Part shown: positions 1 to 64,000 of the stretch, piece by piece
How positions within the stretch are numbered: position 1 is the first letter of the stretch
Layout of the letters: each line of letters starts with the position of its first letter
Assembly (NCBI GenBank): GCA_028285755.1
Contig: JANQOQ010000001.1
Coordinates: 62,001 to 126,000 of the forward strand
DNA from: Puniceicoccaceae bacterium
GTDB taxonomy: Bacteria > Verrucomicrobiota > Verrucomicrobiia > Opitutales > JAFGAQ01
Reading direction: 5' to 3'
DNA length: 64,000 nucleotides
Made by a program: the position numbers and the translations under genes
The notes under the pieces: generated by a model
What the model saw: the letters and a program-made list of their open reading frames with translations, nothing else
Databases searched by the model: none
Told to the model about the DNA's origin: nothing

Positions 1-1870
1 GGATCAAGTTCAATGAAGGAACCAAATCCCAGTAGTCATGCTGTCCACTCACCGGAAAGAGATCAGTTCCATCTGCCGCAAAACCATTTGAGCTTTGGTC
101 CGAGTGGATCAGCTGGGTGCCGATGTTACCGTAGAACTTTTTACCGAAGAGATCAGTGTCAAATTCGGATTGAACGTAAAAGGTGGTAACGTCTTCCTGT
201 ACGTCGAAGTTGTTGGCAATCAGATTCACATTATCATTGATAACCGTGTCGTAATAACCACTTTCCCAAAGTCCGCGCGAGTCGTAACTGTATTGACCAT
301 CGATACCGATGAATGACAGATCAGCCACACCAACAGAAGGCGGAAGCGGAGCCGACGTTGCACCATTGGGAAGCGCAAGGAAGAATCCTTCAAAGCCACC
401 CGGAGCCACTTCGATTTCGCTCTTTTCACGCGTGGTGTAGGCTACACCGAACTCAATGCGCTTCCAGAATGAATGATCCAGATCATTATAGACAATGGCC
501 TTATACTGGCTCAACTCGTCCTCAGCACGGGGTCCCTTAAAGAAACCGACCTGACCGCCCGGCACACGATCGCCACCCCAACCCTGGGGACCTGCAAGCA
601 TGATTGCATTCCCATCTGTGTATGACAGGGATGGATCCAAATCAACACCGATACCGGTCATGCTAAAACCGACAGAATCCGGGTTTCCCACCTGATTGGA
701 TGCGTATCCGGAGTAAGTTTCCAATACATTGTCGTCACGCTCCATTGCAGAAGTAGATATATCCAGTTCAAGCTGCCAGCCTTCAGTGTCACCAAAGCGC
801 AAGTTCAAGCCCAGGTTGTAGATATCTGCGTTACGCCATACATTGTCATTACGCATTACCATGTAGACATTGTTGAAAGTACCATTGGTCACCAAACCAT
901 CTTGAACGGTAAAACCGGGCTGCAGTTGTGCAGAACTCCACCACAAAGGTACTTCTACCCCACGCAGGATCTGATCTTCCGCAAAATCCGAGAAAAAGAG
1001 ATCCACGGTCGCATGAAAACTCTCAGTTGGGCGATACTCGATCACACCCATGTAGCTGCTACGCTCAAGCTTACTCGAACGTACAAAGGGTTTTAAACCC
1101 CCTAAAACAAAATCTCCGTCTCCGGTTTCAGGATATCCCCACGCGTTGAATTGCTCACCTTGGCCTGCCTGATCAGTTACCGCATAACCGAATGCAATAC
1201 CGAGAGTGCCATCCATAAACTGGTCCGCATAGTTGATTGAATAACGGTGACCCGTATCATCCGAATCTGGATTCAGCTTACCGGCATCAACCACTTGGTA
1301 AAAATAGTTGGCTGCCAGAATTCTCTCTCCGATCGAAAGCGGGCGGATGGTCTGCATGTCGATCGTTCCTGCCAGACCCTGACCAATCAAAGAAGCCGTG
1401 GAAGTCTTATATACAGTTACACCACTGAGCAGTTCTGCCGGATATTGGTCAAACTCTACAGAGCGGTCACCACTGGTGCTCACTTGTTGTCTACCATTTA
1501 ACATCGCCGTGCTAAAGTCACCCACGAGACCACGGATAACAATACCCTGTGCACGTGAATTAATACGCTGGGTTGTCAAACCGGGCAGTCGTGCCAACGA
1601 TTCTGCGATACTCACATCGGGAAGCTTACCAATGTCCTCCGCAGCAATCGCTTCTACGATCACCGGCTGGATTCGTTTCTTTTCAGTTGCTGCTGCAACA
1701 CTACCGGCAAAACCACCGGAAATCACAAAAGCATCCAATTCATAAATCTTATCGATTTCTTCATCATCCTGAGAAAATGCAGTGGTAATGGTTACCACAC
1801 TCAGAAGAGTAATTACCCAGATCTTCTTAAAAGAAAAACTGGCAAGTATTCTTTGCGAATTCATAGTCAT
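1..1870 (-). CDS. TonB-dependent receptor, 3' end cut by window
   Basis: Outer-membrane receptor that imports ligands, probably oligosaccharides, using TonB energy. The frame is open for about 623 codons from the ATG at 1870 (a second ATG lies at 1864) to the window edge, so the C-terminal part of the barrel is missing. A signal peptide ends near residue 34 (TTAFSQ). It is followed by an acidic stretch with a TonB-box-like segment (ELDAFVISG) and then a plug domain with the typical sequence DIGKLPDVSIAESLARLPG and a later VIRGL. Near the window edge DYWDLVPSLNL matches the barrel motif of the Caulobacter/Xanthomonas-type receptors (TIGR01782-like). No SusD gene is nearby. It is transcribed away from the haloperoxidase fusion. 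The substrate cannot be told from sequence. Confidence 0.93.
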   Translation of the reverse strand, partial: MTMNSQRILASFSFKKIWVITLLSVVTITTAFSQDDEEIDKIYELDAFVISGGFAGSVAAATEKKRIQPVIVEAIAAEDIGKLPDVSIAESLARLPGLTTQRINSRAQGIVIRGLVGDFSTAMLNGRQQVSTSGDRSVEFDQYPAELLSGVTVYKTSTASLIGQGLAGTIDMQTIRPLSIGERILAANYFYQVVDAGKLNPDSDDTGHRYSINYADQFMDGTLGIAFGYAVTDQAGQGEQFNAWGYPETGDGDFVLGGLKPFVRSSKLERSSYMGVIEYRPTESFHATVDLFFSDFAEDQILRGVEVPLWWSSAQLQPGFTVQDGLVTNGTFNNVYMVMRNDNVWRNADIYNLGLNLRFGDTEGWQLELDISTSAMERDDNVLETYSGYASNQVGNPDSVGFSMTGIGVDLDPSLSYTDGNAIMLAGPQGWGGDRVPGGQVGFFKGPRAEDELSQYKAIVYNDLDHSFWKRIEFGVAYTTREKSEIEVAPGGFEGFFLALPNGATSAPLPPSVGVADLSFIGIDGQYSYDSRGLWESGYYDTVINDNVNLIANNFDVQEDVTTFYVQSEFDTDLFGKKFYGNIGTQLIHSDQSSNGFAADGTDLFPVSGQHDYWDLVPSLNLI

Positions 1871-2385
1871 TTATTTTTGGGTTTCTAGGCCCAAACTCTC
1901 TAGCCATTCTTAAGCAACTGATAGGGGAAAGTCTGGGTAAATATTCAGTTCAGGGTTAACAACAAAAAGAGAATTCTTCCTGTCGCTGATAACTATAGTT
2001 GCACAACTGCTTCAGCTTTTCTAATCAATTCCATTTGAGAAAACTGATATTAACTGGACAAAACTTAGCTTCTGTCAGAACCCGCATATATAAAAGGTTT
2101 ACGGGGCCAATTTGACTTAATGTTACCCGCAAAAACAGGGAAATTTCGGCTAAATACGGCTTTACATAGGATAAAACCTGCATCGCTTAATCGCATTTTC
2201 TCCGGTTCGTTGAAATACTTTTTTACAGTCACTACGTTATTTGTATATACAATCCAAACGCTAAACTGGATTCCCAATTAAGATATTTACGGAAAACCTA
2301 AGTTTTTTGCTCATCTCTGAGTTCGCCATAAACGGGGTAACTTCAGTGTAATTAATATAAGCCCCCTGATTACCGCATACATTCG
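1871..2385. other. Divergent intergenic region, 515 bases
   Basis: This A+T-rich gap separates the divergent receptor and haloperoxidase genes and should hold both promoters. A palindromic patch at 1991-2008 (AACTATAGTT overlapping AGTTG-CA-CAACT) could be an operator for the receptor. No convincing gene, RNA or -35/-10 pair was recognised. Confidence 0.5.
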
Positions 2386-5300
2386 ATGAGTATTTTTTTC
2401 GCAGACGTGCACAAAAAACTATCCGTTATTACTATCGGATTGTGTTCGCTGATACCGGCTCTTGCCAAGTTTACGGATGTTGCAGAGTCTGCAGGTATAG
2501 GGGTCTCTCCGGAAATTCCTTTCGAGATCAACCCACCCCAGGGCATTGACCGCAATGTAACCGGATACCCAATCTGCCTGGCAGACCTTGATAACGACGG
2601 ATGGACGGATGTCATCACCTGCCCCACCCCGGAAAGACTACGAGTATTCATGAACAACGGGGATGGCACCTTTTCCGAACAGGGAATCGAAAGGGGGCTC
2701 GGTGAAGCCGTAGACATAGCAGGTATTGCGGCGGGTGATTTTACCAATTCCGGCAAAACCGACCTGTTTCTGGTGCCGCGCATCGGTCCACGTTACTTTT
2801 TATATGTCAACGACGGCTCGGGAAACTTTACCGAAGAAGCGGTAGAACGAGGCGCGGATATGACGGTGGATGGTGAGCCCCATAAAGGCCAGAGCGTTGG
2901 CCTGGTCGATTTTGATCGCGACGGCTATTTGGATATACACGTTACTGAGTGGGGCGTTTCCGGTTCCTCCCAAAGCCCCAACTATTCAGTGCTGCTGCGA
3001 AACCGTGGACGGGAAGCTCCGGGAAATTTCATTAATGTTACTCAAACCTCAGGGTTGACTCAGCCCGTCTTTGGACCTGCCATCAACGGCTTCAGCTCAG
3101 CCTGGGCAGACTTCGATGAGGACGGCAACCCGGATCTGAGCCTCATCAACGATTTTGGCAAGAGCCAGTTTTGGTGGAACAACGGAGACGGCACCTTCAC
3201 CGAAGACCGCCAGGGTGCGAATGTCGGAACCGATGAGAATGGCATGGGAGTGTCTATTGGCGATATCGATAACGATGGGCTGTTGGATTTCTTCGTGAGT
3301 TCCTTCGACGAATATGACGATGGGGTGCTGGTATCGGCAAATAGGCTGTATCGTAACCTCGGCAATCGGCAATTTGAAGATGTGGCGACTGACTATGGGG
3401 TCACTCAAAGCAGCTGGGGCTGGGGCTCCGTATTTATAGATGCTGATAATAATGGCCTTCTTGATCTGCTCGTTACCAATGGTTATCCCTACGGCCACAA
3501 CCCGAATAACGCCACACGTCCCGGCTATATATCCAATGCACGCAGTGACCGTACGGTTTTTTACCTGAACTCAGGAACGCAGATGACCGAAGTGGGCATC
3601 CCCTGGGGAGTCACAGACACAGGCCTCTCCAGAAGTGCTGCCGTCTTTGATTTCGACAACGATGGCGACGAAGATGTCCTAATCGGAAACCTGCAGGACT
3701 CAGCCTCACCCTTCAGGCCCTGGATACTTTATCGCAACGACTCGCCGGACTCCAACAACTGGCTGCGCCTGCGCTTTCAGGGCACCCTATCCAACCGCGA
3801 CGGTTACGGCACGCTCGTCAGGCTAACAGCCGGAGGGATTACGCAGACTGCAGTCTATGCCCCCACCAATGCCTATATCGGCCAACGCGAGCCCTACCTT
3901 CATTTCGGAATCGGTAATGCCGCTGCGATTGATAGCATATCGGTAAAATGGCCCAATGGCGCGACCCAGCAGTTTGCAAATATTCAAGCCAATCAGCTCA
4001 TCGCCCTGGTTGAACCTGCAGATACCACCAACATCGCCCCCCAGTTTAACACCTTCCCGGAAAGTGGCAGCTTCATTAAAGATAGTGCCGTCACCCTCAC
4101 CGCTGAAGCGACCGGGGATCCTTCGCCCCAATACACCTGGTATAAAGACGGAGAACCTATCGAAGGTGTAATCGGTCCGGAGCTTCACTTCCGGCATATA
4201 CAGCCCCATGACGCCGGCCTTTACAGCGTCAGGGCCACCAATGCTGCGGGTACCATCGAAAGCCCGATCATTAATTTAAGTGTAAGTGCAGATTTGGAAT
4301 CGAAATCGATCGCACGCTGGTGGAACGAAGCCCTGCTGGATGGCATACGCAAGGACACCCCCGACCCCCCCATCCATGCGCGCAATCTTTACCATTTATC
4401 CTCAGCACTTTGGGACGTCTACTGGGCCTATCACGTCGAAGGATGGTCCTCTGCGACCCCCGCCTTTCATCAGGAGAATCTATCCGCAGCCGACAAAGGC
4501 ACTGGTCAGCAACAGACCGAAAACCAACGAAAGGCCATGAGTTATGCAGCCTACCGCATGATAGAGAGGCGTTTTGCAAACAGCCCGGGCCGCGATCAGA
4601 CTTACGCGGGCATCCATTGGCTCATGGAACAACTCGGCTACGATCCAGCCATAATCACTCAGGAGGGAAATTCACCCGAAGCCGTGGGCAACCGGATTGC
4701 CCGGGCCGTTCTCGACGCTACCTTATTTGATGGCGCAAACGAGGCAAACCAATATGCGGATACTACCGCCTACGAATCTGTAAATGAACCCATGATCGTC
4801 GGGCTTACTGGCACCGATATGAATGACCCCAACCGCTGGCAGCAACTTTCCCTTTCATTTCTGGTTACCCAGAACGGCATCGTTCAAACTTCGGGCTTAC
4901 AGGAATTCGTCGGCGTAAATGCAAGAAACGTCACCCCTTTTGCCCTGACTAAAACCTCACCCATAACCATAGCCCTGGACCCCGGGCCCCAACCGCTCCT
5001 GGACGGGGTGGGTCACGAACAGTTGGTGCTCGAAGTCGTCGAAGTCATCCAACGTTCTGCCGAGCTCGACCCCGCAGATGGAGTGATGATCGATATTTCA
5101 CCCGGAGCACTCTTTAATAACCCGCTGGGCACGAACGACGGCACCGGATATCCGGAAAATCCATTCACATCAGCCCCTTATGCACCCAATGTCGTTGCCC
5201 AGGCGGATTATGCGCGCATTTTGGCAGAATTCTGGGCAGACGGTCCCGACTCCGAAACCCCGCCCGGCCACTGGAATGTAATCTTCAACGATGTCAGCGA

Positions 5301-6078
5301 CCATCCTGAACTTGAGCTAAGATACCAGGGCGTAGGAGAAGTGCTCAGCCGTTTGGAATGGGATGTGCGCGGATACCTGGCACTCAACGGTGCTGTTCAC
5401 GATGCGGCCTGTGCTGCGTGGACCGTTAAACGCCAGTATGACAGCTCCCGCCCCATATCTCTGATACGCTACATGGGTGGGCTGGGCCAATCTTCAAATC
5501 CCGAAACCGAGCATTACCACGAACTGGGCCTACCCCTCATCGAAGGATTGATTGAAATGACTACTGCTGAAACCGTAACCATCGGGGGGCGGCATCAGAA
5601 TATCGTCAAACAGAGAAATACCGTAGCTGAATACGTGGGCAAAGTGGTCGTGCGCTCCTGGCTGGGAAACCCTTCCAGTAATCCGGATCAAATCGGCGGA
5701 GTCGGCTGGATACTGTCAGAGGATTGGACTCCCTACCAGAAAAACACCTTCGTGACCCCGGCTTTCCCCGGATACGTCTCCGGGCACTCCACCTTTAGCC
5801 GGGCAGCAGCCGAAGTATTGACCCTACTGACCGGCAGTGCGTATTTCCCCGGGGGATTGGCAAGCTATACCTTTCCAAAGGAGAGCTTCCTGGCGTTTGA
5901 AAAGGGCCCCAGCGAAACCTTCGAACTTCAGTGGGCTACCTATTATGATGCGGCCGACCAGGCAGGCTACTCGAGACTTTTTGGAGGCATCCATATTGCC
6001 GCAGATGATAATATCGGGCGTATCCTCGGTTCACAGATAGGCATAGACGCATTCCAAAAGGCGACTTCCATGCGCTAA
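2386..6078 (+). CDS. FG-GAP/ASPIC-UnbV, Ig-like and vanadium haloperoxidase fusion
   Basis: Large secreted protein of 1230 residues. A signal peptide covers about residues 1-27. Residues 30-450 hold seven or so FG-GAP/VCBS repeats with calcium-binding-type DxDxDGxxD loops (LDNDGWTD, FDRDGYLD, IDNDGLLD). Residues 457-545 form an ASPIC-UnbV (CRTAC1) domain and 550-635 an Ig-like domain (YTWYKDGEPI). Residues 640-1230 resemble a vanadium-dependent haloperoxidase of the PAP2 superfamily. The vanadate-binding set is complete: K1015 and R1022 in KRQYDSSRP, S1132-G1133-H1134 in YVSGHS, and R1197 with H1203 in RLFGGIH. The family oxidises halides with H2O2, or acts as a phosphatase; which reaction occurs here is not visible. 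The propeller and Ig parts probably bind carbohydrate or matrix. A weak terminator-like hairpin follows the gene. Confidence 0.88.
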   Translation: MSIFFADVHKKLSVITIGLCSLIPALAKFTDVAESAGIGVSPEIPFEINPPQGIDRNVTGYPICLADLDNDGWTDVITCPTPERLRVFMNNGDGTFSEQGIERGLGEAVDIAGIAAGDFTNSGKTDLFLVPRIGPRYFLYVNDGSGNFTEEAVERGADMTVDGEPHKGQSVGLVDFDRDGYLDIHVTEWGVSGSSQSPNYSVLLRNRGREAPGNFINVTQTSGLTQPVFGPAINGFSSAWADFDEDGNPDLSLINDFGKSQFWWNNGDGTFTEDRQGANVGTDENGMGVSIGDIDNDGLLDFFVSSFDEYDDGVLVSANRLYRNLGNRQFEDVATDYGVTQSSWGWGSVFIDADNNGLLDLLVTNGYPYGHNPNNATRPGYISNARSDRTVFYLNSGTQMTEVGIPWGVTDTGLSRSAAVFDFDNDGDEDVLIGNLQDSASPFRPWILYRNDSPDSNNWLRLRFQGTLSNRDGYGTLVRLTAGGITQTAVYAPTNAYIGQREPYLHFGIGNAAAIDSISVKWPNGATQQFANIQANQLIALVEPADTTNIAPQFNTFPESGSFIKDSAVTLTAEATGDPSPQYTWYKDGEPIEGVIGPELHFRHIQPHDAGLYSVRATNAAGTIESPIINLSVSADLESKSIARWWNEALLDGIRKDTPDPPIHARNLYHLSSALWDVYWAYHVEGWSSATPAFHQENLSAADKGTGQQQTENQRKAMSYAAYRMIERRFANSPGRDQTYAGIHWLMEQLGYDPAIITQEGNSPEAVGNRIARAVLDATLFDGANEANQYADTTAYESVNEPMIVGLTGTDMNDPNRWQQLSLSFLVTQNGIVQTSGLQEFVGVNARNVTPFALTKTSPITIALDPGPQPLLDGVGHEQLVLEVVEVIQRSAELDPADGVMIDISPGALFNNPLGTNDGTGYPENPFTSAPYAPNVVAQADYARILAEFWADGPDSETPPGHWNVIFNDVSDHPELELRYQGVGEVLSRLEWDVRGYLALNGAVHDAACAAWTVKRQYDSSRPISLIRYMGGLGQSSNPETEHYHELGLPLIEGLIEMTTAETVTIGGRHQNIVKQRNTVAEYVGKVVVRSWLGNPSSNPDQIGGVGWILSEDWTPYQKNTFVTPAFPGYVSGHSTFSRAAAEVLTLLTGSAYFPGGLASYTFPKESFLAFEKGPSETFELQWATYYDAADQAGYSRLFGGIHIAADDNIGRILGSQIGIDAFQKATSMR

Positions 6079-6106
6079 ATAAAGGATGCATGAGTATCTT
6101 TTTGCG

Positions 6107-6130
6107 AAAGCCGCCAGTAGTAGGCTTTTT
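6107..6130 (+). terminator. Weak intrinsic terminator candidate
   Basis: AAAGCC (6107-6112) can pair with GGCTTT (6123-6128) and a short T run follows, 29 bases after the haloperoxidase stop. The six-pair stem is weak, so the call is tentative. Confidence 0.4.
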
Positions 6131-6264
6131 AGGCAGTCACTAGCGTCCATTTTATACCCCACACCCTTACATACAGCACCCTATTCTGTCGCAAAATGAG
6201 AATCGGGCTGTTTCAGTTCTGAACGTTAGCAGGTGTGATATTTTTGAATGAAAAAAATCCATAA

Positions 6265-6297
6265 TTTTTAAGTCGTTGATATAAAGTCACTTAAAAA
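6265..6297. promoter_or_regulatory. Inverted repeat upstream of sigma-54 promoter, copy 1
   Basis: TTTTTAAGT (6265-6273) and ACTTAAAAA (6289-6297) are perfect 9-base inverted arms around a 15-base spacer, centred about 55 bases before the predicted transcript start. Copy 2 keeps the arms with one mismatch while the spacer has diverged, which points to a protein-binding dyad. Confidence 0.55.
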
Positions 6298-6309
6298 TTC
6301 ATGCGCAAC

Positions 6310-6326
6310 TTGGCACGCACTGTGCA
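6310..6326 (+). promoter_or_regulatory. Sigma-54 type -24/-12 promoter, copy 1
   Basis: TTGGCACGCACTGTGCA has the invariant GG (6312-6313) and GC (6324-6325) exactly ten bases apart, with the TGGCACG half of the consensus intact and GTGCA in place of TTGCA. The predicted start near 6336 gives a leader of about 60 bases before the ATG at 6398. RpoN would need an AAA+ activator, which is not in this window. The match at copy 2 supports a real site. Confidence 0.75.
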
Positions 6327-6344
6327 AATAATAAGGCACAAAAC

Positions 6345-6365
6345 GCTGGTTCCCTTTTATCCAGC
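6345..6365 (+). promoter_or_regulatory. Leader hairpin of TonB-C gene, copy 1
   Basis: GCTGG (6345-6349) pairs with CCAGC (6361-6365) around an 11-base loop in the predicted 5' leader. Copy 2 changes one pair from U-A to U-G, keeping the RNA stem. It may stabilise the messenger. Confidence 0.4.
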
Positions 6366-6397
6366 ACAACTAAAAAATCTTAAATACATATCACACA

Positions 6398-6739
6398 ATG
6401 AAAACACTAATGACTACCGCACTTCTCGCAGCACTCACAATCGCTTCTACAGCATCCGCTGCTTCAACAACTACCGTTGAACCTACCTACACCGTTCAAC
6501 CCATCGCATTCGAGCATGAAGTGGGACGCACCGTTACCGTCCGCATCGAAATCGACGAACAAGGACTACCCACCGAGGTAACTCCAATCTTCGTAGACAT
6601 GTATGACGAAGCACTCTCAGCACGTGTTGTAAAAGCAGTTAAACAATGGCAATTTACACCTGCTACTGATCCATACGGAAATCCAATCTCCGTTACAGTT
6701 GATCTACCGATTCAAATCAGCGAAATTAATCGCGCTTAA
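6398..6739 (+). CDS. Small periplasmic TonB C-terminal-domain protein, copy 1
   Basis: A 113-residue exported protein. Residues 1-22 are a signal peptide ending in ASA-A. Residues 35-110 match the TonB C-terminal fold (VTVRIEIDEQGLPTEV, then AVKQWQFTPA and VTVDLPIQI). It lacks the N-terminal membrane anchor and the proline-rich spacer of a true TonB, so it cannot by itself carry energy from ExbBD. It could bind TonB boxes or peptidoglycan as a periplasmic accessory; this is inference. The ATG has no Shine-Dalgarno. The second copy at 7293 has an identical signal peptide and a diverged middle. Expression is probably from the sigma-54 type promoter at 6310 and ends at the hairpin at 6768. Confidence 0.85.
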   Translation: MKTLMTTALLAALTIASTASAASTTTVEPTYTVQPIAFEHEVGRTVTVRIEIDEQGLPTEVTPIFVDMYDEALSARVVKAVKQWQFTPATDPYGNPISVTVDLPIQISEINRA

Positions 6740-6767
6740 TTAGTACAAGTCGCTTAGGCTTTTAAGA

Positions 6768-6799
6768 AGCAGCCCGATCATACCCGGGCTGCTTTTTTT
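6768..6799 (+). terminator. Intrinsic terminator after TonB-C copy 1
   Basis: AGCAGCCCG (6768-6776) pairs perfectly with CGGGCTGCT (6785-6793) around an 8-base loop, followed by a run of seven T. Strong rho-independent terminator, duplicated at 7660. Confidence 0.92.
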
Positions 6800-7086
6800 G
6801 CACTGAAATTCAGAGTCCAAGCTCTAGTGCACCGCAGTGGATATCAGCAGCCAGTGGAAAACTAGCCTCGTTTGATTATCCACAAACCCTGGTGGACAAT
6901 GAATGAATGAAGCAACAGACCTCTAAGTACCCCTAAAATGATCTCCGCCTGTAAGGTCGATATAAACAGCCTGCAACAAATAGGTTCCAATTTGGATTCC
7001 CAAATATTCACGTCACCAAATGAGACGGTTGCACATCGCCATTATTCTTTCGGCAAACAAGGACTTATAGAGGAAGATATGTGTCT
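6800..7086. other. Unique spacer between the two duplicated units
   Basis: No ORF, RNA or repeat is recognised in these 287 bases. It marks where the two copies stop matching, so the duplication either kept this spacer or the spacer has since diverged. Confidence 0.5.
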
Positions 7087-7159
7087 CAAAATGAGAATCG
7101 GGCTGTTTCAGTTCTAAACGTTAGTCAGTGCGCCATACTACAGCCAAAGAAATTAATGA

Positions 7160-7192
7160 TTTTTAAGTTACTCATCATCAAATACTTAAGAA
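7160..7192. promoter_or_regulatory. Inverted repeat upstream of sigma-54 promoter, copy 2
   Basis: TTTTTAAGT (7160-7168) and ACTTAAGAA (7184-7192) around a 15-base spacer, at the same place relative to the promoter as in copy 1. The spacer sequence differs almost entirely between copies. Confidence 0.55.
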
Positions 7193-7204
7193 TTAGCAGG
7201 TAAC

Positions 7205-7221
7205 TTGGCACACACTCTGCA
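7205..7221 (+). promoter_or_regulatory. Sigma-54 type -24/-12 promoter, copy 2
   Basis: CTTGGCACACACTCTGC has GG at 7207-7208 and GC at 7219-7220, again ten bases apart. The GG and GC positions survived while the bases between changed at two sites, as expected if RpoN contacts are under selection. Confidence 0.72.
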
Positions 7222-7239
7222 AGTATTAAGACACAAAAC

Positions 7240-7260
7240 GCTGGTTCCCTTTTACCCGGC
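7240..7260 (+). promoter_or_regulatory. Leader hairpin of TonB-C gene, copy 2
   Basis: GCTGG (7240-7244) pairs with CCGGC (7256-7260) with one U-G wobble where copy 1 has U-A. The loop is the same length. Confidence 0.4.
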
Positions 7261-7292
7261 ACAATCAAAAATTCTTAAATACATATCGCACC

Positions 7293-7631
7293 ATGAAAAC
7301 ATTAATGACTACCGCACTTCTCGCAGCACTCACAATCGCTTCTACAGCATCCGCTGCTTCAACCATCGTTGAACCTACCTACACCGTTCAGCCCATCGCA
7401 TTCGAGCATGAAGTGGGCCGCACCGTTACCGTCCGTATCGAAATCGATAAACAGGGCACTCCCATTCAAGTGACACCGATTAACGTAGACATGTATGATG
7501 AACAGCTCGCTGTCCGGGTTGCCAAAGCGGTAATCCAGTGGCAGTTCTCACCTGCTGTCGATAACTACGGCAACAACATACCCGTAACCGTAGACCTACC
7601 GGTTCAAATCAGCGAAATCAAGCGATCTTAA
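7293..7631 (+). CDS. Small periplasmic TonB C-terminal-domain protein, copy 2
   Basis: A 112-residue paralogue of the protein at 6398, one codon shorter just after the signal peptide. The signal peptide and the EPTYTVQPIAFEHEVGRTV segment are the same. Differences cluster in the central loop and helix (for example TPIQVTPIN and VIQWQFSPAV) and in the NNIPVTV strand. As in copy 1 there is no membrane anchor or proline-rich region. Two dose-doubled but diverging copies suggest either higher output or recognition of different partner receptors; neither is proven. It has its own promoter and terminator, so it is a single-gene unit. Confidence 0.85.
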   Translation: MKTLMTTALLAALTIASTASAASTIVEPTYTVQPIAFEHEVGRTVTVRIEIDKQGTPIQVTPINVDMYDEQLAVRVAKAVIQWQFSPAVDNYGNNIPVTVDLPVQISEIKRS

Positions 7632-7659
7632 CCATTACCAGTCGCTTATGTTTTCAAAA

Positions 7660-7691
7660 AGCAGCCCGACCATACCCGGGCTGCTTTTTTT
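7660..7691 (+). terminator. Intrinsic terminator after TonB-C copy 2
   Basis: AGCAGCCCG (7660-7668) pairs with CGGGCTGCT (7677-7685) and is followed by seven T. The stem is identical to the terminator at 6768; only the loop differs. Confidence 0.92.
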
Positions 7692-8135
7692 GTCATTTCG
7701 AAAAGAGCCATCCCGACCTGGAAATCCTGAATCCGCACTGTTTAAGCCTGATCGAATCGCCAAATCGCATATATTCTCAACACCTAAGTTTTGTCTGCAT
7801 CTTGTATGAATTAGCCAATACTCAAGGATCGAAGCTTCAGAATTACTGTGAAAAAGTAGGCAAATAGACAGAATACGAATCCTACCCATTGGATTCACAT
7901 TCTGCAGTTCTTTAAAACAGAACAACTTAAATTTTCAGCGTTTACCCCGAAAATGCCCGATTCAGAATACTTTAATCACTCTTTTAAAATTTTGGACGTA
8001 GACCGCAACGGCCTACACCAATGTAGCCACTCGGATACATCGCGATATGTGAAGCTCGAGTGGTGCGGTAGTAACGGCGGGAGCAAATAATTAAAAAGGG
8101 GTATTTGCTTCCGCCAATCCCCCGGAATCACGATC
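7692..8135. other. Intergenic region before malQ
   Basis: These 444 bases hold no convincing gene. Two short frames on the minus strand have no recognisable product. An imperfect inverted repeat (GTAGACCG at 7998, CGGCCTAC at 8009) lies 120 bases before malQ; its role is unknown. The malQ promoter should be here. Confidence 0.45.
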
Positions 8136-9752
8136 ATGAATTTTTCTACAAGCACATCGACACCCATTTCAGCACCCTGGCTTCAGGCACGAAAGAGCGG
8201 CGTCCTCGCGCATATTTCAAGCCTTCCTGGTAAATTTGGCATTGGCAATATTGGAGAGTCATCCCGGCAGTTTCTTAGATTCGCCAGTGAGTGTGGTTTT
8301 CACTGTTGGCAAATTTGCCCGATTGGGCCCACCGGCTATGGCGATTCTCCTTACCAGAGCTTTTCATCCTTTGCCGGCAATCGCTATTTCATTGATTACG
8401 CCGAGCTGGTAAAAATCGGGCTGCTTGCTGATTCGGATACCGAGCCTCTGCAAAATCTATCCACTAAAGAGGTGGACTACGGCGCACTCTATCACTTAAC
8501 ATCGCCAATACTTACGAAGGCGAAGCAGCGATTTGATGAGCTTAAGCAACCCATCTTGCCTGGCTTTATCAGCTTCGCAGAGTTTCAAAAAAAGAATCGC
8601 TACTGGTTGGATAGCTATAGCCTCTTCATGTCGCTCAAAGACTTCCACAACGGTCACCCCTGGTATTTATGGCCGCGGGAATGGAGAGACTATGAAAGTG
8701 CTCGTAAAATGTCATTATGCCGCGATTTGGTTGAAAAGAGGGAGCGCTACGCATTTACCCAATACCTCTTTTACTGGCAGTTAGACCAACTCCACTCGGA
8801 AGCAAAGGCCATGGGGATCGAAATAATTGGGGATATGCCCATTTACGTAGCATACGACAGCGCCGACTGCTGGGCCAATTCAGCTTTATTTGACCTTAGT
8901 CCCGACGGCAAATTACTCACGGTTTCCGGGGTCCCACCCGATTATTACTCATCCAAGGGGCAGAAGTGGGGCAACCCCCTCTATAATTGGGAGTATCACG
9001 AAGCCTCCCAATTTCATTGGTGGATCAACCGCCTCAAACATAATTTCTCCATTTACGATATAGTCAGGCTCGATCACTACCGGGCGTTTGACACCTACTG
9101 GTGTATCCCCGCCGAAAGTAAGGATGCCGTCGTGGGTGAATGGCGAGTGGCCCCTGGCGAGAAGCTATTTCAAAAACTGCATGAAGAAATGCCGGGCGCC
9201 CAAATAATCGCGGAAGATCTGGGCTACATTACCGAAAGTGTATACCAACTGCGCTTAAAGACTGGATTTCCCGGGATGAAAATCCTACAGTTTGGTTTTG
9301 GACATGATCCAAACAACATCAATTTACCCCACCATTATGAAAGGAATTCGGTAGTCTACACCGGCACTCACGATAATGACACCTGTGCATCCTGGCTATC
9401 CAAACTATCCCGGAAAGAGATGAAAATGGTAAAAGAGTATTATCCATCCAGTGACGGAATCTCCGGCACCTGGGCCATGATTCGTGCCGCACTGGGTTCA
9501 GTAGCCAACTTGGCAGTGTTACCCGTGCAGGACTTATTCGAATTGGGTAATGAAGCCCGGCTGAATTTCCCCGGGGTTGTTCAAGGCAACTGGATATGGC
9601 GCTTTGAAGAAGATCTATACGACACCTTCAGGAAGGAAAAGATGCAGCGCATTAACACTTGGCAATCGCTCTTTGGCCGAACTGGCGAAATCGTGGAAGC
9701 CAACTACAGTGCAGACCCTCAGCAGGTCGAGCTCGTCACTACTTTATCATAA
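8136..9752 (+). CDS. malQ: 4-alpha-glucanotransferase (amylomaltase, GH77)
   Basis: Cytoplasmic enzyme that transfers 1,4-alpha-glucan chains between maltodextrins and releases glucose. The 538-residue length fits the family. The N-terminal half has the GH77 signature around SSLPGKFGIGNIGESSRQFL and GPTGYGDSPYQSFS. Catalytic residues match those of Thermus amylomaltase: nucleophile D313 (RLDHYRAF), acid/base E360 (IIAEDLG) and H412-D413 in GTHDND. No signal peptide is present. The next gene, a sugar transporter, starts 21 bases after the stop, so the two probably form an operon for uptake and processing of maltodextrins. The ATG has no Shine-Dalgarno. Confidence 0.96.
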   Translation: MNFSTSTSTPISAPWLQARKSGVLAHISSLPGKFGIGNIGESSRQFLRFASECGFHCWQICPIGPTGYGDSPYQSFSSFAGNRYFIDYAELVKIGLLADSDTEPLQNLSTKEVDYGALYHLTSPILTKAKQRFDELKQPILPGFISFAEFQKKNRYWLDSYSLFMSLKDFHNGHPWYLWPREWRDYESARKMSLCRDLVEKRERYAFTQYLFYWQLDQLHSEAKAMGIEIIGDMPIYVAYDSADCWANSALFDLSPDGKLLTVSGVPPDYYSSKGQKWGNPLYNWEYHEASQFHWWINRLKHNFSIYDIVRLDHYRAFDTYWCIPAESKDAVVGEWRVAPGEKLFQKLHEEMPGAQIIAEDLGYITESVYQLRLKTGFPGMKILQFGFGHDPNNINLPHHYERNSVVYTGTHDNDTCASWLSKLSRKEMKMVKEYYPSSDGISGTWAMIRAALGSVANLAVLPVQDLFELGNEARLNFPGVVQGNWIWRFEEDLYDTFRKEKMQRINTWQSLFGRTGEIVEANYSADPQQVELVTTLS

Positions 9753-9773
9753 ACAAATCAACCCCTTAACCCT

Positions 9774-11090
9774 ATGAATAGACCCCGTTTATCTTTTTGG
9801 CAGATCTGGAACATGAGTTTCGGATTTTTCGGTATCCAGTTTGGCTGGGGCCTGCAAATGGCAAATATGAGTGCCATTTACCAGTATTTGGGGGCAGATG
9901 CGGAGCACCTGCCTTATCTCTGGTTGGCAGCGCCATTGACCGGCCTCATTGTTCAACCCCTGGTAGGCTACTTCAGCGACCGCACGTGGACAGGTCTCGG
10001 GCGTAGGAGACCCTTCTTTCTGGTGGGGGCTATCTGTGCGAGTTTAGCACTCATCGCAATGCCCAACTCATCCACATTGTGGATGGCCGCCGGCCTGCTA
10101 TGGATACTCGATGCATCCGTAAATGTCAGCATGGAACCCTTCCGTGCGTTTGTGGGTGATATGCTCCCCTCCGAACAACGCAAGCAGGGCTTTGCCATGC
10201 AGAGCTTGCTCATCGGTGGAGGTGCGGTACTTTCATCTGCTTTGCCATGGATACTCGTCAATGTATTTAATGTCACCGAGCCCGAAGGCTCAGGGAATGC
10301 CATCCCGATCACCGTTCACATCGCATTCTATGCCGGCGCGGCAGTCTTCTTTTTGGCAGTACTCTACACCATATTAACGACCAAGGAGTATCCGCCCGAA
10401 GATATGGAAGCCTTCAAGAAAATGAAGGAGGAAACCAAGGGATGGACAAACGTATTCAAAGAGATTTACCACGGCATCCGGTCCATGCCCAAGACCATGC
10501 GCCAACTCGCTGTGGTGCAGTTCTTCACCTGGTTTGCGATGTTTTGTGTCTGGATCTACTTTGTGCCCGCGATTTCCACGGAAATATTTGGTGGAGTGCC
10601 CGGAGATGATGCCTATCAGAAAGGGGTTGAATGGGGCGGCCTCTGCTTCTCTGTATACAATGGAGTTGCATTCCTCTTCGCATTTGTGCTGCTGGCTTTG
10701 GTAAAATTCTTCTCTGAAAAGCAAATCCATGTCGTCTGCCTCAGCATTGGCGGATTGAGCCTGATCTCCACGACTTTTGTCACCGATCCCGGTATGCTCA
10801 TGGTGGTGATGGTAGGCCTGGGTATTGCGTGGGCCAGTATTCTCTCTATGCCCTATGCCATGCTCTCCAATGCAATCCCGGGATCCAAGATGGGCTTCTA
10901 TATGGGAGTGTTTAACTTTTTCATCGTCATCCCCCAGATCATAGCCTCCGTCGGATTGGGCTCAATCGTCCAGTTTTTCTTCGACGGCCGCGCTATGCCC
11001 GTGATCCTTTGCGGAGGGATATCACTGCTAATCGCAGTATTGGCTACCTTCCGGGTCAAACCCGCAGATTACACTCAGGTTACAGACTAA
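9774..11090 (+). CDS. MFS sugar transporter (maltose/sucrose type)
   Basis: A 438-residue inner-membrane permease with about 12 hydrophobic segments. The loop after the second segment reads SDRTWTGLGRRRPFF, the MFS motif A in the form typical of the SLC45/GPH-like sucrose and maltose symporters. Early residues (FGIQFGWGLQMANMSAIYQYLG) are also typical of that group. Position directly after malQ suggests maltose or maltodextrin as substrate. The leader between the two genes is C-rich (ACCCCTTAACCCT) rather than purine-rich. The stop codon overlaps that of the convergent AraC gene by four bases (CTAA). Confidence 0.88.
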   Translation: MNRPRLSFWQIWNMSFGFFGIQFGWGLQMANMSAIYQYLGADAEHLPYLWLAAPLTGLIVQPLVGYFSDRTWTGLGRRRPFFLVGAICASLALIAMPNSSTLWMAAGLLWILDASVNVSMEPFRAFVGDMLPSEQRKQGFAMQSLLIGGGAVLSSALPWILVNVFNVTEPEGSGNAIPITVHIAFYAGAAVFFLAVLYTILTTKEYPPEDMEAFKKMKEETKGWTNVFKEIYHGIRSMPKTMRQLAVVQFFTWFAMFCVWIYFVPAISTEIFGGVPGDDAYQKGVEWGGLCFSVYNGVAFLFAFVLLALVKFFSEKQIHVVCLSIGGLSLISTTFVTDPGMLMVVMVGLGIAWASILSMPYAMLSNAIPGSKMGFYMGVFNFFIVIPQIIASVGLGSIVQFFFDGRAMPVILCGGISLLIAVLATFRVKPADYTQVTD

Positions 11091-12127
11091 GCGCTGGCCT
11101 GAGTAGTCGTCTCAGTGTTGGCGGGAGTACCGTGAGAGAAGTCTTCCCGGTCAAAGTAGACCGTTTTCGGGATAGACTCTTCTCTTTGGTGATTCCGGTC
11201 CAGGCTCTGGCGGTAATCATTGGGAGTCATCCCCATAAACTTCTTAAACACCTTCGCAAAATAAGCGGCATCCGTATAACCGGTTGCCCAGGCAATCTCC
11301 GATACATAAAGTGAAGTTGTCTCCAGGGCATAGATTGCGCCCTTTACCCGCATACGCTGGATATAGTGCACCAGCTTTTCCCCGGTCTCCTGATGGAAAA
11401 GATGCGAAAGATAATCCGCCGAGCACTGCAGGCGATCAGCTATGGATTTCACATTAAGCTTGGGGTTTGAAATCTCCTCACGCACGATCCACTTGGTCTT
11501 AAAGACTTTGCCAACATCCTGATTGATAGCATTCGCACCCTGCTCTACGAGGTTGATATACCAGCCGAGCAGTGCAGTCAGCACTCCTGAAATCACATAC
11601 GATTTAGCAGGACTGTCCGTATGATATACCTTGGTCAGGTTATCGCAGAGAGATACGAAATTTTCAAGATCCGGAGCATCGAAGAACTCGATTTTCTCAA
11701 TCTCCGGGCGCCCATCGTCCTTTTCAAAGGCAAAGTGCATACTCACTGTATTACTGTAGTAACCAACCACCAGATTCCTGAAATTGCCGCAGCGGTCAGA
11801 CTCCACATGCTCCATGTGAGGGAGGCCCGAGGGAATAATGCAAAGCTCACCCGGATGCACTTCGATTTTCCCCTCAGGAAATTTAAAGTGTGTAATCCCC
11901 TCCATCTGGAAAAACACCTCAGGCTTAAAGTGGTAATGCATGTTGGGCAGCTTTTGCAGCATACCCGCATTTTTCGGTATCTTTATGCGAAGTTTGTTCT
12001 TGGTAAGATTTTCAAGGACTTCAGTGAGAGTCTGGCGCAACTCGGCGCGGTTTTGATTGTCAGAAAACCTTCCCGACAAATTTAGGGCAGCTTTGCGGTC
12101 CTGCGTATAGTGAGTTAAAGTTTCCAT
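11087..12127 (-). CDS. AraC-family transcription regulator
   Basis: Cytoplasmic regulator of about 346 residues. The N-terminal part looks like a cupin-type effector domain (KPEVFFQMEGITHFKFPEG, then HPGELCIIPSGLPH). The C-terminal 100 residues carry two helix-turn-helix motifs: IADRLQCSADYLSHLFHQET and VSEIAWATGYTDAAYFAKVF, followed by GMTPNDYRQ, the usual AraC ending. Translation could start at an ATG at 12208 (27 residues longer), but that part looks unconserved and overlaps a small inverted repeat, so the ATG at 12127 is preferred. It lies downstream of the GH13 gene and faces the malQ-transporter pair, so it probably controls the alpha-glucan cluster. Confidence 0.9.
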   Translation of the reverse strand: METLTHYTQDRKAALNLSGRFSDNQNRAELRQTLTEVLENLTKNKLRIKIPKNAGMLQKLPNMHYHFKPEVFFQMEGITHFKFPEGKIEVHPGELCIIPSGLPHMEHVESDRCGNFRNLVVGYYSNTVSMHFAFEKDDGRPEIEKIEFFDAPDLENFVSLCDNLTKVYHTDSPAKSYVISGVLTALLGWYINLVEQGANAINQDVGKVFKTKWIVREEISNPKLNVKSIADRLQCSADYLSHLFHQETGEKLVHYIQRMRVKGAIYALETTSLYVSEIAWATGYTDAAYFAKVFKKFMGMTPNDYRQSLDRNHQREESIPKTVYFDREDFSHGTPANTETTTQASA

Positions 12128-12324
12128 AAGGGGTATAGAAAGGGTATACATCAAAAGGTGTTCGACTCCTTCAAGATTACAACCGAAAAAGGACTTTCCT
12201 AGATACAAATCTAAGAAATGTCCTATTCTTATAAGACGTATCTTCGCCAGAAATCAGCAAATACGCAACTCAATAAGCACTCTTGATGCTAATTGTTAAA
12301 CTAAATTATAAATACTGCTTACGA

Positions 12325-13764
12325 TTAACGGACTAAGACTTTGTAGGAAAAGGGCTCAATTTTTCCCTCTAAAACACCGTCCAGTTCATACTTTTTGCCT
12401 GTGAACCATCCCTTATAATTTCCATCGATTGAATCACTGACCGCCGCATATTCGATTGCTTCATCTGAGGTATTTACCAGGACCAGAATCTGCTTACCCT
12501 TTGCACTTCTTGAGTGGAAAAACAGATTGCTGTCATCACTCGTGGGCAATCTTTCAAAATCGCTGCCCGTGTGCAAAGCGGGATGCTCCTTGCGCAGATC
12601 AATCAGGGTTTCATAGAACTCGAAGAAAGAATGATCCTTCCACTCAATGGGATCACGCTCAAAGAATTCCAGGCGCTTATCCATACCGGCTTCCTGTCCA
12701 TTATAGATGAGCGGAATACCTTCTAATGTGAATGTCAGCAATGCGGCTCCTTTTGCGAACGCCCCCAGCCGCTCTGCCACCGTTCCCTGCCAGCTGTTTT
12801 CATCATGATTACTGGTCATGTGCAGGAAAGTCGCATCTTCAGGAAAAGTCACTGCATAGTGAGAGAGCACGGACGATAGCTTATTGGCATCTGCCGTATC
12901 CGTCCATACCTCGTTGAGCGCATGGTGCATCTGCCAGCCATAGGATGCATGGAAAGCATCGAGTTGATGGTTCCCCACTTCAGCCTCCGCCAAAAGGAAT
13001 AAATCCGGATTCAGCTTAAGCAGATTTTCAGATAAGAAATCCCAAAACTCTGTGGGAACTCCCGTTGCATAATCGCAGCGGAATCCGTCTACATTAAATT
13101 CCTCAACCCAGTAAGCCATCGCTTCCAGCTGATAGTCCCACAAGGGCTTGTGAGTGAAATCAAACTGAATCACATCCGTCCAGTCGAAACCAAATGGCGG
13201 CACAAAAGTCCCGGTTTCATCCGTAGCGTAAAACTCAGGGTTCGTCTTCGTCAGCGGATTATCCCATGCACTGTGATTGGCCACCCAGTCCAGGATCACC
13301 TTAAAGCCCATCTTGTGAGCCTTCTTCATAAAGTTCCTAAAGTCTTTTTTGTCGCCGAATTCGGGATTAATCCCCTTGTAATCCTTAATCGAATAATAAC
13401 TGCCCAGCGTTCCCTTGCGATTGACCTCCCCGATGGGGTGAATCGGCATTAACCACAAAACCGTAGCCCCCAAATCCTTAATCCGCTCAAAATCATCAGC
13501 AACGGCATCGAAAGTGCCCGCTTCCGAATACTGTCGGACATTCACTTCGTAAATCGTCTGATTCTTGATCCACTCAGGCGTGCCAAAGGATGGCTTATGC
13601 CCCAGTGGAACGGGGGCTTCCTTCTCCGCTTCCTCCTCCACAACAACCTCTTCTGCATTTCCTGCCAGGTGTTGTGCGTAAGTGAAGCTCGCCAGAAACA
13701 GATAGCTGAAGGCGAGAATAAAGGCGAATAATAATGATTTTTTTGAATTAAAGAATGAGCTCAT
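12325..13764 (-). CDS. Exported alpha-amylase family protein (GH13)
   Basis: Hydrolase or transferase acting on alpha-glucans, 479 residues from the ATG at 13764. A longer frame reaches 13833 but adds no recognisable sequence before the signal peptide (NSKKSLLFAFILAFSYLFLASFTYA). After the signal comes an acidic stretch (EEVVVEEEAEKEAP) and then the (beta/alpha)8 barrel. The four GH13 regions are complete: DWVANH, GFRCD with nucleophile D231, LLAEAE with acid E260, and SNHDENS with H320-D321. It probably works in the periplasm or at the surface, supplying maltodextrins to the transporter and MalQ. The aldo/keto reductase gene lies 92 bases upstream on the same strand. Confidence 0.93.
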   Translation of the reverse strand: MSSFFNSKKSLLFAFILAFSYLFLASFTYAQHLAGNAEEVVVEEEAEKEAPVPLGHKPSFGTPEWIKNQTIYEVNVRQYSEAGTFDAVADDFERIKDLGATVLWLMPIHPIGEVNRKGTLGSYYSIKDYKGINPEFGDKKDFRNFMKKAHKMGFKVILDWVANHSAWDNPLTKTNPEFYATDETGTFVPPFGFDWTDVIQFDFTHKPLWDYQLEAMAYWVEEFNVDGFRCDYATGVPTEFWDFLSENLLKLNPDLFLLAEAEVGNHQLDAFHASYGWQMHHALNEVWTDTADANKLSSVLSHYAVTFPEDATFLHMTSNHDENSWQGTVAERLGAFAKGAALLTFTLEGIPLIYNGQEAGMDKRLEFFERDPIEWKDHSFFEFYETLIDLRKEHPALHTGSDFERLPTSDDSNLFFHSRSAKGKQILVLVNTSDEAIEYAAVSDSIDGNYKGWFTGKKYELDGVLEGKIEPFSYKVLVR

Positions 13765-13856
13765 ATATAAAAAGATAGCGGAAACCACTCCTCGATCGAA
13801 TCGAAAGAGGTGGACAAAACTTCGATCCCCCAAAGGGTTCTTGGGTCTCAGGGAAT

Positions 13857-14852
13857 TTACGAATTCAGAATCGCATCAATCGATTCCAGCTCATCTGCAC
13901 TAAAATCCCCCCTCTCAAGGGCCTTCACATTATCTTCAATCTGGCTAACCTTACTGGCCCCAATGAGAACCGAAGTCACCACCGGAAACCGGAGAACCCA
14001 TGCCAAAGCCATCTGAGCCAGCGATTGAGACCGGTTCCGGGCGATCTCATTCAATTGCCTAACCTTATTGATCGTAGCCTCATTGATACTGTTTTCATTT
14101 AAAAATCGATTATCCGTAGCGACTCTAGAATCATCGGGAATCCCCTGCAGATAGCGATCCGTGAGCAGCCCTTGAGCCAACGGTGAAAAAGCAGTGCATC
14201 CGATTCCCTCTTTCTCCAGCACATCCAGCAAACCATCCTCCACCCAGCGGTCAAACATGCTGTAACGCGGTTGATGGATCAGACAAGGCGTGCCCAGCTC
14301 TTTCAGGATCGTAGCCGCCTGCTGCGTTTGCTCTGCATTATAATTAGAAATACCGACATATAGGGCTTTTCCAGAGCGAACCGCATGATCCAGCGCACCC
14401 ATCGTCTCCTCCAGAGGAGTATCCGGATCCGGCCGGTGAGAATAAAAGATGTCCACGTACTCCAATCCCATGCGCTTCAGACTTTGATCCAAACTGGATA
14501 ACAGATACTTCCGGGTTCCCCATTCACCATAAGGCCCATCCCACATCAGGTAGCCCGCTTTGCTCGTAATCACCAACTCATCCCGGTAGCCCGCAAGATC
14601 ATTTTTCAACATCTGGCCAAAATTCTTTTCTGCAGATCCCGGCGGCAGCCCATAATTATTGGCCAGGTCAAAAGTGGTGATCCCCAGATCGAACGCACGA
14701 AATACTAATTCCCTCGCATTTTCATAGAGTGAGTTGTCACCAAAATTATGCCAAAACCCAAGGGATAATTGGGATATCTTTAAGCCGCTTTTGCCACAGC
14801 GACGATACATTCCAGAATTCGAATAGCGGGATTCAGAGGGTAAATAGGTCAT
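13857..14852 (-). CDS. Aldo/keto reductase, YghZ (L-glyceraldehyde 3-phosphate reductase) type
   Basis: Cytoplasmic NADPH-dependent reductase of 331 residues, very close to E. coli YghZ/Gpr over its whole length (RRCGKSGLKISQLSLGFWHN, YRDELVITSKAGYLMW, DIFYSHRPDPDTPLEE). The catalytic tetrad is visible as D62, Y67, K98 and H139. Family members reduce L-glyceraldehyde 3-phosphate and methylglyoxal and protect against toxic aldehydes. Its place upstream of the amylase gene suggests a link with sugar overflow, but the 92-base gap could contain a separate promoter. The exact substrate here is not certain. Confidence 0.93.
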   Translation of the reverse strand: MTYLPSESRYSNSGMYRRCGKSGLKISQLSLGFWHNFGDNSLYENARELVFRAFDLGITTFDLANNYGLPPGSAEKNFGQMLKNDLAGYRDELVITSKAGYLMWDGPYGEWGTRKYLLSSLDQSLKRMGLEYVDIFYSHRPDPDTPLEETMGALDHAVRSGKALYVGISNYNAEQTQQAATILKELGTPCLIHQPRYSMFDRWVEDGLLDVLEKEGIGCTAFSPLAQGLLTDRYLQGIPDDSRVATDNRFLNENSINEATINKVRQLNEIARNRSQSLAQMALAWVLRFPVVTSVLIGASKVSQIEDNVKALERGDFSADELESIDAILNS

Positions 14853-15196
14853 AGTATGATAATATGGTTTTCAAAATTTAGAGACGCTAAACGAATAACA
14901 ATTCATTATGTGGGACCGCCAATAAAAAAAACATGCATATTCAGCAATAACTCAGATAAATCTTATGTGTCTTAGTGCATTGCCCAATGAAAACAGTTTT
15001 AGATTTGTGGATACTACTAGTGATTTATAGGTGTATAACAAAAATCAAAGTGTGCATATTATCGAAAGACAGAAATCAGTATGGGTAATCGCCGGATAAA
15101 CTACTGTTTTTGCTAGCAATTTCCGGTCTGTAACCTAATGTTAATGGAACGAAACACCCGGTTCTATATACCCCTGAATTCTGATTAACCATTACG
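14853..15196. other. Divergent intergenic region, 344 bases
   Basis: A+T-rich gap between the divergent reductase and isomerase genes; both promoters should lie here. No gene, RNA or clear motif was recognised apart from a C-rich patch (ATACCCCTG at 15168) before the downstream start. Confidence 0.5.
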
Positions 15197-16108
15197 ATGC
15201 AAACCCGTCGCACTTTCATTCAAAACACAGCCTGTGCACTCGGCCTGGGAGCACTCACCAGCCCGCTAAATGCCATAAAACCCCTGGAGCGAAGCAGCCA
15301 CCACTTCTCAGGCATAAGCCTCTCCGCGTTTTCTTTAAGAAACCAGATGAAATGGGCCTACGGAAACAAACGGGATCTGCCGATGGATATGTTCGGCTTC
15401 CTGGATTATTGCGCATCCCTGGAGCTCAGTGCTGCAGAGCTCACAGCCTATTTTTTTCCCGAGCCTTTAAGCACGGCTGAGATCAACAAAGTCAAGAAAC
15501 ACGCCCATCTGCTGGGCATCAATATCTCAGGCGGAGCTATGGGCAATAATCTCTCCTTTCCGCCCGGCTCCCCGGAAAATGTGGAGCACATGAAGTACTT
15601 TCGGAAATGGGTAGACCACTATGCAGAAATGGGCGCACCCGCCGTTCGCGTTTTTGCCGCGAGAGGATTACCCGATAACCATACGGATGATCAAATCATT
15701 GAAAATGTAATCGCAAACCTCGAGAGTGCCCTCGAATACGCAGAAAAAAGGGGTGTGATGCTCGGCCTCGAAAACCACGACTTCGTGTCCGATATCGACT
15801 ACCTCTTACGCATCGTAAAAGCCATCGACTCCAAGTGGCTGGGTATCACCTTCGATTCTGCCAACTTCAAGGACTCCATCGCGGATCCCTACGCAGAAAT
15901 GGCACGAATCGCACCCTACACGATCACTGCTCAGATCAAGGTAAAAACCAAAGCGAATGGCGATCACGTATCTGCCAACTACAGCAAAATCGTAAACATC
16001 CTGAAAAAAGCGAATTACCGCGGGTATCTGGTCTTCGAATACGAAGAAAAGGAAGATCCCCTCAAAGCGATCCCCGACGAACTCAGGAAGCTCAAAAAAC
16101 TCATCTGA
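15197..16108 (+). CDS. Tat-exported sugar phosphate isomerase/epimerase-like protein
   Basis: A 303-residue xylose-isomerase-like TIM barrel (AP endonuclease 2 superfamily). The N terminus MQTRRTFIQ followed by a hydrophobic stretch is a Tat signal with a twin arginine. In the barrel, MLGLENHDF and LGITFDSANF supply the acidic metal ligands usual for the family, and FEYEE lies in the last strand. Proteins of this type in Verrucomicrobia and Planctomycetes are exported but mostly uncharacterised, acting on free sugars or oxidised sugars. The PQQ-type dehydrogenase gene starts one base after the stop, so the two are almost certainly co-transcribed and may act on the same sugar. Confidence 0.85.
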   Translation: MQTRRTFIQNTACALGLGALTSPLNAIKPLERSSHHFSGISLSAFSLRNQMKWAYGNKRDLPMDMFGFLDYCASLELSAAELTAYFFPEPLSTAEINKVKKHAHLLGINISGGAMGNNLSFPPGSPENVEHMKYFRKWVDHYAEMGAPAVRVFAARGLPDNHTDDQIIENVIANLESALEYAEKRGVMLGLENHDFVSDIDYLLRIVKAIDSKWLGITFDSANFKDSIADPYAEMARIAPYTITAQIKVKTKANGDHVSANYSKIVNILKKANYRGYLVFEYEEKEDPLKAIPDELRKLKKLI

Positions 16109-16109
16109 C

Positions 16110-18284
16110 ATGAGGCTCTTTAATACGACCCTCAGCTTTCTATTGCTAACATGTTGGGTCTCACTGGTATCTCAGGAAGCGAATCAAACCGACTGGCAAC
16201 TGCCCCTGGAAGACGCCGAAGCCCGGGCCGCTTTACCCGAATTCAAATGGATTGCTGCCGCCGCAAGGGACGAACTGACCCCCGGTGACAACGAACCGGT
16301 GGCGGGTTCATTTACCACTTGGACGCGCTCCCATGGTGACAACGGTGCGCGCCGCTACTCAGCACTCACCCAAATCAACCGGGAGAATATCCATCAACTG
16401 GAAGTCGCATGGACCTACCACTCCAATGATGGCAAGGGCAACATCCAGTGTAATCCCATTGTTGTGGATGGTATTATCTATGCACCCACGGTCGGATATG
16501 CGCTCGTTGCGTTGGATGGGGCAACCGGTGAAGAACTCTGGCGCTATCAGGTCCCGGTTCCCGAACGCCTGGATTTATCCGATCCACCGGCCAGACGCGG
16601 TCTGCTCTATTGGCCCGGAGACGCCGAAAATGAAGCGCGCATTATATTCACCAGCGGAGACTGGATCTATGCGCTGCGCCCAAGGGATGGCTCGATGATA
16701 CTCTCTTTCGGCGCTTGGGGTCGCGCTTACATTCCGACCGGAGGCACCGTTGGCGGAGTCGTATACAACAATATTCTGATCAAACCAGGCCTCGAGGGAG
16801 ATATATTTGGCTACGACGTGAGAAACGGAAAAATGGTATGGCGCTTTAACACCATTCCGCAGGAAGGAGAATATGGAGCAGAAACCTGGCTCGGTAATAA
16901 CCGGGACGGGGCCCACTGCTGGGGCGGTATGTCACTGGACGACCAGCGGGGCATCGCCTATTTTGCTGTCGGGGCTCCACGAACAGATTTTATTGGGGTC
17001 GACCGCCTCGGCGATAACCTTTTCTCCAACTGTCTGCTCGCTCTGGATGCCACTACCGGAGAACGGCTCTGGCACTTTCAACATGTGCAGCATGACATCT
17101 GGGATATGGACCTGCCCGCACCTCCCGCATTAGCAACCATCGAAAAGGACGGTAAAAAAATAGCAGTCGTCGCCTGCATCACCAAAACCGGTGAAACCCT
17201 CCTGCTTGACCGCGTATCGGGTAAGCCGATTTTCCCCTACCGTATGCGACGCGCTCCGGCATCCACTTTGCCGGGTGAAATTACTGCCCCGTATCAGCCG
17301 GATATCACATTGCCCGAGCCCTTTGCGGCATTTGAATTTAAACCTGAAAACGTTACAGATCGCTCCGTTGAGGCCCGCGATTCCGTAATGAAGGTTGTTG
17401 AAAACGCAACCTACGGTTTCTATGCACCTCACGAGCTAGATAAACCCACCCTCTTCGGCAGCAGTCGCGGCGGGGGTGAGTGGACCGGGGTCTCCATTGA
17501 TATGGAAACCGGCTACATGTATGTAAATTCCAATCACCTGGCCTCAATGATTACTGTTGTCAAAAATACCGCCCGCAGCCGGGATGATTCTCAACCGCTG
17601 AGCCTGGGTGAAATCGCTTACCAAAAGCACTGCATGGCCTGCCACGGCCAGAATCGCAGAGGCGTGGGCACTGCCCCACCCCTGCTGGCGCTGAATGACC
17701 GCTACAACGATAATACCCTGCGCGATACCATCCGCAACGGCATTGCCACCATGCCTGCAGTCACCCAAATCACTGACGATGAGATCACGCATTTACTGGA
17801 GTTTCTCATGGATCGCGAACAGGCAGAAACGGACACAGGCTTCTCGAGAGATGACCTGCCCTACACATTCCAGGGCTACCGTTTTCTGCGGGATCATGAA
17901 GGCTACCCCGGTATCAAACCGCCCTGGGGCACACTGAACTGCCTCGATCTCAATACCGGCAAAATCGTTTGGTCAGTACCCCTCGGCGAATACCCCAAAC
18001 TGGCCGAACAGGGCCTTAAAAATACCGGGAGTGAGAATTTTGGTGGAGCCACCGTCACTGCAGGTGGCATTGTATTTTGTGCGGGCACTGCGGATGAAAA
18101 AATCCGCGCATTTGATAAATTCACAGGGGAAGAACTCTGGCAGGCGAAGCTTCCCTGGGGCGGAATGGCTCCTCCCACTACCTACAAAATCGATGGCAAA
18201 CAATACGTAGTCATCGCGGCATCCGGCGGAGGAAAAGTAAACACCCCGCAAGGCGATGCCTACGTGGCATTTGCCCTTCCCTAA
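16110..18284 (+). CDS. PQQ-dependent sugar/alcohol dehydrogenase with inserted cytochrome c domain
   Basis: Periplasmic quinoprotein of 724 residues. Signal peptide at residues 1-22. Residues 60-480 form most of a beta-propeller (ALDGATGEELWRYQVP, DIFGYDVRNGKMVWRFNT, LLALDATTGERLWHFQ), which holds pyrroloquinoline quinone. A cytochrome c domain follows at about 485-575 with heme motif C508-M-A-C511-H512 and a probable distal ligand M548. Propeller sequence then resumes (LNCLDLNTGKIVWSVPLG, IRAFDKFTGEELWQ), so the heme domain is inserted rather than attached at an end. It should oxidise a sugar or alcohol and pass electrons to the respiratory chain. The substrate is not visible. The stop lies three bases from the stop of the convergent esterase. 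Confidence 0.92.
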   Translation: MRLFNTTLSFLLLTCWVSLVSQEANQTDWQLPLEDAEARAALPEFKWIAAAARDELTPGDNEPVAGSFTTWTRSHGDNGARRYSALTQINRENIHQLEVAWTYHSNDGKGNIQCNPIVVDGIIYAPTVGYALVALDGATGEELWRYQVPVPERLDLSDPPARRGLLYWPGDAENEARIIFTSGDWIYALRPRDGSMILSFGAWGRAYIPTGGTVGGVVYNNILIKPGLEGDIFGYDVRNGKMVWRFNTIPQEGEYGAETWLGNNRDGAHCWGGMSLDDQRGIAYFAVGAPRTDFIGVDRLGDNLFSNCLLALDATTGERLWHFQHVQHDIWDMDLPAPPALATIEKDGKKIAVVACITKTGETLLLDRVSGKPIFPYRMRRAPASTLPGEITAPYQPDITLPEPFAAFEFKPENVTDRSVEARDSVMKVVENATYGFYAPHELDKPTLFGSSRGGGEWTGVSIDMETGYMYVNSNHLASMITVVKNTARSRDDSQPLSLGEIAYQKHCMACHGQNRRGVGTAPPLLALNDRYNDNTLRDTIRNGIATMPAVTQITDDEITHLLEFLMDREQAETDTGFSRDDLPYTFQGYRFLRDHEGYPGIKPPWGTLNCLDLNTGKIVWSVPLGEYPKLAEQGLKNTGSENFGGATVTAGGIVFCAGTADEKIRAFDKFTGEELWQAKLPWGGMAPPTTYKIDGKQYVVIAASGGGKVNTPQGDAYVAFALP

Positions 18285-18287
18285 ACT

Positions 18288-19172
18288 TTAATGCTTCAGC
18301 GTCTTATCAAAAAAAGCCCGAACATACGGAAAATACAGGTGCCAGCTACTTCCGCCATGCCCCTGCCCTCCGAGTAACAGAAGCTCCGGGGTATGCCCAA
18401 CCTCAACCAAAGCTTCATACAAAAGTATCGATTGATTGGGTAACACCAGATCATCATCTTCACCATGCATGATCAGCATCGGCGGCACCTCATCATCAAT
18501 ATACGTAATGGGATTCGCTGCTTTCACTTTCTCCGGATGCTCTTGGATGGGCCCTCCGATGAGCAGGGATTCCGGTGAGTCTGCTGCAAAGTGATCGATC
18601 TTACCCGGTATGTCATTCATCCGCATAAAGTCCGTTGGGCCAAACCAGTTCACGACCGCCTGCACTTTACTGGAATATTCGAGATTCTCACCGACATCCC
18701 AATCGGTGTGATTACCGGATGTGCCCAACATTGCTACCAAATGCCCGCCCGCTGAGGCTCCCCAGACACCGATGCGGCCGGGATCATAATTAAATTGATC
18801 TGCATTGGCTCGTAGCCAGCGAATCGCAGCCTTGCAGTCAATGATTTGCGCGGGGAACTTCGCAACACCGCTCAACCGGTAACTGATGCTTGCCACCGTG
18901 TAACCATGATTGAGCAATCGGATCGCTTCGCGGGGACGGTCTTTAGTGCCTCTACGCCAGCCCCCGCCATGCACAAATACGACCAAAGGCTGTTTCTCGG
19001 TAATCCTGGGATCCCAGTAAACGTTTAGCTTCATTTCAACATCATCCACAGTGGCATAAACGATGTCCATTTCCTGAACCACTCCCTCAGGAAACTGTAA
19101 GGGCTCACGGTTTTGCCCATAGCCAAAATTAAAAATACACACGAACAGAGATAATAAGCAGATTTTTTTCAT
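18288..19172 (-). CDS. Secreted alpha/beta hydrolase, esterase (BD-FAE/HSL-like)
   Basis: A 294-residue esterase. Signal peptide at residues 1-19 (KKICLLSLFVCIFNFGYGQ). The oxyanion-hole motif HGGGW is at 69-73, the nucleophile is S140 in GASAGGH, the likely acid is D240 in HGEDDD and the base H272 in GQGHGG. Such enzymes remove acetyl or feruloyl groups from plant and algal polysaccharides. The start lies five bases after the stop of the GH50-like gene, so both are on one transcript, and the location in the polysaccharide locus supports a side-chain-removing role. It could also be a general carboxylesterase. Confidence 0.9.
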   Translation of the reverse strand: MKKICLLSLFVCIFNFGYGQNREPLQFPEGVVQEMDIVYATVDDVEMKLNVYWDPRITEKQPLVVFVHGGGWRRGTKDRPREAIRLLNHGYTVASISYRLSGVAKFPAQIIDCKAAIRWLRANADQFNYDPGRIGVWGASAGGHLVAMLGTSGNHTDWDVGENLEYSSKVQAVVNWFGPTDFMRMNDIPGKIDHFAADSPESLLIGGPIQEHPEKVKAANPITYIDDEVPPMLIMHGEDDDLVLPNQSILLYEALVEVGHTPELLLLGGQGHGGSSWHLYFPYVRAFFDKTLKH

Positions 19173-19177
19173 ATAAG

Positions 19178-21100
19178 TTAGGGGGTTGTATTAAAAAGCA
19201 CCGACGGCAGCTTTTGGCTAACCTGATAATAAGCCTCGGCCATGTCCAAGTTTAACTGATCGGCAATGGTTATCAAACCGACGGGCTGATTCTCACCACC
19301 ATCCTTGCGACCCGCCACCTCCTGATCCTTAAACTGATACCAATGACTGCCCAGGGCAAATGGATACTCAGCCCACTTCAGTACATAGTTTTCTATTATT
19401 TCATAGCGTATACTGTCATCAAACACCGGATAGTGCGGCAGATTCTGCTTCAGCGTGTTTGGCGGGATATGATGCTCACCGATAAGTATGGGCTTGCCCG
19501 CAGCTTGAAACCACGGATTCATTTCTTCCGGCAACGGATATATCGAATATATATTGACCGATAAAACATCAATATACCTGCCGGCTACTTTGGCAATCGG
19601 TGCCAATCCCTCAAAACGTTTCGTAAAGCGACATCCCAGATACAAGTGATTCGGCGCACATTCGTTGAGATATTTGTGTATAATCTGAAAATACTTTTCC
19701 GCATAAAGCGTTTTGATCTCCTCCAACGGCTTACCATTCAGCGTCTCATAGGTATGGCTACCCGGCTGCATGCGGGACAGCTGCCGCCAGGCCATTTCAT
19801 TATCCACGAAAAACCCCAGCAGGTAGGATTCATCCTTAAATCGTTCAATATCCTTAAAAACACTCTCCACATGTGCTTCCCAGGCGGGATTAAATACATC
19901 CGGCAATTCAGACGGCATAAGGAGTTCCAGGTTCTTCCGGGTATCGAGTGTATAGGTAAAGGTTACTTCCGGCTGATTATAGTAGATCGTGTCACTCCAA
20001 TTGCCGATGGTATTGAATCCAATCGCTTGAAGTCGCTGGTAAGTCTGTATTTTCCAGCTTTCAGGGGTTAAGCCCTTTCTCTTCAGGTTCCAGCAATAAA
20101 AAGAAAAGTAGCGGGGGTCCTCATAAAAGCACTCCGGGCAATCCTCCTGCGCAGGCAGTGCTTCAAATAACCATTCACGCCCCTCAATACGCGTTACATC
20201 GGCAGTGCTTCGGGTGGAACGTATACGCACCCCGTTGAGGCCCAGGCTGAAAAAGGGATTACCCTCAGGTGTAATCAACCACCAACGGTCATCCGCATAT
20301 GCAACTTGAAAAAATCCGTTCGGTTTCACTGTCAGGGAGTGATCAAGGTACCCTCCATAGCGATCGTAGGCTATTTCTGTATCCAGGTTTTTAAGAAAAC
20401 GACGCTCCACCTCTTGATCTGCCAAGTCATCGAGAGTATCGACTTTTTCCGGGTAGTCCACCAGAGCACGTTGCCCAAATTTATCGACCAGAAACACCTC
20501 TTCGCTCTTGGGTAGTAGCACGAGCTCCTCAATGCTAAAATCGATTTTGTCATCCGCCGTGATCTTCAGGTAAAGCGGTTCCCCCGTGATGCCACCGAGT
20601 ATCGGTATTTCGCGAATATCCAAACGCTCTTCAGTAAGCCCCGGCTCCAAACTCAGTGGATACTGAATCTTCGTTCTTGGGCCAAAAATCTCCAGAAGAA
20701 TTTGCCCCTTGCCTTTGGCATTAAATGTAATTTCCAAAGCCTCATAGGGTTGCCACGATGAGGGCAATTTCAGAGCATTGGGCGTTATTTGGAAAAACCC
20801 TCCCTCTTCGAACTTCAAATGCAAATCGCTTTCCTTTACTTCAAATTGCGCCCCGTCATACTTAATCGGTGAAAGCTCTGCCCTTGCAGATCCGCCAAAT
20901 ACCCCCACCTGGGTTAAGCTGGACTCATCCATAGAACCCAGCCGATCGAATTCTGCGACTGCCTTTTCGATTTCAGTAGTTTCCGAATAGAGATAAGGGC
21001 TAATGGAGCACAATAGAGTAATGCTTATTCCGGCTATTATCACGAAATTGAGAAACTTTCGGGTTAGTGAGCCGACACTCAAAAAATCTAACAATTGCAT
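19178..21100 (-). CDS. GH50-like agarase-type glycoside hydrolase
   Basis: A 640-residue exported enzyme. A hydrophobic signal or anchor segment lies at about residues 18-38. Residues 60-215 look like a carbohydrate-binding beta-sandwich. The catalytic barrel begins with LVDKFGQRALVDYPEKV, a phrase typical of GH50 beta-agarases, followed by DRYGGYLD and WWLITPEGNPFFSLGLNG. The probable acid/base is E435 in FFVDNEMAW and the nucleophile E542 in ILIGEHH, fitting clan GH-A. GH50 enzymes cut agarose or related galactans. GH86 or another GH-A family remains possible, so agarase activity is inferred. The gene is divergent from the lyase with 98 bases between them. Confidence 0.78.
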   Translation of the reverse strand: MQLLDFLSVGSLTRKFLNFVIIAGISITLLCSISPYLYSETTEIEKAVAEFDRLGSMDESSLTQVGVFGGSARAELSPIKYDGAQFEVKESDLHLKFEEGGFFQITPNALKLPSSWQPYEALEITFNAKGKGQILLEIFGPRTKIQYPLSLEPGLTEERLDIREIPILGGITGEPLYLKITADDKIDFSIEELVLLPKSEEVFLVDKFGQRALVDYPEKVDTLDDLADQEVERRFLKNLDTEIAYDRYGGYLDHSLTVKPNGFFQVAYADDRWWLITPEGNPFFSLGLNGVRIRSTRSTADVTRIEGREWLFEALPAQEDCPECFYEDPRYFSFYCWNLKRKGLTPESWKIQTYQRLQAIGFNTIGNWSDTIYYNQPEVTFTYTLDTRKNLELLMPSELPDVFNPAWEAHVESVFKDIERFKDESYLLGFFVDNEMAWRQLSRMQPGSHTYETLNGKPLEEIKTLYAEKYFQIIHKYLNECAPNHLYLGCRFTKRFEGLAPIAKVAGRYIDVLSVNIYSIYPLPEEMNPWFQAAGKPILIGEHHIPPNTLKQNLPHYPVFDDSIRYEIIENYVLKWAEYPFALGSHWYQFKDQEVAGRKDGGENQPVGLITIADQLNLDMAEAYYQVSQKLPSVLFNTTP

Positions 21101-21159
21101 GGGTTTTTCAGGGTTTAGGGATATAGGTAATAAGTATATTTCTTATTTTAGCATTTATC

Positions 21160-21169
21160 ATTTGAAATT
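21160..21169. promoter_or_regulatory. ATTTGAAATT motif in the divergent lyase/GH50 promoter region
   Basis: The ten-base word ATTTGAAATT recurs at 35843 before the IclR gene, and a close form (ATATTGAAATTT) is at 32846 before the TonB receptor. It may be a shared operator of the locus, but A+T-rich leaders can give this by chance. Confidence 0.25.
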
Positions 21170-21198
21170 AAAGTCCAATTATAAAATAATTTGAAAAT

Positions 21199-23064
21199 AT
21201 GAAATTTACCCTGCTCACCCCGTTTCTTTTTCTATTTTGCCTTCTACTCCATAGCATTGCTGCTGCTCCATTTGAGCATCCACGCCTTTTCATCGATCAA
21301 TCCGAAATCCCAGCATTTCAGGCTAAACTCCAGACCGAGCCCTACTCCACCTGGTTGGAACGCATGGTGAAGACTGTGGATACCGAAAAAGAAGTCTTAA
21401 ACACTGAAGATCCCTATATCTACGATGTTGCCTACCTCGCAGGTAATGCAGGATTCTTATATCTCTGTACGGAGGATAGCAAATGGAGCGATGTTGCCTG
21501 GAAAGCCTGCGTCATCGTTATGGAAAATGAGGAATTTACGCTCGATCCTTATTCGTTTGGCTTGACGCGCGCTGCCAATCTAAAGGCCCTGACGCTCGCT
21601 TATGATTTTGCCTACCACGGATGGACCCGGGAGCAGCAAGAGCGAGTCAACGCAGCTATATATGCACTTATGAATAACGTGAGCGCTACGATGGGCTACG
21701 TTGCGAATTACTCGACTGCCAGCAACTGGATGGGGGTGCGCTGGGGCAGTGTAATGCTGGCATCATACGCGGTAGATTTTGAAAAGGCCGAAGGGCAGCG
21801 CCGCACTCCCGCCCAGGCATACCAATGGGATTCCATCAACCGCCTGCGAACCCACATTAAGGAAAACGCTTTCAGCAATGGTTGGAATGGCGAGAGCCTC
21901 GGCTACTTCAATTACAACTGGTCCTTTGTGGGACCGGCCATGCTCGCCTTTCATCATCACAGTAATATGCAACCCGGTGAAGTGATCGATATGCTGATGC
22001 CACACATGGAAAACGCCCTCCACGGAGTGGCTACTGCGGCATTGCCCATTTTAGCCGGTGGCTCAGCCGGAATGAAACCGGACCTTTCCGATGATAATCT
22101 GAACATGTATGCCTCCCACCTATTGGGAATGGGCCTCGAGCTCTACCCTGAAGAACAGCATCCCTACATCAAGTGGGCGCACGATTCATTCTTTAATGCT
22201 CATCTGCGATCTCATCCCCGCCCCTGGGATATCTTCAGCTTTTTCTACCACGATCCCGAAACTGCTAGCATTAATCCCGCTGAGGCAGGTTGGCTGAATT
22301 ATCATGATCCGGAGCAGGGCATCACCCTCTTTCGCAATCGCTTTCAGGATGAAAACGATACGGTATTTACCTACACGGCGACCGCAACTCGCATCCGCGG
22401 CCATAGTGGACCGGATACCAATACCTATCGATTATTTGGCCTGGGCGTACCCTGGATCATTGGCGGAGGCCGCACCTCGGAATTGGCAGCGCAGACCAAC
22501 CTCTTCCCCTCCTATGAGGCGACAAAACAACGCGGTAGCAAAAAACACCTGGGGGTGTTGCACGATTTTGAGTTTCTGGAAAGCGGGGGTGGCTTTGCAC
22601 ATGGCAGCGGCAGCATCACCGGAGTTACCAATCACCACCGCAAGATGCAGGTTGCTTTCGATGAAACTTTAGGCGTGGAAGCTGCCATTCTCATTCAGGA
22701 AAAATCCGACGACGGGGCGCTACTTAGGATCTGCACGCCTGAGTTTATAGAGTTTGTCGAAAATGAGAACGGCTTTACACTCACCGCGCTCAATGGCGCT
22801 CAGCTACACTATATAACTCACTCGGATTATCCATTCTCGGTGAATACGAGCAAGGTGCGATATGGGGGAGCCACCGTCAGGCACAATCCTGGTATCCGCT
22901 ACCTGGACGGAGCATACGGAGAAAGTATCGCCATCGATATTTCCACGAAAGATGGAGATTTGAAATACGCACTCATTTTGCAGGAAGCCGACGCTCCAAA
23001 ACCCGATTACTCATGGTCCGGTGACACCCTTCAAGTCGGCTCAAAAACCCTAACCCTAAAATAA
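21199..23064 (+). CDS. Heparinase II/III-like polysaccharide lyase
   Basis: A 621-residue secreted protein. Signal peptide at residues 1-23 (FLFLFCLLLHSIAAA). Residues 30-370 look like an (alpha/alpha) toroid (HPRLFIDQSEIPAFQAKL, RAANLKALTLAYDFAYHGW, TASNWMGVRWGSVMLASYAV, SLGYFNYNWSFVGPAMLAFH). The C-terminal half is a beta-sandwich with the heparinase II/III-type segment RIRGHSGPDTNTYRLFGLGVPW. The family cleaves uronic-acid polysaccharides by beta-elimination and leaves unsaturated uronates, which fits the GH105 and KduI genes in the same locus. Catalytic residues were not assigned with certainty, and it could be one of the related DUF4962-type proteins. The fucosidase gene follows after seven bases. 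Confidence 0.72.
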   Translation: MKFTLLTPFLFLFCLLLHSIAAAPFEHPRLFIDQSEIPAFQAKLQTEPYSTWLERMVKTVDTEKEVLNTEDPYIYDVAYLAGNAGFLYLCTEDSKWSDVAWKACVIVMENEEFTLDPYSFGLTRAANLKALTLAYDFAYHGWTREQQERVNAAIYALMNNVSATMGYVANYSTASNWMGVRWGSVMLASYAVDFEKAEGQRRTPAQAYQWDSINRLRTHIKENAFSNGWNGESLGYFNYNWSFVGPAMLAFHHHSNMQPGEVIDMLMPHMENALHGVATAALPILAGGSAGMKPDLSDDNLNMYASHLLGMGLELYPEEQHPYIKWAHDSFFNAHLRSHPRPWDIFSFFYHDPETASINPAEAGWLNYHDPEQGITLFRNRFQDENDTVFTYTATATRIRGHSGPDTNTYRLFGLGVPWIIGGGRTSELAAQTNLFPSYEATKQRGSKKHLGVLHDFEFLESGGGFAHGSGSITGVTNHHRKMQVAFDETLGVEAAILIQEKSDDGALLRICTPEFIEFVENENGFTLTALNGAQLHYITHSDYPFSVNTSKVRYGGATVRHNPGIRYLDGAYGESIAIDISTKDGDLKYALILQEADAPKPDYSWSGDTLQVGSKTLTLK

Positions 23065-23071
23065 CGAACCT

Positions 23072-24202
23072 ATGAAACGACGCGACTTTTTAGCAGGAGC
23101 CGGTAGTCTGGCAGGCGCAGGCCTTTTATCACAAACGCCAGCAGTGGCTTCTAACCATAGCACTCCACCAAAAGCGGACGATCCCAATATAAAACCCACG
23201 CAAGCCCAAAAAGCATGGATGGACCTTGGGTTTGGCATGTTTATCCATTTCGGGGTGAATACTTACCACGATGCCGAGTGGAGCGATGGCACCTTGGATC
23301 AGTCTAAATTCAATCCTGACCTCATTGACACCGATCACTGGATGCAGACTGCGAAGAACGCCGGCATGAAGTATGTAGTGCTGGTTGCCAAACACCATGA
23401 CAGTTTCTGCCTGTGGCCGAGCAAATATTCAGACTACGGGGTCGCCCATACTCCGTTTAAGAAAGACCTGCTCGGAATGCTCGTGGAATCTGCCAATAAA
23501 TATGGGCTCAAAATGGGGGTTTACTACTCGCTGTGGGATCGCCGCGTGAAGACACACGACACCGATGTTTACCGCTACATCCACGAATTTATGATGCCTC
23601 AACTCGAGGAGCTGCTTACCCAATACGGGGAGATGATCGAGCTGTGGTTCGACGGTTTCTGGAAATACCAACGAAATGGCTGGACGAAGAAGAACCAGGA
23701 AATCGATGGCGAAGCGGCCAAGCAGGAATACAACGAGCAACGTAATAACTCCTTTATTCAGGCCTGGCGAAATGAGGGTGCTTATCATTGGCAGATGGAC
23801 TTCATCTACCAGCAGGTCAAACGCTGGCAACCGGATTGCCTCGTCATGAATAACTCAACTACGGCCTACCCCGGAGTGCCCCTGCACCCGGTGGACATCC
23901 GTAGTGGCGAAAAATATACTGAAGTAACCAGGGATCAGAAAGTGTGGAATTGGCTTGGCAACGATATCTACCTTCCCATGCAGATCGAAACGACCATGTC
24001 CATCAAGGGCAATGAACGCTTTCCTTCAGGTAACTGGTATTGGCACGCATGGGACAAATCAGTCGCCAGCAAGGAGCTCATACAGAACTACCTCAGCGTT
24101 GCAGATAGCATGGATGCTAACCTGCTGCTGAATGTCGGTCCTTCGGATCGCGGGCTATTGCGTGAAGAGGATGAACGTGTGCTCAACTCGCTTCAGGCAT
24201 AA
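23072..24202 (+). CDS. Alpha-L-fucosidase (GH29), Tat-exported
   Basis: A 376-residue retaining fucosidase. The N terminus MKRRDFLAGAGSLAGAG is a twin-arginine Tat signal. The catalytic barrel has the family landmarks LGFGMFIHFGVNTYHDAEWS, AGMKYVVLVAKHHDSFCLWP and LKMGVYYSLWD. The nucleophile is D194 in LWFDGFW. GH29 enzymes release terminal alpha-linked fucose; the subfamily is not clear from motifs alone. The protein ends soon after the barrel (LLLNVGPSDRGLL), without the extra C-terminal sandwich of longer members. It is probably co-transcribed with the lyase and runs into the convergent GH42 gene, whose stop is two bases away. Confidence 0.93.
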   Translation: MKRRDFLAGAGSLAGAGLLSQTPAVASNHSTPPKADDPNIKPTQAQKAWMDLGFGMFIHFGVNTYHDAEWSDGTLDQSKFNPDLIDTDHWMQTAKNAGMKYVVLVAKHHDSFCLWPSKYSDYGVAHTPFKKDLLGMLVESANKYGLKMGVYYSLWDRRVKTHDTDVYRYIHEFMMPQLEELLTQYGEMIELWFDGFWKYQRNGWTKKNQEIDGEAAKQEYNEQRNNSFIQAWRNEGAYHWQMDFIYQQVKRWQPDCLVMNNSTTAYPGVPLHPVDIRSGEKYTEVTRDQKVWNWLGNDIYLPMQIETTMSIKGNERFPSGNWYWHAWDKSVASKELIQNYLSVADSMDANLLLNVGPSDRGLLREEDERVLNSLQA

Positions 24203-24203
24203 G

Positions 24204-26300
24204 CTACTGTGTCTGCCAGACCGCAACTCCGCCCGGAGGCACGGTTGCCTCTCCGAAGAGCACGTTAGCGCCGTCATGAATGGGTGCTTGCACATCCTCA
24301 GACGTGTAATTAACCGTCACCCAGAACCCATCACGCCACTCGGTAAACGCATAGTTCGGTAAGTCAAGAATTTCCGCACCTGTCCTCTGGTAGACTCTGC
24401 GCATCGCCTGTTTTTCCAGCTCACGGTCATTCGACCACGCACCAATATAGGTAACCGTTCCTTTACCAAGCTCCCGATGGGTGACTACGGGCGTTCCCGC
24501 ATAAAACTGATCGGTATGTTCTGCCCAGACCTCCGTCCCTTCATCCGGCGTCAGGCCATCTGCCCATACATTCCACTCGTAAACAGTGTCCTGCATTTCG
24601 ATTTTACCGTTCGTTCCCGGCGGAAGATGGTCATAAAAATCGACCTTGGCACCGATCAGCGGCCAGATTGGCTCCTGAAGCAACGCCTCCCAGAGATGCC
24701 CGTGATTGTCCTTGAGCCCTGTGCGGCTGCTGAGTATCAAGTGGCCTCCCGCCTTTACGTAATCCATCCATTTTTGGACAAGTGCCTCATCCAGCAACTC
24801 ATAGGCAGGCGCAACCATAAAGGGGTATTTCTCTACATCGAATTCATCCGTTTCCTGCAGGAATGTGATCGGCGCTCCCAGCGTTTTCAGATTTTCGTAA
24901 TAAGTATATAAGTGCTGCCAGGCATCCCAATTTTCATTATGCGGATCATTCAAGCCAACGAATAAATTGGACTGTTTCCACAGGAATGCGGTTCGGCGGC
25001 CGGCGTATTCCGCAGGTTCTTCAACTGGTTTGTAGAGATCACGCAACGAGCTTGTTTCTTCGAGTGCCTGCACATACTCGGCTCCCCCTCGGGCCAGGGT
25101 CACTCCATCCGTTTCGACGATGCCCTTATGGTATTGCTCACTGCCGTATATCGGCTGGCGAAAACGGTAGGTGCAGGTAAATTTGTCACCCAGCGCAAAG
25201 GCATGCCAGATCCACATGCGCACTGCTCCCGGCAGGGGCTGGGAATTCCACTTACCCCAGTTAATTTGACCCGGCTGCAGCTCCATAATGCCCGTGTAGC
25301 CATTAATGGATCGCGCGAGCTCGCCTGAGAAAGACAGCTCCATACCACTGCCCAGGCGGTGAGCGAGATCACCCTCCGGATAATTTAAAAAAGTGCTCAG
25401 CAGATACATGGTATGCGCGGCAAAGTGCAGGTCATCCCTCCCAAGGAATAGATCCACGGGGGGTAAAAACTTATAATAGGCGTAATTGGTAGTCACCCAC
25501 TGTTGCTCGGAGACATGCCCCATGAGGATTTGTGCCTGGAAGCGGATGAATTTCGCCTGCTCTTCGGCAGTAAATCGCTGGAAATCCAGTAGCGCGTGGG
25601 GATTCACATTGCCCGTTTCCTTTTTGTTCGGGATGCGGATTTGCGAGAAATTGTTATAAGTGTGACTCCAGAATGCAGCCCCCCAGGCCTTATTAAGCTG
25701 GTCGATATCACCATACTTATCACGCAGCCAGTTACGGAACTGCTGGAGCGCGTGATCCGAGTAATCGTAAAGGCTGTGGTAGTGCGGCTCGTTATCGATC
25801 TGCCAACCCCAGATGCGATCATCATTGCCGTAACGCTCGGCGAGCTTTGTAACGATACGCTCTACAAAATGCAGGTAAGCGGGGTGAGTCCCGGCTGCCT
25901 GCAATCGCGTGCCATGGCGTATTTTACGCCCATCCTCATTCACACTGAGGATCTCAGGATACTGATTCGTAATCCACGCAGGCGGGGTCGGTGTAGGCGT
26001 GCACATAATAACCTTTAAACCAAATTTTGCCGCGAGCTCCACATTGCGATCCAGCCACTCAAAATCAAACTTACCTTCTTCCGGCTCAAGGCGTGCCCAC
26101 GAAAACTCTGCAAAATGCGTAAACTCAAAGCCCAGCTCAGCAATCTTCGATAGATCCCGCTCCCACTGGCTTTCATCCCAATGCTCCGGATAATAATAAG
26201 CACCGACAGGCATCAAATCCTCGGTGGGAAAGAAAGGATTATCCTCCGCCTTCAGAGAGAGCGAAAAAAGCAGGGTAAGGAGTGCAATGCGTACATTCAT
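24204..26300 (-). CDS. Beta-galactosidase (GH42), exported
   Basis: A 698-residue enzyme with a signal peptide at residues 1-18. The barrel opens with PVGAYYYPEHWDESQWERDL, a GH42 hallmark. The acid/base is E171 in WGWQIDNEPH and the nucleophile E340 in GIMELQPGQINWG. The trimerisation and C-terminal domains follow from about residue 400 to the end. GH42 members hydrolyse beta-galactosides, here probably galactan-derived oligosaccharides in the periplasm. The gene starts five bases after the mutarotase-like gene, inside a minus-strand series that runs from kduI to this point. Confidence 0.94.
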   Translation of the reverse strand: MNVRIALLTLLFSLSLKAEDNPFFPTEDLMPVGAYYYPEHWDESQWERDLSKIAELGFEFTHFAEFSWARLEPEEGKFDFEWLDRNVELAAKFGLKVIMCTPTPTPPAWITNQYPEILSVNEDGRKIRHGTRLQAAGTHPAYLHFVERIVTKLAERYGNDDRIWGWQIDNEPHYHSLYDYSDHALQQFRNWLRDKYGDIDQLNKAWGAAFWSHTYNNFSQIRIPNKKETGNVNPHALLDFQRFTAEEQAKFIRFQAQILMGHVSEQQWVTTNYAYYKFLPPVDLFLGRDDLHFAAHTMYLLSTFLNYPEGDLAHRLGSGMELSFSGELARSINGYTGIMELQPGQINWGKWNSQPLPGAVRMWIWHAFALGDKFTCTYRFRQPIYGSEQYHKGIVETDGVTLARGGAEYVQALEETSSLRDLYKPVEEPAEYAGRRTAFLWKQSNLFVGLNDPHNENWDAWQHLYTYYENLKTLGAPITFLQETDEFDVEKYPFMVAPAYELLDEALVQKWMDYVKAGGHLILSSRTGLKDNHGHLWEALLQEPIWPLIGAKVDFYDHLPPGTNGKIEMQDTVYEWNVWADGLTPDEGTEVWAEHTDQFYAGTPVVTHRELGKGTVTYIGAWSNDRELEKQAMRRVYQRTGAEILDLPNYAFTEWRDGFWVTVNYTSEDVQAPIHDGANVLFGEATVPPGGVAVWQTQ

Positions 26301-26304
26301 GACT

Positions 26305-27414
26305 TTAAATGGATTTAAAATTCAGTGTTTGGGTAATATTCCCATCCGTATGGATTAAAGTGATTATGAGCTGCTTATTCGGAACGACTTCAATGCTCCG
26401 AACCCCCTTCGTTCCTTCCGGCACCTCGATCAGAAAAGCCGCAAAGGATTTCTTTAGGGTTTCTCCTGCATCCAGAAAATGGAAAGAGCTCACCCCATGA
26501 AAACGAGTGTCAGTAGCCAATAAATCCTGATATGGCCTGCCGATGCCCGTGGTGCCAAATTCGAGGCCCTTTGCTACTGGTTGACCATCCTCATTGTGAT
26601 GCCAGATGTTAGCCCAAGGATATTCATCCGTCTTCCAAAGATACCCAAGCAACAAACCGTTCTCGGGACTCAGGGCAGTGATCCAGCCATAGGGATCCCG
26701 GTAAATATGGGTGCTAACGTAGTTTATCGGGGTATCGCTGCTGCGTAAGTCTATGACTTGCCGCTCCTCCACCGAATAAGCCGTCGGCCAGTGGTAGGCG
26801 TGCGCATGGGGATCCGGGTAAGATTGCTTTTGCAGGAAGCCTTCGTCGGCATTGCTGTCAATAATCGTCTGCTTACTCAGAAAAGGGGGACCGACAGTTA
26901 CATGCTGCACGATATTATTTAAACGACCGACACTCGTCGTATTCGTCACCGATTCCGTGACATAAAACAATGGCTGATCGGCATCCAGCTTCACGTGCCG
27001 CTCAACATGCATACCGTCCATCGGTGCCTCATTGTGCATCTTCAATGCGTTGGACTTTGCACCACCCAGCGTCCAAAGCGTATTGGTCGCCTGACCATTG
27101 TGAGGGAGTCCCGCAGCCATTTCACCCTCCGTGGGCTGGCCCCAACGCCCCAGGCAAAGAAAATGCCCGGCAAAGGGTGCTCCCGCCTGATTGTTGGCGG
27201 GCATCTGTGCAGCGGTTAGCTTCCAGCTCAGCGGATTGACTCCCGAATCCTTCAACTTAAATTCGACAAATGACCCTCCCCATAAATCGATGCCAAGCCG
27301 TGCTTCTTTATTCTCTAGGTAGATGACTTCAGAAGCGGCCTGGACCTTGCAGATTGCCCACGACAGGCCCAATAAGATCCACACGAAAAGTTGCTTATGG
27401 AACGGAGAGTGCAT
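26305..27414 (-). CDS. Exported galactose-mutarotase-fold protein, function unknown
   Basis: About 369 residues with an N-terminal signal (LFVWILLGLSWAICKVQA). The rest resembles the aldose-1-epimerase/galactose mutarotase beta-sandwich superfamily (EARLGIDLWGGSFVEFKL near the start and ENGLLLGYLWKT later), though no classical mutarotase catalytic set was confirmed. It could bind or epimerise a sugar released by the neighbouring galactosidases. The frame allows a GTG at 27423 touching the previous stop, but the ATG at 27414 has an AGGTGA five bases before it, a rare true Shine-Dalgarno in this window that also overlaps the stop of the upstream gene. This indicates translational coupling. Confidence 0.75.
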   Translation of the reverse strand: MHSPFHKQLFVWILLGLSWAICKVQAASEVIYLENKEARLGIDLWGGSFVEFKLKDSGVNPLSWKLTAAQMPANNQAGAPFAGHFLCLGRWGQPTEGEMAAGLPHNGQATNTLWTLGGAKSNALKMHNEAPMDGMHVERHVKLDADQPLFYVTESVTNTTSVGRLNNIVQHVTVGPPFLSKQTIIDSNADEGFLQKQSYPDPHAHAYHWPTAYSVEERQVIDLRSSDTPINYVSTHIYRDPYGWITALSPENGLLLGYLWKTDEYPWANIWHHNEDGQPVAKGLEFGTTGIGRPYQDLLATDTRFHGVSSFHFLDAGETLKKSFAAFLIEVPEGTKGVRSIEVVPNKQLIITLIHTDGNITQTLNFKSI

Positions 27415-27425
27415 CCGGCTCACCT
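27415..27425 (-). promoter_or_regulatory. Shine-Dalgarno deciding the mutarotase-like start
   Basis: On the minus strand AGGTGA occupies 27425-27420, followed by five bases and the ATG at 27414. It overlaps the TAG stop of the upstream gene (27426-27424) and favours the internal ATG over the GTG at 27423. Confidence 0.7.
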
Positions 27426-29631
27426 ACTTCGCCATGCGAATCCAGCGGGCATCATCCGCATCCAGACGGATAGCGTTTGGATCAATTACCTCTCCGGTCA
27501 GCGCATCTATGGCTTCCGAATACTCGAATTTTGTGTAGAACTGCACCGTTTTGGCCTCACCGTCATTGATAAAATAGTAGTGATCCGCTTCCGGAGCTGC
27601 CAGTCGATAGACGAGTGCGCCTTCACAGGAGTAAGGGCTCTCGATATCACCCAGGCTATAGCGAACGAGCAAATGCTCCGCAAGGTTATTGCCCGGCGCA
27701 AAACTCTGGTGCGCAATATCCAGCCCGATGACTACCGCTGAGCCCTCTCCATACTGATTCTCCGTGATCGCCACATCGCCCGTATCATAAAAGGCAAGGG
27801 CCTGTGAGTCCACCGGGGTCATATCGGCAATCAGGCCAGTCCACTCGCGCTCATAGAGACTTACGGTTTTATTGGATCCGGAGAACTGCAGGTTATCCAA
27901 AGTGGTGCCAAAGACTTTTGCATAAAGCGAGTCTCTGCCTGTTGGCAGAATCGCAGTATTTTCATCATACTTTCCACCGGGAAGATCGATTACCAGGCGA
28001 CCCCCGCGCTTCACATAACCCTCCAGGATTTCAAGCGTCTCCTTCTGGATCGCAATAACACTCGGCAGATAGATGACCGGATAGCGGTCAGCGAGGCCAT
28101 TCGCCAAATCTGTAGGCGTCACATATTCAAAAGGCACATTCGCGTTCATAAACGCGCGTGCCGCACCGATCCGCGCTTCGATCGGAAAATTTCTCAGAGA
28201 GTCACGCCCACGCACCGACTTGGCCGCCCAGGCCGCATCGTTATTCCAGTCGAGCAGCACACCTACCGTGGGTTCCTTGTAAGCTTCCCATATCTCATCA
28301 CGATACTTCTGCATCGCCTTGCCCATCATACCGAGACGTATGGCCCTATCCGTGGGTTGGTTATTGCGGTCAAGCAGGGCATATTCGCCCGCTTCATTGC
28401 CCGCTGTCCGGATGCTCCAACACCAGATGCCAAAGCCTTTGAAACCCGCTGCCATCTGGCTCATGTAAAGTTGAAGAATGGTGCCTCCGTCCACGTAATA
28501 CGAATTCGTATCGAGTGCCCATTTTTCCCCATCGTATTGCTGGGGGCCGCCCGTGGATTCCCAGCCGCCGGTCCAACCGCCTTTATTAAAGTCGTTCATG
28601 ATGGCAGCCTGAATATAAAAAGGCCGGACGATCTCGTTCTTGGTCAGGTTAAAGTGCCAGGACAGGTGGGTGGACGGATAAAAGGATCCATAATCCTTAA
28701 CCGCATCCGCGATGAGTTCCATGTCTACCCCCATATAGGCAGCCGGCAGAAAAAGACCCATTTCGCCGCCCCCGCGGAAGGGAGGAATCGCATCATACTG
28801 GCTGAGCAGTTCTGCATTTTCGCGAATATTGTCCGCCCCGTGGATCGCCTTAAACTGCAAGATATCCATCTTATACTTGTAGTTACGATGAGACACCTTT
28901 GAGCGCCAATCCGCCTTAAACTCATCCCAGGATTCATAGCCTCCCCCGCGGCTCTGGCCCATGTGATGCAAATTCCAGGTGTAATTCAGGGTATCGATAT
29001 TCTGATAATGATCCTCCACCCATTCGATAAAGAGTTTCTCGCCCGTTTCTGTAAGCTCCAAACCACGACCTCCAATCGTTGGGTCAAATGCTTTCTTGCT
29101 GCCGCGAGGAAGCCCCCCATGTTGCTTTTTATATTCCTTAGCACGGAGGATGCGGTCCTTTAATACCCCATTTTGGTATTCGAGCATCTTGGGGTGCTCG
29201 CGGATTTCCTTCGCACTCGCATCCAGGTCGATCCCCAGACTGTCCAATAGCTCATCGGTAATCGGCTCCCAACCCCCTTCGGCATACCACCAGGGGATGA
29301 TCCCTTCTTCCAGGGCGATCAGCTGCACATCCTCCAGTTCCCAACCGGGAATGGTCATGATCTGTTTCAAGGCGTTGTAGCCCATATCTTTCATCAGGCG
29401 GAAATGCTCCCGTATCTCTGCCTCACCCTCACCGGGCCATTGAATATACACAACACCCGCAGGTAACGGGCGTATATCACGAAAGTGCTGCTGACGCTCA
29501 GAATAATGGAGCTTAGCATAAAGATCGTGCAAAAAATCGTGCTCTTCGGCAAACGCTGGCAGGACCGAAACCGCTGCAAAAAGCGCTGAAATGAAAGTAA
29601 AGCGGTGGCTAGACATCATAGTTGTTAGCAT
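27424..29631 (-). CDS. GH42-like clan GH-A glycoside hydrolase
   Basis: A 735-residue exported protein; ATG codons at 29631 and 29619 both place a signal peptide before AFAEEHDF. The N-terminal barrel resembles GH42 (PAGVVYIQWPGEGEAEIREH, MKDMGYNALKQIMTIPGWE) but the usual GH42 NEP signature is absent. TGGWESTGGPQQYDG and GFGIWCWSIR are probably active-site strands. Residues 500-640 look like the beta-galactosidase trimerisation domain (PVIYLPSVIAIQKETLEILE, YVKRGGRLVIDLPGG). It is likely a beta-galactosidase-like enzyme of a less studied family acting on the same polysaccharide. Lies between the TonB receptor and the mutarotase-like gene; a hairpin separates it from the receptor. Confidence 0.8.
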   Translation of the reverse strand: MLTTMMSSHRFTFISALFAAVSVLPAFAEEHDFLHDLYAKLHYSERQQHFRDIRPLPAGVVYIQWPGEGEAEIREHFRLMKDMGYNALKQIMTIPGWELEDVQLIALEEGIIPWWYAEGGWEPITDELLDSLGIDLDASAKEIREHPKMLEYQNGVLKDRILRAKEYKKQHGGLPRGSKKAFDPTIGGRGLELTETGEKLFIEWVEDHYQNIDTLNYTWNLHHMGQSRGGGYESWDEFKADWRSKVSHRNYKYKMDILQFKAIHGADNIRENAELLSQYDAIPPFRGGGEMGLFLPAAYMGVDMELIADAVKDYGSFYPSTHLSWHFNLTKNEIVRPFYIQAAIMNDFNKGGWTGGWESTGGPQQYDGEKWALDTNSYYVDGGTILQLYMSQMAAGFKGFGIWCWSIRTAGNEAGEYALLDRNNQPTDRAIRLGMMGKAMQKYRDEIWEAYKEPTVGVLLDWNNDAAWAAKSVRGRDSLRNFPIEARIGAARAFMNANVPFEYVTPTDLANGLADRYPVIYLPSVIAIQKETLEILEGYVKRGGRLVIDLPGGKYDENTAILPTGRDSLYAKVFGTTLDNLQFSGSNKTVSLYEREWTGLIADMTPVDSQALAFYDTGDVAITENQYGEGSAVVIGLDIAHQSFAPGNNLAEHLLVRYSLGDIESPYSCEGALVYRLAAPEADHYYFINDGEAKTVQFYTKFEYSEAIDALTGEVIDPNAIRLDADDARWIRMAK

Positions 29632-29654
29632 TTTGAATTTAAGGGATTTAGTCG

Positions 29655-29691
29655 AAAAGAAGGCGCTGGTATCTTGCGACCCCAGCGCCTT
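29655..29691 (-). terminator. Hairpin/attenuating terminator after the TonB receptor gene
   Basis: AAGGCGCTGG (29660-29669) and CCAGCGCCTT (29682-29691) are perfect 10-base inverted arms around a 12-base loop. In the transcribed direction the stem is followed by CTTTTC. It lies 30 bases after the receptor stop and before the next gene of the same strand, so it probably stops part of the transcripts and protects the receptor messenger. Confidence 0.7.
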
Positions 29692-29720
29692 GACTGTGAT
29701 GAATTTAAAAAGCGGGGGGA

Positions 29721-32700
29721 CTAGAAATCGAATCCGCAGGTAAAGCGGAAGGTCAGCGGACGGTAATACACGAATGCATTACGACGGATGGGTCCGTCAG
29801 GTCCCTGATAGGTGACAGCCTCCTCCACGCGGTTCTCATCCAACAGATTGTTGACAGAGAAATTCAAACGCATGGTAACCTTTTCACTCAACTCTGTACG
29901 ATAGCCGATTCCAAAACGCAGGTCATAGAATGTAGGCATATCCGGAGTTGGGAAAGCATTGGAAGTCGCATTTCCTCCACCAATCGCGGTTGTTGTGGGA
30001 CGGGGGCCCGTCACGATCAGACCCGGACGAATGTTTAATCCTGCCAATGGACCTTCGCGGAAAACATAACGCGAAATGAATGAGAACTGCCAGTCCGGCT
30101 CAGTGCTCAAGCTCAAGCCTTCCAGGATATCACCATTGAAAGTAGAGGGATCCGTGACATCCGTGAAATTTTCTCTGCCCAAAGCGAGCAACCAGGTATC
30201 AAACTCAGTTGCCAGATTGGCCTGATTTTCACGAAACGGGTCAATATGCGGCTCTAGAGCAAATCCTTCCTTAATTTCCTTTTCCTGGACAGATCCACGG
30301 AAAATCAAATCAAGATTCTCAGTCGCCTTGTAGTTCAACAGCAACTCTACCCCACGTGATTCTTCGGTAAACGAAACGTCTGAACCCCGGGATTCACTGG
30401 GGTTGTTGGTTTCCAGTCGACCGCCTCCTAAGAGATCAAAGTTTTCATTGTAATCAAGAGGAACGGGTCCGCTTGTACCTGGTAGGCGTGCAAATTGTTC
30501 CTGAAACGCAGCTTCCAGTGCCTGGGCTTCTACTGGGTTATTTGCTAATTCTTCGTAATTGATGAGATAATATGTATCATTACCACCATCATGGTTAACG
30601 TTTCCGCCTGAGCCATCATTAACAAAGGGCACATAGCCCGCCTGGATGTTATCCACGAGATCCTTACGAACTGCGTATGTGCGGGGCTGAGTCGGATCGA
30701 AGTTATTGCGTCCGCTGCCACTGAACAATTGGTCAAAATTGTTACGTGGAGCAGGTGCTTGGCTATAGAACCAGATCGCATTTTCACGCTCAATCTGATA
30801 GGCAGCGATTTCACCGGACAGCTTGCCCTCCATGGCCTCAAACTTCATACCGATTTCATAACTTTGAGTCTTTTCAGCATCAAAGTTCTGAGAGCGACCG
30901 TCCCGTTGCCCCGGATTCGGGAACAATCCACCCGCAGATACTGCATACACGGTAAACGTATCATTGATACGCCAGCTGGCACCAATGGTCGGTGTGGTTT
31001 CAGTAGGAGCATCTCCACCAAAACGTACGAAGTCTACAACTGGTGCACGATTCGGACGATCAGTTCCGGGTCCCTCATTACGTAGGGCTTCATTAACCTC
31101 AAATCCACGGAATTGTGCCTCGGTTACGTTTCCATTAGGATTTACACGATCACCATTATCATTCACATAAATCGCATTGTGCGGAATTGAGCGAACCTTG
31201 TAACGATTGTAATTTAGGCCCGCTACGATGTTTAGGCGATCTTCAAACCACTTACTGTTGTAAACCAGGTAGAGATTATCCTGATATCGGGTATCATCAG
31301 TATAGCCGCGCCACTCGATGTGCCCATCATCATAATCAGAAAATGAAAGCGGGCTGCTTGAATTAAGATTCACCCAGGAGCCACGATTATTGTGCTTTGA
31401 GAAACGCTCCAGCTTTTGCTCATCATAGAGCCAACCTGCGATGAAGTTGTGGGTGGCACCCAGCGCATCAAACTGATAAGATATATCAATACGGCTTTGA
31501 ATCGATTCAGCCTCAAAAGGGTCATCATTCCACTGGAATTGATAGCCCGCCTCTTCGCTATTTCCATTGAACTGGTTGGTGTAATTCAAAACGAAATCAT
31601 CGGGTGCATTTCTGGCCTGACCACGGAGGCGCCATCTGCCACGACTGGTATAGAGGCGTTCGATTTCCACATTGTCGATTTGGGTAATGGCAGAAACATT
31701 CAACCCTTCAAATACTTCGTGGGTAACACTGAAAACAAAGGTATCGGTTTGCTGATCCTCAAAAGGATCGGAACCGCTCAGATTGAATCCATGCCCCAGG
31801 CCAAGGTTTTCCTCATACCATAGCGGAACATTGCCAAACTCATCCAATGGCAAGATATCATCATCGCCACGGAAATCTACGATACTGTCCGGACTTTGCT
31901 GAAACCAATCCGAGCGAATGTATTCTGCTAGCAAACGGGTCTTGTCGTTCTGCCAGGCCAATTGACCTAAGAAGAAATGAGATTCGCTATTACGGAAATC
32001 AAATTCCCAGTCATCCCTTTCTTCATAAGCATATACCGCACGATACGCCAACTCGCCATTGCCGATTTCAGCAAGGGGGCCCGTAGCGTCAAACTCTGCC
32101 CGAAAAAAGTTATCACTACCGAAACTTACCCGGGTTGAGTAACGATTTTCATACAAGGGTTCTTTGGGAACGTAATTGACTACACCCCCGAGGAAACTCA
32201 CACCGTATAATAATGCTTGGGGCCCACGGGCAACTTCCGCACGGCTGATACCGGCAACATCCGTCAATGCACCGACTACGGTAATATCGAATTGGAATCC
32301 CGCTCTCAGATTTCGCCGCAGATAGGTTCCTGTAGTGAAACCACGAATGGTTACCACAGATGAATCGTTGCGACCATTCGCAACTCGCGATGGTGAAAAG
32401 TCATTATTATTGGTAGATCCTGCAAATCCTGCCAGATTAAAATCAGTAGTCGTAATCCCCGCCGAGAACTCCAGCGTTTCCTTTAGATTAGTCGCTCCGA
32501 TATCATCGATGAATTGGCGGGTTAAGGATTCCACAGCGAGCGGGATATCGCGGATATTCGTATCCAGGCGAGTACCGAAAGCAGAATTATTCGCCAGATA
32601 GCCATCATCTTGCGAAACATCTACGACGAAAGGAGAGAGCTGTAATACATCCTCATCCTCATCGTCTTGGGCCCATAAAGCGGGCATTGCCAAAGGTAGC

Positions 32701-32744
32701 AATAGTAGGCCGACCAGCAGGCGGCTAAGCGTTACATCTTTCAT
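29721..32744 (-). CDS. TonB-dependent receptor of the polysaccharide locus
   Basis: Complete 1007-residue outer-membrane receptor. Signal peptide at residues 1-25. A TonB-box-like segment (LQLSPFVVDVSQDDGY) precedes the plug, whose typical parts include RDIPLAVESLTRQFIDDIGA and SRVANGRNDSSVVTIRGF. The rest is a 22-strand barrel ending in an aromatic residue (FRFTCGFDF), as required for outer-membrane assembly. There is no SusD gene, as usual outside Bacteroidetes. Flanked by GH105 and the GH42-like gene, it very probably imports the uronate- and galactose-containing oligosaccharides made by these enzymes. The 149-base gap upstream may hold its own promoter; the leader is C-rich (CTAACCCCTAATAGC). 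Confidence 0.95.
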   Translation of the reverse strand: MKDVTLSRLLVGLLLLPLAMPALWAQDDEDEDVLQLSPFVVDVSQDDGYLANNSAFGTRLDTNIRDIPLAVESLTRQFIDDIGATNLKETLEFSAGITTTDFNLAGFAGSTNNNDFSPSRVANGRNDSSVVTIRGFTTGTYLRRNLRAGFQFDITVVGALTDVAGISRAEVARGPQALLYGVSFLGGVVNYVPKEPLYENRYSTRVSFGSDNFFRAEFDATGPLAEIGNGELAYRAVYAYEERDDWEFDFRNSESHFFLGQLAWQNDKTRLLAEYIRSDWFQQSPDSIVDFRGDDDILPLDEFGNVPLWYEENLGLGHGFNLSGSDPFEDQQTDTFVFSVTHEVFEGLNVSAITQIDNVEIERLYTSRGRWRLRGQARNAPDDFVLNYTNQFNGNSEEAGYQFQWNDDPFEAESIQSRIDISYQFDALGATHNFIAGWLYDEQKLERFSKHNNRGSWVNLNSSSPLSFSDYDDGHIEWRGYTDDTRYQDNLYLVYNSKWFEDRLNIVAGLNYNRYKVRSIPHNAIYVNDNGDRVNPNGNVTEAQFRGFEVNEALRNEGPGTDRPNRAPVVDFVRFGGDAPTETTPTIGASWRINDTFTVYAVSAGGLFPNPGQRDGRSQNFDAEKTQSYEIGMKFEAMEGKLSGEIAAYQIERENAIWFYSQAPAPRNNFDQLFSGSGRNNFDPTQPRTYAVRKDLVDNIQAGYVPFVNDGSGGNVNHDGGNDTYYLINYEELANNPVEAQALEAAFQEQFARLPGTSGPVPLDYNENFDLLGGGRLETNNPSESRGSDVSFTEESRGVELLLNYKATENLDLIFRGSVQEKEIKEGFALEPHIDPFRENQANLATEFDTWLLALGRENFTDVTDPSTFNGDILEGLSLSTEPDWQFSFISRYVFREGPLAGLNIRPGLIVTGPRPTTTAIGGGNATSNAFPTPDMPTFYDLRFGIGYRTELSEKVTMRLNFSVNNLLDENRVEEAVTYQGPDGPIRRNAFVYYRPLTFRFTCGFDF

Positions 32745-32893
32745 GCTATTAGGGGTTAGTGTGTTTAACAGTTGTTATAAAAATGGGAGCTTAATTCAGG
32801 GTAAAATAATTTTATATATGAAATATATCTCCACAATTGAAATAATATTGAAATTTTTACGGGTAATGTCAAATGCGTTTTTAGAATTGTTTA

Positions 32894-34888
32894 CTAATTG
32901 TTTTCATGAAATACATCCGCTTGAGATAACTGCACATACTGTATCCAATCCTCAATAGCTTCGAAGTCACTGTGACGTTCCCACGCGAAACCAAACTGAT
33001 AGTTCACATGATCCTTCTCGATTTTTAGTGCAATGAGTGCATCTTTCTGGTTGCTCAGGTTTTCAACCTGCGAAATCGAACCCGGGACATATCCGGAATT
33101 AACCTTTACGGCACTCGCGAGGGTGTAATCATCCATCCTATCCCAGAGGGTAAGCACCCCATTATCAAAATTCGCGGAGTATTCTTCACCCTGGGGAGTC
33201 AGGCCTATTACAACCTGCATGTTGTCTGTTATTTCCTTGGGTCCCCAGAAGTAGGACCGCGCTTCACATAAATAGCAGCCCTCCTTAAGTGAGATCCGCT
33301 TTCGCTCATCCACTTGCTGGCCTTCAATATCATAACGATACTCAAATTGCATGCGAATTTCGTCGCCATAAGTATCCCGGATTCTGGCCATCCAATAAAC
33401 ATTGGGCGTGTATAGCTTACCATTGTAGAGAATACCGGTGCTGCCACCGCCACGATTCGCACCTACCTTATAGGCGTCGTAGCCTTCACCATGGTCTTTG
33501 TGGTAGCTCTTGCCTTCACGGGATTCGCGATACCATTTCTCGACGATGGGATAGTCGACACGTTTCGTCCAAAGATCGATGCCATTATTCTCGGTTTTTG
33601 ATTTTAGAGCAGGCCCATAAACGCGGAATGCTACCTTATCATTCTCCCAGGCAACATCATCGGCTCGGGTCGGAACTACATAAGCATTTACTTTTCGTGA
33701 GTGGCTCCAATCAGTGCGCAGTTCGGTAGCTTGGGCGAGGAGCTCCTCATGGCTTAATGCAGGTTTGTGGTTAAGCGCCTTCAATAACTCTGCCCCAGCC
33801 ATCAATAGCGCACCGGCTCCATATACCTGGGTATCATCTGCAGTCACTTCATCGCGAGGGTCATGCCCCACAGGTTGCACGAAGCCCAGCATTCCATTGG
33901 GCTGGATACAGTTTACCAGGCTTTCCCAACCCTTCTCGACGACAGACCAGTGAGTCTCTTTATCAAGCAGCCCATGATTAATACCCCACAATATTCCATA
34001 GATAAAAAAGGCAGAACCACTCGACTCTCCGACAACCACCTGCTCTGGATCCGCCAGGTTTTGACGCCAAAGCCCATCTTCCTGTTGAGTTTTAACGATA
34101 GCAGATGTCATCTCCAGGAACATTTGCTCATAAAAAGGCCGGGCCACATCGTTTTCCGGGAGGACATCCAGCACGAGGGCCAGGCCGGCATAAACCCAAC
34201 CGTTGCCCCGGCTCCACAAGATTTTTTTGCCATTCTCTGTTCTTTTATCCAGAAATCGGGTATCGCGATAGAAGAGTTTCTCTTCTGCATCCCACAGCCG
34301 ATCATACCAATAGCGAAATTCATAATCCATGAATCGCAGGTATTTCTCATCGCCCGTTATTTTGCTGAGCCGGGCCAAAGTCGGAGGAGACATAAAAAGC
34401 GCGTCACACCAGATCCAGCGTCCGGATGCCGTGTAATATTTGTGCGTTTCATAGCTGAGGTGTTCGGTAATTGGATTGGCTACGATGGTGTCCATACGGT
34501 TCCTCGTCGGTGACAAACGATACTCCTGCGATGGATCCATCACATATATATCCAGCCAAGCGTGTCCGACAGCATGCGAATTTGCATAGTAGGGCAAATC
34601 ACCCAAAGCCCAGCCGGCACGTTCCCCATAGTCGATGACATGTGCGAGGTATTCCGGGTTGCCAGTTGCCTGAGAAAGTGCAATCAGCCCGTTGTAATAG
34701 GGTGACATGTGCCAGTCGCGGATTGCTATATTCGTAATCTTATTCTCAAGGTGCCAATTCGCTGATTTCTCTAAAATCTCAACGACTGAATCTGCCTTTA
34801 AAGAATGATCGGAAGCAAATACAGATTGGCTAAATACAATGAATCCTGTAATACAATGAATTAGGAATTTCTTGGGGTAAGGTATCAT
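32894..34888 (-). CDS. GH105 unsaturated uronyl hydrolase with DUF4861 domain
   Basis: About 664 residues (an ATG at 34900 would add four). Signal peptide KKFLIHCITGFIVFSQSVFA. Residues 40-370 form the (alpha/alpha)6 barrel of GH105/GH88, with DWHMSPYYNGL near the start, the catalytic aspartate in WIWCDALFMSPP (about residue 162), and SRGNGWVYAGLALVL. These enzymes remove the 4,5-unsaturated uronic acid left by lyases at the non-reducing end by hydration. The C-terminal part (VAFRVYGPALKSK, GIDLWTKRVDYPIVEKWY) matches DUF4861, often fused to GH105. It follows kduI by 41 bases, so the released unsaturated sugar is handed to KduI. Confidence 0.9.
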   Translation of the reverse strand: MIPYPKKFLIHCITGFIVFSQSVFASDHSLKADSVVEILEKSANWHLENKITNIAIRDWHMSPYYNGLIALSQATGNPEYLAHVIDYGERAGWALGDLPYYANSHAVGHAWLDIYVMDPSQEYRLSPTRNRMDTIVANPITEHLSYETHKYYTASGRWIWCDALFMSPPTLARLSKITGDEKYLRFMDYEFRYWYDRLWDAEEKLFYRDTRFLDKRTENGKKILWSRGNGWVYAGLALVLDVLPENDVARPFYEQMFLEMTSAIVKTQQEDGLWRQNLADPEQVVVGESSGSAFFIYGILWGINHGLLDKETHWSVVEKGWESLVNCIQPNGMLGFVQPVGHDPRDEVTADDTQVYGAGALLMAGAELLKALNHKPALSHEELLAQATELRTDWSHSRKVNAYVVPTRADDVAWENDKVAFRVYGPALKSKTENNGIDLWTKRVDYPIVEKWYRESREGKSYHKDHGEGYDAYKVGANRGGGSTGILYNGKLYTPNVYWMARIRDTYGDEIRMQFEYRYDIEGQQVDERKRISLKEGCYLCEARSYFWGPKEITDNMQVVIGLTPQGEEYSANFDNGVLTLWDRMDDYTLASAVKVNSGYVPGSISQVENLSNQKDALIALKIEKDHVNYQFGFAWERHSDFEAIEDWIQYVQLSQADVFHENN

Positions 34889-34929
34889 TGGGGGGAGCAT
34901 TGGAGTTATAAATTCACTTCATTCATAGT

Positions 34930-35757
34930 TTACCTGAGGTCGGCGATACGAACCCCATCCATATCATCAAAGTCACGATTCTCACCCCCCATGGCCCAAA
35001 TGAAACCATAGTTGGAAGTGCCACACCCAGAATGAATGCTCCAGGAAGGGCTCAGCACGGCCTGCTTATTTTGCACGCATAAATGCCGGGTCTCCTGAGG
35101 TTTGCCCATAAAATGGAAGACTGAGTGATCATCAGGTATATCAAAATACAGGTAGATCTCACTGCGTCGATCATGCGTGTGTGCAGGCATGGTATTCCAG
35201 ACACTGCCAGGGAGTAATTCGGTAAACCCCATGACGAGCTGACAACTCTGCACGCCCCCCTTGTGAATAAACTGATAGATGACTCGAGCATTTGAGTTTT
35301 CAGTGGAACCGAGCTCTACACGATTTGCATCCCCAAGCGATATTTTCTGAGTTTGATAAGCCTGATGAGCAGGATAACTCACAAAGTAAAAACAGGGTTT
35401 GCTATCATCAATGCTGGAAAAGCTGATCTTCTGACTGCCTCGCGCGATGTATATGCATTCTTTCGGATCTAATGTATAGTCAACCCCATCAACACTGACT
35501 TTGCCAGCATCACCAATATTAATCACACCAAGCTCACGTCGCTCACAAAAGTACGATGCGTAAAGCTGCTTGCTACTATTCAATTCAAGCGGCTCGGATT
35601 CCGGGCAAGCAGCCCCCACGATTAAACGGTCACTGTCATAACAATGATACTGGATTGCTCCAGCCTGGAACAAATTCTCAATAAGAAAATGATTACGAGT
35701 GGCTTGCGTATCCAACGATAGTAGCTCTCTGTATGAGGGTAGGTAGTTTAAACTCAT
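34930..35757 (-). CDS. kduI: 5-dehydro-4-deoxy-D-glucuronate isomerase
   Basis: Cytoplasmic isomerase converting 5-keto-4-deoxyuronate to 2,5-diketo-3-deoxygluconate in the breakdown of unsaturated uronates. The 275 residues align with E. coli KduI with nearly the same numbering. The zinc ligands H193, H195, E200 (PAHTHDRRSEIYLYF) and H242 (SWSIHSGCG) lie exactly three residues before the E. coli positions 196, 198, 203 and 245. The C terminus MGGENRDFDDMD is also typical. It is the first gene of the minus-strand series and is divergent from the IclR regulator across a short gap with an inverted repeat. KduD, KdgK and KdgA are not present in this window. Confidence 0.96.
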   Translation of the reverse strand: MSLNYLPSYRELLSLDTQATRNHFLIENLFQAGAIQYHCYDSDRLIVGAACPESEPLELNSSKQLYASYFCERRELGVINIGDAGKVSVDGVDYTLDPKECIYIARGSQKISFSSIDDSKPCFYFVSYPAHQAYQTQKISLGDANRVELGSTENSNARVIYQFIHKGGVQSCQLVMGFTELLPGSVWNTMPAHTHDRRSEIYLYFDIPDDHSVFHFMGKPQETRHLCVQNKQAVLSPSWSIHSGCGTSNYGFIWAMGGENRDFDDMDGVRIADLR

Positions 35758-35813
35758 GGGTTGCAGATTTTTTTTGGGTAGTTATTGAAGTTAATATATT
35801 AAAAAAATAAATT

Positions 35814-35830
35814 GTCAATTCATAATTGAC
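35814..35830. promoter_or_regulatory. Inverted repeat between kduI and the IclR gene
   Basis: GTCAATT-CAT-AATTGAC is a perfect 17-base palindrome with 7-base arms in the gap between kduI and the IclR gene. It is well placed to be the operator through which the IclR protein controls kduI and itself. Confidence 0.6.
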
Positions 35831-35861
35831 TTTCTGTTTTATATTTGAAATTTTAGAAACC

Positions 35862-36626
35862 GTGCCCGATTACACTATACCCAACTTAAAAAACGCATGT
35901 CTGATCATGGAACTCATCGCTGATTCCGATGAGGCATTACAAATATCAGAGATCGCAGACAGCCTCAATTTGCCCAGAAGTACTGTTTTAAGAATCCTTT
36001 ACACTCTGCAGGCAGAAGGCTTTCTGCGTAAGGAAGGCAAAACCTATACATTGGGAGGCAGCCTCGTCTACTTGGGTCATAAGGCCTCACAGAAAATGTC
36101 CATAACGGAAGCCTCAAAAAAGATTTTAGAACAATTGACGGACTTAACGGGGGAAACCACTCAACTGGCGACGCTCAACATCAATAAATCGATGATTTTC
36201 GAAGTGATGGATAGCCCACATCCACTCGCTGCCCATTCCAGGCCCGGCACTTTGGCAGATATTCACTGCTCTGCCTCAGGAAAGGTGCTACTTGCATTCG
36301 GAGACCCGGAAAAAGTCAACCCAACGATAAAAAGCTTAAAATTTAATAAACGTACGGAGAATACGATTACGCAGCTATCGAAACTGCAGGAAGAGCTCTC
36401 CAGCACAAAATCCCGCGGATATGGTATCGACGAAGAAGAGTACCATGAAGGCATTCGGTGTATTGCTGCACCAGTCTTTGATTCATCAGGCTTTGGCACC
36501 TTTGCGATCGGACTCACCGCTTCCACCTCAAGATTTACCAGGGAGAAAATTAATACTTTCAGCGAGTATGTCATCAATGCCGCGAGTCAACTTACCAAAG
36601 CGATAGGTGGACATCGGGCGATCTAG
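35862..36626 (+). CDS. IclR-family transcription regulator (KdgR-like role)
   Basis: Regulator of about 254 residues. The N-terminal winged helix-turn-helix is LQISEIADSLNLPRSTVLRI with the following wing; the C-terminal IclR effector domain contains SRPGTLADIHCSASGKVLLA and the later GYGIDEEEYHEGIRCIAAPV, both family hallmarks. An ATG at 35826 would add 12 residues but lies inside the inverted repeat, so the GTG at 35862 is preferred. By position it should respond to a uronate breakdown product and control kduI and the lyase/GH genes, as KdgR does in enterobacteria; this is inference. The FGE-fold genes follow on the same strand. Confidence 0.9.
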   Translation: MPDYTIPNLKNACLIMELIADSDEALQISEIADSLNLPRSTVLRILYTLQAEGFLRKEGKTYTLGGSLVYLGHKASQKMSITEASKKILEQLTDLTGETTQLATLNINKSMIFEVMDSPHPLAAHSRPGTLADIHCSASGKVLLAFGDPEKVNPTIKSLKFNKRTENTITQLSKLQEELSSTKSRGYGIDEEEYHEGIRCIAAPVFDSSGFGTFAIGLTASTSRFTREKINTFSEYVINAASQLTKAIGGHRAI

Positions 36627-36632
36627 TTGAGC

Positions 36633-37403
36633 ATGAACCGGGTTCAGTATATCATAGGCTTAATGCTTGTTGGCTGCAACATGCTATTCTCGAACGCCCC
36701 GGAAAAGCAGATAGTAGTTAAACTACCCCAGTCTGCGGAGATCCATTTTTCATATATGCCTGCCGGTGAATTTCTGATGGGCAGCCCGGAAACGGAAATG
36801 GGCAGAGACCGCGATGAATCCCCGCAAATCAGACATACGGTTGCATCCTTTTACCTGGGAACCTATGAGGTAACCCAACGGCAGTGGCTCGCGGTGATGG
36901 GCTACAACCCTGCAACTTTTCAACAAAGTGTAGATCACCTGGATTACCCGATAGAGAGCGTGAGCTGGCACGAATGCCAGGCATTTGTTGAAAAACTCAA
37001 TACTCTGGGGATAGGCAGCTTCCGCATGCCGACTGAAATTGAATGGGAATATGCGGCTCGTGCGGGCACCACAACTCCCCATTACTGGGGCGAGCAACAG
37101 GAAGACTGGTTCGTTAATAAAAAAGCCTGGATCAACTCCCGATCGCTGGGAATGACTCATCCGGTAGGCACTAAAGAACCGAATCCGTGGGGCCTCTACG
37201 ACATCGCGGGCAACGTGTGGGAATGGACTTCTACGTCCTACGGCCCTTATGGTGAAGCACCCAGTGATCACTCTCAAAAAGTGTTTCGCGGAGGCAGTTG
37301 GTATGACTTTGGCAAAAGCCAGCGTTCTGCAAATCGCCATCGTCACGGCATCGATGAAAAATACCCCGTAATCGGGCTTCGCTTAGTCTGGAAAAATGAA
37401 TAA
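36633..37403 (+). CDS. FGE/SUMF1-fold lipoprotein lacking the catalytic cysteines
   Basis: About 256 residues, starting seven bases after the IclR stop (the frame also allows TTG at 36627). A lipoprotein signal is likely, with lipobox LVGC at C15. The rest is a formylglycine-generating-enzyme (SUMF1) domain: MPAGEFLMGSPE, VTQRQWLAVMGYNPA, FRMPTEIEWEYAARAG and VFRGGSWYDF. The cysteine pair that binds copper and oxidises sulfatase cysteines should sit just after RGGSW; here that stretch has none. It therefore cannot be a standard sulfatase activator. The fold may instead bind carbohydrate or a partner protein at the membrane. It overlaps the next, related gene by eight bases. Confidence 0.87.
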   Translation: MNRVQYIIGLMLVGCNMLFSNAPEKQIVVKLPQSAEIHFSYMPAGEFLMGSPETEMGRDRDESPQIRHTVASFYLGTYEVTQRQWLAVMGYNPATFQQSVDHLDYPIESVSWHECQAFVEKLNTLGIGSFRMPTEIEWEYAARAGTTTPHYWGEQQEDWFVNKKAWINSRSLGMTHPVGTKEPNPWGLYDIAGNVWEWTSTSYGPYGEAPSDHSQKVFRGGSWYDFGKSQRSANRHRHGIDEKYPVIGLRLVWKNE

Positions 37404-38166
37404 ATATTGGACAGTCCTATTGTGCTTAATCTCAGCAAACTTTGCATCTGCTGAGACACTAAGCCTGAATCTGAATGGGATCCAGAAGACATTTATAAAA
37501 GTACCCGCAGGCACATTTACCATGGGCTCAACAACCGAAATTGCCTATTCGCAGCGGGATGAGCGGCCGACTTCTGAAGTGACGATCAGCGAGGATTTTT
37601 ATCTGGCGCAAACAGAGCTCAGCCAGAAGCTATGGGAGAGTGTGATGCACTATAACCCTTCAGTATTCAAAGGGGAGAACATGCCCGTGGATATGATATC
37701 CTGGGATGACAGCATGCGCTTTATCGATAAACTCAATGAACTCTGGGAGGGCGAAGGCACCTTTCGGATGCCGACTGAGGCAGAATGGGAGTATGCGGCC
37801 CGTCTGGCAGAGCCCCCTATCCGAGATGAAACCGGCGAGATCAACATCTGGGAATTTCAAAAGTTTGCTTGGTTCAACAGTAGAGCAGAAGGCCGTGCCC
37901 ACCCGATGGGGACCAAGCAGGCGGATATGCTCGGCTTTTACGATTTGTTTGGCAACCACTGGGAATGGTGCTCCGACTGGAAAGGAGATTACACTGCAAA
38001 ACCCAAGGTTGACCCCCAAGGCCCTGAGACCGGTACACACAAAATATATCGGGGGGGCAGCTGGTTTAATGAACCTCAGGCCCTAAGGCCTGAAAACCGC
38101 AATGCGCACCCACCGGAGGTTCCCTTTACCAATGCAAGCCTGAGACTTGTGTACGTACATAAGTAG
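37396..38166 (+). CDS. FGE/SUMF1-fold exported protein lacking the catalytic cysteines
   Basis: A 256-residue paralogue of the preceding protein, with a cleavable signal peptide (LLCLISANFASA). SUMF1 landmarks are KVPAGTFTMGS, YLAQTELSQKLWESVMHYNP, FRMPTEAEWEYAARL, FGNHWEWCSDW and IYRGGSWFNEP. No cysteine follows RGGSW, so the formylglycine-forming site is missing here too. The start ATG lies inside the end of the previous gene (8-base overlap), so the two are translationally coupled and may form a heteromer. No later gene follows closely on this strand except the oxidoreductase 60 bases on. Confidence 0.87.
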   Translation: MNKYWTVLLCLISANFASAETLSLNLNGIQKTFIKVPAGTFTMGSTTEIAYSQRDERPTSEVTISEDFYLAQTELSQKLWESVMHYNPSVFKGENMPVDMISWDDSMRFIDKLNELWEGEGTFRMPTEAEWEYAARLAEPPIRDETGEINIWEFQKFAWFNSRAEGRAHPMGTKQADMLGFYDLFGNHWEWCSDWKGDYTAKPKVDPQGPETGTHKIYRGGSWFNEPQALRPENRNAHPPEVPFTNASLRLVYVHK

Positions 38167-38226
38167 TTTAGGTTATGCTTGCCACATATTCATTTTGGAA
38201 AATGCTTTCAATCCAAACAAAACACT

Positions 38227-39231
38227 ATGAAAGCGATCGGATATACAAAGCTGGGGGAAATTGAAGCGAAAGACTCATTAACTGAGTTTGAAACGAACAT
38301 CCCCGAGCTCCGGCCTCACGACCTGCTGATTGAAGTCAAGGCGATATCGGTGAATCCGGTAGATGTGAAAGTGCGAATGCGGGCAACCCCGGAGCAAAAC
38401 CCCAAGGTCATTGGTTATGATGCTGCCGGCATCGTAAAGGAAACTGGAAGTGCAGTGAGCCACTTTAAAAAAGGGGATGAGGTCTATTATGCCGGTGACA
38501 TTACAAGGCCGGGCACAAACTCTGAATTTCACGCGGTAGATGAGCGCATTGTTGGGAAGAAGCCGCAGTCGCTCAGCTTTACAGATGCTGCAGCATTGCC
38601 GCTGACTTCCATCACCGCCTGGGAGCTGTTGTTTGAATCCTTGGGCGTGACTGAAAACGGGGGGCAAGGGGAAAGCCTGCTGATAATCGGGGGTGCCGGG
38701 GGTGTGGGCTCAATCCTCATACAACTTGCCAAGAAACTCACAGCATTGAATGTGATTGCCACTGCATCCCGCCCAGAAACGGTAGACTGGGTTAAGAAAA
38801 TGGGGGCTGACACCATTATTGATCACGGCAAACCCCTCAATGAATCCATGACTGAATTGGGCATCAAGCCCCACTATGTAGCCTCGCTTACAGCCACTGA
38901 GCAACATTTTCCCGCAATCATTGACTTGATAGCCCCGCGCGGGAAAATTGCGCTTATCGATGACCCCCAATCCATCGACATTAAACTTGGCAAGCCCAAA
39001 GCGCTCAGCTTTAGCTGGGAGTTCATGTTTACACGCTCGATGTTTGAAACCGAAGATATGATTAAACAGCAAGAGCTCTTAAACCGTGTTTCAGCATTGA
39101 TTGACTCAGGCGACCTGATCACCACTGCAAACAGTCATGTGGGCAAAATAAGTGCCCAAACCCTACGACAGGCCCACATCAATCAGCTCGGCGGAAAAGT
39201 AATTGGCAAACAAGTGCTCGAAGGCTTTTAG
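38227..39231 (+). CDS. Zinc-type alcohol dehydrogenase/quinone reductase family protein
   Basis: Cytoplasmic NAD(P)H-dependent oxidoreductase of 334 residues in the medium-chain dehydrogenase family (TIGR02817-like). The N-terminal GroES-like part contains [20 protein letters not shown] and [10 protein letters not shown]. The Rossmann part has [20 protein letters not shown]. The C terminus [17 protein letters not shown] fits the quinone oxidoreductase branch. The usual zinc-binding cysteines are not seen, so it probably works as a quinone or enone reductase without zinc. An upstream ATG at 38179 would add 16 unlike residues. No pathway link with its neighbours is evident. Confidence 0.9.
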
Positions 39232-39252
39232 AGGTTGCGAGAATTTAACTAA

Positions 39253-40224
39253 GTGGACACAACAGGGCCAGAAAATCATAGTTTAGAAATGAATCGTGAG
39301 ACGACTATCTCACGCATTTTGGAGCTTCAGCAAAATGTAATTCATTTTGAACAATCTAAAAAGAAAAAGAAAGCACTTCGAGATCGCTTTCAGTCACTGA
39401 TCAAACAATTCGTGATTTACACGGTAATTGGCCGCAAGCTCAGCCGCTCCCTGGTAAACCTAATTAAAGCGGTGCACGACCGTAAGCGTCCCTATCTCGG
39501 CACCGAACTGGCGCTAACTCTGGAGGCTATCAACCGTAAAATCATGGGCTATAAGCGCTGGTTGATTATCATGGGTCTGTTACTCGCGCTGCCCGGAATC
39601 ATATCCGTTTATCTGTTATGGGAGCAAAATCAGGCTATCAAAGTCAGCAAAAACAACAAGATCGACGATTTGCGCAACAATAACCGTGTTGAGCTGCTAA
39701 TCACAATCTACCACACCATCGAAAAATCAGAAAGTGGATTGCTGACCACCCCATTCTTCAGCGCATCCAATCGCAGGAATGCCGTTTTCGAATTGATCGA
39801 ATGGGATAGTCAGCGCCTGGAATTACTTGAGGGCGACGAAGACATTTTCCGCCTTAATCGCATGGTGGATATCTCGGTGGCACCCTTGAATGAGGTCGAT
39901 TTTTCACCGATTCCGGGAGAGCAGGCATACACGTTCAAGAACATCGGGTTTGTAAATAGTAACTTCGAAAATGCATCGTTTGAAGGCTGTAGTTTTGAAA
40001 ATGTGTGGTTCTCAAATGCTCAACTTTACAGCACTAATTTTCGCAATACCCGCTTTGTAAACACTTTGTTTGATGAAGCCCTCATAATCGGTGCCGATTT
40101 CAGGGATGCCGAGTTTGTGCTCTGCAACTTCGAAGGGGCGCAATTTGACTCTACGACCCTTTGGCCTGAGGGTTTTGACCCGGTCGCAAATGGCGCTACC
40201 CCGATGGAGGAAACCGGTTCATGA
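39253..40224 (+). CDS. Membrane-anchored pentapeptide-repeat protein A
   Basis: A 323-residue protein of unknown role. Residues 1-100 are charged and helical with a lysine-rich patch (QSKKKKKALRDRF). One membrane segment lies at 103-123 (WLIIMGLLLALPGIISVYLL). After a linker (130-228), residues 230-302 form about 14 pentapeptide repeats of the A(D/N)FxxA type (NSNFENASFEGCSFENVWF, GADFRDAEFVLCNFEGAQF). The GTG at 39253 is chosen because it puts the membrane segment and the LSRSL/LSKRI stretch at the same residue numbers as in the next protein; an ATG at 39289 is an alternative. Its stop overlaps the next start by four bases (ATGA), so both are translationally coupled. No enzyme motif is seen. 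Confidence 0.75.
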   Translation: MDTTGPENHSLEMNRETTISRILELQQNVIHFEQSKKKKKALRDRFQSLIKQFVIYTVIGRKLSRSLVNLIKAVHDRKRPYLGTELALTLEAINRKIMGYKRWLIIMGLLLALPGIISVYLLWEQNQAIKVSKNNKIDDLRNNNRVELLITIYHTIEKSESGLLTTPFFSASNRRNAVFELIEWDSQRLELLEGDEDIFRLNRMVDISVAPLNEVDFSPIPGEQAYTFKNIGFVNSNFENASFEGCSFENVWFSNAQLYSTNFRNTRFVNTLFDEALIIGADFRDAEFVLCNFEGAQFDSTTLWPEGFDPVANGATPMEETGS

Positions 40225-41558
40225 AGACGGATTGGACTCAGGAAAGCCTGAATAATCAGGATGATCAGCCACTTTTGAATATCCTTAAAAAATTCGAAAC
40301 AGAAAATGCACGTATCGAGCAAATCCAGGCGAGGGAGCAACTATACCAATCAATCATCAAAAAACGCTCGGGTCGTATTTTCCTGGGAAGTTTATCAGGC
40401 GTTCAGCTCTCCAAACGTATCGAACGACTCTTTGAGACCATGCAAAAAGGCTGGGTGGACCCGTGGCCTGTGGATGAAGCCGTGGAAGTGTTTGATGGCC
40501 TGGTTGCACGTATGGTCGCCAAGCGATTAACGCTATTCATAGTAGCGTTGTTCACGATTATACCGGCAGTGGGCTCACTGGTGTTGCTCGCCCAGCAGAA
40601 TCGCCACCTGATCGAGCAAAACCGAATCGAGGAAACCTTCGAATTTAAGCAAATCCGCAAAGGCCTGCTCGAAATCATCAATGGAGTATCCCGACAAATG
40701 GTCGTTGTGGATGGGGAACAACGTATAGAGTTATTGCCCAGCTACCATAAACGTATCCGTGAAGAAGCCTTTGGCAGCTACATAGCCATTGATAAGCAAC
40801 GCTGGGAAACCCACGATATCAATGCCCTGCCACCCAATCGTTATGTAGACCTTAGGGGGTGCAATTTATCAGGCCTTGCACTGGGAGGAGCACTGGGCCT
40901 TGTAGAAGGCGAGAGCCGGGATGACCTGACCCGGGTATTCCTTGCAAACGCAGATCTCGAAAACACCAAGTTTTTAAACTCAAAGCTCACTGGCACTGTC
41001 TTTAAAAATGCGAATGCCACCGGAATATTAATCTCAAGCCCGGATGCATCTCATGCAGATTTCAGCCATATTAATGCGCAGGGTGCCGCATTCTATTCAG
41101 ATCCCAAGACCTCTACCCCACTCGATCTCACCCAGGCCAGATTCGACCAGGCAAACCTGAAAAATGCGGTATTTGACCAGGCGATGCTGATTAATGTAAA
41201 CTTCACGGGCACTCAGCTGGAAGGGGCGCAAATCCTCGGAGGGCTTATCGGCGAATGCGACTTTACCCAGGCAGATATCGGAGAAGGCCTGGCTATTTTT
41301 GAGACTCCGATTCACAAAACACTCTTCACTGTCGGGCAGCTCAAACGCGTCAGCCTACCTCCCTTCTGTTATGCGGAAGAGACGGGCGATCCTAATATCT
41401 TACGCATCATGACTGACCCCGAAAAATACAATGCCTGGTGGTCCGCCATGAGCGAAGAACTGGACGCTGCCGTAGAGCAAGAGCTCCAGGAAGTCGAAGC
41501 CAAGAATCAGCAGATTGACGAAGCGGTGGGCAATACCCCTAACACATCCGCACCCTAA
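40221..41558 (+). CDS. Membrane-anchored pentapeptide-repeat protein B
   Basis: A 445-residue paralogue of protein A with the same plan: a charged helical N-terminal region, one membrane segment at 103-125 (LTLFIVALFTIIPAVGSLVLL), a helical linker, then pentapeptide repeats from about 208 to 355 (LANADLENTKFLNSKLTGTVF, QARFDQANLKNAVFDQAML). A C-terminal tail of about 85 residues ends in an acidic helix. Coupling through ATGA suggests a two-subunit membrane assembly. Pentapeptide proteins can mimic DNA, bind gyrase or act as scaffolds; none of these is indicated here. The stop overlaps that of the convergent Gfo/Idh/MocA gene by four bases (CTAA). Confidence 0.75.
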   Translation: MKTDWTQESLNNQDDQPLLNILKKFETENARIEQIQAREQLYQSIIKKRSGRIFLGSLSGVQLSKRIERLFETMQKGWVDPWPVDEAVEVFDGLVARMVAKRLTLFIVALFTIIPAVGSLVLLAQQNRHLIEQNRIEETFEFKQIRKGLLEIINGVSRQMVVVDGEQRIELLPSYHKRIREEAFGSYIAIDKQRWETHDINALPPNRYVDLRGCNLSGLALGGALGLVEGESRDDLTRVFLANADLENTKFLNSKLTGTVFKNANATGILISSPDASHADFSHINAQGAAFYSDPKTSTPLDLTQARFDQANLKNAVFDQAMLINVNFTGTQLEGAQILGGLIGECDFTQADIGEGLAIFETPIHKTLFTVGQLKRVSLPPFCYAEETGDPNILRIMTDPEKYNAWWSAMSEELDAAVEQELQEVEAKNQQIDEAVGNTPNTSAP

Positions 41559-42994
41559 ACTTTTCTGGGATCATAGCCGGCACGGTAGTCACGGCCATGC
41601 ATCTGATTTGCTTCATCGGCATAGCTACCGGTAAATTTCTCAGTCTTGGTATCAAATTCCAGCGCAGCTCCAAGAGTGGAATGATCCTGTAATATATCCA
41701 CTCCATTATTGCGCAAGTGCTCAGACATCCGCCCAAAGGCCTCAATCATAGCCGGTTTATCAGAAACCCGTTCAATCGTTTCCATCGGATCGGCCTTTTG
41801 CCCCAATCGGTGCGAAATATTCGCCTGGTGGATCAAGGTGCAGGAACGATGTGCCTGAAGCATGGGCGCTCGGGATTGCTCAAACTTCTGGCTGCGCAAC
41901 ACATCAATAAAATGCTCGTGGTGATTGCCCCTGCGCTCAAATCGTTTCATCTGCTTACCATCCTCATCATAAACCCGATCCTCAACAACAGTACCACCTT
42001 CACAATGAATGATAGCAGATACACGCTGTTGCAAATAAACGGGGCGCACTTCTACCCGAAGATGCTGACTGAGCGCACGCACTTCCGCTATGATGGGAAC
42101 CTTGTCGTAATCGTAGTAGATGATATGGTTATTGGGGGTTTGCCCATCGTCATCATAACCGAAGCGTCCACCGACTGAAATCACACGGGGGGCTGCAGTC
42201 TTATGCCCGGCAAACCAGCGTGACTTATCCAGCTCATGAATAGCCTGATTACCGATTTCCCCGTTACCCATCGCCCATTGCCAGTGCCAGTCATAGTGCA
42301 TATTGATACGCTTCAACGGCTCTAACGGTGCAGGACCCGTGAACAAATCATAATCCACAGTGGATGGAATGACTCCCGTACCCTCAACCTTACCCATGGT
42401 TTTACGACGGCGGTAGCAAATCGTTCGTACGAGTTTAACCTCACCCAAATTGCCCTGATTGACAAATTCCATGGCTTCATACAACTCTTCGCGGCTGCGA
42501 TTCTGGGTACCATGCATCACCAGGCGATTATACTTCTCGGCCGCCTTGGTTACCAGCTGACCCTCCAGAATGTTATGGCTCACTGGCTTTTCGACATAAA
42601 CATCCTTACCCGCCTGACAGGCCCAAATTGACATAAGCGTGTGCCAATGGTTCTGCGTAGCAATGATTACCGCATCGATATCCTTATCTTCAAGCAGCTT
42701 GCGATAGTCCTGATACTTTTTGATGCCCTTAATATCATTCCCGGTGTCTTCCTTGTATTTCGCCAGTGCCTTATCCATGTGTGCGGTATCTGCGTCACAC
42801 ACTGCGGCTACGGTCACCCCCTTAATTTGAGAAAAGTCACGCACATGAGCAGTGCCTTTTCCACCTACGCCAATTACGGCTACTCGGATATTGCTGGCAG
42901 TGCTGCTCAGCTCCGACCAGCTCGTCTTCGGTAGGATTAATGGAGTCGCCAGTAAACTGGATTTTTTAACGAATTCTCTTCTACTCAGGGTCAT
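41555..42994 (-). CDS. Tat-exported Gfo/Idh/MocA family oxidoreductase
   Basis: A 479-residue NAD(P)-dependent sugar dehydrogenase-like protein. The N terminus MTLSRREFVKKSSLLATPL is a Tat signal. The Rossmann motif GVGGKG is at 42-47 with AAVCDAD at the end of strand 2, and the family motif EKPVSHN with K136 follows. The C-terminal half (YDWHWQWAMGNGEIGNQAIHELD) is the oligomerisation and substrate domain in the form abundant in Planctomycetes and Verrucomicrobia. Exported members carry the cofactor through the Tat pathway and act on sugars or glycosides; the substrate is unknown. It stands alone on its strand. Confidence 0.93.
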   Translation of the reverse strand: MTLSRREFVKKSSLLATPLILPKTSWSELSSTASNIRVAVIGVGGKGTAHVRDFSQIKGVTVAAVCDADTAHMDKALAKYKEDTGNDIKGIKKYQDYRKLLEDKDIDAVIIATQNHWHTLMSIWACQAGKDVYVEKPVSHNILEGQLVTKAAEKYNRLVMHGTQNRSREELYEAMEFVNQGNLGEVKLVRTICYRRRKTMGKVEGTGVIPSTVDYDLFTGPAPLEPLKRINMHYDWHWQWAMGNGEIGNQAIHELDKSRWFAGHKTAAPRVISVGGRFGYDDDGQTPNNHIIYYDYDKVPIIAEVRALSQHLRVEVRPVYLQQRVSAIIHCEGGTVVEDRVYDEDGKQMKRFERRGNHHEHFIDVLRSQKFEQSRAPMLQAHRSCTLIHQANISHRLGQKADPMETIERVSDKPAMIEAFGRMSEHLRNNGVDILQDHSTLGAALEFDTKTEKFTGSYADEANQMHGRDYRAGYDPRKV

Positions 42995-43226
42995 GATACA
43001 ATGTGGGTGTTTGGATTTTATTACTAAAACTTTGATTCAAATACTGCAAAAATGATTCAATTTATATGCCTAAGACTCGCAAATAATTCAAGGGGCTGAA
43101 TCTCTTTTTTACTAAAATTACAGACAATCACTACATAATTACCCCCGTATTGAGCATTGACCATCAGTAAATATTAATCAATCTTACCCAAATCGTAAAC
43201 TTTACTAATCCCGCTCTAGAGACGAT

Positions 43227-45221
43227 ATGAAACCTATTTCCGCTCTATCTTACCCACTATTTGTATTACTTATTGGCTGCGCTGTATCCCTGAATGCGCG
43301 CAATCGCGCAGAGCTCTTACAGGACGTTCCAGCTGCAATTGCCGATATTACGGGGGATGAAGTATTGGCGCCAGGCTTACCCAATATACCGGAGTTATTA
43401 GAGCTATCCGGAGTAGCAAATACCTTGCGTAATTCATGCAATTACACCGTATTCGTACCCCCCGTTGCCAGCCTGCGCGGTTTACCCCAAGAGCAGATCG
43501 ACCTTTTCCTGACTGATGGGGATGCCCTTCGCAATTTCCTGGGGAGTTACATAATCCCTTTCCCCATCGATTTAATAGAAGGTCGCCCGACAGATCCGGA
43601 GACAGGAGAGCGTGTAGGTCCCGGACGTGAAATTGTAATCAAGAATTTGGCAGGCGAACCCGTCCTTATTTCGGATGATTTACAGACAGTCCGCATCAAT
43701 GGAGTACCCCTAACCGGGAACGCTGCCTATGCTTTGAATGCTGCGTGTTATGAACTTGCGGATCGTTTACCTGAGTTACCAACCCTCCAAAATGCACTGC
43801 AAGCAGATCCTAACTTTTCCATTTCTGCAGCGTTGTTCAGCCATCCTGACATCCAAAATCGCATGAATCAGATCGCAAATAATTACATTCTGGATTGCGA
43901 CGATGCCAACTATTCGGGCGGTGGATTTACATGCATGGTTCCTACGAATGATGCATGGACCCGGGCCGGGGTTACGGCACCTCCAAGCACGGATTCCGGT
44001 TTATCCACTGAGGTGCAGAATATGGTGCTAAACCAGGTAATCCCCCAGTATCGCACGACAAACAGCTTTCCGGTGGGTCAGTCAATAGTCCAAACTGGGG
44101 CACAAACACCGAACGGATCTGGTGAGGGCACCAATGCTTTAATTAATAAGTTTCCGGATGATCTTGGAGTCCAAACAGTGCTATATGGTAACCCAAATCA
44201 ATGGGGTACTGTGATCGAATCCAATCGATTCGCGTCCGATTGCCTGTATCACAAGGTTTCTGAAGTGCATAGACCTCAGAATTACACCGAATTTCGTCAA
44301 ATGCTTTTGAATGCATCCAATCTGGATGAAATAGAATTTTTTGCTACACTACGGCAGCCTAATTACAATCCACCCCCCAACGCTACCTGGTTTGCTCCCG
44401 ACAATGATGCATTTCGCAGTTTGCCGGGCGGCACCATTAATCAGTTTTTCAACCCCGATTTTAATTTAACCCCAACCATTGGGACCCCTCACGAATTTAA
44501 CCAGGGCTATAGCTCAAACTATTGGAGCGATCTACAACCGGGTCAGCGATCCCAGGCATTGGTGAACGAAAGAGGCAACTTTACTACCAGTGTTTTGCAC
44601 ACTCCAACTGGTTTATTCGTCGTGGGCGATGATTCGACCATCACTCAAACGGATGTACCTGCAAGCGATGGAGGTATCCTGCATACGGTTAATCGTCTAA
44701 TCACCCCACCCCCCAATGCATATGATTACATCAGGACTAATCAGAACACCCAATTGTTTGCTAACCTTGCCGAGGCATTGAATCTTCAAGGTCTATTTAT
44801 CCCGCCAGCAGGTGAAGTCGTCAATGTGTTCGCTCCCATCGATTCCGCCTGGCAAACATCACCCTACCCGGATCCGGTTGCCGCTGCGACTCAAAACCCC
44901 CAGCAAATGGAAAATGTGCTCCGCAGCCACATCACGACTGATTTGGATAACTGGGACCAACTGCTGGCGCTGCCCTACTCGTTGACCAAAGACATGCAGT
45001 ACAATCAGATTGCCGACATCTCGGGAGCTTCCTACTATGGCGATTATTACGTGAATACGGTTGAAATGGAGAACGGTGAAACTGCAGAATTCCAATATTT
45101 CAATCGCGAGTTAACGGTGCAAGATACAGTCATCATTACCAATACAGGGGTGCTGGGTGGCTATGTGCATGAAGTGGGCGAATTGATTGTAACGGATACG
45201 TTTCAAGGCAACGCCCCTTAA
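43227..45221 (+). CDS. Fasciclin (FAS1) domain lipoprotein
   Basis: A 664-residue surface or periplasmic protein. The N terminus ends in lipobox LIGC (C18), so it is probably lipid-anchored. Several FAS1 units follow: the first near residues 35-170 (CNYTVFVPPVASLRGLPQEQI), others around 230 (FTCMVPTNDAWTRAG), 370-500 (ATWFAPDNDAFRSLPGG) and 530-655 (NVFAPIDSAWQTSPYP, then VLRSHITTDL). FAS1 domains mediate adhesion to matrix or other cells. No enzyme domain is seen. The stop overlaps by four bases (TTAA) that of the convergent O-antigen ligase-like gene. It is preceded by 232 bases with no clear promoter motif. Confidence 0.88.
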   Translation: MKPISALSYPLFVLLIGCAVSLNARNRAELLQDVPAAIADITGDEVLAPGLPNIPELLELSGVANTLRNSCNYTVFVPPVASLRGLPQEQIDLFLTDGDALRNFLGSYIIPFPIDLIEGRPTDPETGERVGPGREIVIKNLAGEPVLISDDLQTVRINGVPLTGNAAYALNAACYELADRLPELPTLQNALQADPNFSISAALFSHPDIQNRMNQIANNYILDCDDANYSGGGFTCMVPTNDAWTRAGVTAPPSTDSGLSTEVQNMVLNQVIPQYRTTNSFPVGQSIVQTGAQTPNGSGEGTNALINKFPDDLGVQTVLYGNPNQWGTVIESNRFASDCLYHKVSEVHRPQNYTEFRQMLLNASNLDEIEFFATLRQPNYNPPPNATWFAPDNDAFRSLPGGTINQFFNPDFNLTPTIGTPHEFNQGYSSNYWSDLQPGQRSQALVNERGNFTTSVLHTPTGLFVVGDDSTITQTDVPASDGGILHTVNRLITPPPNAYDYIRTNQNTQLFANLAEALNLQGLFIPPAGEVVNVFAPIDSAWQTSPYPDPVAAATQNPQQMENVLRSHITTDLDNWDQLLALPYSLTKDMQYNQIADISGASYYGDYYVNTVEMENGETAEFQYFNRELTVQDTVIITNTGVLGGYVHEVGELIVTDTFQGNAP

Positions 45222-47248
45222 GGCACTTTTTGAGCGATTTTATCGCGAAGCGATACCATTTTGGCGCGTCCCCCCGGGCGCGCAACTTGCATACGCATCC
45301 ATTGAACCAAGGGATCGTAATTCTTTTGGATAGCATCGATCTTCAGAATGGTTTCAGCACATTTATCCAAGTCATTGAGCGCATAACTGAGCTGTGTGAT
45401 CCAGTAAAGTATAGGGAGCGTGTGTTCCGTTTCGGCATCCTTCAACATCGATTCAAATTGGCTTAAAGCTGCATCTATTTGGCCAGTGTCCACGAGCATG
45501 AGGCCGTGCTGATACCTTAATTCGTAATCATGAGGTAGTAGTGCTAGCGTATCGCGGGAAAGAGCCATCGCTGCCTCATACTCACCCTGCTTGCGATAAG
45601 TCTCTATTAATTGATAACGAACATGCAGGTGATAAGGATGTGCGATCAAATATTGTTTAAAACAGTCCTCTGCAGCCTCAAATTGACCCGAGTTAAAATA
45701 CGCCCTCGCTAAGTAGGGTAATATACGATCATGCACGGGCAAAATTGCTCGCGCCGTTTCACCTGCTTCAACGGCTGCCGGGTAGTCCTGCCTCTTGAAG
45801 GCTTTCATAACCTCAAGCCAATGTATATCCGCATGGAAACGTTGCCCATAGGCCAGAGTAGTAATTAATAGGGATACCACTCCACAGACTGTGATCACTA
45901 ACGTCTTCGGCAATAGCGATAATCGGTTGGCTGCGTCGACATCCGAACGTTCTTTGCTACGGTTAAGTATTAGCCCTAGGCACAATGCAAATATAGACGA
46001 ATCCCAGGCCAGACTGGCATAGCTACTGAGTGCTGCATTCATGAGAATCGTAAGCAGGGCAATCAATATCGGGGTGCGCTGTAATACTAAGAATGGATTT
46101 TCTCTAAAAAGGACAGTGAGATTTCGGATAATCAATAGAGCAATTACTATGAAAAGGAGCGCACCCACCCAACCCGTCTCAGCAAAAAGCTGCAGATAAT
46201 CATTATGTGCGGTATGTGGCATCCTGTTGAGAAGGATTGCCCGATAATCACCCGTCTCACTAGGGATGGCTGGATAATGGTCATTCCATGAACCCAGGCC
46301 CACCCCTGTCCAATCGTTCTCCGCTATCATGTGTAAGGTATTTCGGTAAAGGGATAGTCGCACTTGTATTGCTGAGGATTCCTCAAAGCGGGCACTGTCC
46401 AACTCCTCATTCTCAAAATAGCTGCTAAAATCAAACCACCTGCCCCAGAATGATTCCTCGTCCCGTATTCCAATCGAGAAACTGGCTGTAATCAGTGCAA
46501 ACGAGGTAACACCAATGAGAGCAATTCCCCTTAAGCGATAGGTGCTTACCCAGCTGATAAATTCATTACGATGCGCAAAAACCAGTAAACCCAATACCAA
46601 TCCCACACTCAAAATGAGGCTCAGGGTGCTCGCCTGCGAATTGATCAGAAAAAATGCCTGAAGCTGGAGCAACACACTCAACAAATAGAGCAAGCGGGCT
46701 TTAGAAGTTTCGCGAGTCCAATACTCAGCAATTGAAAAACAGAGGCTGACGATGAGAAAGTGAGCCGCTACATTCTTATTAAAAAAAGTGGCAGCAGGGC
46801 CAACAGACTGGCCAATGCCATCCCACCCTGTATAAAATTGAATCTGGATTAGCACGGCGATGCCCATCCCCGAAAGAGTGAATACCCTTTGCAGCAAAGA
46901 TTGTAACTGATCCAACCTCGGTACACTCTGAGCCCAGAGTATCAACAGAAAACACATCCAAGCCTGATTGAAGCTATGTACCGCCTCAAAACGATCAATG
47001 CTATAGCTGATAGTGATGCCTGCCCAAATTAATAGGGCCAGGATGCCCGGATTTACTAACCTGCGGAAATTACGGATCAGGTTTTGCCGAAATGGCTTAT
47101 CAAATAGTGAAATCAGCAATACCCAGTAGATGAGCCCATGCAGCAAGAGCAGTTTAGGGAAATTCGCATACTCAGTCAGATGCTCCGATACCACAAATGG
47201 AATCACCAGCATTCCCAGCGCAAACAGTCTTAAATAGAACCCAGTCAC
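45218..47248 (-). CDS. O-antigen ligase/polymerase family protein with TPR tail
   Basis: A 676-residue inner-membrane protein. Residues 1-470 contain about 11 hydrophobic segments, with the O-antigen ligase (Wzy_C/WaaL-type) signature in the large periplasmic loop region PHTAHNDYLQLFAETGWVGA. Residues 490-670 hold TPR helices (AYFNSGQFEAAEDCFKQYLI, YRKQGEYEAAMALSRDTLAL). Proteins of this layout ligate or polymerise glycans on the periplasmic side, or glycosylate proteins. Which acceptor is used is not visible, and no other glycan assembly gene is adjacent. Confidence 0.88.
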   Translation of the reverse strand: MTGFYLRLFALGMLVIPFVVSEHLTEYANFPKLLLLHGLIYWVLLISLFDKPFRQNLIRNFRRLVNPGILALLIWAGITISYSIDRFEAVHSFNQAWMCFLLILWAQSVPRLDQLQSLLQRVFTLSGMGIAVLIQIQFYTGWDGIGQSVGPAATFFNKNVAAHFLIVSLCFSIAEYWTRETSKARLLYLLSVLLQLQAFFLINSQASTLSLILSVGLVLGLLVFAHRNEFISWVSTYRLRGIALIGVTSFALITASFSIGIRDEESFWGRWFDFSSYFENEELDSARFEESSAIQVRLSLYRNTLHMIAENDWTGVGLGSWNDHYPAIPSETGDYRAILLNRMPHTAHNDYLQLFAETGWVGALLFIVIALLIIRNLTVLFRENPFLVLQRTPILIALLTILMNAALSSYASLAWDSSIFALCLGLILNRSKERSDVDAANRLSLLPKTLVITVCGVVSLLITTLAYGQRFHADIHWLEVMKAFKRQDYPAAVEAGETARAILPVHDRILPYLARAYFNSGQFEAAEDCFKQYLIAHPYHLHVRYQLIETYRKQGEYEAAMALSRDTLALLPHDYELRYQHGLMLVDTGQIDAALSQFESMLKDAETEHTLPILYWITQLSYALNDLDKCAETILKIDAIQKNYDPLVQWMRMQVARPGGRAKMVSLRDKIAQKVP

Positions 47249-47477
47249 GTACCAATAATCTTACCATCAATTCAGTTACCGTAACGAACAAACGGAAACT
47301 CTAATACTAATTCTGATAAGCTAACCTCGAACTCTATACAGGAAAAGAATTTTTATTATTAGTTGCTCTACTGTTTTAATCAAAATCCTTAAATTCGACA
47401 AAAAAAAATCGGTAACCTATTTACTTAGAATCCCAAAAAGACGATTGTAATGTATTTACAGGCAAATCATTACAAAT

Positions 47478-50400
47478 TTGAGAGCACTATTAAATAGATT
47501 CTATAATGCCCTTGCAGTTACGTGTTTGGGAATAGGTCTTGTTGCTCACGCTAATATTAATAATTATAACATTCAGCATTATGGTGTTAGCGATGGGCTA
47601 CCCATGCTTGATGTTAACGCCATAGCACAAGACGACTTTGGGTTTATTTGGATCGGCACCGGGGATGGATTATCAAGATTTGATGGCAAGCGCTTTTACA
47701 ACTTTCGCAAGAACCCCAATGATACCCATAGCTTATATTCCAACCGGGTTTTAACCCTTCTCAAAGATCGCAATCAAAATCGTTTATGGCTGGGAACCCG
47801 GGGAGGTGGCTTACAATGGTTTGAACCTGGAAAGAGCGGATTTTACACTTTTGAATTTAGCGAAGAAGATGAGGATCTCAAAAAATCCACCATTAGCAGT
47901 ATGTTTCAGGGGCAAGGATCAAAATTATGGTTGAGCCTAATGGACTATGGGGGACTCGTTCGCGTTGACACGGAAGACGGGAACGTGACACGCATTGCAA
48001 AGTCTAATTTTGGATTACCCGAAAATTGGCGATACAACGTATACGCGATCACAAGATATTCAGATACGCAATTGTTACTCGGAACCAATCACGGCCTCTA
48101 TAAGCTCAATACCGATTCATTGAACTTAGATTTCATTGATTTAAGTAAACTGGACAACAGCATATCCAAATGGCTGGATATCAGCTCAATTCAGGTAGGC
48201 TTGGATGGCAAAATATGGTTAGGCACCAAAGACTATGGGTTGCTGCTTCTGGACACCCCTAAGAATACACTAACCCAATACACGGATACTGAGGGGCATG
48301 GTTCACTGGGAGACGATGACATCGAGCAACTCCATATGGATGATAGTGGCACGCTCTGGGTCGCTAACGAAAAGACCCTCGATAGCATAGATACGGCTAC
48401 CCGAAGGATACTTACCAACATGCTGGAATCTAAGAATGAGTTACGGGTAACCGACTTCTTTAAGGATAAACAAGGCATTATCTGGATCGGTTTTGAAGAC
48501 GGTGGACTCACTAAGATCACTCCGAAACGATTTAACTACACCCATTGGCAGCATCAACCTGACAATCCCAACAGTCTCCCCGGATATCATATATACGGTA
48601 TTACTGAAGACTCTCGAAAGCGCATATGGCTGGGCTCAAAATCATCAGGAGTCTCAGTATATGACCCATTGAGCGAAACGTTTAACCACTACGACGAAAG
48701 CGATGAGCCGGGCGCATTAAGCAATTCTACCATTCTATATGTGCATGAATGCAAAAACAAACTAATGTGGATTGCAAACGGTCGCGGCTTGGAACGCTTT
48801 GATGAGCACTCACAAACATTCATCAGTTACAATGAGAAAATAGAACACGCCATAGGTAGAAATTTAAGATCGGTTTACAAATTGGCAAATGACTCATCCG
48901 GCAACCTTTGGGTACCTACCCGGCATGACATCTTGAGATACTTACCGGAAACGGACAGTTTTGAAAAACTTTATGTCAATGAAGCTTTTTCAAGCTTTGA
49001 AAAACAAACAAGATTCCGCCTACTCTTCGAAGACTCGAAGGGTAATTTTTACGCAGGTACAGACCATGGTGTCCTGGAGTTTAATGAAGATAAGACAAAC
49101 TTCACGGTGCATTCCCTTGAGCATGGCCTTATCAACCCCGAGATCCGGGCATTCCTCGAGGATAGCAGTGGCAACATCTGGTTAGCCACCCGGGGTGGGC
49201 TCATTAAGTGGGATCGTAATCAAAATTCATTTGAGAACTATACGTCGCAAAACGGTTTACCCAGCGATATTGTATACGGAATCGAACAAGATGACTCCGG
49301 GTATTTATGGCTTAGTACTACTTCGGGAATATGTAAATTTAACCCGAATACCGGCGAATCGCGCGCATATGATGTGCACGATGGTTTGGACGTGAGCGGT
49401 TTTGAACTCTTTTCCCATGAAAAACTGCATGATGGGAGAATCGTCTTTGGGGGAAAGAATGGGGTTGTCATCCTGGATCCCTCTGAAATGCAAATTTATA
49501 GAGAACAGCACCCTTTACACATCACCGAACTCGTGAACCATCGGCTCAGCGAAAAGAGTGACCCCCATATTTTTGACCGCCAAAAAATAGTACTTGAACA
49601 CTGGGAAGACTACCTGAGCTTAAACCTTGCATCACTTGATTTTTATGCTCCCCCTAAAACACAATATGCTTACCGTCTAAAGGGTTTCGAAACCTACTGG
49701 AATCATCTCGGTAATGACCGCACGATCAAATTTAATAATCTGGAACCCGGCAAGTATCAGCTTCAGGCCAAAGCTACCAATCATGACGGTGTATGGTCTG
49801 AATACCCAATCACGCTCGATATTAAAGTAAAAAAACCCTGGTGGGGTACTTGGATATTTAGATCCGTTATCTTGAGCGCCATACTATTGGTCGGCTACAT
49901 TATTCATAAATATGTGACAACCCGCATTCGCAGACACAATCAGGCACTCAAACTTGAAGTTGAAGAGCGCATAAAAATGGAACAGGCACTCATCCAGGCT
50001 AAAAACCAGGCTGAAATCGCAAATCAATCCAAAAGTGCGTTCCTCGCAAACATGAGCCACGAAATCCGTACTCCCATGAACGGTATAATCGGTATGTCGG
50101 GTCTGTTGATCGAAGAAGATCTTAAAAAGGAAGACAAAAAGGCGGTCGAAGTGATACGTGGGTGCGCCAAGACCCTGATGCACCTCATCAATGAGATCTT
50201 GGATTACTCTAAGATCGAAGCAGGTAAAACCAGCATCGAAAATGAAGAATTTGATATTGTGGAGTTATGCGACGATATCAGCCTGATGCTCCATACACAG
50301 GCCTATAATAAAAAAATCCAATTCACTACCAGCATATGCCACAGAATCCCTCGCTATCTCTATGGAGATGCCACCCGCATCCGACAGATGCTGGTGAACC

Positions 50401-51590
50401 TACTTGGAAATGCCATAAAATTCACGGCAAAGGGGGAAGTGTGCCTCATGATCAGTCTTCTCGATAGTAAGCCTGATAAAAAAGTTATACTTTTTAAGGT
50501 GAAGGATACTGGAATCGGTATTTCGCAATCGAAAATCGATAGTGTATTTGAACCATTCAACCAGGCAGATAACTCGATTACACGTGAATTTGGAGGCACA
50601 GGTCTGGGTCTCACGATCACAAAACGCATCTGCGAACTATGCGGAGGCAGCATTGGAGTGGAGAGTGTCGAAGGTAAAGGATCAACATTTTGGATAAAAC
50701 TCCCGCTTAGGACTACTCGCAAAAAAGATTCCTATCATCCACTGGAAGGCCAACGGATATTATTGATTGATCGACAGCACAATAGCCGAACAGCCGTTGC
50801 CAATCTGCTAAATCGTGCCCGATGCCTCACCTATCAAGTGGATTCAAACAAACTGGCAAAGCATATCTGTGAAAAACAATACAATACGGACCAAGGCTTT
50901 GACTGCATCTTGTTTAACTATTCCGCAGATGAACATAAAGACATCCTGGATCTTGCAAAGAGTATTCGCAAAATTGCATTAAATAGAACCCCTCCCCTTT
51001 TACTGATGGCTTTTTTGCAGGACAACATCGATTTCGAACCATTTGAAAATGCAGGCTTTACGAGTATCATTAGCAAACCGGTACAGGAAAAAGACCTCGT
51101 TGAGGCACTTTACAGCAAGATCGAAGTTAAAAAAACGCCAGACAGTGTACCTTCCGAAACCCGGATTCCTGAAAAATTGGAAAAATTAAACACCGATCAC
51201 AAAATATTGGTGGTAGAGGATAATCAGGTAAATAAGAAGGTGGTGGGGCAAATTTTGACAAAACTGGGTTTTGAACGTGATTTTGCAAGTGACGGTGTCG
51301 AAGCTTTAAGCATGTTAAAAAAGCACTCGTATGATCTCGTTTTAATGGATGTAAACATGCCCTTACTGGATGGACTCGAAACCACACGAAGGATTCGTTC
51401 CGGCGTAATACCCGAAATAGACACCCGAATACCCATCATTGCATTGACGGCCATGGCCTATAAGGAAGACGAAGAAAAATGCTTGGAAGCGGGTATGGAT
51501 TCATTCCTGACAAAACCTTTCAGCAAAGAGAAACTCGCAAAGTTATTGAATCAATTTCTAAAGCTGGAACTGGAATACAGCACGCGATAA
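47478..51590 (+). CDS. Hybrid two-component sensor kinase (propeller, Y_Y_Y, kinase, two receivers)
   Basis: A 1370-residue sensor of HTCS-like layout. A TTG start at 47478 is indicated: the in-frame stop at 47448 leaves no ATG or GTG before the signal peptide ([16 protein letters not shown]). Residues 30-700 are two-component-regulator propeller blades ([19 protein letters not shown]). The Y_Y_Y domain is at about 722-787 and a membrane segment at 793-815. HisKA has phosphorylated H861 ([11 protein letters not shown]); HATPase at 960-1075 has the N, G1 and G2 boxes. Receiver 1 (about 1091-1215) lacks a phosphorylatable aspartate; receiver 2 (1242-1360) has D1291 (LMDVNMP). There is no DNA-binding domain, unlike Bacteroidetes HTCS, so a separate partner must carry the output. 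It probably senses a glycan breakdown product. Confidence 0.93.
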
Positions 51591-51636
51591 GCAAATCGTG
51601 CCACTTAATGAGCATACCCATAAACCTGTATTAACG

Positions 51637-53070
51637 CTACTTCGTCGCAGGATTGTATTTTGGATTCGGCACTGGAAACTGAGCTCCTGCCGCTTTTTGC
51701 CATTGCTTAAGCTTATGATGCAGATGCTGGGCTATACCCGGATACTCACCAGCGATATTCTGACTCTCGCTGATATCCCGCGATAAATCATACAATTCCA
51801 GCCGATTGCCCTCGAACAGTTCAATCAATTTATACGGCCCCATACGAATGGCACCCGCTGGGATCGCCTCCGGGTTACTATGATAATGGGGGTAGTGCCA
51901 GTATATCGCATCCCGTTCGAGCCGTCCCTGACCTTTGAACAGCGGCAACAAGCTCTTTCCGGAACTGTAATCATCCTCCATTCCTGCGAGCTCCATAAAT
52001 GTCGCAAAAAAATCGGGAGTGCTTACCGGAACGCAAGACTCACTGCCAGCCTCAATTATCCCTTCCCAACTCATAATGAGGGGCACGCGTATGCCCCCTT
52101 CATAGATCGAGGATTTGCCGGCACGCAGCGGGTAATTATTAGTTGGAGCGGGGTATTTTCCGGCCTTATTGTGCAAACCTCCATTATCCGAGTAAAATAC
52201 GATGAGCGTGTTTTTCAGGAGATCCAGATCTTTCAACAACTCCACCAAGCGCCCGACATTAGTATCGATGGTCTCGATCATTGCTGCGTAGCGGGGATTG
52301 GCGATATGCCTGCCCTTGTAGCGGGTAGCCTTTTCTTCATATTTGGGCAGGAGCACAGGCTTTGGCTCCAGTGGGGTATGGGGTAGATAATAGGATAAAT
52401 TCAGGTAAAACGGGCTATGCTGATGATCCTTTATGTATTGGATCGCTACCTCAGTCTGCACATCATCCAGATGGTCACCCGCTTTACCCACTTTTTCGTA
52501 GTATGGCAGTTCGAGCAGTTTCTGGGTGGCATAGTCAACTCCACTGAACGGGTGAAAATAATTAGGCGTATATCCACGGTGATGCCCGCCGACTGCAAAT
52601 TGAAAGCCGTGATGCTCCGGGTAAAATGCCTCTTCGCCCAGATGCCACTTGCCAATATGCGCAGTCGCATAACCGGCTTCCAAAAGCCGCTCAGCGATCG
52701 TGCTTGTCTCCAACGGCAATTGGTTGAGAATCTCAGGTACTTGCAGCAAGCGATTGGGTCTGAGCCCGCGAACTGCCTGCAAACCGGGGATCCAATCCGT
52801 TATACCAATCTCAGCCGGATATTTGCCTGTGAACAGGCTCGCGCGCGTTGGCGAGCAGACGGGTGCTGCGGCATAAGCATCGGTAAAGCGCATCCCACTT
52901 GCAGCCAATTCGTCAATATGGGGGGTTTCGTGGAAAGGGTGCCCATAGCAGGCCAAATCACTCCAACCCAGATCGTCCGTAAAGATCATGAGGATATTGG
53001 GCTTATCAGTAATCGCGTTCAAAAAAGAACCACAAATTCCAAATCCTAAAATAGTAACCAAGCGTAACAT
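51637..53070 (-). CDS. Secreted sulfatase (S1 family, CSPTR)
   Basis: A 477-residue exported sulfatase. Signal peptide at residues 1-20. Metal-binding D32-D33 sit in ILMIFTDDLGW, and the cysteine converted to formylglycine is C72 in CSPTRASLFTG. IGKWHLG and the C-terminal LYDLSRDISESQNIAGEYP are also typical. It removes sulfate esters from polysaccharides, probably algal. It needs a formylglycine-generating enzyme; the two FGE-fold proteins in this window cannot do this because they lack the active cysteines. Divergent from the ECF sigma gene with 110 bases between. Confidence 0.95.
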   Translation of the reverse strand: MLRLVTILGFGICGSFLNAITDKPNILMIFTDDLGWSDLACYGHPFHETPHIDELAASGMRFTDAYAAAPVCSPTRASLFTGKYPAEIGITDWIPGLQAVRGLRPNRLLQVPEILNQLPLETSTIAERLLEAGYATAHIGKWHLGEEAFYPEHHGFQFAVGGHHRGYTPNYFHPFSGVDYATQKLLELPYYEKVGKAGDHLDDVQTEVAIQYIKDHQHSPFYLNLSYYLPHTPLEPKPVLLPKYEEKATRYKGRHIANPRYAAMIETIDTNVGRLVELLKDLDLLKNTLIVFYSDNGGLHNKAGKYPAPTNNYPLRAGKSSIYEGGIRVPLIMSWEGIIEAGSESCVPVSTPDFFATFMELAGMEDDYSSGKSLLPLFKGQGRLERDAIYWHYPHYHSNPEAIPAGAIRMGPYKLIELFEGNRLELYDLSRDISESQNIAGEYPGIAQHLHHKLKQWQKAAGAQFPVPNPKYNPATK

Positions 53071-53180
53071 AACTATATTCTAGACGCCCTTTTCCCCATA
53101 TTCTTTTAAAAAATTCGGTAACCCTTTTCATTTTTATCGGTATTCACCTATAAAAACTCTATTACAACTTGAATCCATCC

Positions 53181-53744
53181 ATGCATCCAGTAAGTGATAC
53201 CGAATTGATGATACGCACCCAACAGGGCGATTTACACTGTATGGGGTTGCTCTTTATGAAACATCAGCCGGTCATTCTGAAATACCTTATCCATAGAGGC
53301 GTGAGAGCTGCAGACGCAGAAGACCTCGCCCAGGAGACATTCTGGCGTATGCTGCGCTATCGCGACTCTTTTCAGAATCGCTACCCTTTTCGTGCGTGGA
53401 TGTATCAAATAGCACGCAACTGCCACGCGGACTACCTGCAAAAACTAAAACGAAACCCCCATATGCAGGACGACACCTCAGGAATCGAAGAAACAGAAGC
53501 ACCCGAGGATATCCGGCGTCATATGAACAAAAAGGATGATAAAGCAATACTTCGCAAAGCACTCAAAGCGCTTCCAGAGGAGAAAAGGGAGCTCTTGATA
53601 CTCGCACGTTTTCAGGGGCTTACCCACCGTGAAATCGGTAAGCTGATCGGTTGTAAAGAAAGTACCGTTAAAGTGCGCATACATCGGGCGCTTGGAGAAC
53701 TTAAAAACTTATTCGTACAATTTAGTGAAAGGAAAATGGCATGA
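53181..53744 (+). CDS. ECF-type RNA polymerase sigma factor
   Basis: A sigma-70 family factor of 187 residues from the ATG at 53181 (a TTG at 53169 would add four). Region 2 is seen in ELMIRTQQGDLHCMGLLF, DAEDLAQETFWRML and PFRAWMYQIARNCHADYL. Region 4 is ALPEEKRELLILARFQGL followed by the HTH HREIGKLIGCKESTVKVRIH. It directs RNA polymerase to a set of target promoters in response to a signal. The next gene overlaps by four bases (ATGA) and has one membrane segment, so it is the likely anti-sigma factor. GGTAACC at 53117, about 64 bases before the start, could be part of an autoregulated promoter. Confidence 0.93.
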   Translation: MHPVSDTELMIRTQQGDLHCMGLLFMKHQPVILKYLIHRGVRAADAEDLAQETFWRMLRYRDSFQNRYPFRAWMYQIARNCHADYLQKLKRNPHMQDDTSGIEETEAPEDIRRHMNKKDDKAILRKALKALPEEKRELLILARFQGLTHREIGKLIGCKESTVKVRIHRALGELKNLFVQFSERKMA

Positions 53745-54433
53745 ACGATAACATCAATCCTGAAGATCAGGAACTCTGGAATGAACTCGGCAAACTCGAA
53801 TATCCGGACACCCCTCCCGTTGATGAAGAAGGTGAAACGTTTCAAATACGGCTGGCCGCCTATAACGATGGTTATGAAGATGGCCTCGCCGCACAACAGA
53901 CCACCCGTGAATCAAAGATAACGCCATTTAGCAAGGGGCTGCTGAACACTTGGGCAATCGCAGCATGCTTTGTGATGGTCAGCTTTTTCGGTGGTATCCA
54001 GTTTCAAAGAACCAGCGAGGACACCTCCAATCTAAAAGCAGAATTGAGCTCGATACGTGAAATGATGGTGATCAATCTACTCGAAGAGGGCTCTGTGTCG
54101 CGGCGAATGGATGGCCTGCATAAAGCAAACCTCTGGCTCGAGCCGGGAGAAACCAAGGGCGAACTCCTGCTCAACACGCTGGCTAATGATCCCTCGACTT
54201 CCGTAAAACTCACCGCACTGGACTCATTAAGCACGTATCTAAGCTCGAAACAAGTCCGCCTGGAACTGGCCGATATCTGCCTACAGCTCAATGCCCCGGT
54301 GGTCCAGTTCGGTATATTACAATCTCTCATAGAATACGGTGAAAGCACTGAATACATACCCGTAGCCGATGCGCTCAAAGCTCAGGGCAAAAATCGTGTG
54401 ATCATCGACCGTATGCTCAATTCTACTATTTAA
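53741..54433 (+). CDS. Putative membrane anti-sigma factor with HEAT-like repeats
   Basis: A 230-residue protein without a recognised family. Residues 1-60 are acidic and cytoplasmic and could hold the sigma factor. One membrane segment is at about 67-88 (NTWAIAACFVMVSFFGGIQF). A coiled-coil-like helix follows (SNLKAELSSIREMMVINLLE), and residues 125-225 resemble HEAT-type helical repeats (SVKLTALDSLSTYLSSKQVR). No zinc-binding anti-sigma motif is present. The ATGA overlap with the sigma gene and membrane placement support the anti-sigma role; the HEAT part would then be the sensor outside the membrane. Confidence 0.72.
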   Translation: MNDNINPEDQELWNELGKLEYPDTPPVDEEGETFQIRLAAYNDGYEDGLAAQQTTRESKITPFSKGLLNTWAIAACFVMVSFFGGIQFQRTSEDTSNLKAELSSIREMMVINLLEEGSVSRRMDGLHKANLWLEPGETKGELLLNTLANDPSTSVKLTALDSLSTYLSSKQVRLELADICLQLNAPVVQFGILQSLIEYGESTEYIPVADALKAQGKNRVIIDRMLNSTI

Positions 54434-54451
54434 TAACAAACACAAACGAAT

Positions 54452-55210
54452 ATGAAAAGTATAGCATTACTCCCACTGATAGCCGCGAGCTACCTCTTTG
54501 CGGAACCCATGATCCCTTTTGAAGGACAAACCGCACAAGTCGAAATTCCTTTGAAAGACGAAGCATTGACTCTTAGGCACATGCATCTGGAGGGCAATAT
54601 CACTTACCGAAGCGGTGGCGTAAATACCGTTACCGTGACGCTCAGTGACTATGATGCAGACGAAGAGCTCGAATTCATGCGAGCGTATCTGAACTACAAT
54701 GAAGAAAATCATGTCTTGGAAATTCAGCTTCCGCCCGATGTCCTGTCGGATACGGACATTATCATAGAAGGCCCGTCCCAGGTTAATCTGAAACTGCAAA
54801 ACACAGATGGTGACATAGAAATCTCAGACACCTCGGGAGAACACGAGATCCATTCGATAGATGGCAACATCATATTGAGCAATGTTACTGGCGGACTCTA
54901 CATCGCCTCGGTAGACGGAGATATCAGCCTTATCAGCCGAAACCTGGAAAGTTTAACCGCGATTCACTGCAACACCGTGGATGGAGATCTCAATCTGGAG
55001 CTGCCCGCAGACATCAATGCGGATATTCAGGCAAACACGATTGACGGTGACATCATCATCGAGATGCCTAACAACAACTTAAAAATGCCACGATCACCTG
55101 TCGGCTCAAGTGTGCAGGGGACGTTGGGAGATGGGGGTATCATGATACAACTCAATACCGTGGATGGCGAAATAACGCTCAAACCCGTCGAAAACAACGG
55201 AGTATTGTAA
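54452..55210 (+). CDS. Exported DUF4097-like beta-helix protein
   Basis: A 252-residue secreted protein with a signal peptide at residues 1-17 (LLPLIAASYLFA). From about residue 100 onward it is built of short repeated strands with a DGDI-type turn (NTDGDIEIS, SIDGNIILS, SVDGDISLI, TVDGDLNLE, TIDGDIIIE, TVDGEITLK), the pattern of DUF4097 putative adhesins. It lies 18 bases after the probable anti-sigma gene and before a strong terminator, so the three genes form one operon. In other bacteria DUF4097 genes also occur beside ECF sigma/anti-sigma pairs, possibly for envelope stress sensing; the exact role is unknown. Confidence 0.82.
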   Translation: MKSIALLPLIAASYLFAEPMIPFEGQTAQVEIPLKDEALTLRHMHLEGNITYRSGGVNTVTVTLSDYDADEELEFMRAYLNYNEENHVLEIQLPPDVLSDTDIIIEGPSQVNLKLQNTDGDIEISDTSGEHEIHSIDGNIILSNVTGGLYIASVDGDISLISRNLESLTAIHCNTVDGDLNLELPADINADIQANTIDGDIIIEMPNNNLKMPRSPVGSSVQGTLGDGGIMIQLNTVDGEITLKPVENNGVL

Positions 55211-55290
55211 CGTAATTCTTGCATGCTCCAATGATACCAGAGCCGCACCTTCTGGATTACCGCATCATTGAACAATCCATTTAACTCCAA

Positions 55291-55316
55291 AGAGGCATAC
55301 AGGATGCCTCTTTTTT
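55291..55316 (+). terminator. Intrinsic terminator of the ECF sigma operon
   Basis: AGAGGCAT (55291-55298) pairs with ATGCCTCT (55304-55311) around a 5-base loop, followed by a T run to 55316. It ends the sigma/anti-sigma/DUF4097 operon and lies 45 bases before the end of the convergent hydrolase. Confidence 0.92.
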
Positions 55317-55361
55317 ACTTCAGGAGCTCTTTAAAGAAACTAGCAACAAATTCTAAACCAC

Positions 55362-56237
55362 TTAATTGCCCGCCAGCTCAAGCAGACGTTGAAACGAATA
55401 CTCAGTGAGCATCTCGTGATTGCCCTCAAATATTGTGAGCCCTACCCCGGGAATGGATCTTGAATATAATATCGCACGATTTTCGATCGTTCCTCTTTCG
55501 GGATAAATGCTGTAACCACGAGTCAATAATTGCACCTGGTCCTCCGCAGGGATCAGGGCATCCGAAAAACCTCTCTCCTGAGCCAGTTTATTAAAAAACC
55601 GCAAGGAATGAGAAATCGGCACGCTCCCTTGGTAACCGTCATTAACCCCAGCGAAAATCTCTAATTGGGCTGCAGGATGGGAATGATCCTCCCAGTAAAG
55701 CGGTGACCTGTCACGGGCAAAATCAACATCCAGTAAAGCCCCCGCATCGAGACAATCCAGGATATCCTGTGCATATTTATTAGCACGATTCTTACTCTGC
55801 CAATACCAGGACTCCAGATCACTAATCGGAACCCAACTGAAGTAGGTATGCACCGGATGCTTACTCCTTAAATACATACCCAGCGCTGCATAACCTCCGC
55901 CTGAGACTCCCACTACGAATATTCTATCTCTATCTACATTGCCTAACTTGATCGCAAAATCGAGCGCGTCTTCCAGGTCGCTCAGTGCAGCATCGCTCAG
56001 ACAGGCTTCGGGTGTACGATTCGCTCCCCGGAAATTGGGAAAAATGTAGTTCCAGTTTTCTGCGGCAAATTTTTCAGCCAGGGGATCCTGCTGCTGATAA
56101 TCTCCCGACCAGGTATGCAAGCGAACCGCTAATGGACGTTTAGCTTCACCGGTTGCAGCCCTGAAAATGGCAGGCTGTAAGGTGCCATCGTAGCTGGCAG
56201 GAATCTCTACCCGCTTAAATTCGTCATCTAATGTACT
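55362..56237 (-). CDS. Alpha/beta hydrolase (S9-like) without its own start codon
   Basis: The catalytic part is intact: S73 in GVSGGGYAA, D161 in AGVNDGYQG and H235 in FEGNHEM (numbered from the TTG at 56120). The conserved family N terminus continues upstream of that TTG (RVEIPASYDGTLQPAIF and PLAVRLHTWSGDY), so translation must begin earlier. Upstream the frame has no ATG, GTG or TTG before a stop at 56244-56246, which lies within the end of the sulfatase gene. A -1 shift on the sulfatase's nine-A run enters this frame directly at 56237. The protein may therefore be made as a sulfatase fusion, or the gene may be broken by one base, or the run may be misread. Probable role: esterase removing acyl groups from the sulfated glycan. 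Confidence 0.75.
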   Translation of the reverse strand, partial: STLDDEFKRVEIPASYDGTLQPAIFRAATGEAKRPLAVRLHTWSGDYQQQDPLAEKFAAENWNYIFPNFRGANRTPEACLSDAALSDLEDALDFAIKLGNVDRDRIFVVGVSGGGYAALGMYLRSKHPVHTYFSWVPISDLESWYWQSKNRANKYAQDILDCLDAGALLDVDFARDRSPLYWEDHSHPAAQLEIFAGVNDGYQGSVPISHSLRFFNKLAQERGFSDALIPAEDQVQLLTRGYSIYPERGTIENRAILYSRSIPGVGLTIFEGNHEMLTEYSFQRLLELAGN

Positions 56238-57697
56238 TTTTTTTTAGTATCCCAGACCGGCCCAGTCGGTTCAGCTACCGGATCCTCCATTTCCTCCATG
56301 AGCACAACCAAAGCTTTCTTAAGCTTTAGCAATTGATCCGAATAATTTGCATCTGCCACAAGATCATTCATCTCGAAGGGATCCTCAGCCAGGTTAAACA
56401 TACGATAGTGATCTATTTTCGGATAATAAATCAGTTTAAAGTCATCTTCAATGACCGCACGCTGGTGCTCCCGATAGGCCCCATATATCCGCTCATATTG
56501 CTCTTCCCGTTCACCGTTTATCAACGGTAACAGGCTCTTAAACTCCACATAGTCAGGCACCTCCACCCCAGCGAGCTCCAGAGTTGTAGGCATAACATCC
56601 TGATAATACACCCGGGTATCGATCTGCTTTCCCGGAGGAATGCCCGGCCCGGCCAATATCAACGGGGGTTTCAAGCTGTGCTCATACATATTCTGCTTTC
56701 CCATGAACCCATGACGCCCCACCGCTAGTCCGTGATCTGCGGTGAAGATGATATAGGTATTATCCGCTTTTCCTGTAACTTGCAGGCCATCCAGAATGCG
56801 GCCGATCTGCTCATCCATATGAGTAATGATCGCGTAATAATCCCGTCGATGGCTCTTGACTGCATACTCAGTGCGTGGCCAGGGAGCCAGTTTCTCATCC
56901 CGCAAATCCCGCCCGGCACCCATCCCTTCCATGTAGGGGTATTCTTCCATGTAGTTTTCAGGCATTGCAATACGCTCCATGGGATAAGGCTCACCATACT
57001 CCAGCGGATATTGGCGTGGGTCATGCGGTGCATTAAATGCCAAATACATAAAGAAAGGGTTCTCAGAATCTGTGGCGCGCTCAAGAAACATTTCCGCATC
57101 ATCCGCAAGTACTTCGCTCCAGTGCTTTCCACCCGCCCAAAATCCTTCATATCGTGGGTCCTGCGGGGTCCAGGGATCAGGCTGCCCAATTTTCGGACGT
57201 TGGTACGAATCCGGATAGACCTCAGGGTTGGTAGGCCCGGGCATACCCGGCCGCTTATGGGCCACATAATTAAACATGTCGCCAACATTTGCATCCACGT
57301 GCCATTTACCGGTCATGTAGGCATCGTAGCCGACCGAACGCAGCAGCTGAGGCCAAGTTCTTTTACCGCTTACTTCAGCGCTCAACCTATCTTCGATCCT
57401 ATATGCACGCCAGAGGAAACGACCGGTATTGATCATCGTGCGGCTGGCTACACAAATCGCACCACTCCAACCACCCATATTATAGGCATTCGTAAAGGTG
57501 GTACCTTCCCTTACAAGCCGATCCAGATTGGGCGTATCAATGTCGGTGTGTTCCAGCGCTGCTATCGTTTCGTAGCATTGGTCATCCGCAAAAATAAACA
57601 GAAAGTTGGGCTGAGCATTTTCTACGTCTGCTGAAGCAAAGAGGCTGAAACAAATCATAACAACCACAGATAATAACTTACATGATCTCATATTCAT
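56228..57697 (-). CDS. Secreted sulfatase (S1 family, CVASR variant)
   Basis: A 489-residue exported sulfatase. Signal peptide at residues 1-23. Metal ligands D38-D39 are in FLFIFADDQCYE. The formylglycine cysteine is C82 in ICVASRTMINTGR, the C-x-A-x-R form of the motif rather than C-x-P-x-R. AYMTGKWHVDANVGD and the C-terminal YYPKIDHYRMFNLAEDPFEM are typical. The last codons read Asp-Thr-Lys-Lys-Lys-Val-His, the three lysines coming from nine A in a row, and the stop is TAG at 56230-56228. The alpha/beta hydrolase frame begins at this run. Divergent from the next sulfatase with 122 bases between. Confidence 0.94.
   Translation of the reverse strand: MNMRSCKLLSVVVMICFSLFASADVENAQPNFLFIFADDQCYETIAALEHTDIDTPNLDRLVREGTTFTNAYNMGGWSGAICVASRTMINTGRFLWRAYRIEDRLSAEVSGKRTWPQLLRSVGYDAYMTGKWHVDANVGDMFNYVAHKRPGMPGPTNPEVYPDSYQRPKIGQPDPWTPQDPRYEGFWAGGKHWSEVLADDAEMFLERATDSENPFFMYLAFNAPHDPRQYPLEYGEPYPMERIAMPENYMEEYPYMEGMGAGRDLRDEKLAPWPRTEYAVKSHRRDYYAIITHMDEQIGRILDGLQVTGKADNTYIIFTADHGLAVGRHGFMGKQNMYEHSLKPPLILAGPGIPPGKQIDTRVYYQDVMPTTLELAGVEVPDYVEFKSLLPLINGEREEQYERIYGAYREHQRAVIEDDFKLIYYPKIDHYRMFNLAEDPFEMNDLVADANYSDQLLKLKKALVVLMEEMEDPVAEPTGPVWDTKKKVH
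56237..56245 (-). promoter_or_regulatory. Nine-A slippery run joining sulfatase and hydrolase frames
   Basis: In the sulfatase frame the run reads three AAA codons followed by G, which contains the A-AAA-AAA slippery heptamer. Slipping back one base here leaves the sulfatase frame and enters the hydrolase frame (Ser-Thr-Leu-Asp-Asp) with no stop. Could be programmed -1 shifting, RNA polymerase slippage, a mutation or a base-count error. Confidence 0.5.
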
Positions 57698-57819
57698 ACA
57701 AATGTAATTTAAATAAGGTAATCGCTTCTAGGATTGAAACGTGAAAATCATTTTACGGTAATACATCACCATTAAGTGTCTTAGATTGCAGACATAACTT
57801 AAAAGGAAATATTGTTAAA

Positions 57820-59187
57820 GTGAAAATTCTAACACCCACTCTTATTTTATCCTTATTCACCGCTTTTGCATCCCTATCTGCAAAATCTCCCAACTTCATC
57901 GTCATCATGGCCGATGACCTGGGTTATGGAGACGTTGGCTTTCATGGCAGTACCCAGATCAATACTCCCTATCTGGATGACCTGGCAGCAAGCGGGATCG
58001 TTTTTGAGAAAGGCTATGTTTCTGCTCCTGTCTGCGCTCCTTCACGTGCGGGTTTCATTACAGGCAGAAATCAGGTGAGCTTTGGGTTCGATAATAATCT
58101 CGCGGCCAGTCAACCCGGTTTCGATCCTGAGTTCGGAGGGCTTCCTGTGGACGTGCCAACCGTTCCCCGCCTACTACAGATTGCCGGTTACCGTACCGGT
58201 CTGGTTGGCAAATGGCATCTGGGAGAGCATACACAATTCCACCCGCTAAACCGGGGCTTCGATGATTTCTGGGGTTTGCTCGCAGGAGCGCGCACTTATT
58301 ACGATACGCCACAGTCTCCATCCCGAACCATACAAAGCAACTATACTGATGATCCTAAAATCACCTACCTGACTGACGATATGACTCGTGAGGCCGTTCG
58401 CTTTATCGAACGTAATAAAGACAATCCATTTTATCTTTTCCTCTCGTATACGGCCCCCCACTCTCCTATGGAGGCCCTGGATGAAGATCTTGCGCTCTAC
58501 AGCCATATTGAGGATGAGGGCAGACGTATCTACGCAGCTATGGTTCACCGGATGGATGTTGGCATCGGTAAGGTAATAAAAGCTGTGGATGATCTTAACA
58601 TACGGGAAAATACCCTTGTAGTCTTCCTTAGCGACAATGGCGGTCCCAACGACCAAAACTACTCCATTAATCCCCCACTCAACGGTCAAAAAGGGATATT
58701 GCTTGAAGGGGGTATCCGGGTACCCTTTGTCATTTCATGGCCGGGCACATTGGCAAAAGGGAAAACCTACCCCCACTCGATCACTTCCCTGGATCTTGCG
58801 CCCACCTTTCTGAACCTTGCCGGTGAAACGCCCCCGGAAAACCTGGATGGTACAGACTTAATGCCATATCTCCTGGCTGATCGATGGGATCAAGTTCCCA
58901 ATCCGGAACTACTCTGGCGATTCACCATCAGTGCATCCATTCAGAGGGGGAACTGGAAACTGCTTCGCCTGCCAGACCGCACACCGATGCTGTACAATCT
59001 CTCAGAAGACATCTCTGAGCAGCAAAACCTCGCGGATCGATTTCCTCAAAAAGTAGATACCCTGCTGAGAACGCTTGGTCTGTGGGATGTTCGCATGCCC
59101 CACCCGCTTTTCCTGGAGGGTGCTATCTGGAAAGAACGTCAATTAGACCTTTATGACAACGATTACCCGCTAACACAGCCCGAATAA
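57820..59187 (+). CDS. Secreted sulfatase (S1 family, CAPSR)
   Basis: A 455-residue exported sulfatase from a GTG start with AAGGAA some 12 bases before it. Signal peptide at residues 1-21. Metal ligands D32-D33 in VIMADDLGYGD; formylglycine cysteine C72 in VCAPSRAGFITGR. GKWHLGEH and FLSDNGGPND are also conserved, as is the C-terminal LYNLSEDISEQQNLADRFP. It probably hydrolyses a different sulfate position from the two other sulfatases in this window. An inverted repeat (TAGGAAG at 59222, CTTCCTA at 59238) follows before the next gene. Confidence 0.94.
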   Translation: MKILTPTLILSLFTAFASLSAKSPNFIVIMADDLGYGDVGFHGSTQINTPYLDDLAASGIVFEKGYVSAPVCAPSRAGFITGRNQVSFGFDNNLAASQPGFDPEFGGLPVDVPTVPRLLQIAGYRTGLVGKWHLGEHTQFHPLNRGFDDFWGLLAGARTYYDTPQSPSRTIQSNYTDDPKITYLTDDMTREAVRFIERNKDNPFYLFLSYTAPHSPMEALDEDLALYSHIEDEGRRIYAAMVHRMDVGIGKVIKAVDDLNIRENTLVVFLSDNGGPNDQNYSINPPLNGQKGILLEGGIRVPFVISWPGTLAKGKTYPHSITSLDLAPTFLNLAGETPPENLDGTDLMPYLLADRWDQVPNPELLWRFTISASIQRGNWKLLRLPDRTPMLYNLSEDISEQQNLADRFPQKVDTLLRTLGLWDVRMPHPLFLEGAIWKERQLDLYDNDYPLTQPE

Positions 59188-59221
59188 TTTTTGCTGGATT
59201 GTTAATAAAAAGAGGTTGATT

Positions 59222-59244
59222 TAGGAAGCACATTTCACTTCCTA
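59222..59244. repeat. Short inverted repeat between sulfatase and membrane protein genes
   Basis: TAGGAAG (59222-59228) and CTTCCTA (59238-59244) are perfect 7-base arms with a 9-base loop. A T run (59259-59265) lies 15 bases further, next to the ATG at 59266. It could be a weak terminator or a leader hairpin. Confidence 0.35.
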
Positions 59245-59265
59245 GTGGCTGGAAGTCATTTTTTT

Positions 59266-59838
59266 ATGAAAGTGAAATTCATAAAACTAGGATTACTGGC
59301 TACACTCTTTGTAGCCGTCTATTTTTTTAACCTCAATTTTCATTCCTTACTCGCACAACCCAGCCTATTCCTACACTTTCTAGAGCCGCCTGCCGGCAAC
59401 GTGAAAGTTTATTGGGATACGGGACAAGGGTTTAACGAAAATGAGACTTGGGGAAGCTCGCTTCATCCCGGTTATACGAGCCAGTTCTTCAAATTGCCTA
59501 TTCACAAGGAAGCCATCGCCATGCGCATTGATCCTGTGGATCACGCGGACCCGGTAAGATTATCTCAGATCAATCTGTCCTTCTTTAAGAACTTTGGAGG
59601 TACAGCGATAACCCGGGAATCCATTTTGAGCACGCATCATATTGATCCTCTAAGCATAGAAAGCACAAATACACGCACCTTCGAACTCAAGATAACGGGA
59701 AATGACCCTTATCTGATCATCCCCGATATCCAAACTTACTTACAATCTCTCAATACCCAGAAGAATCTACTCATTTGGATCATGGGCATTTTCAGTGGAT
59801 TCATTTCCATAGGAGCAGCGATCATAGTCTGGCGATAA
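59266..59838 (+). CDS. Small membrane protein with external beta-sandwich, unknown
   Basis: About 190 residues from the ATG at 59266 (a GTG at 59245 would add seven). There is one membrane segment at each end (LGLLATLFVAVYFFNLNFHS and LIWIMGIFSGFISIGAAIIV). The part between (VYWDTGQGFNENETWGSS, AIAMRIDPVDHADPVRLSQI) looks like a carbohydrate-binding-type beta-sandwich outside the membrane. No family was recognised. The next gene, a large membrane protein that also has an outer sandwich domain, begins two bases after the stop, so the two probably form a complex. Confidence 0.72.
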   Translation: MKVKFIKLGLLATLFVAVYFFNLNFHSLLAQPSLFLHFLEPPAGNVKVYWDTGQGFNENETWGSSLHPGYTSQFFKLPIHKEAIAMRIDPVDHADPVRLSQINLSFFKNFGGTAITRESILSTHHIDPLSIESTNTRTFELKITGNDPYLIIPDIQTYLQSLNTQKNLLIWIMGIFSGFISIGAAIIVWR

Positions 59839-59839
59839 T

Positions 59840-62029
59840 ATGAAAAAAGTAATCCAATTGGTTGGTTTCTTGGGGGTTTTTATCGCCTGCAACGTATCAG
59901 GAAAAACCATAATAGAGACTTTGGATATCTCATATCAGGCAGAGGGTTTCGTAGTCGAAAACGGATCATGGGTGAAGCAGCATTTGGAAGAAATCACTTC
60001 GCAACCTTTAAAAACCTGGGGTACGCTGGGAGATTATACAGATTCCACAGATGAAACAGGCCACTACACAGGTACGATCATCAGCGAATTATTTGAAGCT
60101 CCGGCTTCACTAACACTATTCCTGAGCGGATACTGGATGGAAGGAGGCATCAGTATCCTTCTGCGCAATACTCAGGGCGATGAATTACCCCTTGCGGTAC
60201 ATAAGGTACCTGATCCCATAGGTCTGTATCAGTGGAAACTGCCTGTCGAATGGCAGGGTGAAATGATCCAAATCATCGCAAGGGATAATCAGCCCGCGCG
60301 CACTTCATGGATAACCCTTAGCCAACCTTTGGTTACCATACCTGAAGCTTTTAGATACTCCAATTTTCGGACAGCACTCATCGCAACCTTTAGTGCAATA
60401 CTCCCAATCATCGCTTTTTTCCTCATTGGTTTTGCCGGATACCGTATAATCTCACGACGCTGGAACCAAGCCTCCGAATATAAAATTATTCTCTATTTCA
60501 TCGGCCCATGCCTCATTGCACACGCCGTCTTCTTTGTCTATCTATGGAGCAACTACTGGGGTTTCCTTCTAAGTATCGGGATTCTGGGTTATGCCTTTTT
60601 CACAGCCACTGTGCATACGAATGCTCTCATTAAAGATCTAAAGCTTGTAAGACCCGGCAGCGTTATCGTCCTCATCGCTGCTTTCCTTCTAACTTCATTT
60701 TCCAACCACCTTATCTGGAATCCCGAAAACTCAATACAGGTTGCACAAGAACGCTATGTATTGGAGACCCTCCCCCTGGATAACTATCTGCCCTACCATA
60801 CCATGGATAAACTTCTCCATGGAGATTCCCTGAAGCCATACATACTTGAATGGAAAGTAACAGATCGTACGCAGCTTCAGGCTGCTCTTAATTTACTCCT
60901 CAGCCCGCTTTACTTTAATCAGATCGAAGCTTACCAAGGCTTCTCTACCTTCTTGCAGATTGCCTGTCTCATAGGAGTCTTTAGTTTCTGCAATGCCGTG
61001 GGCCTGAGTCAACGCCAGCAATATTTTATTGCGGGCCTCATCCTGTTATCCACAGCATTTCTTTACAATGCTGCATTTGTATGGCCCCGACTATTTCCCG
61101 TCTTGTTTTTATTTTGGATGGTTCAATTACTCTTTTTTAAGAAATCAGCAGCTTCGTTAGGCCATTGGTTGATAATAGGCTTCTGTAGTGCAATCTGCCT
61201 GCTTTTACATCCAGGCAACATTATTGCGCTCGTCGGTATATTTGTAGTTTATCTATTCACTACACGTATTGAGCTTAGGAACCCAATTATCGCGGCAACC
61301 ATTGTTGTTATTTTTACACTCCTCCCATGGTTCGTTTTCCAAAAAAGCTATGATCCGCCCGGAAACGCACTGGCAAAAATCAACATCGCCGGATATCTCA
61401 CGATGGACGATGTGTCATTAAGTGAAGCATTCCAATCATCTCTAAGCACTACTTCACTCAGGCAGTGGTTGACAGGAAGATGGGACAACTTCAAATCCCT
61501 GACCGGTGACTACACGCTCGCATACTCCCGATTCTGGGACCAACTTGGAGCAGGCAGTTATTTACTACGGGGATGTATGCATACGTTTCTTTGTGTATCT
61601 ATGGGGGTTGTATTGCTCGCATTTGCATTGATACCACTGTTGCTGAAAACCGGTAGTTCCACCGAAAAATCAACTTTTATAAAACTGCTTACAACATGCT
61701 TAATCGGCCTGCTGATCTGGATACTGATCATGTTTGTACCCGGAAGTGCCGCTATCTTCAGAGGCACCTACTATTTTCCGCTAATGCTGACTTTACTGGC
61801 CGGTTACCTGCTGAGCCGGGTTAAATACGGCCTTCCTTTTATATTCGTCATAAATACACTCTTTATCTCAGCAGTTATCTTACTTCCCAGAATGCGTTCT
61901 GTTTTTCACGACGGACATTGGATGGACGTCGAAATCATGGATTACGGCAGCGCGATGATAGTCCTGCTGATGATCCTGGCAATAACGGCTATTCCCTTCC
62001 TGACCATAAAGCACCCAGAATCAAGATAG
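59840..62029 (+). CDS. Large polytopic membrane protein, GT-C-like layout, unknown
   Basis: A 729-residue protein, not assigned to a known family. An N-terminal signal segment (QLVGFLGVFIACNVSG) is followed by an outer domain to about residue 170 (LTLFLSGYWMEGGISILLR). From about 178 to the end there are some 12-14 membrane segments with a loop of about 70 residues near 300-370 (NSIQVAQERYVLETLPLDNY). Many membrane spans plus an outer domain suggest a glycosyltransferase of the GT-C type or a glycan transporter, but no aspartate signature for GT-C was confirmed. It is co-transcribed with the small membrane protein and ends 10 bases from the convergent spermidine-synthase-like gene. Confidence 0.75.
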   Translation: MKKVIQLVGFLGVFIACNVSGKTIIETLDISYQAEGFVVENGSWVKQHLEEITSQPLKTWGTLGDYTDSTDETGHYTGTIISELFEAPASLTLFLSGYWMEGGISILLRNTQGDELPLAVHKVPDPIGLYQWKLPVEWQGEMIQIIARDNQPARTSWITLSQPLVTIPEAFRYSNFRTALIATFSAILPIIAFFLIGFAGYRIISRRWNQASEYKIILYFIGPCLIAHAVFFVYLWSNYWGFLLSIGILGYAFFTATVHTNALIKDLKLVRPGSVIVLIAAFLLTSFSNHLIWNPENSIQVAQERYVLETLPLDNYLPYHTMDKLLHGDSLKPYILEWKVTDRTQLQAALNLLLSPLYFNQIEAYQGFSTFLQIACLIGVFSFCNAVGLSQRQQYFIAGLILLSTAFLYNAAFVWPRLFPVLFLFWMVQLLFFKKSAASLGHWLIIGFCSAICLLLHPGNIIALVGIFVVYLFTTRIELRNPIIAATIVVIFTLLPWFVFQKSYDPPGNALAKINIAGYLTMDDVSLSEAFQSSLSTTSLRQWLTGRWDNFKSLTGDYTLAYSRFWDQLGAGSYLLRGCMHTFLCVSMGVVLLAFALIPLLLKTGSSTEKSTFIKLLTTCLIGLLIWILIMFVPGSAAIFRGTYYFPLMLTLLAGYLLSRVKYGLPFIFVINTLFISAVILLPRMRSVFHDGHWMDVEIMDYGSAMIVLLMILAITAIPFLTIKHPESR

Positions 62030-62039
62030 GTTTCTACTG

Positions 62040-64000
62040 TTAGCCGTTACTCGGATCCTTCGAAAGCTTTAGTGAACAAATATAGGCCAGCGCATAGAAC
62101 GCAAAGGCAATGAGCAATGTGTTGTTGAAGCCAATAAAGATTGAAACGATCACGGCAATCACTCCGCCAAATACGGTAAACAACCCATTCATCGCCCAGG
62201 CCCAGGCTACCCCGCCACTGGGTTTATTGGAAAGATAAACAATTCCCAACGGAAATGGCATGCCCAGCACAAAACCCAAAGGCACCAATATCAGGAATGA
62301 TACCAGAATACGCAGCCCCATGCTATCAATAGCGGCAGAATCGAGGAACCAGTTCCCCAACGTTAACCACAACACTGAATATATAAAGATACCGTAGAAT
62401 GGCCACGACCAACGGTTCTTCGGAGATATCTTGAGCAGCTCAGAGCAATAACTCCCCAAACCTGCAGAAAATAACAAGGAAAAGAGCACCAGCCCATAAG
62501 TGTATAACGGATATCCGATAAACAGCAAAAACTTCTGGATCAGCACAAGCTCATAGATAATAAATCCCGCACCGAGGCAGCAAAAATAAATAAGCGTAGG
62601 AACCTTATTTTCCCACCGTGCCCTACCCACTTCCGACTTAAAGAGCGGCACAAATACAAACGCGATACAGAAAAATACCGAAGCCCCTGCAGTAAACACC
62701 ATGTGGATGATATCGTTGCTCACTGTGTTGGTCAGCTGGGAATTCATCAAATCAGCAATCGACTTATTCGTATAATTACGCGCATCAACTTCCAGCCAAT
62801 CCTGGGACTTTCTCAAAAAGTTAAAATACGGATCATTATCATACACCGCACTGATCCGATAAGGCACCTGGTCGATGATCTCCTGAGGTAAATCCCCAGT
62901 GAAGAATTCCGCAGGAAGATAATTGTTCGAAGGATCGATCGGATTCACGCGCAACTGCCTTGTATTGGCAAAAAAAGCGGACATCTTATCGAGCTCCTCC
63001 TGGGTCCAGGGTGTCATTTTAATAAGGAACGCCGGTAGATCATCCCGGGCTCCTGCGGCTTCCCAGACGATTACGTGTTTCAGAAAATCTTCACGGCCCA
63101 TTTCTTTCCACGCTCGTGCAGCAGTTACCACCATACGTGGATATACGTGGTGATTGATATGCAAAATACCGTCGTCCTTGAGGCTGTTAAAGTAGAGTTT
63201 ATAGGCTTCGACCGTCTGCAAATAGTTGGTAGACAAGGCACCATTCCCCGAAGCAATACTGGAGCTGGTGTGATTACTGAAAATCTGTACGATGTCATAC
63301 TGGAGCTCAGTATGACGCAGGAAGCTACGACCTTCACCCTTTTGGTTGTTCACATTCGGATGGGTAGTTACGCCTCCACTGTATTCCTCATATTCTGTGG
63401 CCATCAGCTCGACGACTGAGCCTACCAGCTCAACCGCATCCACATGCCTGGCACCATAAGTGAGCGCCCCTTTTATCTCCTGCCCACCGGCACTTCCCAA
63501 CACCATCACAGTCTGGTCCGTATCCTGTTTCAGGTAGTGCGACACAATCACATGCCGCTCCCAGAAATGAGAAGTGGCATAATCCGGCATCAATGCCCGC
63601 AGTGCATCGTAATCCCCATCAAATCGATATACATAACTACTTTGACTACCGCCATCATAATAGATGTGCTTACGTCCCCCTAGGTCAGCAACATCGATTT
63701 TTGAAATGGGATCCCACACCTCATATTCGATGATATCACTGTCCCGTGCCTCGACAATCGCCCGCTTAGACACGACATGCTTGCCCAGGTCGATATATCC
63801 CGGATAAGCAAACGGAAGAATCAAAAAGAATGCCCCCGCTCCATAGCCCAACCACCGGGACCACGGAACCCCGGCGAAAATACCAGCCACAACAAGGTTA
63901 ACGCCCATCAGTACCAATACAATTCCACCAACCCCAAGCGGTTCAATCAGTGGAATAATAGCTACGGTTCCGAGCCCCGCGCCTACGAGATCATAAAAGT
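62040..64000 (-). CDS. Membrane spermidine synthase-like protein, 5' end cut by window
   Basis: The frame is open from 64000 to the stop at 62040, about 653 codons, so the start lies outside the window; a TTG at 63917 is internal to a conserved stretch (YDLVGAGLGT just upstream). The N-terminal visible part is membrane-spanning. A soluble domain of the spermidine synthase/SAM-methyltransferase fold follows, with VMVLGSAGGQEIKGALTYGA as the nucleotide-binding loop and VDAVEL after it. At least seven more membrane segments make the C terminus (YFCCLGAGFIIYELVLIQKF, GFVLGMPFPLGIVYL). Members of this fused MFS/spermidine-synthase-like group are widespread in Planctomycetes and Verrucomicrobia and lack a proven reaction. 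Confidence 0.88.
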   Translation of the reverse strand, partial: FYDLVGAGLGTVAIIPLIEPLGVGGIVLVLMGVNLVVAGIFAGVPWSRWLGYGAGAFFLILPFAYPGYIDLGKHVVSKRAIVEARDSDIIEYEVWDPISKIDVADLGGRKHIYYDGGSQSSYVYRFDGDYDALRALMPDYATSHFWERHVIVSHYLKQDTDQTVMVLGSAGGQEIKGALTYGARHVDAVELVGSVVELMATEYEEYSGGVTTHPNVNNQKGEGRSFLRHTELQYDIVQIFSNHTSSSIASGNGALSTNYLQTVEAYKLYFNSLKDDGILHINHHVYPRMVVTAARAWKEMGREDFLKHVIVWEAAGARDDLPAFLIKMTPWTQEELDKMSAFFANTRQLRVNPIDPSNNYLPAEFFTGDLPQEIIDQVPYRISAVYDNDPYFNFLRKSQDWLEVDARNYTNKSIADLMNSQLTNTVSNDIIHMVFTAGASVFFCIAFVFVPLFKSEVGRARWENKVPTLIYFCCLGAGFIIYELVLIQKFLLFIGYPLYTYGLVLFSLLFSAGLGSYCSELLKISPKNRWSWPFYGIFIYSVLWLTLGNWFLDSAAIDSMGLRILVSFLILVPLGFVLGMPFPLGIVYLSNKPSGGVAWAWAMNGLFTVFGGVIAVIVSIFIGFNNTLLIAFAFYALAYICSLKLSKDPSNG

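Follow-up and report, generated by a model that had tools for sequence, protein, structure and literature searches.

The window, by which we mean the whole 64,000-nucleotide stretch of DNA analyzed, comes from a Puniceicoccaceae bacterium. Its minus strand carries a sulfatase gene followed by an open frame for an alpha/beta-hydrolase, and a run of nine A's lies where the two meet (Table 1). The sulfatase matches PF00884 with 148 bits over residues 30-378 (cut-off 25) and also contains an SGSH_C domain. By reading, it has an N-terminal hydrophobic leader and the active-site motif CVASR.

Table 1. Features at the sulfatase-hydrolase junction (positions in the window)
Feature	Position	Strand	Description	Basis or significance
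S1-type sulfatase, secreted	56228..57697	-	489 aa, C-terminus ...GPVWDTKKKVH	ORF, PF00884, SGSH_C
Linker VAEPTGPVWDT, sulfatase frame	56246..56278	-	Gain of ~7 bits against the hydrolase profile	Probable fusion join
Nine-A run, A_AAA_AAA_G slip site	56237..56245	-		Point of frame loss
Alpha/beta-hydrolase (prolyl-oligopeptidase-like) frame	55362..56243	-	293 codons	No usable start
First TTG of the hydrolase frame	56118..56120	-		Initiation at this codon would remove beta-strands 1-2 and most of 3

In the sulfatase frame, the minus strand at the junction reads GGG CCG GTC TGG GAT ACT AAA AAA AAA GTA CAT TAG. The stop codon (56230-56228) lies two codons past the nine A's, which run from 56245 to 56237. 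A TAA at 56246-56244, built from the first two A's of the run itself, interrupts the -1 frame. Past this TAA the frame stays open for 293 codons down to 55362, overlapping the sulfatase frame by ~16 nt. As the first-pass annotation proposed, a single -1 slip at A-AAA-AAA-G leads from the last codons of the sulfatase straight into the hydrolase frame. The slip gives Thr-Lys-Lys-Lys-Ser-Thr-Leu, which is equivalent to the insertion of one A, and the deletion of two A's restores the joint frame equally well. The junction-spanning peptide predicted for the fusion is ...WDTKKKSTLDDEFK.... The run presents a slippery heptamer of the form X_XXY_YYZ, A_AAA_AAA_G, in the correct frame, and its nine A's reach the length associated with transcriptional slippage, an A/T run of at least nine within coding sequence. 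In a 410-kb sample of the genome that includes the window, five A/T runs of exactly nine were counted; they form the longest class, with none of ten or more. The chance of a nine-A run in a given 16-nt overlap, computed after the fact, is ~5e-5, which makes it very likely that the run caused the frame change.

The hydrolase frame belongs with the S9 prolyl-oligopeptidase-like alpha/beta-hydrolases by its family profile (PF00326, 32.5 bits vs. a cut-off of 22.6), its fold and its Ser-Asp-His triad. The nearest known folds of the predicted model (pLDDT 87, pTM 0.88) are acylaminoacyl peptidases and esterases, and the triad Ser114/Asp202/His276 is intact, with each residue in an invariant column. 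The coding signal of the frame is that of the adjacent genes. It deviates from 6 of 62 invariant columns, compared with 8 of 64 and 9 of 65 in intact homologues that are equally distant. By these measures the hydrolase is not a decayed gene. Its beginning, as had been claimed from the first reading, is startless: after the stop at 56244 there is no ATG, GTG or TTG ahead of the TTG at 56120 (codon 42). The only near-starts before that point are two ATT codons, and no Shine-Dalgarno-like sequence precedes the TTG or either ATT. An alternative hydrolase start is improbable because the TTG sits behind two complete predicted strands and most of a third (pLDDT 93-95 over residues 11-40). We rejected a separate start for want of a usable codon or Shine-Dalgarno sequence, and because initiation at the TTG would remove these strands. 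The frame also has no signal peptide of its own, and nearly all its relatives carry a hydrophobic leader (G660 is apparently without one). The hydrolase would thus be exported only via the signal peptide of the sulfatase.

At the end of the sulfatase, relatives with 53-66% identity terminate near residue 474-480, and the sulfatase profile lends no support to the tail of the 489-aa protein, with 826 of 1000 shuffles scoring as well. Some relatives have natural lysine-rich tails with a terminal His that resemble KKKVH. The idea that KKKVH is a natural sulfatase tail finds no backing in the sulfatase profile, but the terminal His of these relatives keeps it alive. Many sulfatases of the subfamily end in His, often behind a lysine-rich tail, and they do so across separate lineages (L068-L072, L075, L083, L100, L106, L107 and L111).

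Homology to the two nearest hydrolases extends upstream of the A-run, inside the sulfatase frame. The shared motif is P-x-W-D, with PVWDT here and PAWDDT and PKWDDT in the two hydrolases. A profile of these two proteins was scored with and without the sulfatase-frame residues that precede the run. Their inclusion added between 7 bits (for VAEPTGPVWDT) and 12 bits (for 20 residues). None of 1500 random protein segments from the same genome scored as well as the 14- or the 20-residue stretch, and none of 624 sulfatase tail segments equalled the gain from VAEPTGPVWDT. The homologous stretch is short, only 11 residues, and it was equalled by 4-24 of 1500 shuffles, depending on whether three or two lysines were included. 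With a broader profile the upstream homology is weaker (about 1-3%). Since the homology reaches beyond the run on its upstream side, the fusion appears to be real and joined within the hydrolase leader. We hold with moderate confidence that the A-run would lie inside a leader derived from the hydrolase, and that the fusion was formerly in frame. We take the locus to be a real and probably young sulfatase-hydrolase fusion, interrupted at the A-run. The suggestion in the first-pass annotation of one fused gene broken at this point is supported by the homology that crosses the run, and by an intact hydrolase with neither start nor signal peptide.

Homologues of the hydrolase are separate proteins wherever we found them, at 54% (G128), 48% (G660) and 31-42% (others) identity in the same phylum, and at 41-47% in Bacteroidota and a few other phyla. 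Searches for the hydrolase and the sulfatase in order, class and phylum samples gave no conserved fusion. None of 78 hydrolase loci from other genomes has an open reading frame with both domains, as a whole or a broken fusion, and no hydrolase was found downstream of the sulfatase among ~50 sulfatase relatives. The long open frames around three hydrolases (G500, G354 and G510) were read as candidate fusions and contain no sulfatase. Most of the genomes searched lack the hydrolase. Both genes are absent, at the thresholds used, from the four family members examined, and the genomes searched include no other member of the source genus. The frame break is thus a single case in one genome. The first-pass annotation had named separate hydrolases with a normal start as evidence against its own reading. 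The relatives checked do encode such hydrolases, which excludes a conserved fusion but is compatible with a fusion confined to a single lineage. In three relatives (G434, G039 and G030), the gene immediately ahead of the hydrolase, in the same orientation, encodes a sulfatase. The stop of that sulfatase in G434 (L159, around base 1408) overlaps the ATG of the hydrolase, which belongs to the family of the one studied here, and the two form a closely coupled pair of separate proteins. An adjacent pair of this kind is a plausible precursor of the fusion.

Published data on slippage bear on what the run would do in the cell. In E. coli, a nine-A cassette gave 40% frameshifting, and cassettes of 11 and 7 A's gave 63% and 10% (PMC3711429). 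Nine is also the run length at which a substantial fraction of bacterial genomes begins to show selection against slippage by RNA polymerase (PMC1088944). Given the slippage published for nine A's, a real run should yield some fusion product, the published rates being those of E. coli. We examined the surroundings of the run for a stimulator. Folds downstream of the run (z -0.99) and of its flanks (z -1.35) are within the range of shuffles, in models without pseudoknots, and a strong RNA structure that could act as stimulator did not emerge from these folds. A GGAGGA lies ~39 nt upstream, too far for a stimulator (about 10-14 nt). The slip site and the arrangement of the frames are not conserved in related genes (78 hydrolase loci, ~50 sulfatase relatives). 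Because no stimulatory structure stands out and no conservation is shown, programmed dual output from the nine-A run is possible but not supported. The part of the first reading that made -1 frameshifting the designed mechanism is accordingly not supported, since neither the fusion nor the run occurs in any relative and the candidate stimulators are unconvincing. If any hydrolase product is made, slippage is its likeliest source.

Our preferred account, which we put forward tentatively and rate at slightly under an even balance, is that of a fused gene knocked out of frame at its A-run, with a minority fusion product made by slippage. The hydrolase would have lost its start and signal peptide and come into one reading frame with the neighbouring sulfatase gene. 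The join would lie inside the hydrolase leader, and the hydrolase would then be exported on the signal peptide of the sulfatase. A one-base change in an A-run of that leader would then have shifted the hydrolase out of frame, with the run now at nine A's. Translation would mostly stop as a complete sulfatase ending in KKKVH, and a minority product would be a sulfatase-hydrolase fusion of 778 residues. The fusion may be made either by RNA polymerase adding one A or by a ribosomal -1 slip on A_AAA_AAA. The order of these events, nine A's as the true cellular count and a useful yield of slippage are what we infer. It is very doubtful, in addition, that selection keeps the nine A's as a set-point, giving much free sulfatase and a fixed secreted fraction of sulfatase-esterase fusion and so setting the ratio of desulfation to de-esterification of a polysaccharide.

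A rival explanation is that the true run has ten (or seven) A's and was miscounted in the assembly, so that the gene is an ordinary in-frame sulfatase-hydrolase fusion. Both parts are intact and homology crosses the run, no A/T run in the genome sample is longer than this one, and the same genome has another in-frame sulfatase fusion. The rest of the sequence argues the other way. In 410 kb there is no other homopolymer frame break; at the two further candidates the genes proved to be ordinary neighbours, each with a start of its own. Intact long open reading frames contain another A9 and several A8 runs, and nearly all of the 143 sulfatase matches occupy single long frames. A generally poor homopolymer quality of the assembly was not seen in these checks of runs, open reading frames and sulfatase frames, and we regard a miscount as a serious though less likely rival.

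Slightly less likely still, but also a serious rival, is a recent one-base indel that silences the hydrolase, leaving either a young pseudogene or a gene switched on and off reversibly by replication slippage. A-runs are indel hot spots, this one is not conserved, no stimulatory structure stands out beside it, and the hydrolase is missing from most genomes searched and therefore dispensable. However, its frame and catalytic residues are undecayed, so silencing, if it occurred, was very recent, and A9 itself should leak fusion product (PMC3711429). The hydrolase might instead be translated separately, by re-initiation or from an unusual start (ATT at 56204 or TTG at 56120), with no fusion made. 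The short overlap of the frames, the overlapping stop and start in G434 and the apparently leaderless G660 are in line with this. Yet ATG and GTG are out of reach, no Shine-Dalgarno-like sequence is present, a start at the TTG would sacrifice strands 1-2 and the greater part of strand 3, and a separately made hydrolase would carry no signal peptide. Separate translation is therefore the most improbable of these explanations.

Disrupted genes rescued by transcriptional slippage at A/T runs are known as 'pseudo pseudogenes' (Baranov et al. 2005, PMC1088944), and Citrobacter rodentium tssM1 is another case (PMC4256274). As in these, the two frames here join only if the polymerase lengthens or shortens an A-run near the first frame's end, and a short and a long product are expected. 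The run is nine A's here and eleven in tssM1. Unlike in the known cases, no single-frame homologue with both domains was found. The magnesium chelatase fs-genes found with GeneTack likewise have a -1 change at poly-A between two separately annotated open reading frames, with nine A's in one tested case (PMC3711429). Those genes have been tested, show conservation across genera and have homologues that are fused, whereas ours is a single predicted case. Thermus thermophilus dnaX (PMC1088944) also has nine A's on the sense strand and yields mRNAs of different length, but its slippage gives a shorter product from an intact frame and the slippage here would give a longer one. In-frame multidomain sulfatases, such as the GH78/sulfatase protein of PDB 6hr5 and a 905-aa protein of the same genome, similarly join a sulfatase to a second domain. 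The second domain here differs in being an S9-like alpha/beta-hydrolase, and its frame is interrupted.

The genome carries an extreme load of sulfatases, with 143 family matches in 4.25 Mb, almost all of them in intact frames. The 905-aa fusion is intact (L166:568-3285; G000:C15:807500-812500), and its C-terminal domain of ~460 aa has no Pfam match and resembles structurally characterized DUF5060-containing proteins (9gmj, 8e-35). In the window, two overlapping adjacent FGE-sulfatase (PF03781) genes lie near a sulfatase cluster at 36627-38166 (+). A hybrid two-component regulator of 1370 aa, with Reg_prop propeller, Y_Y_Y, HisKA, HATPase and receiver domains, is encoded at 47478-51590 (+). It adjoins sulfatases and is possibly their regulator.

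The sulfatase-hydrolase locus is an isolated, unreplicated example of an already known kind of event. What is new is that homology to the hydrolases extends past the A-run into the sulfatase-frame sequence upstream of it. If the nine A's are real and slip, an annotation as a sulfatase and a 'dead' hydrolase fragment hides a bifunctional secreted enzyme, and slippage fusions of this kind would escape notice in sulfatase-rich genomes. The locus would then also show how a homopolymer within a fresh fusion can set the ratio of its products, and can silence or rescue the fusion.
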